From NCBI GenBank assembly GCA_015486015.1, contig WFSL01000010.1:41540-105539 (forward strand): DNA of 64,000 nt, read 5' to 3'. Positions 1-64,000 of the stretch are shown in pieces (within the stretch, counting starts at the first letter, position 1; every line of letters starts with the position of its first letter). Source of the DNA: Aquificota bacterium (GTDB lineage: Bacteria; Thermosulfidibacterota; Thermosulfidibacteria; Thermosulfidibacterales; B14-G1). Position numbers and translations under genes: made by a program. A model generated the notes under the pieces. That model was given only the letters and a program-made list of their open reading frames with translations, was not told the origin of the DNA and did not search any database.

Positions 1-659
1 CCGCCGTGGAAGTGGAGCATATGGCCCGGATCTCAGGGCTATCCATAGAGGAGGTCCTCATCCAGTTAAGGGAGGCAGGGTTAGATTCCATGCCTGGTGG
101 GGGAGCAGAGGTATTCTCTCAGAGGATAAGAGATGCACTCTGCCCCAAGAAGACATCGAGCCAGGACTGGCTAAATATCCACATGGTGGCCCACCGCTTG
201 GGGATAAAGACCAACTGCACCCTCCTTTATGGCCACATAGAGACCATAGAGGAGCGCTTGAGGCACCTTATCCTGTTGAGAGAGGCTCAGGAGGAGGCCC
301 CGGGTTTTTTGGCATTTATCCCCTTGGCCTTTCATCCTGAAAACACACCTATACCTGCCAGGGGCACCTCTGGTATAGACGACCTGAAGACTGTGGCCGT
401 CTCCAGACTTATGCTCCACAACATACCCCATATCAAGGCATACTGGGTGATGCTGGGTGAGAAGACAGCCCAGGTGGCTCTCACCTTTGGTGCCGACGAC
501 CTGGAGGGCACTGTAGTGGAGGAAAAGATCACCCACATGGCGGGGGCCCTCTCGCCTCAGGCCCTTCCAAAAAGGCGGCTGGTGCACCTTATTCGGAGGG
601 CAGGGAAAATCCCTGTGGAGAGGGACGCCCTTTATAACTGCCTGAGGGTCTACCATTGA
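1..659 (+). CDS. mqnE: Aminofutalosine synthase MqnE, 5' truncated by window edge
   Basis: This is the C-terminal part of a radical SAM enzyme that joins the MqnA product (3-enolpyruvoyl-oxybenzoate) to SAM, giving aminofutalosine in the futalosine menaquinone route. About 218 codons are visible. The reading frame is already open at base 3, so the start codon and the CxxxCxxC iron-sulfur motif lie outside the window. The visible part carries the PGGGAEVFS motif and a TIM-barrel half closely resembling the MqnC encoded 0.8 kb downstream. MqnE and MqnC are paralogous radical SAM enzymes, and the order E-A-C supports the MqnE assignment. The stop codon overlaps the mqnA start, so the genes are probably translationally coupled. 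Confidence 0.9.
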
Positions 660-1477
660 GGATCGGGAAGGCAAGTTATCTCAACACCCGTCCTGTATAC
701 TATGGACTCGAGCGGGGTGCTGTTCCGGCAAGGCCAGGCTGGACGTTCATTGAGGGAACCCCTTCTTACCTCAATGACCTCCTCAAAGCTGGGGCCTTGG
801 ACATATCTGTGGTTTCCAGTGTGGAGTACGCGCATCACTGGAGAGACTACTACATCTTGCCAAACTTGTGCATAGGGGCCGATGGTGATGTAAAGAGTGT
901 GCTTTTCTTCTCCAAAAGGCCTTTGGAAGAGCTGTCGGGCTATGAAGTATGGCTCACTAAAAGCTCTCTTACCTCCAAAACCTTGGTGAAATGGATACTC
1001 GAGGAGAGGGGAGTGGAGCCCGTTTATAGAGAGTTTACCTTGGGTGATGAGGTCTTCATCAATCATGCCACTGAGGCCATCCTCCTCATAGGGGATGAGG
1101 CACTTAGGAAGAGGGAAAGCCGCCTCTTCCCCCATGTGCTGGACTTGGGGGGCTACTGGAAGGCCAAAACGGGATTACCCTTCGTCTTCGCCCTGTGGTG
1201 CGTGCGCCAGGAAGTGGCTCACGCTCATCCCCAAGATGTGGAGGAGGTGTGGCATGCTCTCCTCTCATCTAAGGTTTATAGTTCCAAGCGTATGGCCGAG
1301 ATTGCTAGACTGTGCCACCGTGAAGTAGGTCTCTCATTAGAGCAGTGCAGTTCATACCTTGAAGGACTGGACTTTGACCTCGCACCTGGGCATATCAAAG
1401 GCATGAAACTATTTTTTTCCTTGCTGGCAGAGAGGGGGCTTGTTGCTCAAGTTCCCCCTTTGAGGTTCTTTCCGTAA
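656..1477 (+). CDS. mqnA: Chorismate dehydratase MqnA
   Basis: MqnA dehydrates chorismate to 3-[(1-carboxyvinyl)oxy]benzoate, the first step of the futalosine menaquinone pathway, in the cytoplasm. The 273-residue length is normal. The N-terminus has the family's ASYLNTRP segment, followed by the SVVSSVEYA region of the periplasmic-binding-protein-like fold. The start is a TTG whose bases overlap the mqnE stop (TTGA). No later in-frame start would keep the conserved first residues RIGKASYLN. It lies between mqnE and mqnC in one operon, two bases from mqnC. The mqnB/mqnD functions are not in this window. Confidence 0.9.
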
Positions 1478-1478
1478 G

Positions 1479-2513
1479 GTGGGGATGGAACGGATAGGTG
1501 AGGAAGAGGCCTTGGCTTTATTTGATGAGGACCTCCTCAGCTTGGGAAGAAGGGCCTACGAGGCGAGGAGGGTGCTTCACCCGGACAACTTGGTCACCTT
1601 TTGCGTGGACAGGAACATCAACTATACCAACATCTGTATCAGCAGGTGCTGCTTTTGTGCCTTCTGGCGCGACAAGGGAGATTCAGAGGCCTTTTTGCTG
1701 CCTAAGGTGGAGATCTTTAAAAAGATTGAGGAGACCATTAACTTAGGGGGTACATCCATTCTTATACAAGGGGGACTTCATCCCGATTTGGAGATTGGCT
1801 ATTTTGAAGATCTCTTTTCCTCCATCAAGTCCCGGTACCCCATCCATATTCATGGCCTCTCACCTCCTGAGATCTGGCACATTGCTCGGAAATCGGGGCT
1901 CACGTTGGAAGATACTATCCGGAGGTTAAAGGCAGCAGGGCTGGACTCTATCCCTGGAGGAGGGGCGGAGATCCTCAGCCCAAGGGTAAGGCAGAGGCTT
2001 TCCCCCAATAAGGTTTCAGTGGAAGGGTGGCTGGAGGTGATGGAGACGGCCCATAGGCTAGGACTCAAGAGTACGGCGACTATGATGTTTGGCCACATAG
2101 AGGGGCCAGGGGACATAATTGAGCACCTGGATCGTATCCGAAGTCTCCAGGACAGGACAGGAGGCTTTACTGCCTTCATTCCATGGACCTTCCAGCCCCT
2201 TCATACAGGATTGGCACATATAGAGAAGGCTACGGCAGTGGATTATTTGAGGGTCCTTGCCATCTCAAGAATCTACTTGGACAATGTGCCCAACGTCCAG
2301 GCCTCCTGGGTAACCCAAGGTGCTAAGATTGCCCAGTTGGCCTTGTACTTTGGGGCAAATGACTTCGGCTCTACCATGATCGAGGAGAATGTGGTGGCTG
2401 CTGCTGGGGCTACTTTCCGCATGAGCAGGGATGAGATTATACGCTGCATCAAGGATGCGGGATTCACCCCTGCCCAGAGGGATACGCTTTATAGGGTGAT
2501 TAGGACCTTTTAA
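1479..2513 (+). CDS. mqnC: Cyclic dehypoxanthinyl futalosine synthase MqnC
   Basis: This radical SAM enzyme cyclises dehypoxanthinyl futalosine to its cyclic form on the way to menaquinone. The three iron-sulfur cysteines are C53, C57 and C60 in a CxxxCxxC motif (ICISRCCFC). PGGGAEILS and the FIPWTFQP segment are typical of the family, and 344 residues is a usual length. The start may be GTG 1479 or ATG 1485; AAGGTGGGG sits just before the ATG. The gene ends four bases into the convergent pckA gene. It is a paralog of the partial mqnE upstream, and the position after mqnA favours MqnC. Confidence 0.9.
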   Translation: MGMERIGEEEALALFDEDLLSLGRRAYEARRVLHPDNLVTFCVDRNINYTNICISRCCFCAFWRDKGDSEAFLLPKVEIFKKIEETINLGGTSILIQGGLHPDLEIGYFEDLFSSIKSRYPIHIHGLSPPEIWHIARKSGLTLEDTIRRLKAAGLDSIPGGGAEILSPRVRQRLSPNKVSVEGWLEVMETAHRLGLKSTATMMFGHIEGPGDIIEHLDRIRSLQDRTGGFTAFIPWTFQPLHTGLAHIEKATAVDYLRVLAISRIYLDNVPNVQASWVTQGAKIAQLALYFGANDFGSTMIEENVVAAAGATFRMSRDEIIRCIKDAGFTPAQRDTLYRVIRTF

Positions 2514-4108
2514 GCGGGTCCACCTTGTAGGATCTGGGGTCCTACCTGTGACCTGTAGCCTTGGAAGTTTTCGTGAAAGAGGGCAGCCAACCTCCTTTTC
2601 TGCTTACTGTAGGCTCCCTTATCTTTCCAAGTCCCCTTGGGGTCCAGGATCTCTGGAGGCACATCAGGACAAACCTTGGGCACGGCAAAGCCAAAGACCT
2701 CGTCCTTCCAGTACTCTACCCCTTCCAGTTCCCCATTTAGGATAGCCTTAATCACACGCCTCGTATGCTTGATGGAGATTCTGTGACCAACCCCATAGGG
2801 CCCTCCAACAAGGCCTGTATTAACCAACCATACCTTCACCCCATAGCGCTGGATCTTCTCCCCCAGAAGTTTTGCATAGACCCCAGGGGAAAGCACCATA
2901 AAGGGGGAACCAAAGCAAGCCGAGAATACGGCCTGGGGCTCTGTAACCCCTACCTCTGTACCTGCCACCTTGGAGGTATAACCTGATATGAAGTGGTACA
3001 TAGCCTGTTCCGGCGTGAGCCTTGCTACAGGAGGGAGCACACCGAAGGCGTCGTATGTGAGGAATACAATATTCTTAGGATGGCCAGCTAAGCCCTCCCG
3101 GACTATACGGGGGAGGTGAGTGATGGGAAAGGATGCACGGGTGTTTTCAGTGAGGGAGTCATCCTCGAGATTCACCCTCCTTGTCCTCACATCTATGGTC
3201 ACATTCTCCAGGATGGTGCCAAAGCGTCTGGTGCATTCATAGATGTCTGGCTCGTCCTCCTTTGAGAGGCGTATTACCTTGGCGTAGCACCCCCCTTCCA
3301 AGTTGAATATGCCTTCCTCGCACCATCCATGTTCGTCATCACCAATGAGATACCGCTCTGGGTCCGTAGAGAGGGTGGTCTTTCCAGTACCAGAAAGTCC
3401 AAAGAAGAGCGCCACATCACCTTTGTCTCCCACATTGGCTGAGCAGTGCATGGAGAGAACGTCTTCCTTGGGCAGATAGTAATTCATCATGGTGAAGATG
3501 GCCTTCTTTATCTCTCCAGCATATGAGGTCCCGCCGATCAAGACCACCTTTTCCTTTAGATTGATAACGATGAAGACCTCGGAGGCGGTACCGTCTATCT
3601 CTGGGATGGCGTGAAAGCGCGGTACTACTATAACGGTGAAGTGGGGCTGGAAGGCAGAAAGCACGTCGGGGTCAAGCTCGCGGATAAACATGTTCCGGGC
3701 AAAGAGACTGTGCCAAGCATACTCTGTAATCACCCTTACTGGCCTTCGGTAGCGGGGGTGCGCCCCTGAATAGCACTCCTGAACAAACACATCCTTGGAC
3801 TGAAAATAGGCGCAGAGACGCCTGTAGAGCAGGTCAAAGGTGAGGGGTTCCATGGGCTGGTTCTCCTTTCCCCAGTATATCTCTCCCTCACTTGAGGGCT
3901 CCCTCACCAGAAACTTGTCCCTGGGAGAGCGGCCAGTGTGGTGCCCAGTCCTCACCACAAGGGGTCCAAGGTGTGCCAATAGCCCTTCCTTTCTACGGAT
4001 GGCCTCTTCGTAAAGGGAGGGTGTTGGAAGGTGCCAATAAATCCTGGCTAGGTTCTTCAGACCGTGCATCTCCAGCCCTGAATACTCTGTCTTCTCTTCC
4101 ATGGCCAT
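2510..4108 (-). CDS. pckA: Phosphoenolpyruvate carboxykinase (ATP)
   Basis: PckA converts oxaloacetate and ATP to phosphoenolpyruvate, CO2 and ADP, the entry to gluconeogenesis, or runs in reverse to fix CO2 anaplerotically. The protein has the P-loop GLSGTGKTTLS near residue 240 followed by IGDDEHGW, both hallmarks of the ATP-dependent family, and about 532 residues, the family norm. I chose ATG 4108; a GTG at 4114 overlaps the stop of the preceding UspA gene, and GAGTGAGG before the ATG is a reasonable ribosome binding site. It is co-transcribed with the UspA gene. Its 3' end overlaps convergent mqnC by four bases, so no separate terminator fits there. Confidence 0.93.
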   Translation of the reverse strand: MAMEEKTEYSGLEMHGLKNLARIYWHLPTPSLYEEAIRRKEGLLAHLGPLVVRTGHHTGRSPRDKFLVREPSSEGEIYWGKENQPMEPLTFDLLYRRLCAYFQSKDVFVQECYSGAHPRYRRPVRVITEYAWHSLFARNMFIRELDPDVLSAFQPHFTVIVVPRFHAIPEIDGTASEVFIVINLKEKVVLIGGTSYAGEIKKAIFTMMNYYLPKEDVLSMHCSANVGDKGDVALFFGLSGTGKTTLSTDPERYLIGDDEHGWCEEGIFNLEGGCYAKVIRLSKEDEPDIYECTRRFGTILENVTIDVRTRRVNLEDDSLTENTRASFPITHLPRIVREGLAGHPKNIVFLTYDAFGVLPPVARLTPEQAMYHFISGYTSKVAGTEVGVTEPQAVFSACFGSPFMVLSPGVYAKLLGEKIQRYGVKVWLVNTGLVGGPYGVGHRISIKHTRRVIKAILNGELEGVEYWKDEVFGFAVPKVCPDVPPEILDPKGTWKDKGAYSKQKRRLAALFHENFQGYRSQVGPQILQGGPA

Positions 4109-4110
4109 CC

Positions 4111-4560
4111 TCACTCCACCACTAAGACCGGGACGGTGGTAAACTCCAACACCCTGAAGGCTGCACTCCCCATGAGCAACTTCTTCACTCCCCTCTTTCC
4201 AATCTTCCCCATGATGATAAGATCGACCCCTTCCTCATTCGTGGCTTCTATGATCTGTTGGTAGGGGATCCCCTCCTTCAGGATGAGCTTCACAGGCACC
4301 CTATATTTTTGAAGGAGAATCTCTGTAGAGTGCAAAAGTGCCCATGCTTGCTCCTCAAGTTCCTTTTCAAGGGCATCGGGCGCCTTACTTACAAACCTCT
4401 TTAACTCATCTATCACCAATTTATCCACTACGTGCAGTAGGATGAGCTCGGCACCCTGATCACTCGCCAGTCTGGCCGCCATATGTGCGGCTTTGTTAGC
4501 CTGCTCGGAACCGTCCACAGCTACCAGTATTTTCTTGAAAAGCTTTCCTTTTCTAAACAC
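4111..4560 (-). CDS. Universal stress protein, UspA family
   Basis: This is a 149-residue cytoplasmic UspA-family protein. The N-terminus KKILVAVDGSEQA is the family's first strand and nucleotide-binding loop. The C-terminus has the G-x2-G-x9-G-S pattern (GKIGKRGVKKLLMGS), which marks the ATP-binding subgroup. The start is a GTG preceded by GGGAGG. It sits directly upstream of pckA in the same direction, with almost no gap, so it probably shares a transcript with it. The exact stress role cannot be read from the sequence. Confidence 0.88.
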   Translation of the reverse strand: MFRKGKLFKKILVAVDGSEQANKAAHMAARLASDQGAELILLHVVDKLVIDELKRFVSKAPDALEKELEEQAWALLHSTEILLQKYRVPVKLILKEGIPYQQIIEATNEEGVDLIIMGKIGKRGVKKLLMGSAAFRVLEFTTVPVLVVE

Positions 4561-4618
4561 TTTACCTCCCTTTTATATCAGAATAGCCCAAATTTGCCTC
4601 AATGAAAAGGTTAGGGGC

Positions 4619-5494
4619 TCACCTCCCTCTCTGCCTCAAGGCCTCATAGAGCACAACGGCTGTGGCTGTGGCTACATTGAGGGAGTCTACCTTCCCCCTC
4701 ATGGGTATCCTGACCCTATGGGTAGCAGCATCCATGAGAGAACGGCTCACCCCTTTATGCTCACTGCCCACCACCACCGCCACGCCCTTATTATAATCCA
4801 CCTCTGTGTATCCCGTGTCACCGGCAGGTGTGGTCACTACTGCTTCGATACCCCTTCTCTGTAAATAGGTAATGGCCTCGGCTGTGGAGGCAGTGGCGAC
4901 CTTGAGGGTGAATAAGGTGCCTCTACTGGCCCTAATCACATTGGGATTGAAGAGGTCTACCACGGGGTCACACACTACCACTCCATCTACCCCCACCGCA
5001 TCGGCAACCCTTAGGATGGCCCCCAGGTTCCCTGGCTTTTCCACCCCCTCTACCATCAGGATTAGAGACGGTGCTCTGCTTGGGATCTCTTCCAGCCCCT
5101 TCTCATAACGATGAGCCACAGCCATGACCCCATCTGGGTTTTCTCTATAAGAGGCCCTCCTGAACAGCCCTTTGGAAAGCTCCACCCATGGCGGATCCGT
5201 CTCCCTCACCCGTTCGAGGAGTCTCCTTCCCCCCTCTCCGAAAAGGGGTGGGCAAAAGAGGAAACGTTCGATCTCCACGCCTCCTCTCAACGCCATTTCT
5301 ACCTCTGCAGCCCCCTCGATTAGAAAAAGCCCCTTTTGTTCCCTGTATCTCCTCCTGGCGAGGCGAAGGAGCTCCCTAAACACGGGGTTATGGATGCTTG
5401 TGATCTTGCCTCGAGGCGCTTGAGGAAGACCCACCGCCCGGCCCTCCCATCCGTTCAAGACCTTTCCCTTGGTTTGTCCCTTCAGGCCTATCAC
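4619..5494 (-). CDS. SpoU/TrmH-family RNA 2'-O-methyltransferase
   Basis: This is an RNA ribose methyltransferase of the SPOUT class that uses SAM. An N-terminal substrate-binding domain (about residues 35-110) is followed by the knotted catalytic domain. Motif 1 is PGNLGAILRVADA, motif 2 is VVVGSEHKGVS and motif 3 is IPMRGKVDSLNVATA. The substrate (23S rRNA, as for RlmB, or a tRNA) cannot be decided. The first 30 or so residues are not conserved-looking; the GTG at 5494 has AAAAGGGG upstream. The 291-residue length is slightly above the usual 250-270. Confidence 0.88.
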   Translation of the reverse strand: MIGLKGQTKGKVLNGWEGRAVGLPQAPRGKITSIHNPVFRELLRLARRRYREQKGLFLIEGAAEVEMALRGGVEIERFLFCPPLFGEGGRRLLERVRETDPPWVELSKGLFRRASYRENPDGVMAVAHRYEKGLEEIPSRAPSLILMVEGVEKPGNLGAILRVADAVGVDGVVVCDPVVDLFNPNVIRASRGTLFTLKVATASTAEAITYLQRRGIEAVVTTPAGDTGYTEVDYNKGVAVVVGSEHKGVSRSLMDAATHRVRIPMRGKVDSLNVATATAVVLYEALRQRGR

Positions 5495-5565
5495 CCCTTT
5501 TCATGGTACCAATAATCTCATTCGACCACCCTGGCATCACCTGGCCTTCTTCAAAGGCCCTATCA

Positions 5566-6384
5566 TTAGAGTCCTAAAAATTTCAGAGGGTTCTCGGACA
5601 GGATCTTATCCACCACTTCTGGTTTCAAGCCCTTGTGCCCCCTGAGTTCGCTGATGATGCGTTTCCTGCTCACTAAGGGATAATCGGATCCAAACAGTAC
5701 CTTATTCTTCAGGGGGCCGTTTGCATACCTTATTAAGAGATCGGGATAGTGCTTGGGGGCCCAACCAGCTACGTTGAGATAAAGGTTTTCGTGCCTCATG
5801 GCCAAGGCTATAGCATCCCCCACCCAGGGCCACCCAAAGTGTGCAGCCACAATCTTCAAGCGTGGGAAGTCCACAGCCACATCATCCAGGTCCAAGGGGT
5901 GACAGTACCTGAGACGGGTCTGGGCATGATACTGGGTACCTGTATGGAAGATGATGGGAATGCCCATCTCTTGAGCCATCTCATAGATGGGATAAAATAG
6001 AGGATCATTGGTCCTCAGTTTATTGAGGTGGGGAATGAACTTGAGTCCTTTGAGGCCCAGCTCTTTCACGGCATGCTCTATCTCTTTCAGCGCTATTTTC
6101 CCTTTCCTGGGGTCTACCCCGGCAAACCCTATGAGGCGATCTGGATATTTCGCCACTGCTTGGGCTACCAGGTCGTTGGGGGTCTTGAAACCATAGGTAG
6201 TTTCGGCATCAACAGCTACGATTACAGCCCTGTCCACCCCTGCCTCGTCCATGTCTCTGATAGTGTCATCAATGGTGGGAGTGAGGTGTTTACCAAACAT
6301 CCTCTGGTAACTCTCCAACATAAAGTTGGGAAAGGTGGCCAAGGCCTCCTTGGTCCACAACTGAGAATGTGTATCCACGATCAT
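5566..6384 (-). CDS. Amidohydrolase-2 family metal-dependent hydrolase
   Basis: This is a 272-residue TIM-barrel protein of the amidohydrolase-related (PF04909-like) family, which includes decarboxylases and lactone or ring hydrolases. Recognisable pieces are the N-terminal DTHSQ, FHTGTQ, AAHFGWPW and the late FGSDYP, which supplies the conserved aspartate. The usual N-terminal HxH metal pair reads HSQ here, so the second histidine is replaced by glutamine. The ATG has GAGGGG upstream. It stands alone between the RNA methyltransferase and a sensor kinase. Substrate unknown. Confidence 0.8.
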   Translation of the reverse strand: MIVDTHSQLWTKEALATFPNFMLESYQRMFGKHLTPTIDDTIRDMDEAGVDRAVIVAVDAETTYGFKTPNDLVAQAVAKYPDRLIGFAGVDPRKGKIALKEIEHAVKELGLKGLKFIPHLNKLRTNDPLFYPIYEMAQEMGIPIIFHTGTQYHAQTRLRYCHPLDLDDVAVDFPRLKIVAAHFGWPWVGDAIALAMRHENLYLNVAGWAPKHYPDLLIRYANGPLKNKVLFGSDYPLVSRKRIISELRGHKGLKPEVVDKILSENPLKFLGL

Positions 6385-6459
6385 TATCCCCTCCTGATTT
6401 TGATAATACTATATTGGTTTTTGCAAGACTACACTAAATTGAGGGGGCTGTCAAAAAGA

Positions 6460-8697
6460 CTATGAACCATCCAGCACCTGACGCACCCTTTTGAGGAGGG
6501 CATTCCTTGCAAAGGGTTTTTGAATGAAGTTTGGCATCTCCTCCAACACATCGCGGTACGCTATGATATCACCCGTATATCCGGACATATAGAGCACCTT
6601 AATCTTCGGGTCTATTGCTCTCAATCGCTCTGCGAGTTCTTTCCCACTCATCCCTGGCATCACCACATCTGTTATCACCATGTCTATAGAACCTTTATGC
6701 TTCTTACATACCTCAAGGGCCTCTTCTCCATTGGAGGCTTCAAGCACCTGATAGCCTGCCTCCCTCAGCACTGTGGCCGCTATTTCCCTTACCTTTTCAT
6801 CATCCTCTACGAGTATCAGCATTTCTGTTCCACCAATTGAAACCTCGGCCCCCTCTGACACCCTCTCCTCCATTGCCCCTTCTACTCGGGGCAGATATAC
6901 CTTGAACGTGGTTCCCTCTCCAGGCTCGCTGTAGCACCAGATGTTGCCCCCAGACTGTTTCACTATCCCGTAGACCGTGGAGAGCCCTAACCCTGTACCG
7001 CCACTCCTTGTAGTGAAGAATGGCTCAAAGATCCGGGCCTTGGTCTCGTCATCCATGCCATGTCCTGTGTCACTCACTGCTAACATCACATACTCCCCGG
7101 GTTTCACACCCACATGATCCCTGGCATACACCTCATCCAGCTTCACATTGGTCGTTTCAATGGCGAGCACCCCACCGCGTGGCATAGCATCCCTGGCATT
7201 CACCGCCAGGTTCATGATTACCTGCTCCACTTGGGCAGGATCTGCCTTCACCTTCCACAAATCAGGGGCCAGTCTAACCTTCAGCTCTATGTCCTCGCCT
7301 ATGAGCCTACGCAGGATCTTCTCTGTGCCTTCCAGCACCCTGTTTAGATCTATTACCCTGGGCTCCATGACCTGGCGTCTACTGAAGGCGAGGAGTTGGC
7401 GAGTCAGTGAAGCAGCACGCTCAGCAGCCTTCCTTATAATCAGTATCCTTTCGTACCCTGGGTGTGTCTCCCCAAGGTCGTGCAAGAGCAGATCGCATGT
7501 ACCTAAAATCACCATGAGCATGTTATTGAAATCGTGGGCAACTCCACCAGCCAGCCGTCCGATGGCCTCCATCTTATGGAGGAGGTATAGCTGTCCCTGA
7601 TACATCTTTTCGGTGGTCACATCTTGGCATATCCCCTCGTATAGGGCCCCTCCACCCTCCCTCACCTTATAAATGTGGAATCTAAGCCACAGGGAGGACC
7701 CATCTTCTCTCCCGATCTTGATCTCTCGCCCTACTACCTCCCCCGATGTTTCAAGCTTCTCAAGCCAGGCCCTAACCTCGCTTGAGTCTTCCCATATTTC
7801 CTTGAACAGATTGGTGCCAATCAGTTTATCAACGGTGGTCCCCATCATCTTGGCCATGTAAGGATTGGCTGAGACGATCTCCCCAATAGGTGTAAACTGA
7901 AACAGGCCTATGGGGGCCCTGTCAGCGAACAATGCCCACCTCTCTTCCAGCCTCCTTAAAGCCTGCACCGCTTTCATCCTCTCAGTGATATCAATGACTG
8001 TACCGTGATAGTAAAGGGGATTGCCTTCTTTATCCTTCTCTGCCATGGCATAGACACTGATGCACACGGGGGTACCATCCTTCCTCTTCAACCAGATCCT
8101 GTAGCGATCCACTCTTTCTTTGGTCTCTATGGCCTCGACAAAGCGGCTCCAGTCCTCCGGTATCAGGCAGAGGTCTCGGACAAGCTCCGACTTTCTGAGT
8201 CCTTCCACGTCATTGTAACCCAGTATCTCCAAAAATCTGGAGTTCACATCCAAAAACCGGCCCTCAGGGCTTATCCTAAAGATACCAGCCGCAGATTTCT
8301 CAAAGAGCTCCCTGTATCTTTGCTCGGATTTTTTGAGTCTCTCCTCTGCCTCCTTGTAATGGGTGATGTTCCTGGCCAAATGGATCCAAGGGCCTTTTTC
8401 TCCCATGGAGGAAACACTTGTCCAGAACCACTTATTTCCCAGGTGGGGGAAGAATATCTCAGCTTCCTGTTGCCCCATCCCCGTCTTTAAGCAATTGAGC
8501 AGGGGGCAGTTGTCCGGAGGGCTGTCGCTTTGGTGAAAAGACTGGTAGCACTTTTTACCAATGAGTACCTCTTTGGGGAATCCAAAGAGTTCTTCGGTGA
8601 TCTTGTTGACCCCGAGGATGGTGAAATCATTATCCAGCAGGAGGACAGAATCTCTTAAGTATTCCAGCGCGCCTATGGTTGTATCCCCTTTCTTCAC
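6460..8697 (-). CDS. PAS-domain hybrid sensor histidine kinase with C-terminal receiver
   Basis: This is a soluble-looking hybrid kinase of 745 residues. Three PAS domains occupy roughly residues 8-115, 122-240 and 246-362. A HisKA domain follows with the phospho-acceptor H388 in GGVAHDFNN, then an ATPase domain (N-box near 496, DTGHGMD, FEPFFTT, GTGLGLS), and a receiver domain with phosphorylatable D677 (TDVVMPG) and conserved K727. No transmembrane segment is evident, so it probably senses a cytoplasmic signal. The first PAS carries a cysteine/histidine cluster (CYQSFH then NCPLLNC, residues 50-69). The start is GTG with a weak ribosome binding site. No response regulator or output gene is adjacent. 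Confidence 0.92.
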   Translation of the reverse strand: MKKGDTTIGALEYLRDSVLLLDNDFTILGVNKITEELFGFPKEVLIGKKCYQSFHQSDSPPDNCPLLNCLKTGMGQQEAEIFFPHLGNKWFWTSVSSMGEKGPWIHLARNITHYKEAEERLKKSEQRYRELFEKSAAGIFRISPEGRFLDVNSRFLEILGYNDVEGLRKSELVRDLCLIPEDWSRFVEAIETKERVDRYRIWLKRKDGTPVCISVYAMAEKDKEGNPLYYHGTVIDITERMKAVQALRRLEERWALFADRAPIGLFQFTPIGEIVSANPYMAKMMGTTVDKLIGTNLFKEIWEDSSEVRAWLEKLETSGEVVGREIKIGREDGSSLWLRFHIYKVREGGGALYEGICQDVTTEKMYQGQLYLLHKMEAIGRLAGGVAHDFNNMLMVILGTCDLLLHDLGETHPGYERILIIRKAAERAASLTRQLLAFSRRQVMEPRVIDLNRVLEGTEKILRRLIGEDIELKVRLAPDLWKVKADPAQVEQVIMNLAVNARDAMPRGGVLAIETTNVKLDEVYARDHVGVKPGEYVMLAVSDTGHGMDDETKARIFEPFFTTRSGGTGLGLSTVYGIVKQSGGNIWCYSEPGEGTTFKVYLPRVEGAMEERVSEGAEVSIGGTEMLILVEDDEKVREIAATVLREAGYQVLEASNGEEALEVCKKHKGSIDMVITDVVMPGMSGKELAERLRAIDPKIKVLYMSGYTGDIIAYRDVLEEMPNFIQKPFARNALLKRVRQVLDGS

Positions 8698-8798
8698 ACC
8701 GGACGCCCTTCTTTATTTATTGGTATTTTTCAGTAAAACACTGGACCCAGAAATGTCAATCGACCACTATGAGAGGGCTTCTCAAGCTCGCTCTTTGT

Positions 8799-9686
8799 CT
8801 ATCCCAGCAGGATCTCCTTCAGCCTTTGAGCCATCCTCAGCGCCTCTTTGAAAGGCCTCTGCCAGATGTTTCTCCCAAAGATGAAGCCGATGGCCCCTGC
8901 CTTGACGCAGATTCTGGCTCGGCGCAGGAGCTCTTCATCCTCCACCTTACCTCCCCCTGCAATGATTACAGGGATCTTGCCTGCTGCTGCCACCACCCTC
9001 TCCATGGCCTCCTCAATGGTGATCTCATTTACCAACTCGTTATATGGAGGGGGCAGTTCATTGGCCCTTAACCTGTCCAGCACAGGGATATTCACCTTCA
9101 CCATGTCTGCTCCCAGCTCCAAGGCCACCCGTGCAGCATACTCCACGGCATACAAGCTGTTCCTTCCTCCTTTGGCCTCGATCTCCTTACCCCGGGGGTA
9201 AGACCATGCAATGAGAGGCATCCCCAATCTTTCAGCTTCCCTCCTCACCTCCCTGAACTGGGCAAAGTCCCTATCCTGGGCAGGGGATCCAACATAAATG
9301 GTATAGCCTATGGCATCAGCACCCAACCGCACGGCCTCCTCCACGGTGGCAGTCAGAGGGGAAAAGGCCTCCTCATCTGGCGGAATGTTTGTTTTACCAT
9401 TGATCTTCAAGATTAGGGGCACGAGGCCAGCATATTCCCTCATATATTTCTGGGCCAGGCCAGGTTGAAAGACGATGCCAGAAAAGCCTCCTTCCACAGC
9501 GATCTTGAGCTGAAATTCAGGATTGGCACTCTCGGGATTGGGGAAGAAGTCCTTTGGCCCATGCTCTAAGCCCTGGTCTATGGGTAAGAAAAGGGCCTTG
9601 CCGTTACCGGGACCATGGATATAGAGGAGCCGATAGAGCCTGGTTTTCTTTCCTATACTTCCCGTTATTTCATCCAAAAATCCCAT
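8799..9686 (-). CDS. Class I fructose-bisphosphate aldolase, archaeal/DhnA type
   Basis: This 295-residue protein is predicted to cleave or form fructose 1,6-bisphosphate through a Schiff base on K197 ([10 protein letters not shown]). The pattern [12 protein letters not shown] near residue 33 and GRNIWQRP near the end are characteristic of the archaeal-type FBA/DhnA family rather than the class II zinc enzyme. The ATG is preceded by GAGGTG inside the end of the pfkB gene and lies one base after its stop, so translation is coupled. Pairing with a PfkB kinase supports a role in the upper glycolytic/gluconeogenic segment. Related family members act on other ketose phosphates, so the substrate is inferred. 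Confidence 0.85.
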
Positions 9687-9687
9687 G

Positions 9688-10632
9688 TCACACCTCCTCT
9701 ACCACCGCCTCATGTAAGAGGCGGTTAAAGTCTTCAACCCTAAGGAGCTCTGTCCCTGGGGTCATAGCTGTAGCTGCACCGGCGGCAAGGCCCCACCTGA
9801 AGGCCTCCTCAAATCCCTCGCCGTGCAGAAGGGCTAAGAGAAACGCTGCTATGAAAGAATCCCCTGAACCCACAGAGTTGACCAGCCTTATGGTGGGAGG
9901 AGTGCCCATGTAGATTTTGTTATTGGTCACCAACACTGCCCTCCCTTTACCTCGGGTGACCGCCACCACTTCCACCCCTAACTCATGCACTTCTTTGGCA
10001 GCCTGGATCACTTCATTTTCCCCTGCCCCTTTTAACTCTCTGCCCACCAACCTCTCCAATTCGTAAGTATTGGGCTTCACCATGAAGGGTTTAGCCTTTA
10101 CCCCTTGCTTTAAGGCATCACCGTCGGCGTCGAGCACTGCCTTTATCCCTCTTTCCTGGGCATCCTCGATGAGGTCCCTGTAAGTGGTTCTCGGGAGTCC
10201 AGGTGGTATGGAGCCGGCAAAGACCATAAATCGGGCAGCACAGTAGACACCCCCCATCTTCCAAAGTCTCTCCCTCAATTTATCCAGATCCTCCACCTTT
10301 ACCCTGGGCCCCTCAGCATTTATCCTCGTTTGGGTCCCAGACTCCCTCTCACTCACAATCACGTTTATTCGGGTATCGCCATCTATAGCCACAAAGGAGG
10401 TAAGGATCCCCTCTTCTGCTAAGAGAACACTCAGTGCACCCCCTTCATGTCCACCTATGAAGCCGTATGCGATGGTGGCTCCCCCCAAGGTGTTCACCAC
10501 TCGTGAGACGTTGATCCCTTTGCCACCAGGGTCTTTCCTCATGCCCCGCATCCGAATTACGTCATCCACCACGAGCCGATCCACTGTCAGGGTGAGATCG
10601 AGGGAGGGATTGAGGGTCACTGTTGCTATCAT
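9688..10632 (-). CDS. PfkB-family phosphofructokinase (1- or 6-phosphofructokinase)
   Basis: This is a sugar-phosphate kinase of the ribokinase/PfkB fold, 314 residues. The N-terminal [10 protein letters not shown] and [10 protein letters not shown] are typical of the FruK/PfkB/LacC subgroup. The catalytic aspartate is D258 in NSVGSGDSF. The likely reaction is fructose 1-phosphate or 6-phosphate to the bisphosphate, which the aldolase encoded immediately downstream would then use. No PTS gene is nearby, which makes a 6-phosphofructokinase role at least as likely as FruK. The gene is 69 bases after the DUF1614 gene. Confidence 0.85.
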
Positions 10633-10701
10633 AGTGTTATCCTCCTCTACATTTTGGGCTGTAGGCGTAAGTATAACATTGAAGCAGGTTTGTTCAACGC
10701 C

Positions 10702-11370
10702 TCAGGCCAGGAGTACCGCAATAATGCCTGTAAGAAAGATCCCGTCGAAGGTGCCTGCCCCCCCTATGGAGGCTACAGGTGCCTCCAGCCGCTTGACCCT
10801 CTCAAGGTTCATGAGATCAGCTCCAATGAGGGTTCCCATGGTCCCAGAGATATAAGCTACAGGTGGGGAGAGAGCAGGGGAAAGGATGAGAGCTATCAGG
10901 GCAGCAAGAATAGGGGGTATGAAAAGGGGAACCACTATCCCTACTCCCCTTACTGGCTTGGACAACCGGTGGGTTACCAGGGCTACTACGGCCACACCTA
11001 TCAAAGGCTGCCAGGCAAAGGCCATCCTTATCCAGAGGTAGAGGGATAGGAGGGTAGGTATCACACATCCCCCCAAGTTCACAGCCAGCACTGTCTCTCT
11101 CATCCGAGGAACCCTCACCCTATAAGGCATTCCCCATACAGAGAAGACAATTTCGTCCTCCATCACAGGTTCCCCTCCAAAACGGGCAATGGGAATGTTG
11201 ATGAAGCTACCAATGAGGGAAAGGAAGAGAAGGGAGAAGAGTTGTTGAGGTGGGATGCCCAACCTCTGAAATGCCAAGGATATAATTCCCACCTGCACCA
11301 GGAAGAACAGGAAAGCGAGTCCAAATAAAAATATCAAAAAGTAGGCCAGCATCAATGGTAGAAAGAACAT
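10702..11370 (-). CDS. DUF1614 family integral membrane protein
   Basis: This is a 222-residue polytopic membrane protein with about six hydrophobic segments. One covers residues 5-30, and others lie near 40-55, 95-115, 120-130, 145-165 and 205-222. The conserved tail SIGGAGTFDGIFLTG matches what I remember of the DUF1614 family. Function is unknown. A strong GAGGAGGTG ribosome binding site precedes the ATG. It leads the pfkB-aldolase gene set and is divergent from the heptaheme cytochrome operon. Confidence 0.78.
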   Translation of the reverse strand: MFFLPLMLAYFLIFLFGLAFLFFLVQVGIISLAFQRLGIPPQQLFSLLFLSLIGSFINIPIARFGGEPVMEDEIVFSVWGMPYRVRVPRMRETVLAVNLGGCVIPTLLSLYLWIRMAFAWQPLIGVAVVALVTHRLSKPVRGVGIVVPLFIPPILAALIALILSPALSPPVAYISGTMGTLIGADLMNLERVKRLEAPVASIGGAGTFDGIFLTGIIAVLLA

Positions 11371-11531
11371 CCAACACCTCCTCTAATACCCTATCCGAGG
11401 GATCCACTCTTGTAAAGAAAGCGGACCTGAAAAAATTCTATTGATGCCCGGGGGTACCTTAGTCTTGACACATGAGGGGTACTATGTTACCAGAGTCACA
11501 AGGAATCAAAATCCCACGGGAGGTTTTGCAG

Positions 11532-12626
11532 ATGAAAGGGCGATCGTGGCTGTGGGCTTGCATTATGGGAGTGGTGCTCCTGTTTGCCCTGTCTCCCCCT
11601 CTGAGAGCTATAGAAAACAGCGCATGCTTGGACTGCCATGGTGATCCAGATATGGTAAAGGAGCTGCCTAATGGGAAGGCCGTTTCCCTATATGTCAACC
11701 CTGACAGATTTAAGGCCTCGGTTCATGGTCGAAACGGTATCGGGTGTACCGACTGCCACTCGGACATTGAAAAACTTAACTATGAAAAGGAGGTCCCTCA
11801 TCCTGTCCCTGTGGCTCCTGTCAATTGCGCCGACTGCCACGACGAAGAAAGTGCAGCCTATGAAGAGAGCGTGCACGCAAAGGCCAAGGCCAAAGGCATA
11901 AAGGGTGCTCCCACATGTGCAACCTGCCATCAGTACCATTATACCCCTTACTTGGCTGCTTACACCGTAAAGGAGAAAAGGGATCTTTTCTGTTCAAAAT
12001 GCCATGATCCAATGTCTCACCACAAGTGGCTAACCCAGAAGGAGACCCACTTTGCCCATGTAGATTGCTCCCTTTGCCATGCTAAGACAAAAGGCATGAC
12101 AAATTTGCGGCTGTACAATCCATTGACCATGAAGTTCATACCAGGGGGGAGAATCATCAAGGCTTTTGGAGGCAGCTACGATAGTTTCTTGAAGTCCTTA
12201 GACGCTAATAAAAATCACCAGCTTGAAAATGAAGAGTTGAAAGCGGTCAGTGATAAACTGGGCAAAAAAGGCTTTAGAGTAGCGCTTTATGGTGAAATGG
12301 TGGCAGAAAGTACCCCAGAAGTGCACAAGATCACTAAGAATGCTATAAGAAAATGTGATACTTGTCATTCACCTAAATCTCCTTATCTAAGAAGTGTGAG
12401 CTTTGTTCTTACTAAGCCTGACGGGGAAATTTCAAGCTATAAAGTAGAAAAAGCCTCATTAAGTAGCTTCACTACTTCGAAGTTCTACCTTCTTAGTGCT
12501 ACAAAGGTTAAATGGGTTGATATAATAGGGTTTATTTTAATCTTGGCAGGGCTCTGCTTTGCTGGGGGGCACTTCTTTATCAGGATCGTAACAATACCTA
12601 TCAGGAGAAAGAGGGGGGATAAATGA
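11532..12626 (+). CDS. Heptaheme c-type cytochrome with EF-hand-like loop and C-terminal membrane anchor
   Basis: This is an exported electron-transfer protein of 364 residues. A signal peptide (about residues 1-26) is followed by seven CxxCH heme sites: six between residues 33 and 184, and the seventh near 275. Between the sixth and seventh sites is a D-x-N-x-N-x-Q-L-E-x-x-E loop (224-235) that fits a calcium-binding EF-hand. A transmembrane helix (about 328-350) with a basic tail anchors the C-terminus. I chose ATG 11532 because GGGAGG lies just upstream; an open frame extends to 11472 without a signal-like start. The cytochrome b gene follows at once, so the pair probably moves electrons between quinone and periplasmic hemes. 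Confidence 0.88.
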
Positions 12627-12627
12627 G

Positions 12628-13251
12628 ATGAAAAGGATATATATTCATCCTATTCCTGTAAGGATATGGCATTGGATCCATGCTATAGGCATAGTGCTTT
12701 TGGTGATTACTGGATTTCAAATTCGCTTTGCCCAACATATTCATCTAATGAGTTTATCCACCGCAACAACTATGCACAACTGGATTGGTATCATTGTGAT
12801 TTTAGATTTTGTTTTATGGTTTATCTTTTACACTTTTACCGGTAAGATTAGGGTATACTTTCCCTCAGTGGAGGAGATCTTCAAGGGCACAATTCGCCAA
12901 GCTATCTTCTACGGTTATAAAATTTTTAAGGGGGCTGCCAGACCTTATCCTGTTACTGCAGAGAATAAGTTTAATCCACTCCAAAAATTGGCATATTTGG
13001 CTATTATGTTCATACTCGTTCCTATACAACTATTGACAGGTTTGCTACTATGGAAAGTAGAGGAGTTGAAGAATATTGTGGACTTTCTTGGTGGGGTAAA
13101 AGTCGTAGATACCGTCCATGTATTGCTGTTTTTCTTCTTTGTAGCATTTATTATTGCTCATATCTATCTTGGCACCTTGGGGCATACACCCCTTTCTGAT
13201 TATAAGGCCATGATCACAGGGTGGGAAGAAGAACCAGAAGAACACCAGTAA
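12628..13251 (+). CDS. Membrane cytochrome b (cytochrome b561/hydrogenase-formate dehydrogenase type)
   Basis: This is a 207-residue integral membrane protein with about four transmembrane helices. The N-terminal pattern [19 protein letters not shown] is the diheme cytochrome b fold of Ni-Fe hydrogenase, formate dehydrogenase gamma and thiosulfate reductase cytochrome b subunits. Histidines H17, in the first helix, and one in the last helix region (near HVLLFFF and AHIYLG) are candidate heme ligands. It starts one base after the heptaheme cytochrome stop, so the two very likely form a quinone-linked complex. A strong terminator follows it. No catalytic subunit is encoded next to it. Confidence 0.87.
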
Positions 13252-13273
13252 AGTAGAAGCAGATGATTCAGGT

Positions 13274-13312
13274 AAGGGGACAATTTATTCAGTTGTCCCC
13301 TTTGCTTTTCCT
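13274..13312 (+). terminator. Rho-independent terminator after the cytochrome b gene
   Basis: AAGGGGACAA (13274-13283) pairs perfectly over ten bases with TTGTCCCCTT (13293-13302) around a nine-base loop, and a T-rich stretch follows. It separates the cytochrome operon from cysS. Confidence 0.85.
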
Positions 13313-13378
13313 TTTCTTGTCAATTAGATCTTGGCACTTTATTGTTATGAAATAACACACATTGACGAGGAGGGGGAT

Positions 13379-14821
13379 ATGTCCCTGAAGGTTTACAATA
13401 CCCTGGGCAGGAAAAAGGTGGAGTTCTCTCCCCTGAGGAAAGGTAGGGTGGGTATGTATGTGTGTGGTGTTACGGTTTATGACTACTGCCACATCGGTCA
13501 TGCCCGCTCAGTTCTGGTATTCGACATGATCTATCGGTATCTTAAGGCTAAAGGCTACAAAGTCATTTATGTTCGTAATTTCACGGATATAGACGACAAG
13601 ATCATCAATAGGGCAAACCAGGAGGGGGTGGATTTCAGGGAGGTTTCTGAGAGGTTCATAGGGGCCTTCTATGAGGACATGGACGCCTTAGGGGTTGAGC
13701 GGCCTGATGTGGAGCCTAAGGCCACGGAACACATCAAGGAAATGATAGAGATGGTCCGGGGGTTGGTAGACAGGGGTCACGCCTATACGGTGGATGGAGA
13801 CGTCTATTTTGATGTCATGAGCTTCTCTGATTACGGCAAGCTGTCGGGACGAAGCCTGGAAGAGATGAAGGCAGGGGCGAGGATAGAGGTAGGCGAGAAA
13901 AAAAGGAATCCCTTAGATTTCGCCCTTTGGAAGGCCTCTAAGTCTGGAGAGCCTGCCTGGGAGAGTCCTTGGGGGCTTGGCAGACCAGGCTGGCACATCG
14001 AATGTTCTGCTATGTCTATGAAGTATCTGGGAGAGACCTTGGACATTCACGGTGGCGGACTGGACCTCATCTTTCCCCACCACGAGAACGAGATTGCCCA
14101 ATCTGAGGCCTACACAGGCAAACCCTTCTGCCTCTATTGGATCCACAATGGGTTTGTGAGTGTGGAGGGGGAAAAGATGTCCAAATCTCTGGGTAATGTT
14201 CTCCTCATCCGAAAGATGGTGAAGGAGTATCACCCCGAAGCCTTAAGGCTCTTTTTGCTCTCTACCCATTACCGCAGCCCCATAGACTTCTCTCGTAAAG
14301 GCCTTGAGGAGGCTAAGGGGGCTATGAATCGCCTTTATCGGACCTTGGAGGCTATAGAGGAGGTGGGGGTGTCCAAGGAAGATCCCATTAGTGAAGAGGG
14401 TAAAGAGGTGGCGGCCCGCTTGAAGGAGAAGAGGGAGGCCTTCTTTGCTGCAATGGACGACGATTTTAATTCGGCTCTGGCCTTGGCCAAGGTCTTTGAG
14501 GGGGCCAGGGAGATGAACCGTTTTCTTAAGGAGAGTGGCGAATCCTATGAGGAGAAGGCGAGGGTGGCAGGAGTCTTTATGGAATTGGTGGGGCCTGTGA
14601 AAGGGGTTTTTGGTATCCTAAGGGTAACCCCCCAAAACTGGTTCAAAGGGATCAAGGAACTGCCTATGTCTGTGGAGGAGATAGAGAGGCTTATCCAGGA
14701 AAGGCAAGAGGCCAGGAGGGTGAAGGATTGGGCCCGGGCCGATTCCATTAGGGATGAGCTTAAGGCCAAGGGTATTGTTTTGGAGGATAAGCCTAAGGGT
14801 ACCATCTGGAGGCTGGCATAA
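13379..14821 (+). CDS. cysS: Cysteinyl-tRNA synthetase
   Basis: This class I aminoacyl-tRNA synthetase charges tRNA-Cys with cysteine. The HIGH signature appears as CHIGHARS and the KMSKS loop as EKMSKSLGN. The zinc-site residues ([23 protein letters not shown]) are all present. I chose ATG 13379, which has GAGGAGGGGG upstream; this gives 480 residues, a normal length. An in-frame TTG at 13331 adds 16 unlikely residues. It heads a run of genes with the aminotransferase and the SAM hydrolase-like gene. Confidence 0.95.
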
Positions 14822-14824
14822 ATT

Positions 14825-15952
14825 ATGGAGATCACCTCTTTCATAGTTATGGATATACTGGAGCGTGCCAAGGAGCTGGAGGCTAAGGGTGTTGACGTGG
14901 TCCACATGGAGGTGGGGGAGCCAGATTTCCCCTCCCCTGACGAGGTGATAGAGGCGGGGGTAAAGGCACTTTGCGACAAAAAAACGGCTTACACCCAGAG
15001 CGTGGGGATACCTGAGTTGAGGGAGGCCATCTCTGGCTATTACTTAGACCAATACAAGCTGGAGATAGGGCCCGAAAGGATCATTCTGACTCCTGGTTCC
15101 TCTCCTGCCCTTTTGGCAGCCATTCGCATTTGTACAGAGGGGGATAGGGTATGTGGCCTTCCCGATCCTGGATATCCCTGCTATAAGAACATGGCCCGTT
15201 TCTTAGGAGGCAGATTTGTCTCTCTTCCCGTGGAGGCAGAAGGGGGATTCAAGGTATTTCCCTATCAGTTGGATGGAATCGGTGCCCTTGTGATCAACTC
15301 ACCAGCCAATCCTACAGGGACTGTTTATGGCCGAGAGGAGTTAGGGCTCTTGGTGGAAGAAGCTGCCAAGAGGGGCGTTGCCATTATATCAGATGAGATC
15401 TATCACGGGATCACCTATGATAAGCCTGCCTCATCGGTCTTGGAGTTCACTGATGAGGCTATAGTGGTTAACGGCTTCTCTAAGTTCTTCCTTATGACAG
15501 GCTGGCGTTTAGGATGGATGGTGGTGCCTCGGAAGATGGTCCGCCTGGTTCAGTCTATAGTCCAAAATCTCTTTATCTGTCCTCCGGCAGCGGCCCAATA
15601 TGCGGCCCTTGCCTGCTTTGAGGGGGCTGTCTTGGCCCAGTTTCGGGAGAAGGTAAAGATTTATAGAAAGAGGCGAGACTTCATTGTTGAGGCCCTTAGT
15701 GAGATGGGGTTAAATGTTGGTGTGATGCCTCAGGGTGCCTTTTACGTCTATGCAAACGTCTCCAAGTATACCCAGGACTCTTATTCCTTTGCCAAAAGGG
15801 CCTTGGAGGAGGCCCATATAGGCATCACCCCTGGGGTGGATTTTGGGGACAATAAGACTCGCCTATATGTGCGTTTTTCCTATGCCAATACCTTAGAGCG
15901 CTTGGGAGAAGGTATGAGGCGTCTTAGGGAATGGCTGAGGGTTTTGGTTTAG
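14825..15952 (+). CDS. Class I/II pyridoxal-phosphate aminotransferase
   Basis: This is a fold-type I aminotransferase of 375 residues in the aspartate/alanine aminotransferase group. The Schiff-base lysine is K220 in NGFSKFFLMTGWRLGW. The conserved NPTGT, the ISDEIYHGI aspartate-tyrosine segment and the C-terminal RFSYA arginine are all visible. Substrate preference (aspartate, alanine, or a biosynthetic keto acid) cannot be fixed from motifs. It begins three bases after the cysS stop and is followed within four bases by the SAM hydrolase-like gene. Confidence 0.88.
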   Translation: MEITSFIVMDILERAKELEAKGVDVVHMEVGEPDFPSPDEVIEAGVKALCDKKTAYTQSVGIPELREAISGYYLDQYKLEIGPERIILTPGSSPALLAAIRICTEGDRVCGLPDPGYPCYKNMARFLGGRFVSLPVEAEGGFKVFPYQLDGIGALVINSPANPTGTVYGREELGLLVEEAAKRGVAIISDEIYHGITYDKPASSVLEFTDEAIVVNGFSKFFLMTGWRLGWMVVPRKMVRLVQSIVQNLFICPPAAAQYAALACFEGAVLAQFREKVKIYRKRRDFIVEALSEMGLNVGVMPQGAFYVYANVSKYTQDSYSFAKRALEEAHIGITPGVDFGDNKTRLYVRFSYANTLERLGEGMRRLREWLRVLV

Positions 15953-15955
15953 GCT

Positions 15956-16729
15956 ATGGCCTTAGTCACCCTTCTCACCGATTTCGGAGATTCCCCCTAT
16001 CCAGGCATTATGAAGGGAGTCGTTTTATCTATTGCTCCCCAGGCTAAAGTGGTGGATCTTCATCATCACGTGCCTATGGGTGACGTTACTGTTGCTGCTT
16101 TTATTCTTTACAATTCCTTTAGCTGTTTTCCCGCTGGTAGCGTCCATGTGGCCGTGGTGGATCCTGGCGTAGGGAGCGAGAGGAGGGTGCTTATGGCCCA
16201 TGCGGGGGAACACCTCTTTGTGGTCCCTGACAATGGTCTCCTTACCCTGGTCTTGGAAAGGGTGAAGGGGGTTAGGGTCTTTGCCTTTGGGCGTTGGGAG
16301 TTTGTTTTGCCTGGTGTGAGTGCAACCTTTCATGGCCGGGACATCTTTGCGCCTCTGGGGGCCTGGTTGGCCCGAGGTGTGCCTATGCCTATGCTGGGTA
16401 GGCCTGCTGTAGACCCTGTGATGCTTGATGCACCCAAGCCCAGAAGGGAAGGGGATAGGCTTTTGGGCCAAGTCATGTGGGTGGATCCCTTTGGCAATCT
16501 TGTGACCAATATAGAGAAGAGGATGGTGGGGCAGAATAGGGTGGAGGGTGTGATCGCCAAGGGGAGATGCTTACCCCTATGCACCCATTACGGTGAGCTA
16601 TCTCCTGGGGAGCCTGGCGCTATCTGGAATAGCTGGGAGCTGTTGGAGGTATTTGTGAGTAATGGCAAGGCCAACGAACTCCTTGGCCTCAGAAGGGGCG
16701 ATACAGTGCTTCTTGGGGTCAGGTCTTGA
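15956..16729 (+). CDS. SAM hydrolase / SAM-dependent halogenase family protein (DUF62)
   Basis: This is a 257-residue member of the family that splits S-adenosylmethionine with water (or, in rare members, halide) to adenosine and methionine. The start LLTDFGDSPYPGIMKG, VVDPGVGSERR and VPDNGLL are family hallmarks. FHGRDIFAP marks the central region, and the C-terminal domain has DPFGNLVTNI. The halogenases are a small minority, so hydrolase activity is more likely. It closes the cysS-led gene run. Confidence 0.87.
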   Translation: MALVTLLTDFGDSPYPGIMKGVVLSIAPQAKVVDLHHHVPMGDVTVAAFILYNSFSCFPAGSVHVAVVDPGVGSERRVLMAHAGEHLFVVPDNGLLTLVLERVKGVRVFAFGRWEFVLPGVSATFHGRDIFAPLGAWLARGVPMPMLGRPAVDPVMLDAPKPRREGDRLLGQVMWVDPFGNLVTNIEKRMVGQNRVEGVIAKGRCLPLCTHYGELSPGEPGAIWNSWELLEVFVSNGKANELLGLRRGDTVLLGVRS

Positions 16730-16806
16730 ATTTGGCAATTTTGGCTTTCGCTTCTTTACAAAAACACTAGCCGGATTCTTTATGTTTTTAACTGAAATAG
16801 ACCCAA

Positions 16807-16833
16807 TTGACACGTGTGCGTTTCTCATATAAA
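16807..16833 (+). promoter_or_regulatory. Candidate sigma-70 promoter for the prfB-rpsB operon
   Basis: TTGACA (16807-16812) is followed after 15 bases by TATAAA (16828-16833), in the only sizeable gap upstream of prfB. The -35 box is a perfect consensus; the spacing is a little short. Confidence 0.5.
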
Positions 16834-16860
16834 CAAGCCCCGTTATTTCAGGGGGGTGCC

Positions 16861-18046
16861 ATGTGGGATGAAAGAAAGATAAGGCTGAAAGGGATAATGA
16901 AAAGACTGGAGCAGCTTGGGAGGCATCTTTGACATCTCTGGTAAGGAGGCCAGGATAGCGTCCTTAGAGGAGAAGTCGTATAGGGATGACTTCTGGCATG
17001 ATCCCGCCAAGGCTAAGGAGATCTTACAAGAGAAGAGCCACCTGGAGGAGGAGGTTAACACCTTTAAGGGGCTGTTAAGGCAGTGGGAGGATGCCGATGC
17101 CCTCGTGGATCTTGCCCAGGAAGCTCAGGATCTCTCGCTGGTGGAGGAGATAGATGGGCAGATTTCCCAGTTAGAGGCTGCCCTCCAGCGTGCAGAGCTC
17201 AAGGTTTTCCTCTCTGGGGGAGAAGACCGGAACAATGCGATTGTATCCATCAATCCCGGTGCGGGGGGTACTGAATCTCAGGATTGGGCTGCTATGCTTC
17301 TTCGCATGTACACCCGATGGGCTGAGGGAAAGGGATACAAGGTGAGGCTTTTGGATTACCAGGGGGCAGAGGATGCGGGGATCAAGGGGGCAACTTTCAT
17401 AGTGGAAGGCCCCTATGCCTATGGGTATCTTAAAGGGGAGACGGGGGTGCACCGATTGGTGCGTATTTCCCCCTTTGACGCTGCCAGGAGGCGCCATACC
17501 TCCTTTGCTTCTGTGTTTGTATACCCGGAGGTGGAGAGGAGTATAGATATAGAGATAAGGGATAAGGACCTCAGGATTGAGACTTACAGGGCCAGTGGTC
17601 CAGGGGGACAGCACGTCAATGTGACAGATTCGGCTGTGCGCATAACCCACATACCTACAGGAATTGTGGTCCAGTGTCAGAATGAGCGTTCCCAGTTAAG
17701 AAACAAGGAGATGGCGATGAAGGTCTTAAAGGCACGCCTTTATGAGCTCAAGAAGAAGGAGATGGATAAAGAGAAGGAGGCTTTAGAGAAGGGCAAGAAG
17801 GAGATCGCCTGGGGCTCTCAGATTAGGTCATATGTGCTCCACCCTTATAGGATGGTAAAGGATCATCGTACAGGGGTTGAAAGGGGAAACGCAGATGGGG
17901 TATTGGATGGAGACCTGGACCCATTTATAGAGGGATACCTCTTATGGGCCGGGAAGAAGGGGAATTACGCACGTCCCCCCTCTTTCCAGGGTGCCTCTAT
18001 GAGAGGTGAAGATAGGGGGACGGAGGAGAAAACCCAGGGGAGGTAA
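16861..18046 (+). CDS. prfB: Peptide chain release factor 2 (programmed +1 frameshift)
   Basis: RF2 releases finished peptides at UGA and UAA codons. The gene is in two frames. ATG 16861, with AGGGGGG upstream, opens a 23-codon frame ending at CTT TGA (16927-16932). Skipping T16930 continues at GAC 16931 into the long frame up to TAA 18046. The product is about 394 residues if read as one protein. The GGQ catalytic motif is present ([11 protein letters not shown]), and the stop-recognition region lies upstream of it. The last codons include the ribosome binding site of rpsB, so expression is coupled to the translation operon. A conventional gene caller would start it wrongly near 16916. Confidence 0.94.
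16918..16933 (+). promoter_or_regulatory. Programmed +1 frameshift site of prfB
   Basis: GGGAGG (16918-16923) acts as an internal Shine-Dalgarno, CAT is the three-base spacer, and CTT TGA C (16927-16933) is the slip site. This is the arrangement known from E. coli prfB, where low RF2 lets the ribosome slip past UGA and so autoregulates RF2. Confidence 0.93.
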
Positions 18047-18050
18047 GGAT

Positions 18051-18884
18051 ATGGCAGTTCTTACCATGAAGCAGCTCCTTGAGGCAGGGGTGCATTTTGG
18101 CCATCAAACACGCCGTTGGAACCCTAAGATGAAGCCCTATATCTTCACAGCGCGAAATGGCATCTACATCATTGATTTGCAGAAGACACTCACTATGTTT
18201 GAGACGGCCTATAACTTTGTCCGAGATCAGGTTGCCGAAGGGGCCAAGGTACTCTTTGTGGGTACAAAGAAGCAGGCCAAGGAGTCTATTGAGGAGGAGG
18301 CCACGCGGTGTGGCATGTTCTATGTGAGCCACAGATGGCTTGGGGGAACCCTCACAAACTTTGCCACTATCAGAAAGAGTGTCGAAAGGCTGAGGGAATT
18401 GGAGACTATGCGGGATGGTGGATTTTTTGACAATATTACAAAGAAGGAGGGGATTGCTATAAACAGGAAGATAGAAAAATTGCAGAGGAACCTTCAGGGC
18501 ATCAAAGACATGGAAGAACTTCCTCAACTGCTCTGGGTGGTGGATCCCAAAAAGGAGTACATCGCCGTGAGGGAGGCAAGAAAGATGGGAATACCCATTG
18601 TGGCTATTGTGGACACCAACTGCGATCCGGACGAAGTGGATTATGTCATCCCAGGCAATGACGATGCCATTAGGGCTATCAGGCTCCTTACCTCTAAGAT
18701 AGCCGACGCTGTGATAGAGGGTCAGCATTTGTATATGGAGAAGGTAGGGACTGAGATGGCAGCTCGGGAGGAATCCTCTAATGTCGAGGAGGCTGCACCC
18801 AAAGAGGCTGATATTGCAGGTGGTATCGAGGTGGAAGAGGAGATGGAAGAACTGGAAGAATATGAGGAGGATTGGGAGGATTAG
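18051..18884 (+). CDS. rpsB: 30S ribosomal protein S2
   Basis: This is a structural protein of the small ribosomal subunit. The N-terminal [22 protein letters not shown] and LFVGTKKQA are diagnostic. I chose ATG 18051, which follows GGGGAGGTAAGG, over an upstream in-frame start at 18006 that lies inside prfB. The 277-residue product ends in a strongly acidic tail rich in glutamate (about the last 35 residues), as in several deltaproteobacterial S2 proteins. It is followed two bases later by tsf, the classic rpsB-tsf order. Confidence 0.96.
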
Positions 18885-18886
18885 GT

Positions 18887-20208
<1,322 letters not shown>

Positions 20209-20209
20209 G

Positions 20210-20767
20210 ATGTTGGATGACCTCTACAGGCAGTTGAAGGAGAAGATGGAAAAATCCCTGTCAAGGTTAGAGAAGGAACTGGGAGGAATCCGAACCGGAA
20301 GGGCTTCTACCACCCTCTTTGAGGATGTAAGGGTACCTTACTATGGGACCCTTACTCCTCTCAGTCAGCTTGCCACTATTTCCGTGCCGGAGGCTCGGCT
20401 CATCAGCATCCAACCTTGGGATAAATCTATAATCAAGGAGATAGAGAAGGCTATTACCCATTCTGATCTGGGCCTGACACCCACCTCAGACGGTAACATC
20501 ATCCGCATCGTGTTTCCTCCCCTTACAGAGGAGAGGAGGAAGGAGCTCGTCAGGCTGGTAAGGAGGATTGGTGAGGAGTACAAGGTGGCCATACGCAATA
20601 TCCGCAGGGAAGGCAATGAAGAGGTGAAGGGCATGGAGAAGGAGAAGCTCATCTCTGAGGATGAAGGGAAGAGGGCGATAAAGGAGATCCAGAGGATCAC
20701 AGATGAGTACATAAAGAGGGTAGATGAGGCCCTTTCTGTAAAGGAAAGGGAGATAATGGAGTTTTGA
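20210..20767 (+). CDS. frr: Ribosome recycling factor
   Basis: RRF works with EF-G to split ribosomes after termination. The 185-residue length and the helical domain with LGGIRTGRAST are family standards, as are RLISIQPWDKS, GNIIRI and PPLTEERRKELV. It follows pyrH by one base within the rpsB-tsf-pyrH-frr operon. Confidence 0.96.
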   Translation: MLDDLYRQLKEKMEKSLSRLEKELGGIRTGRASTTLFEDVRVPYYGTLTPLSQLATISVPEARLISIQPWDKSIIKEIEKAITHSDLGLTPTSDGNIIRIVFPPLTEERRKELVRLVRRIGEEYKVAIRNIRREGNEEVKGMEKEKLISEDEGKRAIKEIQRITDEYIKRVDEALSVKEREIMEF

Positions 20768-20788
20768 TCGCTCGTCAGGAGGTTTGCT

Positions 20789-20959
20789 ATGGCATATGTG
20801 ATAACAGAAGAGTGTGTGGCTTGTGGCACATGTTTGGATGTATGCCCTGCAGAGGCTATTCAGGAGGGAGAGGAGAAGTACACCATAGATCAGGAAAAGT
20901 GTACGGAGTGTGGTTCCTGCATTGAGGTTTGCCCCACTGAGGCCATTATAGAGCAGTAA
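20789..20959 (+). CDS. 2[4Fe-4S] ferredoxin (56 residues)
   Basis: This is a small electron carrier with two bacterial-type [4Fe-4S] motifs: C9-x2-C12-x2-C15-x3-C19-P and C38-x2-C41-x2-C44-x3-C48-P. The start is ATG 20789 with AGGAGG seven bases upstream. It sits between frr and uppS, in the same direction, and has no dedicated partner gene. It may serve the ferredoxin-dependent 2-oxoacid oxidoreductase encoded elsewhere, but that is only inference. Confidence 0.93.
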   Translation: MAYVITEECVACGTCLDVCPAEAIQEGEEKYTIDQEKCTECGSCIEVCPTEAIIEQ

Positions 20960-20999
20960 GGCCTGTGGGAGAGCTCCCTCAGGGACCTGGGGGACAAGG

Positions 21000-21737
21000 T
21001 TGTCTCGACGTATTCTGCTTAAAACAGAAGTGGAGAGTCTACCTCGTCATGTTGCTATCATTATGGATGGTAACGGGCGCTGGGCCAAATTGCATGGTCA
21101 TCCCAGGATATATGGTCACCAGAAAGGGGTAGAGAGAGCAAGGGAGGCTACGGAATTTGCTTTAGAGGTAGGTATAGAGGTTCTTTCCTTGTATGCCTTT
21201 TCTACCGAGAACTGGGCCAGGCCTCAGGAGGAGGTGGAGTTTCTTATGAAATTACTGGAAGAGTATCTTGCTGCGGAAACCCCTGTGATGGTGGAGAAGG
21301 GGATCAGATTTAATCCCATAGGGAGGATCTCCCAGCTTCCACCATCCACCCAGAGGATGGTGCTGGAGGCTGTGAAGGCCACTGATAATAACCAAGGTTT
21401 TACCCTGAATCTTGCCCTCAATTATGGGGGCCATGCAGAGATAGTGGATGCTTGCAAGAAGATGTGCTACGAGGTGCAGAGGGGGGCTCTAACACCTCAG
21501 GAGATCGAAGAGGTAACCCTGGAAGGTTATCTTTATACTAAGGGCCAACCCCCATTGGACCTTCTCATAAGGACCAGTGGGGAGTTGAGGATAAGCAACT
21601 TCCTTCTGTGGCAGGTGGCATATGCTGAGCTCTACTTCACCCCTGTGCTCTGGCCAGACTTTGATAGGGTAGAGTTTTATAAGGCGCTTCTGGACTATCA
21701 AAAGAGGGAAAGGCGCTTCGGGGGAGTACGGGATTAG
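21000..21737 (+). CDS. uppS: Isoprenyl transferase (undecaprenyl diphosphate synthase)
   Basis: This cis-prenyltransferase makes the C55 lipid carrier for peptidoglycan and LPS. The catalytic aspartate is in IIMDGNGRWA, followed by GHPRIYGHQKG and SLYAFSTENW. The C-terminal RTSGELRISNFLLWQ and the E/Y-rich LYFTPVLWPDF follow. The start is TTG 21000, with GGGGGAC upstream; no ATG fits before the conserved motif. It ends the translation/lipid-carrier operon, two bases from the convergent thiDN stop. Confidence 0.94.
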   Translation: MSRRILLKTEVESLPRHVAIIMDGNGRWAKLHGHPRIYGHQKGVERAREATEFALEVGIEVLSLYAFSTENWARPQEEVEFLMKLLEEYLAAETPVMVEKGIRFNPIGRISQLPPSTQRMVLEAVKATDNNQGFTLNLALNYGGHAEIVDACKKMCYEVQRGALTPQEIEEVTLEGYLYTKGQPPLDLLIRTSGELRISNFLLWQVAYAELYFTPVLWPDFDRVEFYKALLDYQKRERRFGGVRD

Positions 21738-21739
21738 GC

Positions 21740-23083
21740 TCAGAGTACCATATTTAGTATGCGCTTTGCCTTCTCTACTACATCGAGCGCATTTTTGCCC
21801 AGTATCCTGATCATGGGCTCCTTGCCCACATCCCCTCTGTCATAGATGATGTCGGGGACCCTGCCCAGTTTTGTGCAAACCTGAGCCACCCCCCACTCCA
21901 GTGTGGAGCCTTCCCGTGCCTTAATCTGAGGGGGTTCATCGCCCCTTGAGAAGGAGGAGACATCAAATGTGGAGGTCTTCAAAAGCTTTATCCATCCCTC
22001 TTCAAATCTGACATTCATGGCTGCCCGCATGGACGGATCGGTTTTCATAGCCGTGAGTACAATGTTAGCCACATGGTGAGAGGCGCCGAACGAAGGACAT
22101 CCTGCCGCCCTCAATCCCTCCCCCCACCTCACGATCCTCCCCTTTACCCCAGCCACATCCTGGTGGTTGCGGGCCAAAGGGATGGCCTCACATAGGTTGA
22201 TTTGTACCTCAGGTACCAGGATCCCCCCCTTGCTTAGGGCCTCTAACTCCTCCACTGCCCTACCTACCCGCTCTAAGACACTGCACCTCTCACGTTCCCT
22301 CTCTCCTATCACCAGAGGGTTGGCAGGGATGGCCCCATGTCCTACCTTGTAAGATCCCAATAGATACATTTCCATCAGACTTATGGTTTCCTTACAGGCT
22401 GTGGGCACCTCCAGCCCTTGAGCCAGCATCACTGCAAGAGTGGAGGCAAAGGCACAGCCTGTGCCGTGTGTCTCTCTGGAAAGGCGTATCCTGCGGTGTG
22501 GGAATTGGTGGAACTCGATGCCATTGTAAAGGAGGTCTACCACCTTATCCCCAGCCATATCACCGCCCTTCACTATCACCCATCCGGGTCCATATCCCTT
22601 TAGGTTTTTGGCTGCTTCTCTCATGCTCCTTAGGTCCTTCACTTCTGAATTGCTCAGCACTGAGGCCTCGTGGATGTTCGGGGTGACCACTGTGGCCAAT
22701 GGAAAGAGCTCCTCTAAGAGGGCCTCTCTGTCGCCGTTAAACAGAGGATCGCCGCCAGTAGCTGCCAGGACAGGGTCGACTATGATGGGGGCATCTATAT
22801 CCGTAAGGCACTTTGCTACCACCCTTACATTCTCCGGGCTTCCCAGCATCCCCGTTTTCACGGCTTGGGGGGAAACGTCCTGAAGCAGGAACTCTAATTG
22901 TTCCCTCAGTACCCCTGGATCTGTAGAGACAAACCTCTTAACCCCTGTGGTGTTCTGAATAGTGATGGCGGCCACCGCTGCCATCCCATGCGCGCCAAGC
23001 TGTGAGAAGACTCTCAGATCTTGCTGTATTCCTGCTCCACCTGATGGATCGGAGCCTGCTATGGTGAGTACCATTGGATGCAT
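21740..23083 (-). CDS. thiDN: Fused HMP/HMP-P kinase and thiamine-phosphate synthase (ThiD-ThiN)
   Basis: This bifunctional thiamine enzyme has 447 residues. The ThiD half (about 1-260) phosphorylates hydroxymethylpyrimidine and its phosphate; it shows TIAGSDPSGGAGIQQD, VKTGMLGS, DPVLAATGG and the GTGCAFAS anion hole. The C-terminal half (about 270-447) resembles ThiN, the alternative thiamine-phosphate synthase that replaces ThiE, with PSFGASHHVA and MNVRFEEGW. The fusion is known in archaea and some bacteria. It probably shares a transcript with the crotonase gene upstream (nine-base gap), without an obvious metabolic link. Confidence 0.9.
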   Translation of the reverse strand: MHPMVLTIAGSDPSGGAGIQQDLRVFSQLGAHGMAAVAAITIQNTTGVKRFVSTDPGVLREQLEFLLQDVSPQAVKTGMLGSPENVRVVAKCLTDIDAPIIVDPVLAATGGDPLFNGDREALLEELFPLATVVTPNIHEASVLSNSEVKDLRSMREAAKNLKGYGPGWVIVKGGDMAGDKVVDLLYNGIEFHQFPHRRIRLSRETHGTGCAFASTLAVMLAQGLEVPTACKETISLMEMYLLGSYKVGHGAIPANPLVIGERERERCSVLERVGRAVEELEALSKGGILVPEVQINLCEAIPLARNHQDVAGVKGRIVRWGEGLRAAGCPSFGASHHVANIVLTAMKTDPSMRAAMNVRFEEGWIKLLKTSTFDVSSFSRGDEPPQIKAREGSTLEWGVAQVCTKLGRVPDIIYDRGDVGKEPMIRILGKNALDVVEKAKRILNMVL

Positions 23084-23092
23084 TCTAACCTC

Positions 23093-23872
23093 CTACAGGG
23101 AGAAGCTTGGCCTTCTCTTTTCTAAGAAGGCCTTGGCCCCTTCTTTGAATTCCTCCCCCTTCATGCATTGGGCAAATGCCTCCCTCAGTATCTCTTCATT
23201 CCTAAGGTGGGGGGGAGTAAGCCACTGTCCCATGATCCTCTTCGTCATTCGGATAGCTACAGGGGAATTCTGCATAATCTCGTATGCAAGGGAGAGTGCT
23301 ATCTCTTCGATCTTTTCTTCTTCAGCTACAGCGGAGGCCCATCCTGAGGCTTCCAGCTCCTTCATGGGTATGGGGGCTGCGGTGAGGAGGAACTTAGATG
23401 CCCATGCCAGGCCTACACTTTCCATGAGATGCTTGATGCCCAAGGGCTCTACAGCAAGCCCCAGCCGGGGCAGAGGGATACCCACCACCGCCTTGTCAGA
23501 CACCACCCTCATATCGGCGGCGGTGGCCACCATGGCCCCTCCACCAAGGGCATATCCCTCTACCAAAGCGATGGTAGGGGTCTCTACCCTTGTCATGCGA
23601 GAGAAGCATTGGTTTACCGTATCCGCATATGTCTCGGCCATAATAGGATCCTGCGCATATTCCAAGAGCTCCTTAATATCAGCGCCCGCCCCAAAGTGAC
23701 CCCCTTTCCCTCTTAAGAAGATCACTCTCGTGTTGGGATCTGTTGCCAGCTGGTCTACTGCCTTGGGTACCTGCCGCCACATCTCGAGGTTGAAGGCATT
23801 TTTGACATGTGGCCTGTTAAAGATCACCCATCCTATAGGTCCTTCCCTTGTCACTATTACACTACCTTCCAT
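23093..23872 (-). CDS. Enoyl-CoA hydratase/isomerase (crotonase) family protein
   Basis: This is a 259-residue crotonase-fold CoA enzyme. The oxyanion-hole glycine regions GHFGAGADIKEL and VEGYALGGGAMVA are intact. By eye the two hydratase glutamates are not kept: the usual PE before the first is PLP here (GIPLPRLG), and the second falls on ASKFLL. This makes simple enoyl-CoA hydration doubtful; isomerase, thioesterase or decarboxylase chemistry is possible. It lies upstream of thiDN and is divergent from the transaldolase gene. Confidence 0.82.
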   Translation of the reverse strand: MEGSVIVTREGPIGWVIFNRPHVKNAFNLEMWRQVPKAVDQLATDPNTRVIFLRGKGGHFGAGADIKELLEYAQDPIMAETYADTVNQCFSRMTRVETPTIALVEGYALGGGAMVATAADMRVVSDKAVVGIPLPRLGLAVEPLGIKHLMESVGLAWASKFLLTAAPIPMKELEASGWASAVAEEEKIEEIALSLAYEIMQNSPVAIRMTKRIMGQWLTPPHLRNEEILREAFAQCMKGEEFKEGAKAFLEKRRPSFSL

Positions 23873-23970
23873 ACTTGTCCTCCCTAAGCAGAGATGAAAG
23901 GGAATTTATCTCTTGGCTTCATGATTGCCAACACATTAGTGCTGTGGTGCCCTTGGTCTTTCCAACGCCT

Positions 23971-23999
23971 TTGACAAGTAGAGGCTCAGGTTGTTACTA
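23971..23999 (+). promoter_or_regulatory. Candidate promoter for the transaldolase gene
   Basis: TTGACA (23971-23976), a 17-base spacer and TTACTA (23994-23999) lie in the gap between the divergent crotonase and transaldolase genes. The -35 is perfect and the -10 is imperfect. Confidence 0.42.
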
Positions 24000-24029
24000 A
24001 CCCGGAGGAAAAAGCGTAGGGGGGAAGGG

Positions 24030-24689
24030 ATGAGGTTCTTCTTGGATACTGCAATGGTGGATGAGATAAGGGAGGCCGTTGAATGGGGCGTTGTGGATGG
24101 TGTCACTACTAACCCTTCCTTGGTGGCCAAGTCCGGAAGGAACATGAGGGAGGTGATCCTGGAGATATGTGAGCTGGTGAATGGCCCCGTTTCTGCAGAG
24201 GTCCTGAGTTTGAAGGCCGATGAAATGGTCCCTGAGGCCCAGAGGCTGGCGGATATCCACCCCAATGTGGTGGTGAAGATCCCCATGACAGAGGAGGGGC
24301 TCAAGGCCGTTAGGCGCCTTTCAGATTTGGGAGTGAAGACTAACGTGACTTTGGTTTTTTCTACTAATCAGGCTCTCTTAGCTGCCAAGGCAGGGGCCAG
24401 CTTTGTTTCGCCCTTCATAGGCAGGTTGGACGACATCTCCCATGAGGGGATGAATATCGTAAGGGAGATAGTGCCCATCTTTCGGAACTACGAGATAGGG
24501 GCTCAGGTGATAGTAGCCAGTGTCAGGCATCCTCGCCATGTGGTGGAGGCAGCCCTCATAGGGGCGGATATTGCCACTATTCCCTTCAGGGTCTTGAGGC
24601 AGATGGTGAAGCATCCCCTCACGGATATTGGGATAGCACGGTTTTTGGAGGATTACAGGAAGGCCTTTGGGCATAACGAGCCACGTTAG
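24030..24689 (+). CDS. Transaldolase / fructose-6-phosphate aldolase family (short form)
   Basis: This is a 219-residue class I aldolase of the short transaldolase/FSA group. [13 protein letters not shown] and [14 protein letters not shown] are family hallmarks, and the Schiff-base lysine is in [13 protein letters not shown] chose ATG 24030, with AGGGGGGAAGGG upstream, over an in-frame start at 23991. It most likely interconverts sedoheptulose 7-phosphate and fructose 6-phosphate, complementing the split transketolase at 34825-36660; FSA activity cannot be excluded. It overlaps convergent rsmA by four bases. Confidence 0.88.
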
Positions 24690-25510
24690 GGGAGCCAGCC
24701 CCTGATCTTGGACTCTCTCGTCAGTGCGACCCACTGGGATGGGGAGAGTTCTTGGGCCCTCACCTGGGAAGGGAAACCCAGCCCTTTTAGGAGGCCTTCC
24801 CAGGCTCTTCCGGGCAGGGTGAGCTTCAAACTATTGGCAAGGGTCTTTCTCCGATGTTGGAATCCTGCCTCCAATATACCTTTAAATCCTTCCTTTAATG
24901 GACCCAGTTTTTTCCCCTTCCAGGTGATTTTTACTACCGCTGAGTCCACCTCAGGTATGGGTCGGAAGCAGTTGCGGGGCACCCGGTGGACCATTTTCAC
25001 TTCGTAGCTGGTGGCAAAAAGGACTGTGAGGAGGGAATAGTCTCTCGTACCTGGAGATGCTGTGAGCCTCTGGGCCACTTCCCATTGAACCATAAGTACC
25101 ATCTCTGGAAACCTCTCTTCCAAGTCCCAGAACCTGTAAAGTAAAGGGGAAGTGATATTGTAAGGGAGGTTGGCCACAATCTTCTTAGGGGGCAGGTTTT
25201 CTATGGAAATCTTTAATGCATGTCCTTCAATGAGATGGAAAAGGGTCTTCTTGCCAAAGTAGCACTTCAGGAATGCACATAGCCAAGGGTCCAACTCTAT
25301 TCCCCACACCTCTGCCCCCCCTTCCAGGAGGCCGACCGTCAGCGCACCGTTTCCTGGCCCTACCTCCAGCACCTTCTCCCCTTCGACCCTGGCACACTCC
25401 AGCACAATGCCTCGGACATTGTCGTCCACGAGGAAGTTTTGTCCCTTCTTCTTTGAGGGGGAGAAACCCTTCGCTCTAATCCTGGTATATAGTGAGGCAC
25501 AACTCTCCAT
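24686..25510 (-). CDS. rsmA: 16S rRNA dimethyladenosine transferase RsmA (KsgA)
   Basis: This enzyme dimethylates the two adjacent adenosines near the 3' end of 16S r[13 protein letters not shown] at the start, the SAM-binding [12 protein letters not shown] and the [11 protein letters not shown] catalytic motif are all present in a 274-residue protein, the usual length. It is divergent from the carboxyltransferase gene and convergent with the transaldolase gene. Confidence 0.93.
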
Positions 25511-25595
25511 GTTACTCCTACCCCATCTAAAGTTAGTGGTTAGGAATTGCTCAGCCTTATATAACCCCAGCCACTTTTTTGGCCAGTCCTCTACA

Positions 25596-25625
25596 TTGAC
25601 TTGGATTCACCCTCTTTGGTAAATA
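25596..25625 (+). promoter_or_regulatory. Candidate promoter for the acyl-CoA carboxylase operon
   Basis: TTGACT (25596-25601) is followed after 18 bases by TAAATA (25620-25625), about 50 bases before the carboxyltransferase ATG in the divergent rsmA-carboxylase gap. Confidence 0.45.
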
Positions 25626-25674
25626 GGCTCTGCATGGTGTATCTTTCCAAAGCGAAAACTATTTGGGGGGAAGC

Positions 25675-27225
25675 ATGGGGATAGAGGAGAAACTGGAAGA
25701 GCTTCGGCGTCTTAACGAACAGGCCCTATTGGGTGGGGGGATCAAGCGAATAGAGAAGCAGCATCAGATGGGGAAGCTCACTGCCCGAGAGAGGCTGGAT
25801 CTCCTCTTGGACAAGGGATCCTTTGTGGAACTGGACAGATTTGCCGTGCACCGATGCTCCCACTTTGGGATTGATAAACAGAAGATCCTGGGTGATGGTG
25901 TGGTGACGGGATACGGAAAGATAGACGGTAGATTGGTCTATGTCTTCTCCCACGATTTCACTACTTTTGGCGGCTCCTTGTCCGAGATGTTTGGTAAAAA
26001 GGTTTGTAAGATCATGGACTTGGCCTTAAGGAACGGTGCCCCTGTTATTGGTCTTAATGACTCTGGAGGGGCCAGGATCCAAGAAGGGGTGGTGAGTCTG
26101 GTGGCCTACGCCGATATCTTTCTGAGGAACGTGCTCTCCTCGGGGGTTATTCCTCAAATCTCTGCCATCATGGGTCCCTGTGCAGGGGGGGCTGTCTATT
26201 CCCCTGCTATGACAGACTTTACCTTTATGGTTAAGGGTACCAGCTACATGTTTATTACAGGCCCCGATGTCATCAAGGCCACTACCCATGAAGAGATCAC
26301 GAAGGAAGAATTGGGCGGGGCCATGGCCCACAACACCATCAGTGGTGTGGCCCACTTTGCTGCTGAGAACGATGAGGAATGCCTCCTTATGATCCGGGAG
26401 CTTATGAGCTTTTTACCCAGCAACAACCTTGAGGACCCCCCTTACAAGGAGACCAGCGACGATCCTTACCGGGAGGATGAAGATTTGAACCATTTTGTCC
26501 CAGAGGATCCCAACAGGCCCTATGACATGAAGGAGATTATCAAGACGGTGGTGGATGATCATTATTTCTTTGAGGTCCATCCCCACTATGCCCAGAACAT
26601 CATAGTAGGGTTTGCCCGCTTTAACGGCCAAGTGGTGGGTATAGTGGCTAATCAGCCTATGGTGTTGGCGGGTTGTTTAGACATCAAGGCCTCTATCAAG
26701 GGTGCACGTTTTGTTAGGTTTTGTGATGCGTTCAACATTCCCATTGTCACCTTCGAGGATGTGCCAGGTTTCCTTCCTGGGGTAGCCCAGGAGCATGGCG
26801 GCATCATCCTCCACGGGGCAAAGCTTCTTTACGCTTACTGCGAGGCCACAGTACCTAAGGTAACCATTGTCACCAGAAAGGCTTATGGTGGAGCATTTGA
26901 CGTGCTGGGTTCCAAGAACGTTAGGGGAGACATCAATTTGGCCTATCCCACGGCAGAGATTGCTGTAATGGGCCCAGAGGGGGCGGTAAACATCATCTTC
27001 AGGAGGCAGCTTATGGAGGCAGAGGATCCAGATGCAGAGAGGGCCAGGTTAGTGGCAGATTATAGGGAGACTTTTGCCAACCCTTATATGGCGGCCCAGC
27101 TTGGGTATATTGATGAGGTAATAGAACCCAAGATCACCAGGAAGCGCATTGTTCAGGCCTTAGAATCGCTAAGGAATAAGAGGGACACCAATCCCCCCAA
27201 AAAGCATGGGAATATTCCACTGTAA
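25675..27225 (+). CDS. Acyl-CoA carboxylase carboxyltransferase subunit (propionyl-/methylmalonyl-CoA type)
   Basis: This subunit moves the carboxyl group between biotin and propionyl-CoA, or decarboxylates methylmalonyl-CoA (MmdA/PccB family). Length is 516 residues from ATG 25675, which has GGGGGGA upstream. [28 protein letters not shown] and [12 protein letters not shown] form the N-domain acyl-CoA site. [23 protein letters not shown] is in the C-domain carboxybiotin site. The adjacent biotin carboxylase argues for an ATP-dependent carboxylase working toward methylmalonyl-CoA or in reverse, rather than a sodium-pumping decarboxylase, whose membrane subunit is absent here. Confidence 0.92.
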
Positions 27226-27237
27226 GGGGGTGGGGTG

Positions 27238-28746
27238 ATGTTCAGAAAGATCTTGGTGGCCAACAGGAGCGAGATCGCTGTCAGGATCCTTAGGGCTTGT
27301 CGAGAGATGGGGATTACCTCTGCAACGGTTTATTCTGACGTGGACAGGGATGCCCTTCACGTGAGGTATGCCGATGAGGCTTATTACGTGGGTCCCTCTC
27401 CTGCCAGGGAAAGCTACCTGAACATTGAGAGGATAATAGAGACGGCAAAGAAGGCAGGGTGTGAGGCCATTCATCCTGGCTATGGTTTCTTGGCAGAGAA
27501 CGCGGAGTTTGCGGCCAGGTGTCAAGAAGAGGGCATAGTCTTTATAGGGCCGCCGAAAGAGGCCATTGTGGCTATGGGCAGCAAGACGGTGGCCAGGCGG
27601 ACGGCGAGGGCGGCTGGGGCACCTGTCATTCCTGGCACCTTAGAACCCCTTTCCGACGAGGAGATCGTCACTAAGGCAAGAGAGATAGGGTATCCAGTGA
27701 TGCTGAAGGCTGTGTCCGGTGGAGGTGGAAAGGGGATGCGACTTGTGGAGAATGAGTCTGAGATGGCCAGTGCCATCAGAATGGCACGATCTGAGGCTAA
27801 ATCTGCCTTCAACGATGATTCCCTTTACCTGGAGAAGTACATAGAAAATCCCCGACATGTGGAGATGCAGATCCTTGTCGATAAAGAGGGAAGGGGTGTT
27901 TACCTGGGAGAGAGGGAGTGTTCTATCCAGAGGAGGCACCAAAAGGTGATAGAAGAGTCACCTTCTGTTCTTATGACCGAGGGGCTTCGCAGGGAGATGG
28001 GGGAGGTAGCGCTCAAGGTGGCCAGGGCAGCGGGTTACTACAGTGCAGGTACAGTAGAATTCCTTATGGATGCTAATAGAAGGTTCTACTTCTTGGAGGT
28101 GAACACCAGGCTCCAGGTGGAGCACCCTGTGACTGAGATGGTGACAGGTGTGGATATTGTCAAGGAGATGATTCGCATTGCTGCGGGTGGAGACCTTTCT
28201 ATCTCTCAAGATGATGTACAGATGAGGGGCCATGCCATAGAGTGCCGCATATACGCTGAGGATCCCTTCAACAATTTTCTCCCATCCCCTGGGACCATTA
28301 TCGGAATGCGGCTTCCCGATGGCCCGGGGGTGAGGGTGGATAGGGGTGTGTTTGAAGGAGCCGTGGTGCCTATGGAGTATGATCCTATTATAGGTAAACT
28401 CATTGTGTGGGGCAGGGACAGGGTTGAGGCTGTGGAGCGCGCAAGAAGGGCCCTCTCGGAGTTTGTGATCAAGGGGATAAAGACTACCATACCGTTCCAC
28501 GTGAGGGTAATGGAGAACCCCCTCTTCCTCTCAGGGGATTTCGACACCACATTTATAGACACTGTATTCAAGAAGATGGAGGGGGAGAGGGTGCCGCGCC
28601 TTATGGATATTGCCTTAGGTACGGTGGCTGTGCACAAGTACCTGGAGGATGTAGCGCCTAAGACTGCTTCGCCGGTTCAGGTGCATGCTGAAAGTCCGTG
28701 GAGGCTTTATGGGCGTAAACTCCAGCTCAGAACAGGGCTCTGGTGA
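27238..28746 (+). CDS. Biotin carboxylase subunit of acyl-CoA carboxylase
   Basis: This is an ATP-grasp enzyme that carboxylates biotin with bicarbonate. FRKILVANRSEIAVRI, GYGFLAENAEFA, the glycine-rich GGGGKGMR loop, EMQILVD, and EVNTRLQVEHPVTEM are diagnostic. About 502 residues is longer than a fatty-acid AccC (near 450). The extra C-terminus (after about residue 445) resembles the start of the linker seen in propionyl-CoA carboxylase alpha chains, whose biotin domain is here a separate gene. ATG 27238 follows GGGGGTGGGG; GTG 27235 is possible. Confidence 0.92.
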   Translation: MFRKILVANRSEIAVRILRACREMGITSATVYSDVDRDALHVRYADEAYYVGPSPARESYLNIERIIETAKKAGCEAIHPGYGFLAENAEFAARCQEEGIVFIGPPKEAIVAMGSKTVARRTARAAGAPVIPGTLEPLSDEEIVTKAREIGYPVMLKAVSGGGGKGMRLVENESEMASAIRMARSEAKSAFNDDSLYLEKYIENPRHVEMQILVDKEGRGVYLGERECSIQRRHQKVIEESPSVLMTEGLRREMGEVALKVARAAGYYSAGTVEFLMDANRRFYFLEVNTRLQVEHPVTEMVTGVDIVKEMIRIAAGGDLSISQDDVQMRGHAIECRIYAEDPFNNFLPSPGTIIGMRLPDGPGVRVDRGVFEGAVVPMEYDPIIGKLIVWGRDRVEAVERARRALSEFVIKGIKTTIPFHVRVMENPLFLSGDFDTTFIDTVFKKMEGERVPRLMDIALGTVAVHKYLEDVAPKTASPVQVHAESPWRLYGRKLQLRTGLW

Positions 28747-28764
28747 AGCCAAGAGGGGAAGGTA

Positions 28765-29289
28765 ATGACTTACATAGCGACTATAGAAGGCATAAGTGAG
28801 GAACACCGGGTGGAGGTGATCCCTGTAGGGGATGACAAGTTCAGGGTGATCATTAACGGGAATCAGGAGTTGTTGCTGGATGTGCGCCGCCATGGATGCT
28901 GCGTTTATTCTGTTCTAAAGGATGGACAGAGCTATGAGTTAGATGTGGATGGCGGTGGTGACGGTGAGTACAGCGTATTAGTGGGAGGGGAACACTTCCA
29001 CATCAACATCATGGATGAGATGAAGAAGAAGCTCCTTTCCATCCTGGGGGAGGCTGCTGGGGTGGCCACGGGGGAGGTCACCACGGCCATGCCGGGGATG
29101 GTGGTGAGGGTCTTGGTACAGGAGGGTGAAAAGGTGGAGAAGGATCAGCCTTTGGTGATCCTTGAGGCCATGAAGATGGAGAATGAATTCAAGGCCCCAT
29201 GTGATGGGGTAGTGAAGAGCGTGAAGGTGAAAGAGGGTGAGACTGTAGAGGCCAATGCTGTGTTGGTGGTTATAGAGCCTGCCGGTTGA
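28765..29289 (+). CDS. Biotin carboxyl carrier protein of acyl-CoA carboxylase
   Basis: This 174-residue carrier has a biotinyl domain at about residues 105-173 with the biotinylation motif EAMKM; the lysine is the attachment site. The N-terminal half (about 1-85) is beta-rich and resembles the BT linker that joins carboxylase and carboxyltransferase in propionyl-CoA carboxylase alpha chains. This supports a split PccA. It overlaps no gene, follows the biotin carboxylase by 18 bases, and precedes the mutase. Confidence 0.92.
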
Positions 29290-29321
29290 TTCTTTCAAAG
29301 GGGCTTTGGAGGTATGATTCT

Positions 29322-31010
29322 ATGAAACTTTTTGATTCTAAAGCCATAAGCGAGATCAGAGGGGATATTCAACACTGGGAAGGGGCTACCTTGGCAAGGC
29401 TCTTAGAGAAAGCCCCTGAGCGCAAGCCCAAGTTTGAGACTTTCTCGGGGATAGAGATCAAGCGGGTCTATACCCCCGTTGAGCTGGAGGATTTTGACTA
29501 TAAAGAACGGCTGGGTTTACCTGGAGAGTACCCCATGACCAGGGGGGTTCAGCCCACCATGTACCGTGGTAGATTCTGGACCATGCGCCAGTATGCCGGT
29601 TTTGCTACAGCAGAAGAGTCTAACAGACGGTACAAGTACCTTTTGGAGCAAGGGCAGACGGGACTCTCCGTGGCGTTCGATCTACCTACCCAGATGGGTT
29701 ACGACTCAGACCATCCTATGGCTCATGGGGAAGTGGGCCGGGTGGGGGTGGCCATAGATTCTCTGGCAGACATGGAGATCCTCTTCGACGGCATCCCGTT
29801 GGATAGGGTTTCTACGTCCATGACCATCAATGCCACGGCCTCTATTTTGCTTGCCATGTATATAGCCGTGGCGGAAAAACAGGGGGTCCCTTCCGAGAAG
29901 CTCAGAGGCACAATCCAAAACGATATCCTTAAAGAGTATGTCGCCAGGGGGACCTATATCTTTCCCCCTGGGCCCTCCATGCGTATCATCACAGATATCT
30001 TTGCCTATTGCAAAGATCATGTGCCCAAGTGGAATCCCATTTCCATATCGGGTTACCATATTAGGGAAGCAGGCTCTACGGCTGTCCAGGAGGTGGCCTT
30101 CACCTTGGCCGATGGCATTGCTTATGTGGAAGCGGCCATCAAGGCGGGGCTCCATGTGGATGACTTTGCCCCCAGGCTCTCCTTCTTTTTTAACGCCCAT
30201 AATAACCTCTTAGAGGAGGTGGCCAAGTTCAGGGCCGCCAGGAGGATATGGGCCAGGATCATGAAGGAGCGTTTTGGTGCCAAGAAGCCACAATCGTGGA
30301 GGCTTAGGTTCCATACTCAGACGGCAGGGTGCACCCTCACGGCCCAGCAACCCGAGAACAACGTGGTGAGGGTGACTATTCAAGCCCTGGCCGCCGTTCT
30401 GGGTGGTACCCAGTCCCTCCACACCAACGCCCTGGACGAGGCCTTGGCCCTGCCTACGGCCAAGTCAGCCATGATAGCCTTGAGGACACAGCAAATCATC
30501 GCCTACGAATCTGGTGTGGCTGACACTGTAGACCTCATGGCGGGCTCCTATGCTGTAGAGAGCATGACAGAGGAGATTGAGAAGAGGGTACTTGAATACC
30601 TCAATAAGATAGATGAGATGGGTGGCATGATGGCGGCCATTGATGAGGGTTATGTTCAGAAGGAGATCCAGGATGCTGCCTATGCCTATCAACTTGCTAT
30701 AGACAAGAAGGAGCAGATCATTGTGGGGGTAAATGCCTTTCAGGTGGAGGAAGAAGGAGAGAAGAGGGAGATTCTAAAGATAGACCCTGCAGTGGAGGCC
30801 CGTCAGATAGAGCGGGTGAGGGATCTGCGCCAGAGGCGGGACAACGCCAAGGTGGAGAAGGCATTAGAAGAGGTAAAACGTGTAGCCAAGGATGGGGGCA
30901 ACGTTATGTTCCCCATCCTGGATGCTGTTAGGGTCTATGCCACCCTGGGCGAGATTTCCGGGGCCATGAGGGAGGTCTTCGGCGAGTACAAGGAGAAGGT
31001 GATCTTATAG
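29322..31010 (+). CDS. Methylmalonyl-CoA mutase, large (substrate-binding) subunit
   Basis: This is the TIM-barrel subunit of the B12 enzyme that interconverts methylmalonyl-CoA and succinyl-CoA. Family segments include [31 protein letters not shown] and [14 protein letters not shown]. Length is 562 residues from ATG 29322, with GGAGG nine bases upstream. The cobalamin-binding C-terminal domain is not part of this protein and no separate small subunit follows, so it must be encoded elsewhere. It is the last gene of the carboxylase operon and ties it to propionate or succinate metabolism. Confidence 0.94.
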
Positions 31011-31011
31011 G

Positions 31012-31066
31012 TTTTACATGGGGAATCCGGCTTTGGGTTTATCACAGCTGCTAATCCCTTGTAAAA
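31012..31066. repeat. Imperfect inverted repeat downstream of the mutase gene
   Basis: TTTTACA (31012-31018) and TGTAAAA (31060-31066) are inverted, and the inner GGG (31020-31022) and CCC (31056-31058) can extend the stem past one mismatch. The loop is long and no T tract follows, so it is only a weak terminator or regulator candidate. Confidence 0.3.
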
Positions 31067-31105
31067 TTTACTCAAAGTATCTAAGTGTGGTTGTGGGGGA
31101 AGAGA

Positions 31106-31927
31106 ATGAAGTCAAAAAAGGTCAAGGTGTTATTTGTCATTCTTTGCCTGGTGATTTTGGGAATTTTTATTATTGTAATACACTTCTTGGTTAGTTGCCA
31201 TCCTCCTTTGAAGGAGATCTCTAAGGCGAGGGCGTTGTTGATGGAGGCTCAAAAAGCAGGGGCCCAGAGGTATGCCCCCGAAAGGTATAGGGAAGCAGAG
31301 AACCTCTTGGCCCAGGTCCAGGCGGAGGCCAAAACCCAATGTAAAAAATCATGGGAAACCGTTAAATTGGCCCAGCAAAAGGCCCGAGAAGCCAAAGAGG
31401 ATGCTCTTAAGGGCAAAGCCCAAGCAAAGGTAGCGGCCCTTAAAGCCATCCATGCGGCCCAGGAAGCCTTGAAAGAGGCCAGGGAGGCTGGAGCACCTCA
31501 GTATGCCCCTGACCTCTACAGGGAGGCAGAAAACCTGCTGAAAAAGAGCCAGGAGGACTATCGGGGAGAGAACTATATTGGGAGTAAGGAGGAGGCTAAC
31601 AGGTCTGCCCAACTGGCCCTGAAAGCCAAAGAGACAGCTATAGAGGTGAAGGAAGAGCTGGCCAGAAGGCAGAGAGCAGAACCCACTACCTATGTGGTCA
31701 AAAGGGGGGAGTGTCTCTGGATCATTTCGAGTTATCCCCAAATTTACGGAGATCCCTTTTTATGGCCCCTCATCTACTGGGCCAACAAGGTTCAGATTCA
31801 CGATCCGGACCTCATCTATCCTGGTCAGGAATTTGTGATACCAAGGAACTTCTCTCATAGGGAAAGGGATAGAGCCGTTTGTTTCTCCAAGCACAGGGGC
31901 CCCTGGTCCCTCTTTGATGGAAAATGA
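31106..31927 (+). CDS. LysM-domain lipoprotein with duplicated alanine/glutamate-rich coiled region
   Basis: This is an envelope protein of 273 residues. The hydrophobic N-terminus ends in a lipobox-like LVSC near residue 27, so it is probably lipidated after export. The middle (about 33-200) is helical and rich in Ala, Glu and Lys. It contains two similar units: the first has AGAQRYAPERYREAENLLAQ, and the second has AGAPQYAPDLYREAENLLKK. The C-terminal part (about 203-260) is a LysM-like domain (TTYVVKRGECLW to PGQEFVIPRN) that would bind peptidoglycan. I chose ATG 31106, preceded by GGGGAAGAG. A role in tethering or organising the cell wall is inference. Confidence 0.8.
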   Translation: MKSKKVKVLFVILCLVILGIFIIVIHFLVSCHPPLKEISKARALLMEAQKAGAQRYAPERYREAENLLAQVQAEAKTQCKKSWETVKLAQQKAREAKEDALKGKAQAKVAALKAIHAAQEALKEAREAGAPQYAPDLYREAENLLKKSQEDYRGENYIGSKEEANRSAQLALKAKETAIEVKEELARRQRAEPTTYVVKRGECLWIISSYPQIYGDPFLWPLIYWANKVQIHDPDLIYPGQEFVIPRNFSHRERDRAVCFSKHRGPWSLFDGK

Positions 31928-32158
31928 AGAGAGGGAAAGGGCTTTCTTGTTCTAAAGGTTTTTTAAAATCCAAAATTACCCATAGATTCAGTTCCTTGGG
32001 TGAACTGAGCCAATTCTTTGGCTCTTACTGATTAGAACCCTCGGCAAGGCATGTGTGAGGTGGTTAAAGGGAATGGTTTTCCAGGGGCGCTTGGAGCTAT
32101 GAGGAGTCTTTAATGGCACTCTTGACCTCCCCTGGGATAAATGGTTATTAGCAGGTTC
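31928..32158 (+). other. Gene-free stretch with three perfect hairpins, possible structured RNA
   Basis: This 231-base gap has no convincing open frame. TCAGTTC (31988-31994) pairs with GAACTGA (32002-32008), and immediately after it GAGCCAA (32007-32013) pairs with TTGGCTC (32018-32024). CCAGGGG (32081-32087) pairs with CCCCTGG (32129-32135). No T tract follows any of them. Candidates are a small RNA, a 5' leader of kdsB, or a processed operon junction. Confidence 0.4.
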
Positions 32159-32887
32159 ATGAAGTTTATAGGTGTGATTCCTGCACGTATGGCTTCAAAG
32201 AGGCTGCCTGGCAAGGCCCTTAGGCGCATCCAAGGCAAGGCCTTGGTGCATCACGTATACGACAGGGCTCGGGAGGCACAGGAGCTGGACGATCTCATGG
32301 TGGCCACGGATTCTGATGAGATATACTCTTACTGTGTGGACCATGGCATAAAGGTGGTCATGACTTCCCCCCAACATCCCAGCGGAACCGATAGGATTTA
32401 CGAGGTGATGCAGAAGGTGGAAGGGGACGTGTTTGTCAATATCCAGGGGGATGAGCCCTTAGTGAGGAGGGAGCATATACGGAGGTTGATAGAGCCCTTT
32501 GAGGGGGGATCTGGCTTTGGGGTGAGTACTCTAAAGACACCCATCACCTCTGAGGATGCAAAGGACCCCAACAATGTGAAGGTGGTTACCGATGTGAACA
32601 ACAGGGCCCTGTATTTCTCCCGATGGCCTATACCCTACAACAGGGACAGGGAGTCCAATCCCACCTACTTTAAGCATCTCGGCTTTTACGCCTATACCCG
32701 GGAGGCCCTCTCTCGCTTTCATCACCTCCCCCAGTCTTCCCTGGAGCAGTGGGAGAAGCTGGAGCAGCTCCGCTTCCTTGAAAACGGGATCCCGATATGT
32801 GTGTTGGAGACCCCCTTCGACACCGTTGGGGTAGATACTGAGTCAGACCTGAGGAAGGTAGAAGAGATTCTATTGAGGGGGCTTTGA
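32159..32887 (+). CDS. kdsB: 3-deoxy-manno-octulosonate cytidylyltransferase (CMP-Kdo synthetase)
   Basis: KdsB activates Kdo with CTP for lipid A core assembly. The N-terminus KFIGVIPARMASKRLPGKAL is the nucleotidyltransferase signature. DSDEI, INIQGDEPL-like VNIQGDEPL and PTYFKHLGFYAYTREAL are further family marks. I chose ATG 32159 because family members begin right there; ATG 32141 would add six residues and neither has a strong ribosome binding site. It heads the envelope-sugar operon and is three bases from waaA. Confidence 0.93.
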   Translation: MKFIGVIPARMASKRLPGKALRRIQGKALVHHVYDRAREAQELDDLMVATDSDEIYSYCVDHGIKVVMTSPQHPSGTDRIYEVMQKVEGDVFVNIQGDEPLVRREHIRRLIEPFEGGSGFGVSTLKTPITSEDAKDPNNVKVVTDVNNRALYFSRWPIPYNRDRESNPTYFKHLGFYAYTREALSRFHHLPQSSLEQWEKLEQLRFLENGIPICVLETPFDTVGVDTESDLRKVEEILLRGL

Positions 32888-32890
32888 TTC

Positions 32891-34198
32891 ATGGTGCTAT
32901 ACGACCTTGGGATGGGATTCTACTTTTTAGCCATGAGTCCGTACTTTCTTTATAAAGCCTTGTTTCAAGGGAAATATATAGGGCGAATACGTCAGGGACT
33001 GGGGCATTTGCCGGAGGAGCTGAGGGGTAACGGTTCACCTACCCTCTGGTTCCACAGTTGTTCCCTGGGTGAGACCTTGGCTGTTCAGCCTTTGGCCTTA
33101 GGAATCAACAAGAGGTTTCCATCCCTTAGGTTGGTCTTTTCTACCATCACCAACACGGGCCAGTACATTGCCAGGAAGAGGTTCTCCAAGTTTGGCGGGG
33201 TCTTCTATTTTCCCTTTGACTTCTCCTTTTCTGTGAGGAGGGCTTTGGAGCACGTGAAACCCCATATGGTGGTGGTGCTTGAGACAGAGATCTGGCCCAA
33301 CTTCGTCCTTGAATGCAAGAGAAAAGGGGTGAAGGTGCTGTGGGCCAACGGTAGGATGTCAGAAAAGGCCCATAAGAGGTATATGAAGGTCAAGGGTTTC
33401 TTGAGGCCGGTGTTAGAGATGGTGGATTTCTTTGTGATGAAGTCGGAAGAGGATGCAGAGAGGTTCATATCTGTGGGTGCCCCGCCGGATAGGGTGGCGG
33501 TTTCTGGCAACATAAAGTATGATCGTGACATAGTGGAGAAGGGGATCTTGGATGAGATAGCAAAGAGGCTGGACGCTGTTTTTCACTTTTCTGCAGAGCC
33601 CATGCTTATTGTTGTGGGCAGTACTGGGCCAGGGGAAGAGGAGGTGATACTGGAGGCCTTTTTAAGGGTGAAGGCCCAGCCTGGTATGGAGATGGCCAGA
33701 CTCGTTCTTGCTCCCAGGCATCCTGAGCGCTTTGACGAGGTGGCCAGGCTAATCGAGAGGTACGGGATTCCGTATGCAAGGAGGTCCACGTGTCAGGAGG
33801 GTAACATCGGAGCAGATGTGTTTCTGCTGGACTCCATAGGAGAACTTGCTGCGCTTTATCGTTTTGCCAGGGTAGTATTTGTAGGTGGGACCATTGGGGA
33901 TTATGGGGGCCATAGCGTGATAGAGCCAGCGGTATTTCGCAGGCCCATAACTGTGGGGCCTCACATGGAGAATTGGGGAGAGGTGGTGGAGGACTTTGGT
34001 AAGGCGGAGGCTATGATCCAAATCGGCAATGGGTCAAGAGAGGAGATAGTTAAAGAGTTAGGGGATGTGTGGTTCAAACTCTTGAGGGACAAGGGTCTTT
34101 GTGAGGAACTTGGGACCCGGGCAGAGGAGGTAGTGAACAGGAACAGGGGTGCCATTCGGGCCACCTTAGAGCAGATAGAAAGGGTGCTCTCTGCCTGA
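32891..34198 (+). CDS. waaA: 3-deoxy-D-manno-octulosonic acid transferase (Kdo transferase)
   Basis: This inner-membrane-associated glycosyltransferase adds Kdo from CMP-Kdo to lipid IVA. The N-terminal hydrophobic segment anchors it. LWFHSCSLGET replaces the more usual HAVSVGE motif but keeps the catalytic-region glutamate. ETEIWPNFVLECKRKGVKVLWANGR and the GGTIGDYGGHSVIEPA donor-binding motif are typical. Length 435 residues is usual. It lies three bases after kdsB, whose product it uses. Confidence 0.93.
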   Translation: MVLYDLGMGFYFLAMSPYFLYKALFQGKYIGRIRQGLGHLPEELRGNGSPTLWFHSCSLGETLAVQPLALGINKRFPSLRLVFSTITNTGQYIARKRFSKFGGVFYFPFDFSFSVRRALEHVKPHMVVVLETEIWPNFVLECKRKGVKVLWANGRMSEKAHKRYMKVKGFLRPVLEMVDFFVMKSEEDAERFISVGAPPDRVAVSGNIKYDRDIVEKGILDEIAKRLDAVFHFSAEPMLIVVGSTGPGEEEVILEAFLRVKAQPGMEMARLVLAPRHPERFDEVARLIERYGIPYARRSTCQEGNIGADVFLLDSIGELAALYRFARVVFVGGTIGDYGGHSVIEPAVFRRPITVGPHMENWGEVVEDFGKAEAMIQIGNGSREEIVKELGDVWFKLLRDKGLCEELGTRAEEVVNRNRGAIRATLEQIERVLSA

Positions 34199-34216
34199 CC
34201 CAGTGCGGAGGGGAAG

Positions 34217-34828
34217 ATGGAGTTATTCATTGAGCACTTCCTTGATCAGGTGAAGAGGAGCGTTGAAGGGATCTCAGTGGAGGAGATAAGGTCTGCGGTA
34301 GAGCTCCTCCTGGAGGTAAGAGGGGCAGGTGGCAAGGTTTTTATCATGGGTAACGGGGGCTCTGCCTCTACCGCTTCTCATTTTGCATGTGACTTGGCCA
34401 AATGGCCCAATGTGGGAAATGCTCCAAGGTTCAAGGTGATGAGTCTTACGGACAATTTGCCCCTTATTACCGGGTTGATAAATGATTGTGGCTTCAAGTC
34501 GGTTTTTTCTGAACAGCTCCGGGCATGGCTGGGACCTGGGGACCTGTTAATAGGGATATCTGTCCATGGTGGGGTGGGAGAGGGAGATGCGGGTCCGTGG
34601 TCTCCCAATTTTTCTGAAGCCTTAAGGTTGGCCAAAGAAAGGGGTGCCAAGATTTTAGGTATAAGTGGGTTTGATGGGGGGTTATTGAGGGAGATGGCCG
34701 ATGTGTGCATCTTGGTTCCCGTGGGGGACCCTGAAATAGGCATCCCCCTGGTAGAGGGTCTTCATGTCGTGCTCCACCACCTCATCTGTGCAACGTTGAG
34801 GGAGTTAAACTCCAAGGGTTTTGTATGA
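34217..34828 (+). CDS. SIS-domain phosphoheptose isomerase-like protein (GmhA-like)
   Basis: This is a 203-residue SIS-fold sugar-phosphate isomerase similar to GmhA, which converts sedoheptulose 7-phosphate to D-glycero-D-manno-heptose 7-phosphate. MGNGGSASTASHFACDL is the nucleotide-free phosphosugar site. Compared with E. coli GmhA the metal/catalytic glutamate after the histidine reads CD (HFACD) instead of EE. The loop after GIS is longer (HGGVGEGDAGPWSPN), and the late IQEIH region reads VEGLH. The fold is clear but the exact substrate is uncertain. It sits before a split transketolase that could make its substrate; no hldE or gmhB is nearby. Confidence 0.8.
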   Translation: MELFIEHFLDQVKRSVEGISVEEIRSAVELLLEVRGAGGKVFIMGNGGSASTASHFACDLAKWPNVGNAPRFKVMSLTDNLPLITGLINDCGFKSVFSEQLRAWLGPGDLLIGISVHGGVGEGDAGPWSPNFSEALRLAKERGAKILGISGFDGGLLREMADVCILVPVGDPEIGIPLVEGLHVVLHHLICATLRELNSKGFV

Positions 34829-35667
34829 TCATGGAAGAGGGGACCGTCCAGTATATAGAGGACATGGCCCATAAGCTTAGGTTGCATGCCCTAAGAATGG
34901 TTTATGAGAGGAGATATGGCCATATTGGCGGTTGTTTCTCGTTGGCGGAGATCCTTTCGTGTCTTTACTTCCATTTCTTACGTATTGACCCGCAAAATCC
35001 GGACTGGGAGGAAAGGGACAGGCTAATTCTCTCCAAGGGGCATGCTGCCCCCATTTACTATGCCGCTTTGGCAGAGAGGGGGTATTTCTCCGTGAAGGAG
35101 CTTGACACCTTTGCCACAGGGGGTTCCTTCCTGGAGGGGCATCCGGACATGCGGGCTCCCGGTGTGGACATGTCCAGTGGTTCTTTGGGCATGGGGTTAT
35201 CTGTAGGGGTGGGAATGGCCATGGGGGCGAAGCTCTTGGGCAAGGGTTTCCTCACTTATGTGATCTTAGGGGATGGTGAGATTCAAGAGGGTCAGGTATG
35301 GGAGGCCATGTTGGTGGCTGTGAGGTACAGGTTGGATAATCTCATAGCGATTGTGGACTACAACAAGCACCAACTCATGGACAGGATAGACCGAACCCTT
35401 CCATTGGAGCCGTTGAGGGAGAAATGGGTGGCCTTCAACTGGGAGGTGTTTGAGGCTGATGGTCACGATGTGGAGGCCCTTGTGGACACCATTGGCAGGG
35501 CCATCAAGGTGAATGGCAGACCCTCTGTGGTGATAGCTCATACAGTGAAAGGCAAGGGGGTCTCTTTCATGGAGGGTTTACCTGAGTGGCATAATAAGGT
35601 GCCCACTGGTGAGGAGTATCGGGAAGCTAAAGCTGAACTTTCCAGGAAGGTTTTTTCAAACGAATGA
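34825..35667 (+). CDS. Transketolase, N-terminal (TPP-binding) subunit
   Basis: This is the first half of a split transketolase, 280 residues. The thiamine diphosphate motif is GDGEIQEGQVWEAML to NKHQLMD; GHIGGCFSLAEIL and SKGHAAPIYYA are N-terminal hallmarks. The start overlaps the isomerase stop (ATGA). The partner half is the next gene. The product would exchange two-carbon units between ketoses and aldoses. Placement inside a Kdo/heptose operon, rather than with central metabolism, suggests supply of a special sugar precursor. Confidence 0.92.
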   Translation: MIMEEGTVQYIEDMAHKLRLHALRMVYERRYGHIGGCFSLAEILSCLYFHFLRIDPQNPDWEERDRLILSKGHAAPIYYAALAERGYFSVKELDTFATGGSFLEGHPDMRAPGVDMSSGSLGMGLSVGVGMAMGAKLLGKGFLTYVILGDGEIQEGQVWEAMLVAVRYRLDNLIAIVDYNKHQLMDRIDRTLPLEPLREKWVAFNWEVFEADGHDVEALVDTIGRAIKVNGRPSVVIAHTVKGKGVSFMEGLPEWHNKVPTGEEYREAKAELSRKVFSNE

Positions 35668-35676
35668 GGAGCGAAT

Positions 35677-36660
35677 ATGAGCAATAGGCTGATGAGGGAA
35701 GTGTTTGGGGAAACGCTGTTACAGTTAGGCAAAAAGGACCCCCGCATTGTAGTCCTCGATGCCGATATGGGTAGGTCTACGAAGGCTTCGAAGTTCTCTG
35801 AGCTCTTTCCAGACAGGTTTTTTCAGATGGGGGTGGCAGAGCAAAACATGGTAGGGGTGGCTTCGGGGCTGGCATCGGTAGGGCTTGTACCATTTGTGGT
35901 AAGCTTTGCCGCATTCATAAAGAGGGCCTTGGACCAGATCAGGGTTCTCATTGCCCAACCAGGGTTAAACGCCAAGATTGTAGGTGCTTACAGCGGGTTC
36001 TCCTCCAGTAGGTCTGGGAAGAGTCACCATGCCATTCAAGACATGGCTATTATGCGTTCCATGCCCAACATGTGGGTGGTGTCCCCTGTAGATATCTTAG
36101 AGCTAAGGGCTGTGATGGAGGTGATAGCGGAGCATGTAGGCCCTGTCTATCTTAGGCTGATCAGGGGACCCAGCCCTGTGGTTACTACAGAGGGTACCCC
36201 TTTGCATCCAGGAAGAGGTGTGGTGTTAAGGAAGGGTAAGGATGTGGCCATCATGAGTACAGGGATAGAGACGGTGAGGGCTGTGGAGGCCGTCCGGGTC
36301 CTGGAATCCAATGGCGTGGATGCTTATCTATTGCACCTCCCTTGGGTCAAGCCCTTGGACAAGGAGGCAGTGGTTGAGGCAGCTTCACTCACGGGTGCGG
36401 TGGTGGTGGCTGAGGAGCATAACCTTATAGGGGGGTTGGGGAGTGCGGTAGCAGAGGTGCTTGGAGAGGAGCTTCCTACACCCATAAAAAGGGTGGGAAT
36501 TCCAGACATGTATGCGGACTCTGACTCCGAAGAAGATCTGGCAGAAGAATGTGATATTGGGGTCTCCAGCGTGGTCTCTGCCGTATACCAGATGCTGGAC
36601 AAGAAGAACCGGAGGGGCCGTTACCTGCTTGAACCCTGTTCCTCCGGCAAGGAGGGCTGA
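35677..36660 (+). CDS. Transketolase, C-terminal (pyrimidine-binding) subunit
   Basis: This is the second half of the split transketolase, 327 residues. The catalytic glutamate is in MGVAEQNMVGVASGLA, and the GKSHHAIQDMAIMRSMPNM segment is typical of Pyr domains. The C-terminal domain with VVVAEEHNLIGGLGSAVAEVL is present. AGGAGCG precedes ATG 35677, nine bases after the N-subunit stop. The pair equals one full transketolase in length. The stop overlaps the next start (TGATG). Confidence 0.92.
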   Translation: MSNRLMREVFGETLLQLGKKDPRIVVLDADMGRSTKASKFSELFPDRFFQMGVAEQNMVGVASGLASVGLVPFVVSFAAFIKRALDQIRVLIAQPGLNAKIVGAYSGFSSSRSGKSHHAIQDMAIMRSMPNMWVVSPVDILELRAVMEVIAEHVGPVYLRLIRGPSPVVTTEGTPLHPGRGVVLRKGKDVAIMSTGIETVRAVEAVRVLESNGVDAYLLHLPWVKPLDKEAVVEAASLTGAVVVAEEHNLIGGLGSAVAEVLGEELPTPIKRVGIPDMYADSDSEEDLAEECDIGVSSVVSAVYQMLDKKNRRGRYLLEPCSSGKEG

Positions 36661-37676
36661 TGCCAAGATTTAGGGTAATGGCCACCCTGAGACATGAGGA
36701 CTATCCCTTGCAAACGGAGCGGGAGAGATTCTCTGGTCTGGACTGTGTACTGGATTCTCGGGTGGTAAGGGGAGAAGAAGATACCATCAGGTACTGTGCC
36801 GGGGCCCACATTATACTTACCCCAGTGGGTGGTGGGGTCTTTTCGAGGAACGTGTTGGACAGGCTTAGGGACTGCCTCGCCATCATAAGATACGGTGTGG
36901 GGCTGGATGGGATTGATGTAAAGGGGGCCACTGAGTTGGGCATAATCGTGGCCCATGTCCCCGATTTTTGCACCGATGAGGTCTCCACGCATACCATCAT
37001 GCTCATCCTTGCATGTTGGAGAAAGCTCATCCCACTCTCTAACAAGGTGAGGGAAGGGGTATGGTCTTATCGCCCCTATAAACCTATCTATAGGCTATCT
37101 GGTAAGACCCTGGGACTTATTTCCTTTGGAAGGGTGGCACGGGCAGTGGCAATTAAGGCCAAGGCCTTGGGGCTGAAAGTGGTGGCATATGATCCCTATG
37201 TTGATCCTAAGGTTATGGGTGATCTGGGCGTGAAGCCTCTTCCCTTTGAAGAGTTGTTGAAGGTGTCTAACATTGTTTCTGTTCATGCCCCTGCCACGGA
37301 GGAGACGTACCATATGATTAGCGACCGAGAGTTGGGGATGATGCAGCCTGGCGCTATACTCGTGAATACCAGTAGGGGGGCTGTAGTGGATGAGTTGGCA
37401 CTATATAGGGCTCTTATGTCAGGGGCTATCGCTGCTGCTGGATTGGATGTATTGGAGGTGGAGCCTCCCGATTTTTCCAGTCCCTTGTTTGCTCTTGAGA
37501 ACGTAGTGGTTACGCCGCATTGCGCATTCTATTCTGAGGAGTCTCTCCATGAACTTCACTCTCGAGTGGCAGAGGCGGCTGTGGAAGTAATGAGGGGTAA
37601 AGTGCCTTCCAACACTGTGAATGTAGAGGTGATGAAGAAGGCGAGGCTGTTTCATAGAGGGGGAGAAGATGGGTAG
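36660..37676 (+). CDS. D-isomer-specific 2-hydroxyacid dehydrogenase (CtBP-like)
   Basis: This is an NAD-dependent dehydrogenase of 338 residues. The nucleotide-binding loop is LGLISFGRVAR, where the first glycines of the usual GxGxxG are changed to S and F. Catalytic arginine (NTSRGAVVDE), glutamate (LEVEPP) and histidine (TPHCAFYSEE) are present. This overall type is close to CtBP-like and phosphoglycerate dehydrogenase-like enzymes. It is translationally coupled to the transketolase C subunit and overlaps the SDR gene by eight bases, so it likely acts on a sugar acid or ketose intermediate in the same pathway. Substrate unknown. Confidence 0.85.
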   Translation: MPRFRVMATLRHEDYPLQTERERFSGLDCVLDSRVVRGEEDTIRYCAGAHIILTPVGGGVFSRNVLDRLRDCLAIIRYGVGLDGIDVKGATELGIIVAHVPDFCTDEVSTHTIMLILACWRKLIPLSNKVREGVWSYRPYKPIYRLSGKTLGLISFGRVARAVAIKAKALGLKVVAYDPYVDPKVMGDLGVKPLPFEELLKVSNIVSVHAPATEETYHMISDRELGMMQPGAILVNTSRGAVVDELALYRALMSGAIAAAGLDVLEVEPPDFSSPLFALENVVVTPHCAFYSEESLHELHSRVAEAAVEVMRGKVPSNTVNVEVMKKARLFHRGGEDG

Positions 37677-38421
37677 ATTGGATGATCTTGTTGCACTGGT
37701 GACGGGGGCAGGCCATGGTATAGGAAGAAGCATTGCCAGGGCTTTTGGTAGAGAGAGGGCCATAGTTGTGGTGACGGATATGGAGCTGGATAGTGCTCGT
37801 TCAGTCACTGAGGAGATAAAGGAGGAGGGTGGCCGCGCTGTTTGTTATGAGATGGACATAAGAGAGATGGAGCAAGTAGACTCTGTAGTCTCTGAGTTGA
37901 TCGAGAAGTTTGGCAGAATAGATGTGCTGGTAAACAATGCTGGTGTTGTGAAATCTTCAGATTTTATAGAAATTGGTGAGGATCTCTTTAGTTGGGTGGT
38001 TGATACTAATCTTAAGGGCACCCTGTTTACTTCCCAAAGGGTAGTGAAGGAAATGATGAGACAGGGTGGAGGGAAAATAGTGAATATCTCTTCCATATTG
38101 GAGGAAGTTGGGACTCCCCGGCAGGTTCATTATTCCATGACCAAGGGTGGAATAAGGTCTCTTACTAAGTGCATGGCTGTGGAACTTGCCCCCTATAATA
38201 TCCTTGTTAATGCTGTGGCTCCAGGAATAATAGATACCAGGATAAACAAACGCCTCCTCTCTGATCCAAAGAGGAGGGAAGAGACCATGAATAGGATCCC
38301 CCTCCGCAGGCCCGGCAACCCAGATGAGGTTGCGGGAGCCGTAGTGTTTTTGGCCTCTCATGAGGCCTCGTACATTACAGGGATAACTATCTTTGTGGAT
38401 GGTGGGCTCACTGCCTACTAA
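37669..38421 (+). CDS. Short-chain dehydrogenase/reductase
   Basis: This is a classical SDR of 250 residues. TGAGHGIGRSIA is the cofactor loop, NNAG follows, and the catalytic Ser-Tyr-Lys triad is in NISSIL and HYSMTKGG. An acidic residue after the second strand (VTDMELD) favours NAD. It lies in the envelope-sugar operon and overlaps its neighbours on both sides, which suggests reduction or oxidation of a sugar keto group. A fatty-acid reductase role cannot be excluded by sequence alone. Confidence 0.86.
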   Translation: MGRLDDLVALVTGAGHGIGRSIARAFGRERAIVVVTDMELDSARSVTEEIKEEGGRAVCYEMDIREMEQVDSVVSELIEKFGRIDVLVNNAGVVKSSDFIEIGEDLFSWVVDTNLKGTLFTSQRVVKEMMRQGGGKIVNISSILEEVGTPRQVHYSMTKGGIRSLTKCMAVELAPYNILVNAVAPGIIDTRINKRLLSDPKRREETMNRIPLRRPGNPDEVAGAVVFLASHEASYITGITIFVDGGLTAY

Positions 38422-39475
38422 CAGATCTGGAGGCCTCAGAAAAACCCTTATAGTGAGGCTCTCTTCCTTAGGAGACATTGTCCACACCCTCCCAGCTGTC
38501 CTCCTATTGAGGGAGTCTGTTCGAGATATCTGCCTCCACTGGGTGGTGAAGGAGAGGTACAAAGAGTTGCTGCTTCATCATCCTGCCGTGGATCGGGTAA
38601 TACCCGTGGATACCGATCGGTGGAAGGCTCATCCCTTCTCAAAGGAAACCATTACTCAAGTAACAGAGCTAGCCAGGACCCTCCAGGGAGAGGGGTACGA
38701 TTTGGCTATAGATTTTCAGGGTTCTATCAAGAGTGGTTTTATCACTTGTCTAACCCGTGCTCCCAGGAGGTTGGGGTTTTCTCCACCTTATTGCAGGGAA
38801 CCCTTGAGTGCCATCTTTACCAATAGGTGGGTGGTGCCCACGAGGAGGAGGTGCCATAAGGTGGAGCTATATGCAGAGCTGCTGAGAGGGATTGGCATTG
38901 AGGTGGGGAAGATTCCTGATAAGTGTATACCTGTGCCAGTTGAGGAGAAGAGATTAGAGGGATTCGTAGCAAGGGAGTTAGGTGGGCATAGGCCGAGAGT
39001 GGCTTTGAACCCAGGAGCCAGGTGGGAAACGAAGCGTTGGCCTATGGAGTACTGGGCGGCATTGGGAGATGCACTTATCCTTCAAGGTATAAAGGTGATT
39101 GTGGTCTGGGGGCCTGGAGAGAAGGCGCTTGCCCTTGAACTGGCAGAAAGGATGAGATGTTTCCCTGTACTCTCTCCCTTCACGGATATCATGGGATTGA
39201 TTTATATGGTGAGCAGGATGGACCTTTTAATTGCCTCTGACACAGGCCCCCTCCACCTGGCTGCGGCCATAGGTGTACCTGTGGTGGGTATCTACGGCCC
39301 CACCGATCCTGTGCTTAACGGTCCATACGGTCAGGTGGGCAGGGTGATCCAGGCCAATCTAAGCTGTAGTGGGTGTTGGAAGAGGAGTTGCTCAGACTTG
39401 GAATGCATGAGAGGCGTTACCCCAGAGAAGGTGCTTAAACTTGCCCTTAGGGTGATTCACAGCCGAGCTGAGTAA
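38399..39475 (+). CDS. Glycosyltransferase family 9 (heptosyltransferase-like)
   Basis: This GT-B enzyme resembles LPS heptosyltransferases (WaaC/WaaF), about 358 residues. LIVRLSSLGDIVHTLPA at the N-terminus, DFQGSIKSG, NPGARWETKRWPMEYWA and the donor-site SDTGPLHLAAAIGVPVVGIYGPTDP are all typical. The start is uncertain: ATG 38399, GTG 38402 and TTG 38393 all lie inside the SDR gene and none has a clear ribosome binding site. A cysteine-rich piece (CSGCWKRSC) precedes the C-terminus, as in other members. It ends the envelope-sugar operon. Confidence 0.88.
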   Translation: MVGSLPTNRSGGLRKTLIVRLSSLGDIVHTLPAVLLLRESVRDICLHWVVKERYKELLLHHPAVDRVIPVDTDRWKAHPFSKETITQVTELARTLQGEGYDLAIDFQGSIKSGFITCLTRAPRRLGFSPPYCREPLSAIFTNRWVVPTRRRCHKVELYAELLRGIGIEVGKIPDKCIPVPVEEKRLEGFVARELGGHRPRVALNPGARWETKRWPMEYWAALGDALILQGIKVIVVWGPGEKALALELAERMRCFPVLSPFTDIMGLIYMVSRMDLLIASDTGPLHLAAAIGVPVVGIYGPTDPVLNGPYGQVGRVIQANLSCSGCWKRSCSDLECMRGVTPEKVLKLALRVIHSRAE

Positions 39476-39485
39476 CCTTAGGAGC

Positions 39486-39677
39486 CTATCCCTTGGAGAG
39501 CACAGGGAGAATCTTTACCTTATCTTCTATCTCCATGACGGCATCCTCAGTGACCACATGGCCATTGATGAGCACCAGCACCTCTTCAGGGTTTATGTCT
39601 TCCTTTTCCAGGAAGCGCAGGACGTTCATCCTCCTTTTCACCTCCCACACCCTGTCCTCCATAACCACTTGGGCCAT
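39486..39677 (-). CDS. Small ThiS/MoaD-like (ubiquitin-fold) protein
   Basis: This is a 63-residue protein from ATG 39677, preceded by AAGGAAG. The pattern VLVLINGHVVTEDAVMEIEDKVKILPVLSKG is the C-terminal strand arrangement of sulfur-carrier proteins. It ends in a single glycine after lysine rather than the usual GG, so thiocarboxylate formation is possible but not certain. It is the last gene after korB and korC-like genes. An upstream TTG at 39725 would add 16 residues. The role is unknown; a link to cofactor sulfur or tungsten/molybdenum pterin is only a guess. Confidence 0.68.
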   Translation of the reverse strand: MAQVVMEDRVWEVKRRMNVLRFLEKEDINPEEVLVLINGHVVTEDAVMEIEDKVKILPVLSKG

Positions 39678-39728
39678 CTCACTTCCTTTCTTAGGGGGAT
39701 CACTGTCTGGCCTTTTTCGCAGCAAAAC

Positions 39729-40268
39729 TCATAAGGAGTACCCCATTTCCAGGGCCTTGAGATTGAGTTCCATCTGTCCCTCTTTCCCTTTGGGGGTGGC
39801 CTCACGTAACTCCCCCTGTACCGCCTTTAGCGTGAGTATGCCCGTATGCTTTAACAAAACGCCTAACAGGACGAGGTTAGCCGCTTTTTCATTCCCAATC
39901 TCTCTGGCCATCTCCCCAGCGGGCACCTTAATTAAGTTTATATCATCCCGATCAATTTCATCGCTCTCTATTAGGGTGGAGTTAACGAGCAAAAGCCCTC
40001 CTTCCTTTAAGTTGGGTAGGAATCTGGAGACCATTTTAGAGTGCATGAGAATCATGGTGCTGGGGTGGGCCACCACTGGGGAAAAGATCTCTTCCTCAGA
40101 AACGATCACCGTACAGGTAGCATCTCCCCCCCTCTTTTCTACCCCATACTCTGGCAGCCAGGTGACCTTATAACCTTGGGAAGCAGCGGTCTTTGCCAAG
40201 AGCTGTCCCATAAGGAGGATCCCCTGTCCCCCGACACCCGCCATGAAGGAGTCCAGGTACCTGCCCAT
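39729..40268 (-). CDS. 2-oxoacid:ferredoxin oxidoreductase gamma subunit (KorC/VorC-like)
   Basis: This is the gamma-domain protein of the pyruvate/2-oxoacid ferredoxin oxidoreductase superfamily, about 179 residues. AGVGGQGILLMGQLLAKTA and PEYGVEKRGGDATCTVIVS are diagnostic. I chose ATG 40268, one base after the beta-subunit stop; an in-frame ATG at 40295 lies inside the upstream gene. It must work with a beta and an alpha subunit, but the alpha subunit is not encoded here. Confidence 0.9.
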   Translation of the reverse strand: MGRYLDSFMAGVGGQGILLMGQLLAKTAASQGYKVTWLPEYGVEKRGGDATCTVIVSEEEIFSPVVAHPSTMILMHSKMVSRFLPNLKEGGLLLVNSTLIESDEIDRDDINLIKVPAGEMAREIGNEKAANLVLLGVLLKHTGILTLKAVQGELREATPKGKEGQMELNLKALEMGYSL

Positions 40269-40269
40269 C

Positions 40270-41010
40270 TCATATCTCCTTTTCTTTATAAACACCCAAA
40301 GGGAAGTAGCGCATCATCTCTTCCTCAATCCAGCGACAAGCCTTCAGGGGAGACATGCGCCAGTTGGTGGGACAAGCAGAGAGTACCTCCACCATAGAGA
40401 ATCCCACTTGGTTTAGCTGCATTTCAAAGGCCCTCTTTATGGCCCTTCGGGCTCGCTTTACGTTCGCCGGGCTATTGAGGGCTACCCTGGCCAGGAATGC
40501 TGGGGCCTCTAAGGTGGCCAGCATCTCCACCATCCTGATAGGATAGCCAGAGTTACTGGGGTCTCTTCCATAGGGGCACGTTGATGCCTTCTGCCCTACA
40601 ATAGTGGTAGGGGCCATCTGTCCCCCTGTCATGCCATAAACGGCGTTATTGATGTAGATGACGGTAAAGTTCTCCCCCCTGTTGGCTGCATGTATGATCT
40701 CCGCAGTCCCTATGGCTGTGATCTCCCCATCCCCCTGGTAGCAGAAGACCACTTTTTCGGGTTGAGAGCGCTTTATTCCGGTAGCTACGGCTGGCGCCCT
40801 TCCGTGGGGGGATTCCGCCACGTCAAGGTTGAAGTAGTCATACAGAAACACTGCGCATCCTACAGGGGCAATGCCGATGGTTCTTTCTCTAATACCCAAT
40901 TGATCAATGACCTCTGCCACCAGGCGATGGGCTATGCCGTGGTGACAGCCAGGGCAGAAGTGAAACTCCTTCTTGGTGAGGCTCTCTGGCCTTTTGAAGA
41001 CCACTTTCAT
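40270..41010 (-). CDS. 2-oxoacid:ferredoxin oxidoreductase beta (TPP-binding) subunit
   Basis: This is the thiamine-diphosphate subunit that decarboxylates a 2-oxoacid (such as 2-oxoglutarate or 2-oxoisovalerate) and passes electrons to ferredoxin, 246 residues. [12 protein letters not shown] carries iron-sulfur cysteines. The TPP motif runs from GDGEI to [26 protein letters not shown] is typical of VorA/KorB types. It overlaps the YibQ-like gene by four bases and precedes the gamma subunit. The alpha subunit and an integral ferredoxin subunit are missing from this neighbourhood. Confidence 0.9.
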
Positions 41011-42161
41011 TTCTTTCCCCCATCAGTGGGTATTGCAAGCTTGGACAAAGGTACCACCCTTACCCCCTCCTTTTCCAGCCTTGGGATGCCCTGTTGCAAG
41101 GCCAAAAGCGTGGCCCTACTGGGATGCCCTATAGCTATAGCGTATCCCCTCTTCTTGGCAAGGCAAGCCAGGGCATGCAACTGGTGTAGTATATATGGCA
41201 CATCTTTAGAATTGTCTAAAAACACGTCGCGCTTGAAGCACCTCATCCCCATGCTCAATGCCACCTTGTATGCCACGCTTCTACTGTCGGTGAGCGAATC
41301 CAAGAAGTAGTATCCCTTAGCTTGGAGCTCCTGCAATACAATACGTATTTTTTTCGGATCCCTGGTAAAAAGGGAGCCCATGTGATTATTGGCCCCCTTA
41401 GCGTATGGGACCTCTTGAATCTCGAGTTGTGTTAGTCGCCGAATCTCTTCATCAGACATAGTAGTTTGAAGCATACCAGGTGTGCGAGACTCCAGCTTCT
41501 CAATAGCCTCCCCCCCTCCATTAGCCGCCATTGGTATGTGCAGCATTACCTCTTTACCGCCCTCGTAGGCCATGCGCGCGATCTGTTTCTCCTTGGGTGT
41601 GAAGGGCAGGATGGATATGGTGATAGGCCATGGGAGCGCCAGAAATGCCTTAGCTAAGTCCATTCGGTATCCCATGTCGTCTATGACAATGGCCACTTGG
41701 TGTTCGTGACCCTTGGGGGCCACCTCTTCCTTTACTTCTCGGTGGGCTTGAATGATCAGGAGACGCAGTATCTCCCTGGATCCCATGTAGTAGCTCCATT
41801 TGCCCCCTGCATGCTTGAGCCGCACCTGGGGCAGGGGCTTGATTGGTGCATGAATGGTTTTGTTGATTGATCCCTCCACACGCCAGGTAGAGACACCCAT
41901 TACCCACTTGTGCCTCCCCTCCCTCTGTTTAACCCATGTGTAAGAAAGAAGGGTCCATCCCTTCTGACGTGCCAAGAGGGCCATCAACCTTTTGGCCTCC
42001 TTCTTGGTCGTGGTGCTGTGGTCCTTAAAGAGGAGCACGTCCCTGGCGAGGCAAAGGCCCAGTACCACCACAAGTAGGATTAACAACCATTGAACAAGGG
42101 GGAGATTTCTCTCCCCCTTGTTTCTCTTCTTTTCAGGCCGTTTAGTGCGCTTTTTGGTCAA
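41007..42161 (-). CDS. Divergent polysaccharide deacetylase (YibQ-like), membrane-anchored
   Basis: This is a 384-residue protein with one N-terminal transmembrane helix (about residues 25-45) after a lysine/arginine-rich start. The C-terminal domain has the [32 protein letters not shown] pattern split over residues 160-200, then MLHIPMAA and a late YAIAIGHPS, all marks of the divergent deacetylase (PF04748-like) family. These often sit beside ctpA, as here. The start is TTG 42161 after GAGAGGAAAA, 20 bases inside ctpA. A cell-envelope role is inferred. Confidence 0.83.
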
Positions 42162-43440
42162 GGGGTTTTCCTCTCATCAGCATCCATCCCTTGAGGAAGG
42201 CCACAGCATACTTGAGCTGAAGATCTTTCTCTTTCTCTAAGGCCCTTTTTGCTTCTTCCTTTGGTTTTGCTACATTTTTCAGGTGTCCTTTCAGAAGCTC
42301 CTCCCGCACCACAGACCGCTTCTCCTTGGCCACCTTAAGGGTTGAGGGAACCTCTATGTCTGGTATGATTCCTTCTTCTTGGATAGATCGGCCCTTAGGC
42401 GTATAGTATTCCGCGGTGGTGAGCTTTAGTGCAGAGCCGTCAGAGAGTGGGAATATGGTCTGGACCGATCCCTTGCCGAAGGTTCGCTCGCCCATTATTA
42501 CTGCTCTTCTCCAATCCTGGAGGGCCCCAGAGACAATTTCGGAGGCGCTTGCGGAGCCGGAGTTCACCAACACCACCATGGGTACACTTAGAGGGAGGAG
42601 GGGACTTTCCTGGCTTTCAAAGGTCATCCGGTCCTCTGGATTTCTGCCCTTGGTGTAAACAATGAGCTTCCCTCGGGAAAGAAATTCGTCGGTCACTTTC
42701 ACAGCTTGGTTTAGGAGACCCCCAGGATTGTTGCGGAGGTCCAGGACTAATGCCCTCATCCCTTGGTTTTCCAAATCCTCCAAGGCATTCGCCAAGTCCT
42801 CATCTGTCCTTTCCTGGAAAGCCCTTATCCTAATGTATCCCACCCTTGCCTTGGGATCTTCCATCCGATATTTGACGCTCTTCACCTTTATGATGGCCCT
42901 GGTAATTGTTATGTCCAAGGGCTTCTTCAAACCCTTCCTCATGATGGTGATGGTCACCTTGGTGCCCTTTGGCCCTCTGAGCTTTTTTACTGCCTCCATT
43001 AAAGTAATCCCTTCTGTGGACTCGCCGTTTATCTTGGTAATAACATCACCTGCCTCGACCCCTGCCTTGTAAGCTGGTGTGCCTTCAATGGGTGAGACGA
43101 CAGTCAGCTTGCCGTCCTTTATGGTAATTTCTATCCCAAGCCCCCCAAACTCCCCTTTGGTCTCTACCTGCATCTCCTTGAACATCTCGGGGGTCAGGAA
43201 TGTGGAATGGGGATCGAGTTCGCCTACCATCCCCCTTATCGCTCCATACACCAGCTTTTTTGAATCTAAAGGTTCCACATAAGAGGAGCGGATATAGTGG
43301 AGCGCCTCACCGAATACCTTTAGCTCCTTATAAGTGGTGCCTTCGTTCCCCGTATCCCCCCTCAACAGGGGTGAAAGGGTGCCCGAGGCCAATACCAGAA
43401 GGCAAACAAGGAGCAGCCACCATTTCCATCTCTTTTTCAT
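42142..43440 (-). CDS. ctpA: C-terminal processing peptidase (S41 family, CtpA)
   Basis: This is a periplasmic serine protease of 432 residues that trims C-termini of exported proteins. A signal-anchor is at about 5-22. A PDZ domain lies near 90-180 (GGLGIEITIKDGKLTVVSPIEGTPAYKAGV region), and the S41 core has the catalytic serine in SGSASASEIVSGAL and the lysine in ERTFGKGSVQ. It overlaps the pheA stop by three bases and the YibQ-like start by twenty, so the three are probably one transcript. Confidence 0.93.
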   Translation of the reverse strand: MKKRWKWWLLLVCLLVLASGTLSPLLRGDTGNEGTTYKELKVFGEALHYIRSSYVEPLDSKKLVYGAIRGMVGELDPHSTFLTPEMFKEMQVETKGEFGGLGIEITIKDGKLTVVSPIEGTPAYKAGVEAGDVITKINGESTEGITLMEAVKKLRGPKGTKVTITIMRKGLKKPLDITITRAIIKVKSVKYRMEDPKARVGYIRIRAFQERTDEDLANALEDLENQGMRALVLDLRNNPGGLLNQAVKVTDEFLSRGKLIVYTKGRNPEDRMTFESQESPLLPLSVPMVVLVNSGSASASEIVSGALQDWRRAVIMGERTFGKGSVQTIFPLSDGSALKLTTAEYYTPKGRSIQEEGIIPDIEVPSTLKVAKEKRSVVREELLKGHLKNVAKPKEEAKRALEKEKDLQLKYAVAFLKGWMLMRGKPLDQKAH

Positions 43441-44528
43441 TCACCTTCCCCCTTTTTGGAATATTTAGGATAGGAACCCAGCACCCTCCATGTGAGGGCC
43501 CTCTTCCTTAGGCCATCTAAAGCCCGTTTCACCCTATCTTCCTCAGTATGCCCTTCAAAGTCAACATAAAAGAGGTAGTCCCAGGGCTTCTGTCTGGAAG
43601 GTCTGGACTCTATCTTTGTGAGGTTTATGCCCTCCTCAGCAAATAAAGAAAGGATACTACAGAGGGCCCCCACCTTGTGTGCAACGGAAAAGATGAGGGA
43701 GGTCTTGTCCCTGCCTGTGGGAGGGACTTCTTCCATGCCCAGCACCAAAAAGCGGGTGTAGTTCTCCTTCACATCCTCGATTCCCTCCTCTGCTATCTTC
43801 AAGCCGTATAGGAGGGCAGCCGCCCTGCTGGCTATGGCCCCTGCCTTCTTCTCCTGGGCTGCACGAGAGGCTGCCTCGGCAGTGCTGGGCACATCCACAA
43901 CAGGGATTCCAGGCATATGGAGTGATAGCCACTTCTTACACTGGGCAGTAGCCTGGGGGTGACTGTAGATCTTTTCGATATCCCCCCTGTGCCCTGAAAG
44001 ACAGAGGAGGTGATGGGAGACAGGTAGGTATATCTCCCCCGTTATCTTTACTGGGGAGGAGGAAAAGAGATCCAGTGTGGTGCTTACTACCCCTTCAGTA
44101 GAATTCTCGAAGGGCACGACACCATAATGGGCCTGCCCCCGCTCTACCGCCTGAAATATCCCCTCTACAAAAGGGACAGGAACAAACTCTACGGAGGAGC
44201 CAAAGAAATCTATCCCGGCCTGGTGGGTGTAAGTGCCCTCTGGGCCCAGATAGGCCACTCGCAATAGACGCTGTAGCGAGAGGCAGGCAGAAATTACCTC
44301 CCTGAAGATCACCTTCAGGGCCTTGGTAGGGAAAGGCCCTTCATTATGGGAGACAATGCGGCTCACCACCTCCTTTTCCCTGGAGGGCGTATAAAGGGGC
44401 ATACCCTGTTCCCTTTTGAGATCGCCTATCTTCAAAGCTTTCTGGGCCCTTGCGTTTAAGAGACGCAATATTTCCCGGTCCAGGGCGTCTATCTCTCTCC
44501 TTAAGTCTTTGATCCTTTCACTTCCCAT
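43437..44528 (-). CDS. pheA: Bifunctional chorismate mutase/prephenate dehydratase (P-protein)
   Basis: This is the phenylalanine branch enzyme, about 363 residues. An AroQ-type mutase domain (about 1-88, RREIDALDREILRLLNARA) is followed by the prephenate dehydratase domain (about 95-270, YLGPEGTYTHQA and the catalytic TRF of ENYTRFLVLG). A regulatory ACT domain (about 280-360, LTKIESRPSRQKPWDYLFYVD) follows and would bind phenylalanine. I chose ATG 44528; GTG 44537 is possible. The start lies inside the end of secG. Confidence 0.93.
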   Translation of the reverse strand: MGSERIKDLRREIDALDREILRLLNARAQKALKIGDLKREQGMPLYTPSREKEVVSRIVSHNEGPFPTKALKVIFREVISACLSLQRLLRVAYLGPEGTYTHQAGIDFFGSSVEFVPVPFVEGIFQAVERGQAHYGVVPFENSTEGVVSTTLDLFSSSPVKITGEIYLPVSHHLLCLSGHRGDIEKIYSHPQATAQCKKWLSLHMPGIPVVDVPSTAEAASRAAQEKKAGAIASRAAALLYGLKIAEEGIEDVKENYTRFLVLGMEEVPPTGRDKTSLIFSVAHKVGALCSILSLFAEEGINLTKIESRPSRQKPWDYLFYVDFEGHTEEDRVKRALDGLRKRALTWRVLGSYPKYSKKGEGE

Positions 44529-44913
44529 GGTTTGCACCGCCCCTTGGCGATGATTCTCTAAGGGGCCTTGGTTGCGCTTCTCCTTTTTTCTTAGAGATGG
44601 GCACGGGCTTTGTGGGGGCCTTCTTTATGGGCTGTTCCACTGCGGCAGGGACTGGAGTGCCACCAACGAGAGAAGGCACCTTCTGGCGGGATGCGAAGAT
44701 GGTGAGTATCAGGGAGGTAGCCATAAAGATAGTCGCTGCTCCCACGGTGATCTTTGATAGGAGTGGAGTAGGGCCCCTGGGGCCGAAAACTGCTGAGGAG
44801 GAGCCTACGCCAAAAGTGGCACCCATCTCTGCCCCTTTGCCCGTCTGCAGGAGTATCACTAAAATTAGTATCACACAGACCACCACGTGGAGTGCAACCA
44901 GCAGTGCAACCAC
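44518..44913 (-). CDS. secG: Protein translocase subunit SecG
   Basis: This is a small membrane subunit of the SecYEG channel, 131 residues. There are two transmembrane helices: about 2-22 (VALHVVVCVILILVILLQTG) and about 55-72. The connecting GKGAEMGATFGVGSSSAVFGPRG is diagnostic. The proline/lysine-rich cytoplasmic tail (about 85-131) is longer than in E. coli. The GTG start follows the tpiA TAA stop directly. It belongs to the gap-pgk-tpiA-secG operon, a common order in many bacteria. Confidence 0.92.
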   Translation of the reverse strand: MVALLVALHVVVCVILILVILLQTGKGAEMGATFGVGSSSAVFGPRGPTPLLSKITVGAATIFMATSLILTIFASRQKVPSLVGGTPVPAAVEQPIKKAPTKPVPISKKKGEAQPRPLRESSPRGGANHGK

Positions 44914-45672
44914 TTATCTTTTACCTCCCTTGATGATCTGCGCAAAAGAGGCGGCGTCAAGGCTTGCCCCTCCAACCAGCGCACCGTCTATATCTTCCAT
45001 TGCCATAAGCCCTTGGATATTGGTGGGCTTAACAGAACCACCATACAGGATGGAGCAGGAGGAAGCAATGTCTCCTCCAAATGCCTGTCCCAGCCAATCC
45101 CGGATGAAGGCGTGCATTTCCTGGGCCTGTTGGGGTGTGGCAGTTTTGCCTGTTCCAATGGCCCATACAGGCTCGTAGGCTATCACTACCCTGGTCATCT
45201 CTTCCTTTGTTATCCCCTTAAGGGATCCATGGAGCTGGTGTTTTACGGTTTCCATAGCCTGCCCCTTCTCTCTCTCTGGCAAGGTTTCACCCACACACAC
45301 GATAGGTGAGATACCATGCTCCAAAAGGGCCCGAGCCTTCCTGAGCACCTCCTCATTCCCTTCGCCAAAGATGTGCCTCCTTTCGGAGTGTCCAACTATG
45401 CAGTATGTGCATCCCACCTCTGCGAGCATTAGTGGGGAGATCTCCCCTGTATAGGCCCCTTCGTCTTCCCAAAAGCAGTCCTGGGCCGATAGCTCTACAT
45501 TGGAGCCCTTTAACCTCTGGGCTACTGGGTATAAAGAAGTGAAGGGAGGGGCGATAGCTATTCTCACCTCATCCTCTCCAGCCACCAGTCTGAGTAGCTC
45601 TTCTATTAGCTCCAAGGCCTGAGAAACCGTCTTGTGCATCTTCCAGTTTCCTGCAATAAAAGGCTTCCTCAT
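44914..45672 (-). CDS. tpiA: Triosephosphate isomerase
   Basis: This TIM-barrel enzyme interconverts dihydroxyacetone phosphate and glyceraldehyde 3-phosphate. AGNWKMHKT carries the catalytic lysine, VGHSERR the histidine, and AYEPVWAIGTGKTATP the glutamate and flexible loop. Length 252 residues is standard. It overlaps pgk by four bases and abuts secG. Confidence 0.95.
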   Translation of the reverse strand: MRKPFIAGNWKMHKTVSQALELIEELLRLVAGEDEVRIAIAPPFTSLYPVAQRLKGSNVELSAQDCFWEDEGAYTGEISPLMLAEVGCTYCIVGHSERRHIFGEGNEEVLRKARALLEHGISPIVCVGETLPEREKGQAMETVKHQLHGSLKGITKEEMTRVVIAYEPVWAIGTGKTATPQQAQEMHAFIRDWLGQAFGGDIASSCSILYGGSVKPTNIQGLMAMEDIDGALVGGASLDAASFAQIIKGGKR

Positions 45673-46871
45673 TGTGCCACCTCCTTCTCATTCAGCACCT
45701 CTAAGGCTGGAAGAGTGCCTTTTTCCAGGAACTCTAAGAAGGCCCCTCCCCCTGTGGAGATGTATGTGATCTGATCAGTGACTCCTGCCTCGTTGATAGC
45801 CACATCTGTATCTCCCCCTCCAGCGATAGAGAGGGCAGGGGTCCTGGCAATGGCCCGTGCCACAGAGAGTGTCCCTTTTTTGAATTTTTCCATCTCAAAG
45901 ACTCCCATAGGGCCATTCCATATGATGGTCTCACTCCCCGCAATTACCTCTTCAAATAGGATAATAGAGGCAGGACCAATGTCCAGACCCATCCAACCGC
46001 TTGGAATCTCCTGGCAAGGGGTTACCTGGCTTTCAGCCCTGGGTGCCATCTCCTTGGCTACAACCGTATCAACGGGAAAGTAGAGCTTTACCCCTCCCTT
46101 CCACGCACTCTCTATAATCTTTCCCGCCATATCCACCATGTCGCCTTCCACAAGGGACTTCCCAGTAGGCCAGCCCAGGTATCGATAAAAGGTGAAAGCC
46201 ATGGCACCGCTGACTATCATCTTGTCCACCTTTTGGAGCAAGCTCTCCATGATTCCTATCTTAGTGGAGATCTTGGCCCCTCCAATGATGGCCAAGAGGG
46301 GACGGCCAGGACTGACCAGGGCCTTGTTAAAGTATCCTATCTCCTTCTTCATGAGAAATCCGATCCCAGCCTCAGCCACAAAGGGCACTATCCCGTATGT
46401 GGAGGCATGTCTCCTGTGGGCTGTCCCAAAGGCATCGTTGATGTATACATCTGTGAGGCTTGCCAAGGCCTTAGCAAACTCGGGATCGTTCTTGGTCTCC
46501 CCTTTGTGGAACCTGAGATTTTCCAGGAGCGCTACTTCTCCGGGTCTAAGCCTTTCCACCTCTTTTTCCACCTCGGGGCCAATGCACTCAGGGATGAAAT
46601 GCACTTCCTTTTCCAACAAGCGGGAGAGCCTAATGGCTACAGGCCTCAGGCTTAGCTTGGGGTCAGGCTCCCCTTTTGGCCTTCCCAGGTGGGAGGCCAG
46701 TATCACCCTTCCATTGTGATCTAAGGCATAGTTTACTGTGGGAAGCGAACGCCTGATCCTCACATCGTCTGTGATGTTTCCGTCCTCGTCCATGGGGACA
46801 TTGTAATCCACCCTTATGAACACCCGCTTTCCTTCTAAGTCAAAGTCTTCTATGGTCTTGTAGGGTAGCAT
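45669..46871 (-). CDS. pgk: Phosphoglycerate kinase
   Basis: This is the glycolytic/gluconeogenic ATP-linked kinase, 400 residues. VFIRVDYNVPMD and ASHLGRPKG form the substrate site, NDAFGTAHRRHAST the phosphoglycerate region, and NGPMGVFE and SIAGGGDTDVA the nucleotide site. It lies one base after gap and four bases into tpiA in the same transcript. Confidence 0.95.
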   Translation of the reverse strand: MLPYKTIEDFDLEGKRVFIRVDYNVPMDEDGNITDDVRIRRSLPTVNYALDHNGRVILASHLGRPKGEPDPKLSLRPVAIRLSRLLEKEVHFIPECIGPEVEKEVERLRPGEVALLENLRFHKGETKNDPEFAKALASLTDVYINDAFGTAHRRHASTYGIVPFVAEAGIGFLMKKEIGYFNKALVSPGRPLLAIIGGAKISTKIGIMESLLQKVDKMIVSGAMAFTFYRYLGWPTGKSLVEGDMVDMAGKIIESAWKGGVKLYFPVDTVVAKEMAPRAESQVTPCQEIPSGWMGLDIGPASIILFEEVIAGSETIIWNGPMGVFEMEKFKKGTLSVARAIARTPALSIAGGGDTDVAINEAGVTDQITYISTGGGAFLEFLEKGTLPALEVLNEKEVAQ

Positions 46872-46872
46872 G

Positions 46873-48159
<1,287 letters not shown>

Positions 48160-49290
48160 TTATAATCTTAATTTTTCTCTGATGGCCCTCTCCAAGGCTG
48201 CGTCCCGCCTCTCTAAATATACGGCCTTGGCCTTTCGAGAATGGAGCACCTGGAGGTAATGCAGGAGTGCGATGAGAAACATGCCACCCAGCAGATTCCC
48301 GATAGAGGCGGGAAGGAAGAGCCTTGCGAACCACTGCCCAAATGTGACCTTGGCCCCGTAAACTACACCCAGGAGCACCTCTGAGGTGGATACCACCACA
48401 TGCGTAAAGGAGCCCACAGCCATAACAAAAATGCAGCTCCAAATGGCCATGAGCTTAGTCATGTCACTCTTGGTGGCCAGGACCAGCCATGTCATAGTGG
48501 TAATGATGGCACCAGCGAAAACAGCGCTTACGAGGGTCCCAACAAAGGGCCTGCTCATCTTTAAATGCGCCAGCTCTAAGAGGTGATGGATAGGGAGTGA
48601 ACCCAGCACCATGCTTCCCCCAGCCCAAACTATAGCTGCGAAGAGCACGGCGCCTAAGAGATTCCCCAGGAGGCTGAGGCCCCATAGCCGGCCCAGGGAC
48701 CAGGCAGGCAATCTCTTTTCGATAACAGGTAACACTGGTATGAGGAAATTTTCTGTAAAGAGCTCACTTTGAGAGAGCTTCAATAGGACAAAGCCTATGG
48801 GGAAGAAGAGGGCCCCCACCAGAGATGCCACCTTTGGGTTGGCTGTAGAATCTAAGGCGCCTGCCGCTGATGCCATGGCTACTGCTCCAAAAGTCACATG
48901 AATAGCACCAATTACCCCTGACATGAGCATCTCCAGCCACGGTCTTCCCAGCCTATTGATCCCTTTCTCCAATGCCAGGTCGAACACGGCAAGGGGGTCT
49001 TCGTCTTTGTCTTCCTCTCTGCCTTTTATATGGTAAAGGGCATCCAAGAACCGCTGGGAATGGTCCATCTCATCGGCCATGATTTGCTCCAAGGCCTGCC
49101 TGATCTCTGGATCGGGGCATCCCATAGCGTCCTGCCTGTAAGCCTGAACAGCTATATCCTCAAGCACAGTGTTCAATCGCAAGAGATCCCCGTCAGTCTT
49201 CATCTCATCCACTAAGGCCATGATCTCCTTTTCTTCCACAGGCAAGTCTGGTGGGAGCTTTCCTCCCAAGGACTGGATGCCCCTGGCCAA
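48160..49290 (-). CDS. Formate/nitrite-type channel with C-terminal half of a fused ferritin-like domain
   Basis: As read, this is a 376-residue open frame from a TTG. Residues about 40-80 carry the second half of a ferritin-like di-iron site (E44, then E74 and H77 in ADEMDH). From about 115 on there are six hydrophobic segments of the FNT family, with SELFTENFLIPVLPV and the closing NLLGGMFLIALLHYLQV like E. coli YfdC. The first half of the ferritin-like domain is in the other frame just upstream (49212-49454), so the gene seems broken by a one-base loss. A formate, nitrite or hydrosulfide role is possible; substrate unknown. It is the last gene of the redox-stress run. Confidence 0.8.
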   Translation of the reverse strand: MARGIQSLGGKLPPDLPVEEKEIMALVDEMKTDGDLLRLNTVLEDIAVQAYRQDAMGCPDPEIRQALEQIMADEMDHSQRFLDALYHIKGREEDKDEDPLAVFDLALEKGINRLGRPWLEMLMSGVIGAIHVTFGAVAMASAAGALDSTANPKVASLVGALFFPIGFVLLKLSQSELFTENFLIPVLPVIEKRLPAWSLGRLWGLSLLGNLLGAVLFAAIVWAGGSMVLGSLPIHHLLELAHLKMSRPFVGTLVSAVFAGAIITTMTWLVLATKSDMTKLMAIWSCIFVMAVGSFTHVVVSTSEVLLGVVYGAKVTFGQWFARLFLPASIGNLLGGMFLIALLHYLQVLHSRKAKAVYLERRDAALERAIREKLRL

Positions 49291-49454
49291 GATGGTATAT
49301 GGTTGGCCTCCACATTGGCTATAGACTTCAATAGAAGGGCTATGTCAGGGTCCCTCACTCTCTCCACCTGGTACCAATAGATTCTAATGGCTGCCCTTTC
49401 CGAGAGGAGATCGGCTTCGAGTCTCTCCAGCAGTTTTTCTTTGGTGTATTTCAT
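49212..49454 (-). pseudogene. N-terminal fragment of the ferritin-like/FNT fusion (frameshifted)
   Basis: This frame begins with ATG 49454 and encodes the first helices of a ferritin-like domain, with metal residues E19 (SER) and E49/H52 (EANH). After about residue 53 the sequence turns nonsensical while the sense continues in the channel frame. From 49454 to the channel stop is 1295 bases; one extra base would give 432 codons. The likely site is the CCAGGGG-like run near 49278-49290 on the minus strand. I infer one intact fused gene originally, or a sequencing indel. Confidence 0.7.
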
Positions 49455-49484
49455 GAGGCCTTTATCTCCTCTGTGCCATTACCT

Positions 49485-49859
49485 TCACTTCACAATCACT
49501 GTGGTGATGTCTACCCCCGTATTTCCTGTCTTGGGATCGTAGGCATAAACGGTGAACTTGTAGGCCCCCTTATCTCTCAGCTCTACGTGGGCCTTAAAGT
49601 GACTGGTCTTTCCAGCAAATCTCAGGGGGAGGATCTTTGTGTTGCCAGTGGAGCCCGAAAGCACTCCCTTGGAGAGGATTTCCCGAGTGAGGGCATCTCT
49701 TACCACTACCAAGCCCCCACCTATTGATGTGCCTATAAACTTTGCGTCCATGGCCCTGGCCCTGACAACCACCCTGGTCTTTACGGCCCAGGCACTGCCC
49801 ATAAAGAGTGCACTTAGAAGGGACAGGCAAACGGCCAAAACACAAACGATCCTCTTCAT
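49485..49859 (-). CDS. Small exported protein of unknown function
   Basis: This is a 124-residue protein with a clear signal peptide (about 1-25, ending GSAWA) and a mature part dominated by beta strands and few charged clusters (TRVVVRARA, KAHVELRDKGAYKFTVYAYD). I do not recognise the family. I chose ATG 49859, with GAGGAGG upstream inside the end of the rubredoxin gene; a longer in-frame start at 50021 would run through that gene and lose the signal peptide. It lies between rubredoxin and the ferritin-like/FNT gene in the same direction. Confidence 0.72.
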   Translation of the reverse strand: MKRIVCVLAVCLSLLSALFMGSAWAVKTRVVVRARAMDAKFIGTSIGGGLVVVRDALTREILSKGVLSGSTGNTKILPLRFAGKTSHFKAHVELRDKGAYKFTVYAYDPKTGNTGVDITTVIVK

Positions 49860-49869
49860 GGTTGCCTCC

Positions 49870-50031
49870 TCACTCTTTTGGATTAAACATCTCCTTGCTT
49901 GCGCCACACACTGGGCATACCCAATCCTTTGGCAGCTCCTCAAAGGGGGTTCCAGGAGGTACGCCATTATCTGGGTCTCCCTTTGCTGGATTGTACACGT
50001 ATCCGCACACGCTGCATACATACCTTTTCAT
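49870..50031 (-). CDS. Rubredoxin (53 residues)
   Basis: This is a small iron-sulfur electron carrier. The iron is held by C6 and C9 (VCSVCGY) and C39 and C42 (WVCPVCGA). The PKDWVCP segment is diagnostic. The start is ATG 50031. It lies between the flavin reductase and the exported protein, near the flavodiiron remnant and superoxide reductase, and so would be the natural electron donor for both. Confidence 0.96.
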
Positions 50032-50047
50032 TTCGTCTCTCCTTTCT

Positions 50048-50578
50048 TCATTTAATTTTTCCCCCTGCTTCGTCTATATAGGTGGGTGCCCTCTTGGGAG
50101 ACTTGCCCCCCTTCACCTGATGGTAGTAGGCGTAGGTCATGGGATCACCCTTGCCTATTACCTTGGCATCCGCTACTTCTCCAACGAATAGGGTATGAGT
50201 CCCCACATCCAAGCTCTTCACCACTTTAGCCTCCACGACGGCCACGGCATGGTCCGTCACGAAAGGGACCCCTGTCTTCCCCATCTGGTAAGCCACCTGA
50301 GAGAGCTTATCCACATCCCTCCCCGACTTGAAACCGAAGAGACCGATGAAGCTCATGGGGGCATCCTCTTTCAAAACAGAAACGGCAAAGACACCGCTTT
50401 TGGCCACAAGGTCATGGGTGAGGTTCTCCTTGTTCAGACAAACCGCCAGCTGAGGGGGCTTAGATGTCACCTGGAACACGGCATTGGCGATCTGACCGTT
50501 GAGCCGGTCTCCGTCCCTGGATGTAACCACATAGAGCCCATAGGACAAACTCCTGAATGCCTTGGAATCTATAGCCAT
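50048..50578 (-). CDS. Flavin reductase-like FMN-binding protein
   Basis: This 176-residue protein belongs to the flavin reductase-like domain group found in NADH:FMN oxidoreductases and in high-molecular-weight rubredoxin. [39 protein letters not shown] spans the FMN-binding region split across residues 12-50. It lies five bases after the flavodiiron remnant and 16 bases before rubredoxin, so it probably delivers electrons from NAD(P)H to rubredoxin or the flavodiiron protein. Confidence 0.87.
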
Positions 50579-50582
50579 CCCA

Positions 50583-51212
50583 CTATCCCCCTTCCACCAG
50601 CTCTTTTAGTCTCTGGGCTATCTGTAGGCCCAGGTTGTGACACTCCTGAAGGACCTCCTTGGTGGGCCCATACTTGGATTTCACCTCTCCCACTACATTC
50701 ACCTTCATGGCTTCCAGGACCTCCCTTACCTGCTTCACCGACTCCCCGCTCCAGCCATAGGAACCAAAGGCCGCCCCAATCAGGTTCTGGGGCCTCAGGC
50801 CCTTGAGGTAGGTGAGGACGTCAGCCACCGAAGGGAACATGTTGTTGTTCAGGGTATGGGAACCCACCAGCAAGGCCCCGGCATCCAGAACCTCAGTAGC
50901 CACATCGCTCCTGTGGGAGCCACCGATGGGGGTGAGCTTCGCCATGGTACCCCCGGCGGCCAGGCCATCGGCAATGGTCCGTGCCATGAGGTCAGTGCCC
51001 CCCCACATGGTGTCATAGGCTATAACGGCCTTTCTGGTGGGCTTTTGAAGGGCCCAGTTTTCATAAAGCTGGAGGATCCAGGAGATGTCCTCTTCCCTTC
51101 TCCAGAGTGGCCCGTGGTCCGTGGCTACCACCTTGGGTTTGAGGCCCATCTTTTTCACCTGGTCAAGGAGCTTGGGGACCACATGAGCTCTTCTCTGAAA
51201 GGGTACTTGCAT
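50583..51212 (-). CDS. Flavodiiron protein, C-terminal fragment with flavodoxin domain
   Basis: This is the downstream open frame (209 residues if started at ATG 51212) of a flavodiiron protein (rubredoxin:oxygen/NO oxidoreductase, FprA-like). Residues from about 11 on show the end of the metallo-beta-lactamase domain ([14 protein letters not shown], with its last metal histidine), followed by a complete flavodoxin domain ([41 protein letters not shown]). The N-terminal part is in another frame and about 140 residues are missing between them, so this piece is not a working diiron reductase. It could at most survive as a flavodoxin-like protein. Confidence 0.75.
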
Positions 51213-51367
51213 GTGTCCATTAAGGTCACCTTATCTGCCAGGATGAGATAGGCGTTGTAGGTAGAGCCCTCATGGGTGGTATAGCCGTGGAAATTCCTCA
51301 GGGCCCAGTCTATCACTCCAACCCAGTAGACCCTGTCTGTCACTTTCACCCCTCTTAGGTTCTGCAT
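51155..51367 (-). pseudogene. Flavodiiron protein, N-terminal fragment
   Basis: ATG 51367, with AAAGGAGGA upstream, opens a frame whose first 62 residues are the start of a flavodiiron protein ([38 protein letters not shown]). The frame then stops, and sense continues in the other frame at the end of the beta-lactamase domain. The HxExDH iron ligands that should follow are absent. The combined gene is 785 bases against about 1200 for an intact one. Confidence 0.75.
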
Positions 51368-51439
51368 GGCGTATACTTCCTCCTTTCGTTGAATAGGGGT
51401 CCTTGTATGGGGACCTTTAAGATCGCCCAGGATGAAAAA

Positions 51440-52711
51440 TCACTGGGTTTTGGCTGCCTCCTTTCTCATTTGAGCTGCTAATTCCTTGATCTCCACCAGG
51501 TCCTTCTTCAGCTTGGCGTACCCGTACCAGGTGGTGTAATCGGGCATCATGTGGAAGGCCGCCTGGAAGGTCTTCATCCTGTGGTCCATGAACATCTCAT
51601 AGAGGACCTCTTCGACCCTTGTATTGACTTCATAAAAGTTGAGAAGATCGGGATATGGCCAGGTCGCCTGGTTTGTCTTCTTCTTTATTATCCCATCTCT
51701 GTAAAGACCGGCAATGATCTCAATCGCCTCTGCAAACAGCTTATCAGAGGCCTTGATCATAAGATCTGCATTCTTCAAGTTCTCCTTGGCAAAGGCAGCA
51801 GAGTGGCACCTCTCACAGGTCTTCTCTTCTTGGGCCCTCACCTCCTCCCAAGCTCCTGGGGTGAGCCTGGCCATGTTGGCAGCTTTAACAAGCTCGAGTC
51901 TCTTTGTGGGTTTACCGTTGGCATCCAAAACCCCAAGAGCCTTGAGAATGGTCACCCTATAACCCAGCCACTCCTTGTCCTTTTCTGGAAGCCTAAGACC
52001 CAGAAAACCCCAGGCAGTTATCACCTTGTGGTTACCATTGGGCATATGGCAGTCCTGACAAGTGGGTCCCCTGTGGGCCTTGGGATTCGTCATATAAGCA
52101 GCACCGTGCTTGGAGTGGTACCACATCTCCCATTGGGCATGGTCGAAACCTGTGTGGCAGCTGCTGCATGCCTCGGGCCTTCTGGCCTCCTCCACAGAGA
52201 AGGCATGCCTGGTATGGCAGTTCTGACAGTCCATGCCGTACTTGTAATAGGACCTATACTCGCCAGCCAGACCTTTTTTTTTCACCTCATCATTCACGAC
52301 TCCCAGGTTATGGCAGCCATTGCACCCCTTCTGCCCAGCTATGAAGGCCTTAGGCTGTATGTGGGAAAAACCTGGGAAGGCTGTTATGGGCAAAAGGCCC
52401 AGGGCGTGCTTTCCACTCATATACTGGTTCACCTGCTTTCTATGGCACCTTTTGCATGTGGCAATGGTGGGGAGCTTGGCCTTATCTGCGTCTTTGGCAT
52501 TGGTATGGGCACTGCCATGGCACGACTTGCAGGTTAGTATTTTGGCCATTCTACCCCGGTTGAAGTCCTTCACAATGCCTGGAGTCACTTTAGCATGGCA
52601 CCCCTCACACTTGGATGGCCTTGCATGGACAGGAGTACCCCATATCAATAAAACAGTCAGGGCCACAAACCAGCACATAGCATTTTTGATACCTTTGATA
52701 TATCTTATCAT
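51440..52711 (-). CDS. Octaheme c-type cytochrome, hydroxylamine oxidoreductase-like (copy 1)
   Basis: This is an exported cytochrome of 423 residues with a signal peptide (about 1-30) and eight CxxCH sites between residues 35 and 305. The spacing and the CQNCHTRHAF and CSSCHTGFDHAQWEMWYHSKHG segments match the HAO/octaheme cytochrome family. The helical C-terminal part without hemes is also usual. Members oxidise or reduce hydroxylamine, nitrite or other small nitrogen/sulfur compounds; the substrate is not determined. It has GGAGGT before ATG 52711. It stands upstream of the flavodiiron remnant. Confidence 0.87.
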   Translation of the reverse strand: MIRYIKGIKNAMCWFVALTVLLIWGTPVHARPSKCEGCHAKVTPGIVKDFNRGRMAKILTCKSCHGSAHTNAKDADKAKLPTIATCKRCHRKQVNQYMSGKHALGLLPITAFPGFSHIQPKAFIAGQKGCNGCHNLGVVNDEVKKKGLAGEYRSYYKYGMDCQNCHTRHAFSVEEARRPEACSSCHTGFDHAQWEMWYHSKHGAAYMTNPKAHRGPTCQDCHMPNGNHKVITAWGFLGLRLPEKDKEWLGYRVTILKALGVLDANGKPTKRLELVKAANMARLTPGAWEEVRAQEEKTCERCHSAAFAKENLKNADLMIKASDKLFAEAIEIIAGLYRDGIIKKKTNQATWPYPDLLNFYEVNTRVEEVLYEMFMDHRMKTFQAAFHMMPDYTTWYGYAKLKKDLVEIKELAAQMRKEAAKTQ

Positions 52712-52851
52712 AATACACCTCCGGTATTAATTGATGGTCAATGATTAGCAGTAATAACTCGCCATAATATAAACCTCTTCTTTTCAAAGCCCTGATATGC
52801 CCAGGGTGAAATGAGACCTAAAAACTGCTTACGCGCCTGTAATAGGGTCCC

Positions 52852-52878
52852 AAGCCTTATCTCATTTGGATAAGGCTT
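52852..52878 (-). terminator. Hairpin after the superoxide reductase gene
   Basis: AAGCCTTATC (52852-52861) pairs perfectly with GATAAGGCTT (52869-52878), touching the superoxide reductase stop. There is no T tract, so it may be a terminator, a processing site or an RNA-stability element. Confidence 0.5.
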
Positions 52879-53252
52879 TAACTTCTCCAGAGACCATGGA
52901 GATTACAATACTCCCTGGCTGTTACCCTTTTAGACTTCACAGGGAAGGAGGCCTCAGGTGCATCCCCGGGATTGAGAAATTGCTTATAGACCTTGCCATC
53001 AGCGATAAGCTCTATCCATTCTATGTAGTGTTTCTCCTCCATGGGATGAGCCACGCTTCCCACCTTCACCTTGTAGCCCTCAGCCACCTCTTCAATCATA
53101 GGCACGTGCTTCTCTTGGGCGGCGTCAACAGACCCTATTTCCAGCTTCATCATGGGTTGGTTGCAGCACACCAACTGGCCCTCGCCACCATGAAGTACCT
53201 CCACGATGTTTCCGCAGACCTTGCATTTGTAAACCTCTAACCTTTCAGCCAT
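52878..53252 (-). CDS. Desulfoferrodoxin-type superoxide reductase
   Basis: This is a 2Fe-type superoxide reductase (about 124 residues) that reduces superoxide to peroxide with rubredoxin electrons. The N-terminal desulforedoxin domain has cysteines near 10, 13, 29 and 30 ([15 protein letters not shown]). The catalytic center II has EKH (near 47-49), [11 protein letters not shown] and CNLHG near the end. I chose ATG 53252, after GGGAGG; an open frame extends to 53342 but looks non-coding. It lies between a ferritin-like gene and an octaheme gene, flanked by hairpins. Confidence 0.94.
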
Positions 53253-53304
53253 GTCGTTTGCCTCCCAATCTAAAATGATTTCACTATAAAATCTTATCAA
53301 ACCT

Positions 53305-53331
53305 AAAAAGGGGGCTTTGTCAAGCCCCCTT
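53305..53331 (-). terminator. Rho-independent terminator after the ferritin-like gene
   Basis: A ten-base-pair stem, AAGGGGGCTT (53308-53317) with AAGCCCCCTT (53322-53331), has a four-base loop. Read leftward it is followed by a run of T. It separates the ferritin-like and superoxide reductase genes. Confidence 0.85.
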
Positions 53332-53368
53332 GAGAAAACCACATTGAATCCGAGGGATCCGATACCTT

Positions 53369-53860
53369 CTATCTTCCCCTCTCATGGAGGTCTTCCAATA
53401 ATGCCTGAAGATCGTCTTCGTGTTCCACTTCGTCTTTGAGAATCTCTAAGGCCATGTGATAGGTGAGGGGATCCTTGTCCTTGGTGGCCTCAAGGAGTTT
53501 GTTGTACACATCAATGGCACACTGCTCTCCCTTGATATTCTGTTTTAAGATGCTCTCCACATGTGGATCCTCTGGGACATCGTATCCACAGTTACTCACC
53601 TTGTACCAGTCTTCTGGCTTGAGCAGGGGTGTGCCTTCCAACTGCATGATCCTGTCCAGGACCATGCCTGCATGCCTCAGTTCATCTGCTGCGTGTTCCT
53701 CAAGCTCTGCCACTACCTGACCCTTCATGCGCCCCTTTACCACCTTAGCCCCTATCCAGTACTGGTAATAGGCAAGCCACTCGTCCGCATAGGCCTTATT
53801 AAGCAGCTCTATAAGTCTTTCCACGTCAAGCCCTACAATCTCCCTTCCCTTCGTTCCCAT
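53369..53860 (-). CDS. Ferritin-like di-iron protein (Dps-like/bacterioferritin type)
   Basis: This is a 163-residue four-helix protein. Iron ligands are an E in DEWLAYYQ, ExxH in DELRHA, an E in KGEQCAID and ExxH in DEVEHEDD. The arrangement is that of ferritin-like/DPS-like proteins. It is likely to store iron or detoxify peroxide. AAGGAGG precedes ATG 53860. It stands in the oxidative-stress run and is followed by a terminator. Confidence 0.9.
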
Positions 53861-53914
53861 TTTCTCCTCCTTAAGGTTTTAGTTTAAAGTAACCATCATG
53901 TTAAAAGCAAATTT

Positions 53915-53948
53915 AAACTACAAGGGGCGAACTGTCAACATTCGCCCC
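53915..53948 (-). terminator. Terminator after the second octaheme gene
   Basis: GGGGCGAA (53924-53931) pairs with TTCGCCCC (53941-53948) over eight bases. Read leftward the stem is followed by TTGTAGTTTAAATTT, moderately T-rich. It sits just after the octaheme stop. Confidence 0.65.
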
Positions 53949-53956
53949 CTTCCTGG

Positions 53957-55450
53957 TCAATCTTTTTTGGCCTTGAGCTTAAATTCAAGCCAGTCCTTCA
54001 TTTGCTGAATATTCTTACTCATATACCACCGACCGTTGGCAAAGGTTCCATAATCGGCCCCGGCCATGCCTGAGGCAAATCTGGTGGAGTTGGCAAAGAA
54101 AAGCCATTGCTCCACCCACATCTTCTCAATGGCCTCGTTGAAGATACTGTCGCCTTGAGCTAACCCTTTGGCTGCTCCAGTCTTCCAGGCTTTGAGGAGG
54201 ACCTTGGTGGCGGTCAGGGTCATGGCATTGGTGGTCTCAATGGTGTGCTCAAAACGTGCAAATTGATTGTCTACCCATGTGGTGCTGTGACAAGACATGC
54301 AAACCTTCTCCATGTTCCTCTTACGCTTGGTCATTTCTTGGGCATCAATGAGAAACTGAGAGACAGGCTCACCCGTGAGTTCCGTGGGGAGGGGAAGTCC
54401 AGCCTTGTTCTTGATGATGGTGGTATCGGCTGACTTGGGGTGCGGGTGGGCATATATCAAACCAAAGATGCGCCAAGGAATTCTGTCGTTCATTTGATGG
54501 GTCCTTTTTGCCACCACATTGCCGTTCTGATCTACGAGGAGGCTGACATGGCACGTGGCGCAGGTGGGGGCAGAGAAGTCCTTTCCCACTACCCAGGGCA
54601 CATCTTCAAAATTCCAGTCTTTACCCATGGAGTAGAAGATGTTTCCATGCTTGCTCACCATGTACACCTTGTAGGCAGGGACATCGGGCCCCTTGTGGCA
54701 CTCGGCACAGGTATAGGGTTTCCTGGCCATAGCAATGGAGAAGCGATGGCGGGTGTGGCAGGAGGTGCAGGAGCCCATCGAACCGTCTGGATTGATCCTA
54801 CCCACCCCTTGATTGGGCCAACCGGAGAGCACCGGAAACTCCATCTCTCCCAGTTCCGTTTCCCTCTTCTCCTTCCCCTTGACCTCTACCTTGGTGCCAT
54901 GGCAATAAGCGCAGGACTCTGCTGTGGTGACCTTATTAGCGGGTTTATAAGTGATGTTTGTCCCATCGAAGTCCTGCACACCATCAGTGGTCTCCACCAA
55001 ATTGTGATAGACGGGATTGTTAAGCAAGTTGCCATGGGCGTGTGACATGAGGTTTTTGCTATACTGTTCTGCCTCTAAGGGATGGCATGTGGCACAATCC
55101 TTTGGGGTTACTACTACATGGACCTGGAAGCCGTTGTGCTCAAAGGTGTCCTTGTGGGCGTCGGGATTAATTGTGTGGCATTCGGCACAACCAATAACTG
55201 TCCCAGCTAAGTCTGGAGGAACCTTCGATGCCGAAAGCATCCTTTCCACTATAGGCTTTTTCATAGCCTGCATGGGTGTGATTTGGGAGTGGAGGCTCTT
55301 ACGCCAGTCTTCCACGATGCCTGGAGTCACCTGAGCATGGCAGTCGAGACATGACTGGGTAGCTTCGCTAATAGGGGGCTGTGCCCAAGTGATAGAGCAC
55401 CATCCCAGTAGCACCATAAGGGGAAAAGACAGATAAAATACCTTTTTCAT
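53957..55450 (-). CDS. Octaheme c-type cytochrome, hydroxylamine oxidoreductase-like (copy 2)
   Basis: This is an exported cytochrome of 497 residues. A signal peptide (about 1-23) is followed by eight CxxCH sites at about residues 34 to 388. CTSCHTRHRFSIAMARKPYTCAECH and MVSKHGNIF are hallmarks of the HAO family. It is longer than copy 1 (423 residues), and the two are paralogs. AGGAGGT precedes ATG 55450. It follows the pentaheme gene with an 85-base gap. Direction of the reaction and substrate are unknown. Confidence 0.88.
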   Translation of the reverse strand: MKKVFYLSFPLMVLLGWCSITWAQPPISEATQSCLDCHAQVTPGIVEDWRKSLHSQITPMQAMKKPIVERMLSASKVPPDLAGTVIGCAECHTINPDAHKDTFEHNGFQVHVVVTPKDCATCHPLEAEQYSKNLMSHAHGNLLNNPVYHNLVETTDGVQDFDGTNITYKPANKVTTAESCAYCHGTKVEVKGKEKRETELGEMEFPVLSGWPNQGVGRINPDGSMGSCTSCHTRHRFSIAMARKPYTCAECHKGPDVPAYKVYMVSKHGNIFYSMGKDWNFEDVPWVVGKDFSAPTCATCHVSLLVDQNGNVVAKRTHQMNDRIPWRIFGLIYAHPHPKSADTTIIKNKAGLPLPTELTGEPVSQFLIDAQEMTKRKRNMEKVCMSCHSTTWVDNQFARFEHTIETTNAMTLTATKVLLKAWKTGAAKGLAQGDSIFNEAIEKMWVEQWLFFANSTRFASGMAGADYGTFANGRWYMSKNIQQMKDWLEFKLKAKKD

Positions 55451-55535
55451 ATTCCCACCTCCTAAAAGGGCTTAAGCACCTTTCCGACATCTCAGACTTT
55501 ATTAGTGCCCATAAGGGACCCTTGTTGGGATGCTG

Positions 55536-56878
55536 TCATTGCTTAACCACCTTTAACTTCAGGCTTCCAACATTCACCACCTTTCCCGTATACTCACTTG
55601 GAGGAAGCTTCAGGAACTTCCCCACAGAAGAAGGCACCAGGCTGTAGTAAAGGGTAGCTTTGATAGTCACTGGACCAGGGGCCACATTGGTTGGCACATT
55701 CCAGGTATAGCTCTCCACTTTGGTCTCCCTGGGCCCAATCCTATAATCCACTAAGCTATTATCTTTGGTGTACCACTGGCAGATGGTCATCCTTCCCTTG
55801 GGATCAAAGAAGGGTTTTCTAAAGATCCGGGCCCCGTCGGGTACATCGCCGTCTCTCTTAACCCCTTTGAAGCCTTTTATCCCCATGATCTCTCCCATGG
55901 CTTGGTAGGCCAGAGCGTTAGAGTCGGCAATTGTGTAGTTTTCGCCCTTGAACCCCTTTTTGTCCACAGGAACGAAGTACTTGTGCCCTGCTGAATCCTC
56001 GGCCCACACCTCTAACCAGAGCATCCTTTCCTCTGTAGAGCCCGAGGGAATGTAGTGTCCCACCTTTCCGTTGAAGAGTTCCACCCGGAATTTGAGTGTG
56101 GATCCCGGGGCCACCTCTTTCTTTTTGGCATACATGGCTATATCCACGGCCCCTGCCAGTTTGTTTGAGAAGTGGGCACCGTGGAGTACGTGGTGAGCCA
56201 TATCTTTGTGGAACCTACCCCTGGAAACACTTCCAGGGCCACTGTACATGTGGCAGTCCTGGCACGTAGTTCCCTCTTTGGCATAGGGTCCAGCCTTCCA
56301 CTCTCGATAGGTTTCCTTCACCCAGGCACCGTAAGGACTCTGCTCATCGTGACAGGTAGCACAGAACTCGGGGGTTTTAAGGAAGGGATTGTACTCCACT
56401 GGATGAAGGGCCTTTACATTTTTCCTGGGCCCCTGCTTCACCCTCCCAGGTTTAATGATGTAATTAAAATTATAGGGGATTTTTTGTGTAGTCCCGGTGA
56501 TGTTGTGACATACTTCGCAACTCACCCCTTCGTTGGCTCTGGTATCTGCAGTAGGGGATTTGGGGGGAATATCGCCACTAAGAAAGGCCACGGGAGCGTG
56601 ACAAGCTATGCAGTCGCCCTTTGCTCCGGCCACCTTGGCAAACTTCAAGGCATGGGGCAGGGCCAGCTTGAAGTACTCCACATCGTCCCAGGCATGTGTG
56701 AAGGACTTGGCCATGAGACTCTGTTTCCACTCTTGGTAGATCTCCCTGTGGCACATGCCACATCTCTTGGGCTTTTTAAAATCCTGGTACTTGGACCTGC
56801 CCATCTCTGCCCCCGTGCTAAGGAGCATGCGGCCACAAGTATTAGGGCCACCGCCAAAGAAAACAGCCGCCTGCCCAT
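55536..56878 (-). CDS. Pentaheme c-type cytochrome, probably lipoprotein, with frameshift after signal peptide
   Basis: The body (frame ending at 55536) has five CxxCH sites between about residues 40 and 210 and a large beta-rich C-terminal part, like cytochrome c554-type multiheme proteins. The natural start is ATG 56878, which has GGGAGGTG upstream. It encodes a signal peptide with lipobox VAAC (residues 15-18), but in a different frame from the hemes. From 56878 to the stop is 1343 bases; adding one G to the CGGGGGC run just after the signal peptide would restore one frame of 447 residues. An open frame from 56885 has no signal peptide. I infer indel or sequence error. Confidence 0.78.
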
Positions 56879-56985
56879 ACTGCACCTCCCTGGATATTTT
56901 TAAACAAAAACTTCTTTAAAAATTGTAATCGACAAATATTTAGATGTCAATAGCGCAGAACTTAAGGGCGAGGCAGGCGGAGAGA

Positions 56986-57993
56986 TTATGGAGGAGGTCC
57001 CTTTTCTGGCTTTTGTTCCTTCACCCTCTTCCAGTTAGGGGAATGAAGGGGCTGACCTCCTTTCAGGACCCTTATCAGGTCCTGCACAGCCATCAAGGCC
57101 ATGGCAGAGCGTGTTTCCATAGTGGCTGAACCTATGTGGGGTAGCAACACCACGCGTTCCAGTTCCAGGAGTCCCTTTTCTATTTCTGGCTCTCCCTCGT
57201 AGACGTCCAGACCTGCCCCCCATATGAGGCCTTCCTTTAAGGCTTGTGCCAGGTCCTTCTCCTTCACGATGGGGCCTCTTCCTATGTTTACGAGGATCGC
57301 ATTTCTCTTCATTTGGCGGAACTCTTCAAGGCCAAAGCGGCCCTGGGTCTCAGGAGTGAGGGGTGCCGTGATGACGAGGAAGTCGCTCTCCCTCAGCAGT
57401 TCTTCAAATGGAGCATATTTGGCATCTGTCACTTTCTCCCCTTGGGGATTGGGATGGCGATTGTGATAGATGATATTCATATTGAATCCTTTGGCCCTCT
57501 TGGCCAAGGCCGTGCCTATTCTACCCATCCCGTAAATGCCCAGGGTCTTGCCCACCAGATCCTTACCCAGAAAGAGGTGGTACCTCAAACCCACAAATCT
57601 CCCTCCCTTGGTGAAGTTGTGGGCCTGAGGGATAAGGCGGGCTGTGGCCATGAGGAGGGCCCACCCCAGGTCTGCTGTGGCCTCAGTAAGGATATCGGGG
57701 GTATGGGTAACCACTATACCCCGAGAGGTGGCAGCGTTTACATCTATGTTGTCCAGGCCTACCCCTAAGTTGCTTATTACCTTAAGATGGGGGGCGGCAT
57801 CCATCACCTCCCTATCTATCCTGTCGAAGAGCATACACAATAGACCCTCTTTGTCAGCCAAGATCTTTATCAGCTCCTGCCGGGTGATGGGTCTTTCCTC
57901 TTTGTGCCTGGTAACTTCTGTGTCTCTCCTTATGAGTTCATCAGCCTCTGGAAAGAGATAGGGCCAAGTAACCAACACCTTAGGCTTTACCAT
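56986..57993 (-). CDS. D-isomer-specific 2-hydroxyacid dehydrogenase (glyoxylate/hydroxypyruvate reductase-like)
   Basis: This is an NAD(P)-dependent dehydrogenase of about 335 residues. GIYGMGRIGTALAKRA is the cofactor loop. The catalytic arginine (NIGRGPIV), glutamate (YEGEPEIE) and histidine (LLPHIGSATMETR) are in place. It resembles glycerate dehydrogenase/glyoxylate reductase more than phosphoglycerate dehydrogenase, because no extra C-terminal domain follows. GGAGG precedes two adjacent ATGs at 57996 and 57993. It is divergent from the FabF gene. Confidence 0.87.
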   Translation of the reverse strand: MVKPKVLVTWPYLFPEADELIRRDTEVTRHKEERPITRQELIKILADKEGLLCMLFDRIDREVMDAAPHLKVISNLGVGLDNIDVNAATSRGIVVTHTPDILTEATADLGWALLMATARLIPQAHNFTKGGRFVGLRYHLFLGKDLVGKTLGIYGMGRIGTALAKRAKGFNMNIIYHNRHPNPQGEKVTDAKYAPFEELLRESDFLVITAPLTPETQGRFGLEEFRQMKRNAILVNIGRGPIVKEKDLAQALKEGLIWGAGLDVYEGEPEIEKGLLELERVVLLPHIGSATMETRSAMALMAVQDLIRVLKGGQPLHSPNWKRVKEQKPEKGPPP

Positions 57994-58129
57994 CATCCCT
58001 CCTCCCACTTTTGGTTGCAAGAAATAAGATACCATTGACTTCGTAATGTAAAGAGATTACACTTCTTATTTAATGAGAGCAGCAGAAAGGGCTTTGCTTA
58101 ACCTTAGGAATCATCAGGAGATACAGTAG

Positions 58130-59371
58130 TTGGATAGAGGGTCGGAGTCGAGAGTTGTTGTGACAGGGATTGGAGCATTAACCCCTCTGGGTATCGGAGT
58201 CAAGGAGAGTTGGGATGCCCTTCTCAGGGGGAAATCTGGGATAAGGCGCATCACGGCCTTTGATCCTTCGGGTCTGAGGACACAGATAGCAGGGGAGGTA
58301 TTGGATTTCAGGCCAGAGGACTTTATGGATAGGAGGTCTGCGAAGCGCTTCGACAGGTCTATTGCCTTTGCTATTGCTGCCAGTCGTATGGCCCTTGAGG
58401 ATGCTGGGTTAAGGGTGACCCCTGATGTGGGGGTGATCATAGGCAATTCCTTGGGGGGTGTGAATACCATTGAAGAGAACGCTTCTTTGATGTACTCAGG
58501 CCATGAGAAGAGGATTTCGGCCTTCTTTATCCCTGGCATGATCTCCAGTATGGCATCGAGCCTTGTGGCTATCGAGCTGGGCATGAAGGGTCCAAACTTT
58601 GTGATTAACGGGGCGTGTGCGTCGGGGGCCCTTGCCATAGGCTGTGGTTACCGCTTGGTGAGAGAGGGTGCCCTTAGGGCCATGCTCGTGGGGGGCACAG
58701 AAGCAGGCATATGTCGTCTCATGTACTGCGGTTATAATTCTCTAAGGGGTACAAGCACAAGGAACCATGAACCAGAGAGGGCCTCTCGCCCCTTTGACCG
58801 AGATAGAGACGGCTTCGTCCCTGCAGAGGGGGCAGGGATGCTTCTTCTTGAAGGCTTATCGGACGCCCTTGATAGGGGAGCTACCATCTATGCTGAGCTG
58901 GTAGGTTTCGGCAATTCCTGTGATGCCTATCACTTTACTGCGCCGGATCCAGAGGGGGATGGGGCACGCCGCTGTATGGAGGCAGCCCTGGTCGATGCAG
59001 GTCTGGAGCCGAGCGAGGTGGATTACATAAACGCCCATGGTACCTCTACCCCTCTCAATGACCTTGTGGAGACCAAGGCAATAAAGGCCGTTTTTGGGAA
59101 GCACAGCTATAAGCTCATGGTGAGCTCTAACAAATCTATGATAGGCCACACTGTGGGGGCGGCGGGGGCCATTGAGGCTATCTTTTCGGTGTTGACCCTG
59201 AGGGAGGGGATGGTGCCACCCACGATCAACTATGAGAACCCTGATCCCGAATGTGATCTTGATTACGTTCCACAGAGGGCAAGAAAGGCCGATGTGAGGG
59301 TTGTGCTTTCTAACTCCTTTGGCTTTGGAGGCATAAACGCCTCCCTTGTCTTCAAGAAGTTTGAGAGCTGA
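58130..59371 (+). CDS. Beta-ketoacyl-ACP synthase II (FabF type)
   Basis: This condensing enzyme has 413 residues. The catalytic cysteine is C163 (NGACASGALAIG) and the two histidines are H303 (NAHGTSTPLND) and H340 (MIGHTVGAAGA), with K335. It starts at TTG 58130 with CAGGAG upstream. It may extend acyl-ACP chains for membrane lipids, but the isolated setting next to an acyl-CoA synthetase, not in a fab cluster, leaves room for a specialised chain. Confidence 0.9.
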   Translation: MDRGSESRVVVTGIGALTPLGIGVKESWDALLRGKSGIRRITAFDPSGLRTQIAGEVLDFRPEDFMDRRSAKRFDRSIAFAIAASRMALEDAGLRVTPDVGVIIGNSLGGVNTIEENASLMYSGHEKRISAFFIPGMISSMASSLVAIELGMKGPNFVINGACASGALAIGCGYRLVREGALRAMLVGGTEAGICRLMYCGYNSLRGTSTRNHEPERASRPFDRDRDGFVPAEGAGMLLLEGLSDALDRGATIYAELVGFGNSCDAYHFTAPDPEGDGARRCMEAALVDAGLEPSEVDYINAHGTSTPLNDLVETKAIKAVFGKHSYKLMVSSNKSMIGHTVGAAGAIEAIFSVLTLREGMVPPTINYENPDPECDLDYVPQRARKADVRVVLSNSFGFGGINASLVFKKFES

Positions 59372-59402
59372 ACATCTGTGGATTTTAAGGAGGAGGTGAG
59401 GT

Positions 59403-61016
59403 ATGAGCGGGGAGTTTGAGAGGATGTTTAACGAGGATTTCACCTACTTGAAGGCCTTTATGCGGAGTGTGACACACTATCCTGATGAGAGGGCCCTTAC
59501 GTGCACCACTCGGGATCGAAGCTGGACCTACCGGGAGCTCAATGAGGAGGCAAACCGCCTTGCGCATACCATCCTCTCTGAAGATGTGACGGGTGAGGAT
59601 GTAGTGATGTGTTGTCTGTTTAATACTGCGGAGTTCGTGTTCTGTTGGATTGGGACCCAGAAGGCAGGAGTGGTTTTCTCTCCCATCAATTTCAGGCTTG
59701 CGCCAGGAGAGATCGCTCTCCATATAGAGGACAGCTTGCCAAAGGTCTTCATTTACGACTCAGACCTGAGGGATACGGTGAAAGAGGCTCTGGCCATGAG
59801 TCACCACAAACCCAAGAGAGTGGTCTCGGTTGGTGAAGGTGAACCTCTGCCTGGGGCTGTTCGGTACGAGGATTATGTGGCATCTGGTTCGACGGAGGAC
59901 GTGGAGGCCAATCCCAAGGGCCCCTTTGATGAGATAGTGCGTTTGTACACCTCTGGCACCACAGGCTTACCCAAGGGGGTTCCTTTAAACAACATATGCA
60001 ACCTGATGAGGAGCTATGATGTGCTGATCCATTTCCCCTTAGGTCCCAAAGACAAGACCATGAACATGACCCCATGGTTCCATGCAGGAGGACTTCATAG
60101 TGGGGGTCCGTGCCCCACCCTTCACGCTGGTGGCGAGATTGTGGGACTGAAGACTTTCAATCCCAAGGTGGTTCTCGACTGTGTTGAGCGCTATGGCCTT
60201 ACCTTCCTTATTGGTGCACCGGTGAGCTTGGAGCTCCTCTCTCAGGTGCAGGCGAAGCAACCCAGGGATTTGAGCACTTTAAGGGGGATCGTCAGCATGG
60301 GTGCCCCCCTCTATAGGGAGGCCTGCATTCGCTATCAGAAGCTTTTGACCCCCAATATCTTCAATGGGTATGGCACCACCGAGACCTTCTGGAATACCTT
60401 CTTGAGGCCCTATGATCTTCCGGACAAGGCGGGGACTGCTGGACGCCCTTGCACCGATGATCTGGTGAGGGTAGTGAAGATTCGGGAGGGTCTGGAACAT
60501 GCAGAGCCTGATGATCTTGTTGCTCGCAATGGAAAAGAGGAAGGGGAGGTGATCATAAGGTCTCTAAAGGCCCCTTACATGTATTACAATAGGCCTGAGG
60601 AGGACAAGAAACAGTATTATAAGGGGTGGTATTATACCAAGGATGTTGCAACATGGGATGAGGAGGGATACATCACTATATGTGGCCGCAGGGATGACAT
60701 GATAATATGTGAAGGTGAGAACATCCATCCATCCCAGATAGAGGCTATCATAAATGAGCATCCGAAGGTGGCTGATTCTGTGGTTGTCGGGGTGCCAGAC
60801 CCTGTGAAGGGGGAGGTAGTTGCAGCCTTTGTGAAGCCCGATGATCCTACCCTCACACCGAAGGAGCTCTCCCAGTTCCTGACAAAGCACCCTGGATTAG
60901 CTAAGTTCAAGAGACCCAAGTATATAAAGATGGTGGAGGAGCTGCCTCTTACTGCTACCGGTAAAAAGAAGCACTTTGTGGCCCGTGAGCTTGCAATTCA
61001 GGAATTCAAGAAGTGA
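59403..61016 (+). CDS. AMP-dependent acyl-CoA synthetase/ligase
   Basis: This is an adenylating ligase of 537 residues. YTSGTTGLPKGVP is the phosphate-binding loop, NGYGTTETFWNTF the A5 region, and ICEGENIHPSQIEA and the lysine in LTATGKKKH the late motifs. It joins CoA to a carboxylic acid through an acyl-adenylate. GGAGG precedes ATG 59403, and it lies 31 bases after FabF. Substrate unknown. Confidence 0.9.
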   Translation: MSGEFERMFNEDFTYLKAFMRSVTHYPDERALTCTTRDRSWTYRELNEEANRLAHTILSEDVTGEDVVMCCLFNTAEFVFCWIGTQKAGVVFSPINFRLAPGEIALHIEDSLPKVFIYDSDLRDTVKEALAMSHHKPKRVVSVGEGEPLPGAVRYEDYVASGSTEDVEANPKGPFDEIVRLYTSGTTGLPKGVPLNNICNLMRSYDVLIHFPLGPKDKTMNMTPWFHAGGLHSGGPCPTLHAGGEIVGLKTFNPKVVLDCVERYGLTFLIGAPVSLELLSQVQAKQPRDLSTLRGIVSMGAPLYREACIRYQKLLTPNIFNGYGTTETFWNTFLRPYDLPDKAGTAGRPCTDDLVRVVKIREGLEHAEPDDLVARNGKEEGEVIIRSLKAPYMYYNRPEEDKKQYYKGWYYTKDVATWDEEGYITICGRRDDMIICEGENIHPSQIEAIINEHPKVADSVVVGVPDPVKGEVVAAFVKPDDPTLTPKELSQFLTKHPGLAKFKRPKYIKMVEELPLTATGKKKHFVARELAIQEFKK

Positions 61017-61047
61017 GGGATGCTTTGTGGGGTGTCAGCTTACCCAT

Positions 61048-62127
61048 TTACAACCTCCCTCTCAGTAGGAGATCTTGGCCGATGCGTTTGTAGGTCACCT
61101 TCTTTAGCTTCATGGCCTGTTTTACGCTCCTTAAGCCCAGGTCCCTTACTGGGGAGCGGCCTACTCCTAAGAAGATGGGGGCTATGAAGATGTAGATCTC
61201 GTCGGCCAAGCCCTCTTTTAGAAAGGAGGTGATAACTTTGCCTCCTCCCTCTACTAAGAGTTGAGCTATCCCCTTTTTGCCTAATTCCCTGAGTGCTGCT
61301 TTCAGGGGTATCTTTCCATCGGCATCCCTCAAGGCTATCACCTCTATTCCCCGCTCCCTAAGGGCTGCTATCTTTCCCCTTTTTTCTTCAGAGGTAAAAA
61401 TTAAGGTAGGGGGTGGGGTGGTGAATAAATTCAAATCCATGGGTAGGCTGAGAGAAGTATCAAGCACCACCCTAAGGGGGTTCTTTCCCTTTACCAGCCG
61501 GACGGTTAGCCGGGGGTTGTCCAGAGCTGCTGTTTCCCTGCCGATTAGAATGGCATCGCTCTCGGCCCTAAGGCGATGGGTGTGCCTCAAGGCCTGAGGG
61601 CCACTAATCCACTGGGAATGGCCAGAAGCTGTGGCTATGCTGCCATCCAGGGATTGGGCCCATTTAAGGATCACCCAGGGTAGACCTGTTGTGACCCACT
61701 TGAAGAAGGCCCTGTTAAGATCCCGACACTCTTCTTCCAGTACCCCTACTTCCACCTGGATACCAGCAGAGCGCAGGATTCCTATGCCCTTTCCAGCTAC
61801 TAAGGGATTGGGGTCCAGGGTCCCTACCACTACTCGCTTTATTCCCGCATGGATGATGGCCTCGGTACAAGGTGGGGTCTTGCCATAGTGGCAGCAGGGC
61901 TCCAGATTGACGTACATGGTAGCCCCAGGGGCCTTCCAGTTTAGCCTTTTCAGGACCTCTCGTTCAGCATGAAGATCGCCGAATCTTCGATGGTAACCCT
62001 TGGCCATGATCCGACCTTCTCCATCCACAACGACCGCACCCACCATAGGGTTGGGACTCACCCAGCCAGCTCCACGCCTGGCCAGCTTTAGGGCCAGCGC
62101 CATAAAATCCCTATCCTCCATCCTCAC
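61048..62127 (-). CDS. ribD: Riboflavin biosynthesis protein RibD (deaminase/reductase)
   Basis: This is a bifunctional enzyme of 359 residues. The N-terminal deaminase (about 1-145) has the zinc site HAER, PCCHYGKTPPC. The reductase domain (about 150-359) has KWAQSLDGSIAT and VEGGGKVITSFL. It catalyses two steps from the GTP-derived pyrimidine to ribitylaminouracil phosphate. No other rib genes are in the window. It is divergent from the peptidase gene by 38 bases. Confidence 0.95.
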   Translation of the reverse strand: MRMEDRDFMALALKLARRGAGWVSPNPMVGAVVVDGEGRIMAKGYHRRFGDLHAEREVLKRLNWKAPGATMYVNLEPCCHYGKTPPCTEAIIHAGIKRVVVGTLDPNPLVAGKGIGILRSAGIQVEVGVLEEECRDLNRAFFKWVTTGLPWVILKWAQSLDGSIATASGHSQWISGPQALRHTHRLRAESDAILIGRETAALDNPRLTVRLVKGKNPLRVVLDTSLSLPMDLNLFTTPPPTLIFTSEEKRGKIAALRERGIEVIALRDADGKIPLKAALRELGKKGIAQLLVEGGGKVITSFLKEGLADEIYIFIAPIFLGVGRSPVRDLGLRSVKQAMKLKKVTYKRIGQDLLLRGRL

Positions 62128-62165
62128 TCCTTTGCCTTGGTTTCACTTCGTTTTATCTTATTCTT

Positions 62166-63086
62166 ATGGCGGAGACAAAGTTGCAAAGGGGCATCAACCT
62201 TAAAGAGGTAGAGGAGCACCTTTGGGGCTTGGTAAATCACCTCGCTCTAACTATTGGCCCCAGGAGCCTGTATAGACCAGACAAATTAGAGGAGGCTTCT
62301 TCCTTTATTTGGGGACTTTTGGGGGAGTGGGGATTTTCTGTGGTGCCTCAGGAGTTCCAAGTGTGGAAAACCCCAGTGAGGAACCTGATAGCCTATCTCC
62401 ATGGTGCTCCAGAAAGGCCCTACTACCTTATTGGTGCCCACTACGACACAGTAAGCCACACCCCAGGAGCCGACGACAATGCCTCGGCTGTTGCTGTGGC
62501 CTTGGAGCTGGCCCATCTTATTGCCCAGGGTGTTTTAAAGTCGCTCAGTCCCCTGGCTATTGCCTTTTTCACTTTGGAGGAGCCCCCTACCTTCGGCACA
62601 CCCTTAATGGGCAGTCGGGTGTATGCTTCCTGGGCCCAGAGGGAGGGGCACGCCATTAAGGGGGCCTTGATCCTGGAGATGGTGGGTTACTACTGCCAGG
62701 AGGTGGGGTGTCAGAGATACCCACCCTTTCTTCGCCAGTTGATGGGGTTGCCCAAGAAAGGGGATTTCATTGGCATCATTGGTGATGGGAAATCTCGAAG
62801 ATTGGTAGAAAGGTTAAAGAGGGCATTTGAGATGAACCCTGCCTTACCTGTGCATGCACTGGTGGTACCTCTCAGGGGCTATCTGCTGCCAGCAACCCGC
62901 CTGTCGGATAACGCCTCATTCTGGGACAAGGGATACCCAGCCGTCATGATCACCGACACGGCATATTACAGAAATCCCAACTACCACACCTCTCGGGATA
63001 CCCCAGATACCTTGGACTACTCCGCCATGGCCCAACTGGTGAAAAGTCTGGCCTCTTTTCTCACTTTGTTCTGGAGGCCCCTGTGA
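62166..63086 (+). CDS. M28 family metallopeptidase
   Basis: This is an aminopeptidase-type di-zinc hydrolase of 306 residues. The metal residues are in GAHYDTV (His), PGADDNASA (Asp), FFTLEEPP (Glu pair), ILEMVGYY (Glu region) and NYHTSRDTPD (His). No signal peptide is visible, so it may be cytoplasmic. ATG 62166 has no good ribosome binding site, and the divergent ribD starts only 38 bases away. Confidence 0.85.
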   Translation: MAETKLQRGINLKEVEEHLWGLVNHLALTIGPRSLYRPDKLEEASSFIWGLLGEWGFSVVPQEFQVWKTPVRNLIAYLHGAPERPYYLIGAHYDTVSHTPGADDNASAVAVALELAHLIAQGVLKSLSPLAIAFFTLEEPPTFGTPLMGSRVYASWAQREGHAIKGALILEMVGYYCQEVGCQRYPPFLRQLMGLPKKGDFIGIIGDGKSRRLVERLKRAFEMNPALPVHALVVPLRGYLLPATRLSDNASFWDKGYPAVMITDTAYYRNPNYHTSRDTPDTLDYSAMAQLVKSLASFLTLFWRPL

Positions 63087-63096
63087 CTCTAAAGGG

Positions 63097-63124
63097 TTGA
63101 CTTATCGAAAATATTGTTTACAAT
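63097..63124 (+). promoter_or_regulatory. Candidate promoter of the GntR-type regulator
   Basis: TTGACT (63097-63102) and TACAAT (63119-63124) are 16 bases apart, 28 bases before the regulator ATG. Both match the sigma-70 pattern closely. Confidence 0.55.
63113..63124. promoter_or_regulatory. Candidate GntR operator (ATTGTTTACAAT)
   Basis: ATTGT-TT-ACAAT is a palindrome with a two-base centre and resembles the TTGTATACAA-type sites of FCD-subfamily GntR regulators. It covers the -10 box, so binding would repress the regulator and the gene downstream. Confidence 0.5.
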
Positions 63125-63152
63125 TAACAATAAACAGTTGGCAGGAGATGAA

Positions 63153-63824
63153 ATGGAAGTCTTAAGTGTAACTACAGCTGTTTTAGAGTACCTGAGGGAT
63201 AGGATCATATCTGGGGAGCTAAAGGCTGGACAGCGTCTGAGTGAGGCGGAATTGGCCACCAGCTTGGAAGTAAGCAGGGGTCCAATTCGGGAGGCCTTTA
63301 GGGTACTGGAAAAGGAACAACTGGTAGTGAGCTTTCCCAGGAGGGGTACCTTCGTATCTGAGGTCTCTGTTGAAGACTTCCTGGACCTATATCAAGCCAG
63401 GGAGATGCTTGAGTGCTATGCCATTGAGCTGCTAAAAGAGAGTGAAAAAAGAGAACTCTCTGAGGTGGAAGGGGCGCTGGATAAAACAGTTGATCTGCCT
63501 TTCCCTCCACCCGGAGACACCGAGGCAAAATTAAAGTATTTGAGGGCCTTTTCAAATTTCCACTTCAAGTTGGTAGAGGCGGCGGGTAACAAGAGGGTGA
63601 CAAAGTTTTACAGGGATATCTCCAACCATCTCCTTCGGTATCAGTTTATGTATGCTTACATCCCTGGGCTCACAAAAAACTCTCAGAAGGATCATACGCA
63701 GATCCTAAATCTCATCAAGGCGGGAGAGTATGACAAGGCCAAGGAGTTCTTGAGGGTACATATCAGATCCTTCGTGAAGTTGATGAAATCCTGGATGTTT
63801 GGTCCCAGAGAAAATCAGGGTTAG
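63153..63824 (+). CDS. GntR-family transcriptional regulator, FCD subfamily
   Basis: This is a DNA-binding regulator of about 223 residues. The winged helix-turn-helix (about 8-75) has DRIISGELKAGQRLSEAELA and VSRGPIREAFRVLEKEQLV. The FCD effector domain (about 80-215) has FHFKLVEAAGN, DHTQIL and FLRVHIRSF, whose histidines may bind a metal. ATG 63153 has AGGAG upstream. It is directly upstream of an MmgE/PrpD gene, which it probably controls together with itself through the palindrome at 63113-63124. Confidence 0.9.
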   Translation: MEVLSVTTAVLEYLRDRIISGELKAGQRLSEAELATSLEVSRGPIREAFRVLEKEQLVVSFPRRGTFVSEVSVEDFLDLYQAREMLECYAIELLKESEKRELSEVEGALDKTVDLPFPPPGDTEAKLKYLRAFSNFHFKLVEAAGNKRVTKFYRDISNHLLRYQFMYAYIPGLTKNSQKDHTQILNLIKAGEYDKAKEFLRVHIRSFVKLMKSWMFGPRENQG

Positions 63825-63834
63825 GAGGTTAAAT

Positions 63835-64000
63835 ATGGAAGGGAAAGAAATTACAAGGGAGTTTGCAGATTTTGTGGCAAGTATCCAGTTTTCAGGCCTA
63901 AGTAGTGAGGTAGTGGAGCAGGCCAAAGATTACATCCTGGATTGTATAGGTTGTACCATGGGAGGATACGCTGTACCGGAGGGTGTGCAGATTGCCAAAC
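63835..64000 (+). CDS. MmgE/PrpD family protein, 3' truncated by window edge
   Basis: Only the first 55 codons are visible. The start is ATG 63835 with TTAGGAGG upstream, ten bases after the GntR gene. Residues 9-39 (EFADFVASIQFSGLSSEVVEQAK in part, then DYILDCIGCTMGG) match the N-terminus of the MmgE/PrpD family (2-methylcitrate dehydratase, cis-aconitate-type and related). The substrate is unknown. A link to propionate metabolism is possible given the methylmalonyl-CoA genes. Confidence 0.8.
   Translation, partial: MEGKEITREFADFVASIQFSGLSSEVVEQAKDYILDCIGCTMGGYAVPEGVQIAK

Follow-up and report, generated by a model that had tools for sequence, protein, structure and literature searches.

A ferritin-like domain with predicted di-iron ligands is fused to a YfdC-type FNT channel in one small bacterial phylum

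The window, a stretch of 64,000 nucleotides from a 1.62 Mb genome in 43 contigs, contains two overlapping frames on the minus strand that together encode a ferritin-like domain and an FNT channel (48160-49454). Frame 1 (49212-49454, minus strand) encodes 80 residues and matches the orthologs only over codons 1-52 (49454-49299), the remainder being out of frame. Frame 2 (48160-49290, minus strand) encodes 376 residues, which comprise the remaining ferritin-like domain and the entire FNT channel. It matches the Pfam FNT model (PF01226) with 181 bits (cut-off 34.6, E 3e-53), and its start gives a weaker match to a ferritin-like Pfam model. This gene is the sole FNT match in the genome. The initial annotation had read the two frames as one frameshifted gene, and its coordinates and arithmetic are correct, although it named no strand. 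Judged by the open orthologs, the locus would need one further base to form an intact frame of 432 codons, and the 1295 bases plus one correspond exactly to the intact ortholog L023:4836-6128 with its stop codon.

Searches with frame 2 against relatives and GTDB genomes returned open frames of 433-482 codons, counted from stop to stop, with identities to frame 2 of 87% within the genus, 69-73% within the family, and 62-65% within the order. The gene is found in eight of the nine genomes of the window's phylum: six hold open fusions, one holds an open copy cut by a contig end, and the last is the broken copy of the window. The ninth genome, which lacks the gene, is 71% complete. Counted from the matching start codon, the six full-length open orthologs comprise 428-431 residues, and each holds the two domains in a single frame. 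Uninterrupted two-domain homologs, the check proposed at the outset, are thus known from the window's own genus, family, and order, and the two halves are clearly not always separate genes. The idea of two separate genes, or of frames that overlap by chance, which the separate frames in the window itself might suggest, can be given practically no weight, as the relatives have a single open frame, the combined length agrees to within one base, frame 2 resembles the orthologs from position 54 onward and lacks a matching start of its own, and the intact orthologs refute the idea. Because eight of nine genomes carry the gene, mostly open, the fusion is genuine; the damaged window copy is the exception and the least informative member.

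The lesion is located at 49294-49298 (minus strand), in CATATACC, where a DNA alignment with three relatives shows five bases in the window versus six in the relatives. The site is directly 3' of the His52 codon, right past the first ExxH pair. A full-protein profile matches the window in two pieces that flank the break, positions 1-52 (E 5e-21) and 54-431. The break had earlier been placed at a G run; this placement has to be given up, since the GGGG run aligns with the relatives with no gap, which rules out a slip there. A programmed frameshift was also rejected: no relative is shifted at this place, and, by eye, the frame overlap has no classical slippery heptamer at the break. The comparison with L023 gives dN/dS values of 0.044 ahead of the break and 0.045 for the channel; in the remaining ferritin-like part, dN is 0.10 and synonymous sites are saturated. 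Selection on the fusion gene has been strongly purifying (dN/dS ~0.04), and therefore the loss of the base is either very recent or an artefact of sequencing or assembly.

We examined how widely the fusion is distributed in 1,393 genomes (the search tool's count), nearly all of them with a full-length profile. Of these, 386 sampled the domain as a whole, and the others came from the window's phylum and from five more that hold YfdC-type channels. According to the search tool's taxonomy, the relatives carrying the fusion belong to one small phylum and one order. No fusion was found among the listed matches from the ~1,380 genomes besides the fusion carriers' group, in which archaea were covered via plasmids only. 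All listed channel-covering matches outside the phylum begin at profile position 121 or later, and ferritin-only matches are located elsewhere. Plasmid records gave plain channels and no fusion; haloarchaeal plasmid matches from query residue 90-93 turned out to be plain FNT genes of ~240-255 codons with no ferritin-like part annotated. A scan of contigs with short peptide patterns had a reach limited to close relatives, and a phrase-matching search of the literature found nothing relevant on a ferritin-like and FNT pairing. In a tree of 46 FNT domains from a quick search, the eight fusions form one group (98%), which indicates that the fusion arose once. The earlier impression that this pairing is unfamiliar holds in that it did not turn up in the other lineages and papers searched, and needs correction in that the channel is of the YfdC type, not a classic formate/nitrite channel. 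The pairing of these two known domains is real and conserved, and apparently undescribed.

The ferritin-like four-helix domain occupies 49015-49454 (minus strand), equivalent to ortholog residues 1-147, and is identified by a Pfam Rubrerythrin match and by fold. All four full-length orthologs tested pass the Pfam cut-off (43.4 bits for L023, cut-off 22.8). A profile of the domain matches solved structures of bacterioferritins, Dps-like proteins, sulerythrin, and encapsulated ferritins. The ferritin-like part of the AlphaFold model has pLDDT values of mostly 85-94, and its fold matches thioferritin, PA4880, and mini-bacterioferritin with Z ~20 and rmsd 1.6-2.1. The E, ExxH, E, ExxH ligand pattern noticed in the initial annotation is complete and consists, on the minus strand, of E19 (49398-49400), E49xxH52 (49299-49310), E99 (49159-49161), and E129xxH132 (49060-49071). 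These six residues are invariant in seven orthologs from three families, which are 46-68% identical to L023 over the domain; Tyr26 and Tyr106, each seven residues past a ligand Glu, are invariant as well. The N-terminal domain is a ferritin-like four-helix bundle, and its ligands suggest that it may bind a di-iron centre. It has the fold (Z ~20, rmsd 1.6-2.0) and the two ExxH pairs in common with bacterioferritin, thioferritin, and Dps-like proteins (2vzb, 8w1d, 9qq4, 1nf4) but, unlike them, is tethered to a membrane channel, so that assembly into a ferritin cage is unlikely. All seven orthologs have Ala at position 50, one past the first ExxH Glu, where bacterioferritin carries its haem-ligand Met (M52 in E. 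coli Bfr). The orthologs contain no paired CxxC motif of a rubredoxin-like FeS domain, and only the core Pfam domain is present. Therefore, the domain belongs with neither the haem bacterioferritins nor the classical rubrerythrins.

A short acidic linker of ~8 residues (48991-49014, minus strand; ortholog residues 148-155), which has the lowest model confidence between the domains, leads to the FNT channel (48241-48990, minus strand). On the basis of PF01226, the model, and the fold, the channel contains a pre-TM amphipathic helix, TM1, a broken TM2 (omega loop), TM3, TM4, a broken TM5 (S loop), and TM6, and the six transmembrane helices of the original reading are all present in the model. 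A first AlphaFold model from 7 rows was poor in the channel part (pLDDT 62.5), and a second one from 14 rows, with seven actinobacterial FNT rows added, covered the whole chain with a mean pLDDT of 80.9. TM2 and TM5 are broken in the manner of FNT channels (model helices 207-228/238-245 and 331-347/353-365). The closest solved channel folds are LciA from Chlamydomonas (PDB 9v2a; Z 33.5, rmsd 1.8 over 251 residues) and FocA (Z 32.4), with structural-alignment identities of 26% and 22%, respectively; neither has a ferritin-like domain. The pore His, the omega-loop Thr, and the vestibule Lys are all retained. The Thr (48754-48756, minus strand) lies in LFTEN at the position of FocA T91, the His (48400-48402, minus strand) lies in GSFTH at the position of FocA H209, and the Lys (48559-48561, minus strand) is at the position of FocA K156 and HSC K148, where it is absent from E. 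coli YfdC. In the orthologs, the pore His (H352) and the omega-loop residues L232 and T234 (Leu-x-Thr) are invariant. The C-terminal tail (48163-48240, minus strand) is basic, with 8 K/R versus 4 D/E in L023 residues 404-431, and is predicted to be cytoplasmic.

To classify the channel, we used the published definitions of the YfdC-alpha and YfdC-beta subgroups and their diagnostic residues (PMC5525234, Table 4). In FocA numbering, ten diagnostic positions read as YfdC: F202 to M, A212 to V, L79 to F, F90 kept, N172 to G, S92 to E, T93 to N, E208 to T, L37 to S, and N113 to L. In the quick tree, the fusions are located, apart from FocA and NirC, in the half holding E. coli YfdC and the actinobacterial FNTs (100% SH-aLRT, 46 rows). 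By these residues and this tree, the channel belongs to the YfdC class. The fusions share with YfdC-type FNTs (E. coli YfdC, YfdC-alpha, and YfdC-beta) F79, E92, N93, G172, M202, T208, and V212, and differ from them in the added 147-residue ferritin-like domain, in the Lys at position 156, and in a Leu at position 254, where F/Y/W is expected. The residues at positions T34 (M) and G86 (mostly Q) are also outside the YfdC-alpha majority. The pre-TM helix usual in YfdC channels is retained, and the di-iron domain is placed ahead of it. The YfdC groups have no assigned function, known substrate, or operon link (PMC5525234).

No conserved operon was found around the fusion among the relatives. Only L023-L026 share the next genes, a radical SAM gene followed, if the contig extends that far, by TilS. 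In the same-genus genome, the L023 neighbours of the fusion at 1316-4439 (an mqnC-like radical SAM gene, an unnamed minus-strand gene, and a universal stress protein) correspond, by likeness of the N-terminal sequences only, to window positions 1479-4560, ~44 kb from the fusion. As this trio in the window lies apart from the fusion, the fusion gene has apparently changed its position within the genus. A frame of 178 residues (49485-50021, minus strand) with no Pfam match at E 0.01 lies immediately upstream of the fusion. Further upstream on the same strand (51440-55450, minus), there are two multihaem cytochromes (Multi-haem_cyto), a superoxide reductase (desulfoferrodoxin), and a separate soluble ferritin; this cluster was not seen beside the relatives' fusion genes.

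The placement of the di-iron domain bears on what it may do. Both the N- and C-termini of FNT proteins are cytoplasmic (PMC5572259). Together with the basic C-terminal tail, this leads us to expect the di-iron domain above the channel's cytoplasmic mouth. The N-terminal helix of FocA is mobile, can reshape or block the pore, and takes part in the contact with PflB (PMC12559229). Iron in a bacterioferritin centre is a stable cofactor in either oxidation state (PMC7762939), which favours sensing or redox catalysis over iron transit. For these reasons, namely cytoplasmic placement, a mobile helix in FocA, and cofactor-like iron, we favour a redox- or iron-responsive channel, followed by a tethered enzyme. 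Our leading interpretation, which we put forward tentatively, is a lineage-specific membrane protein in which the di-iron domain senses iron or redox state and controls a small-anion channel of the YfdC class. In this protein, a cytoplasmic domain of the bacterioferritin/rubrerythrin type would be connected with the channel's N-terminal helix by a linker that is short and flexible, and the channel is presumably a pentamer. The di-iron site may change its state upon iron binding or upon oxidation by peroxide or oxygen, and the resulting movement at the cytoplasmic mouth, where the N-termini of FNT proteins lie, may gate the passage of a small monovalent anion or a weak acid through the pore.

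Several observations count against such gating. The linker has pLDDT values under 50 at residues 148-152, so mechanical coupling finds no support in the model. Ferritin-like domains usually pair as dimers and FNT channels are pentamers, which creates a symmetry mismatch. Since there is no conserved operon partner, the neighbourhood gives no hint of what the fusion senses. The gene is, moreover, interrupted in the window. It is possible, though we consider it rather unlikely, that the fusion represents a new class of anion channel gated directly by metal or redox state, in which a ferritin-type di-iron centre would control an FNT pore with no soluble regulator. YfdC-type channels make up a large share of the FNT family without assigned function, and a natural fusion suggests a testable connection to iron or oxidative stress. 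If true, direct gating would give the YfdC class its first built-in physiological clue. The fusion is a trait of almost the whole candidate phylum, and the intact orthologs, rather than the damaged window copy, are the members to study.

The di-iron domain may instead be a peroxidase or ferroxidase held at the membrane, next to a channel that moves a small anion or weak acid related to that chemistry with no gating. The channel would then pass on a substrate or product, or balance charge and protons. We regard this as rather unlikely, though it ranks next after the leading interpretation. The ligand set is that of catalytic di-iron proteins, a model docks PflB over the cytoplasmic vestibule of FocA to deliver formate (PMC12559229), and the window gene lies near a superoxide reductase, a flavodiiron protein, a flavin reductase, and a separate ferritin. 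However, the oxidative-stress neighbours are not conserved beside the gene in relatives, the common di-iron reactions have no obvious monovalent-anion product, and a rubredoxin-type electron-donor domain is absent. A structural role, in which the four-helix domain would mainly stabilise or cluster the channel, or dock it to soluble ferritins, with no signal to the pore, seems less probable again. It agrees with the low-confidence linker, which suggests loose tethering, and with the domain of MbfA, which dimerises and for which an interaction with bacterioferritin was reported by two-hybrid assay (PMC4902296), but such a role would not need six metal ligands and both Tyr residues to be invariant across three families.

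MbfA and Er-VIT, in which an N-terminal ferritin-like di-iron domain is attached to a VIT iron exporter, are the nearest analogues of the fusion. A similar function in iron handling, with the domain collecting and oxidising iron and the membrane half exporting iron or an iron-linked ligand, is quite improbable. The layout is that of MbfA, whose cytoplasmic N-terminal ferritin-like domain has ferroxidase activity and is essential for export (PMC7762939), and the domain shows a weak similarity to MbfA, which at E 2e-4 falls well short of the curated cut-off. However, no C-terminal VIT/CCC1 domain was found; the membrane half matches FNT only, a channel family with no expected iron transport and with monovalent anions or weak acids as known substrates, and, apart from the usual FNT His, no metal ligands occur at the pore positions read. 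The fusion carries the idea behind MbfA, in which a transporter bears a ferritin-like domain, over to another membrane family, that of an anion channel.

Other reading frames in the window also deserve mention. An FprA-type flavodiiron protein at 50583-51367 (minus strand) is damaged, with its ends in different frames; compared with its 409-codon relative L077, it is missing approximately residues 79-209, which hold the HxExDH metal-binding stretch. Damage to both the fusion and the flavodiiron gene within 3 kb suggests local assembly trouble or real decay. The prfB gene (release factor 2; 16862-18046, plus strand) retains its programmed frameshift, with the short frame ending in CTT TGA C where the main frame takes over.
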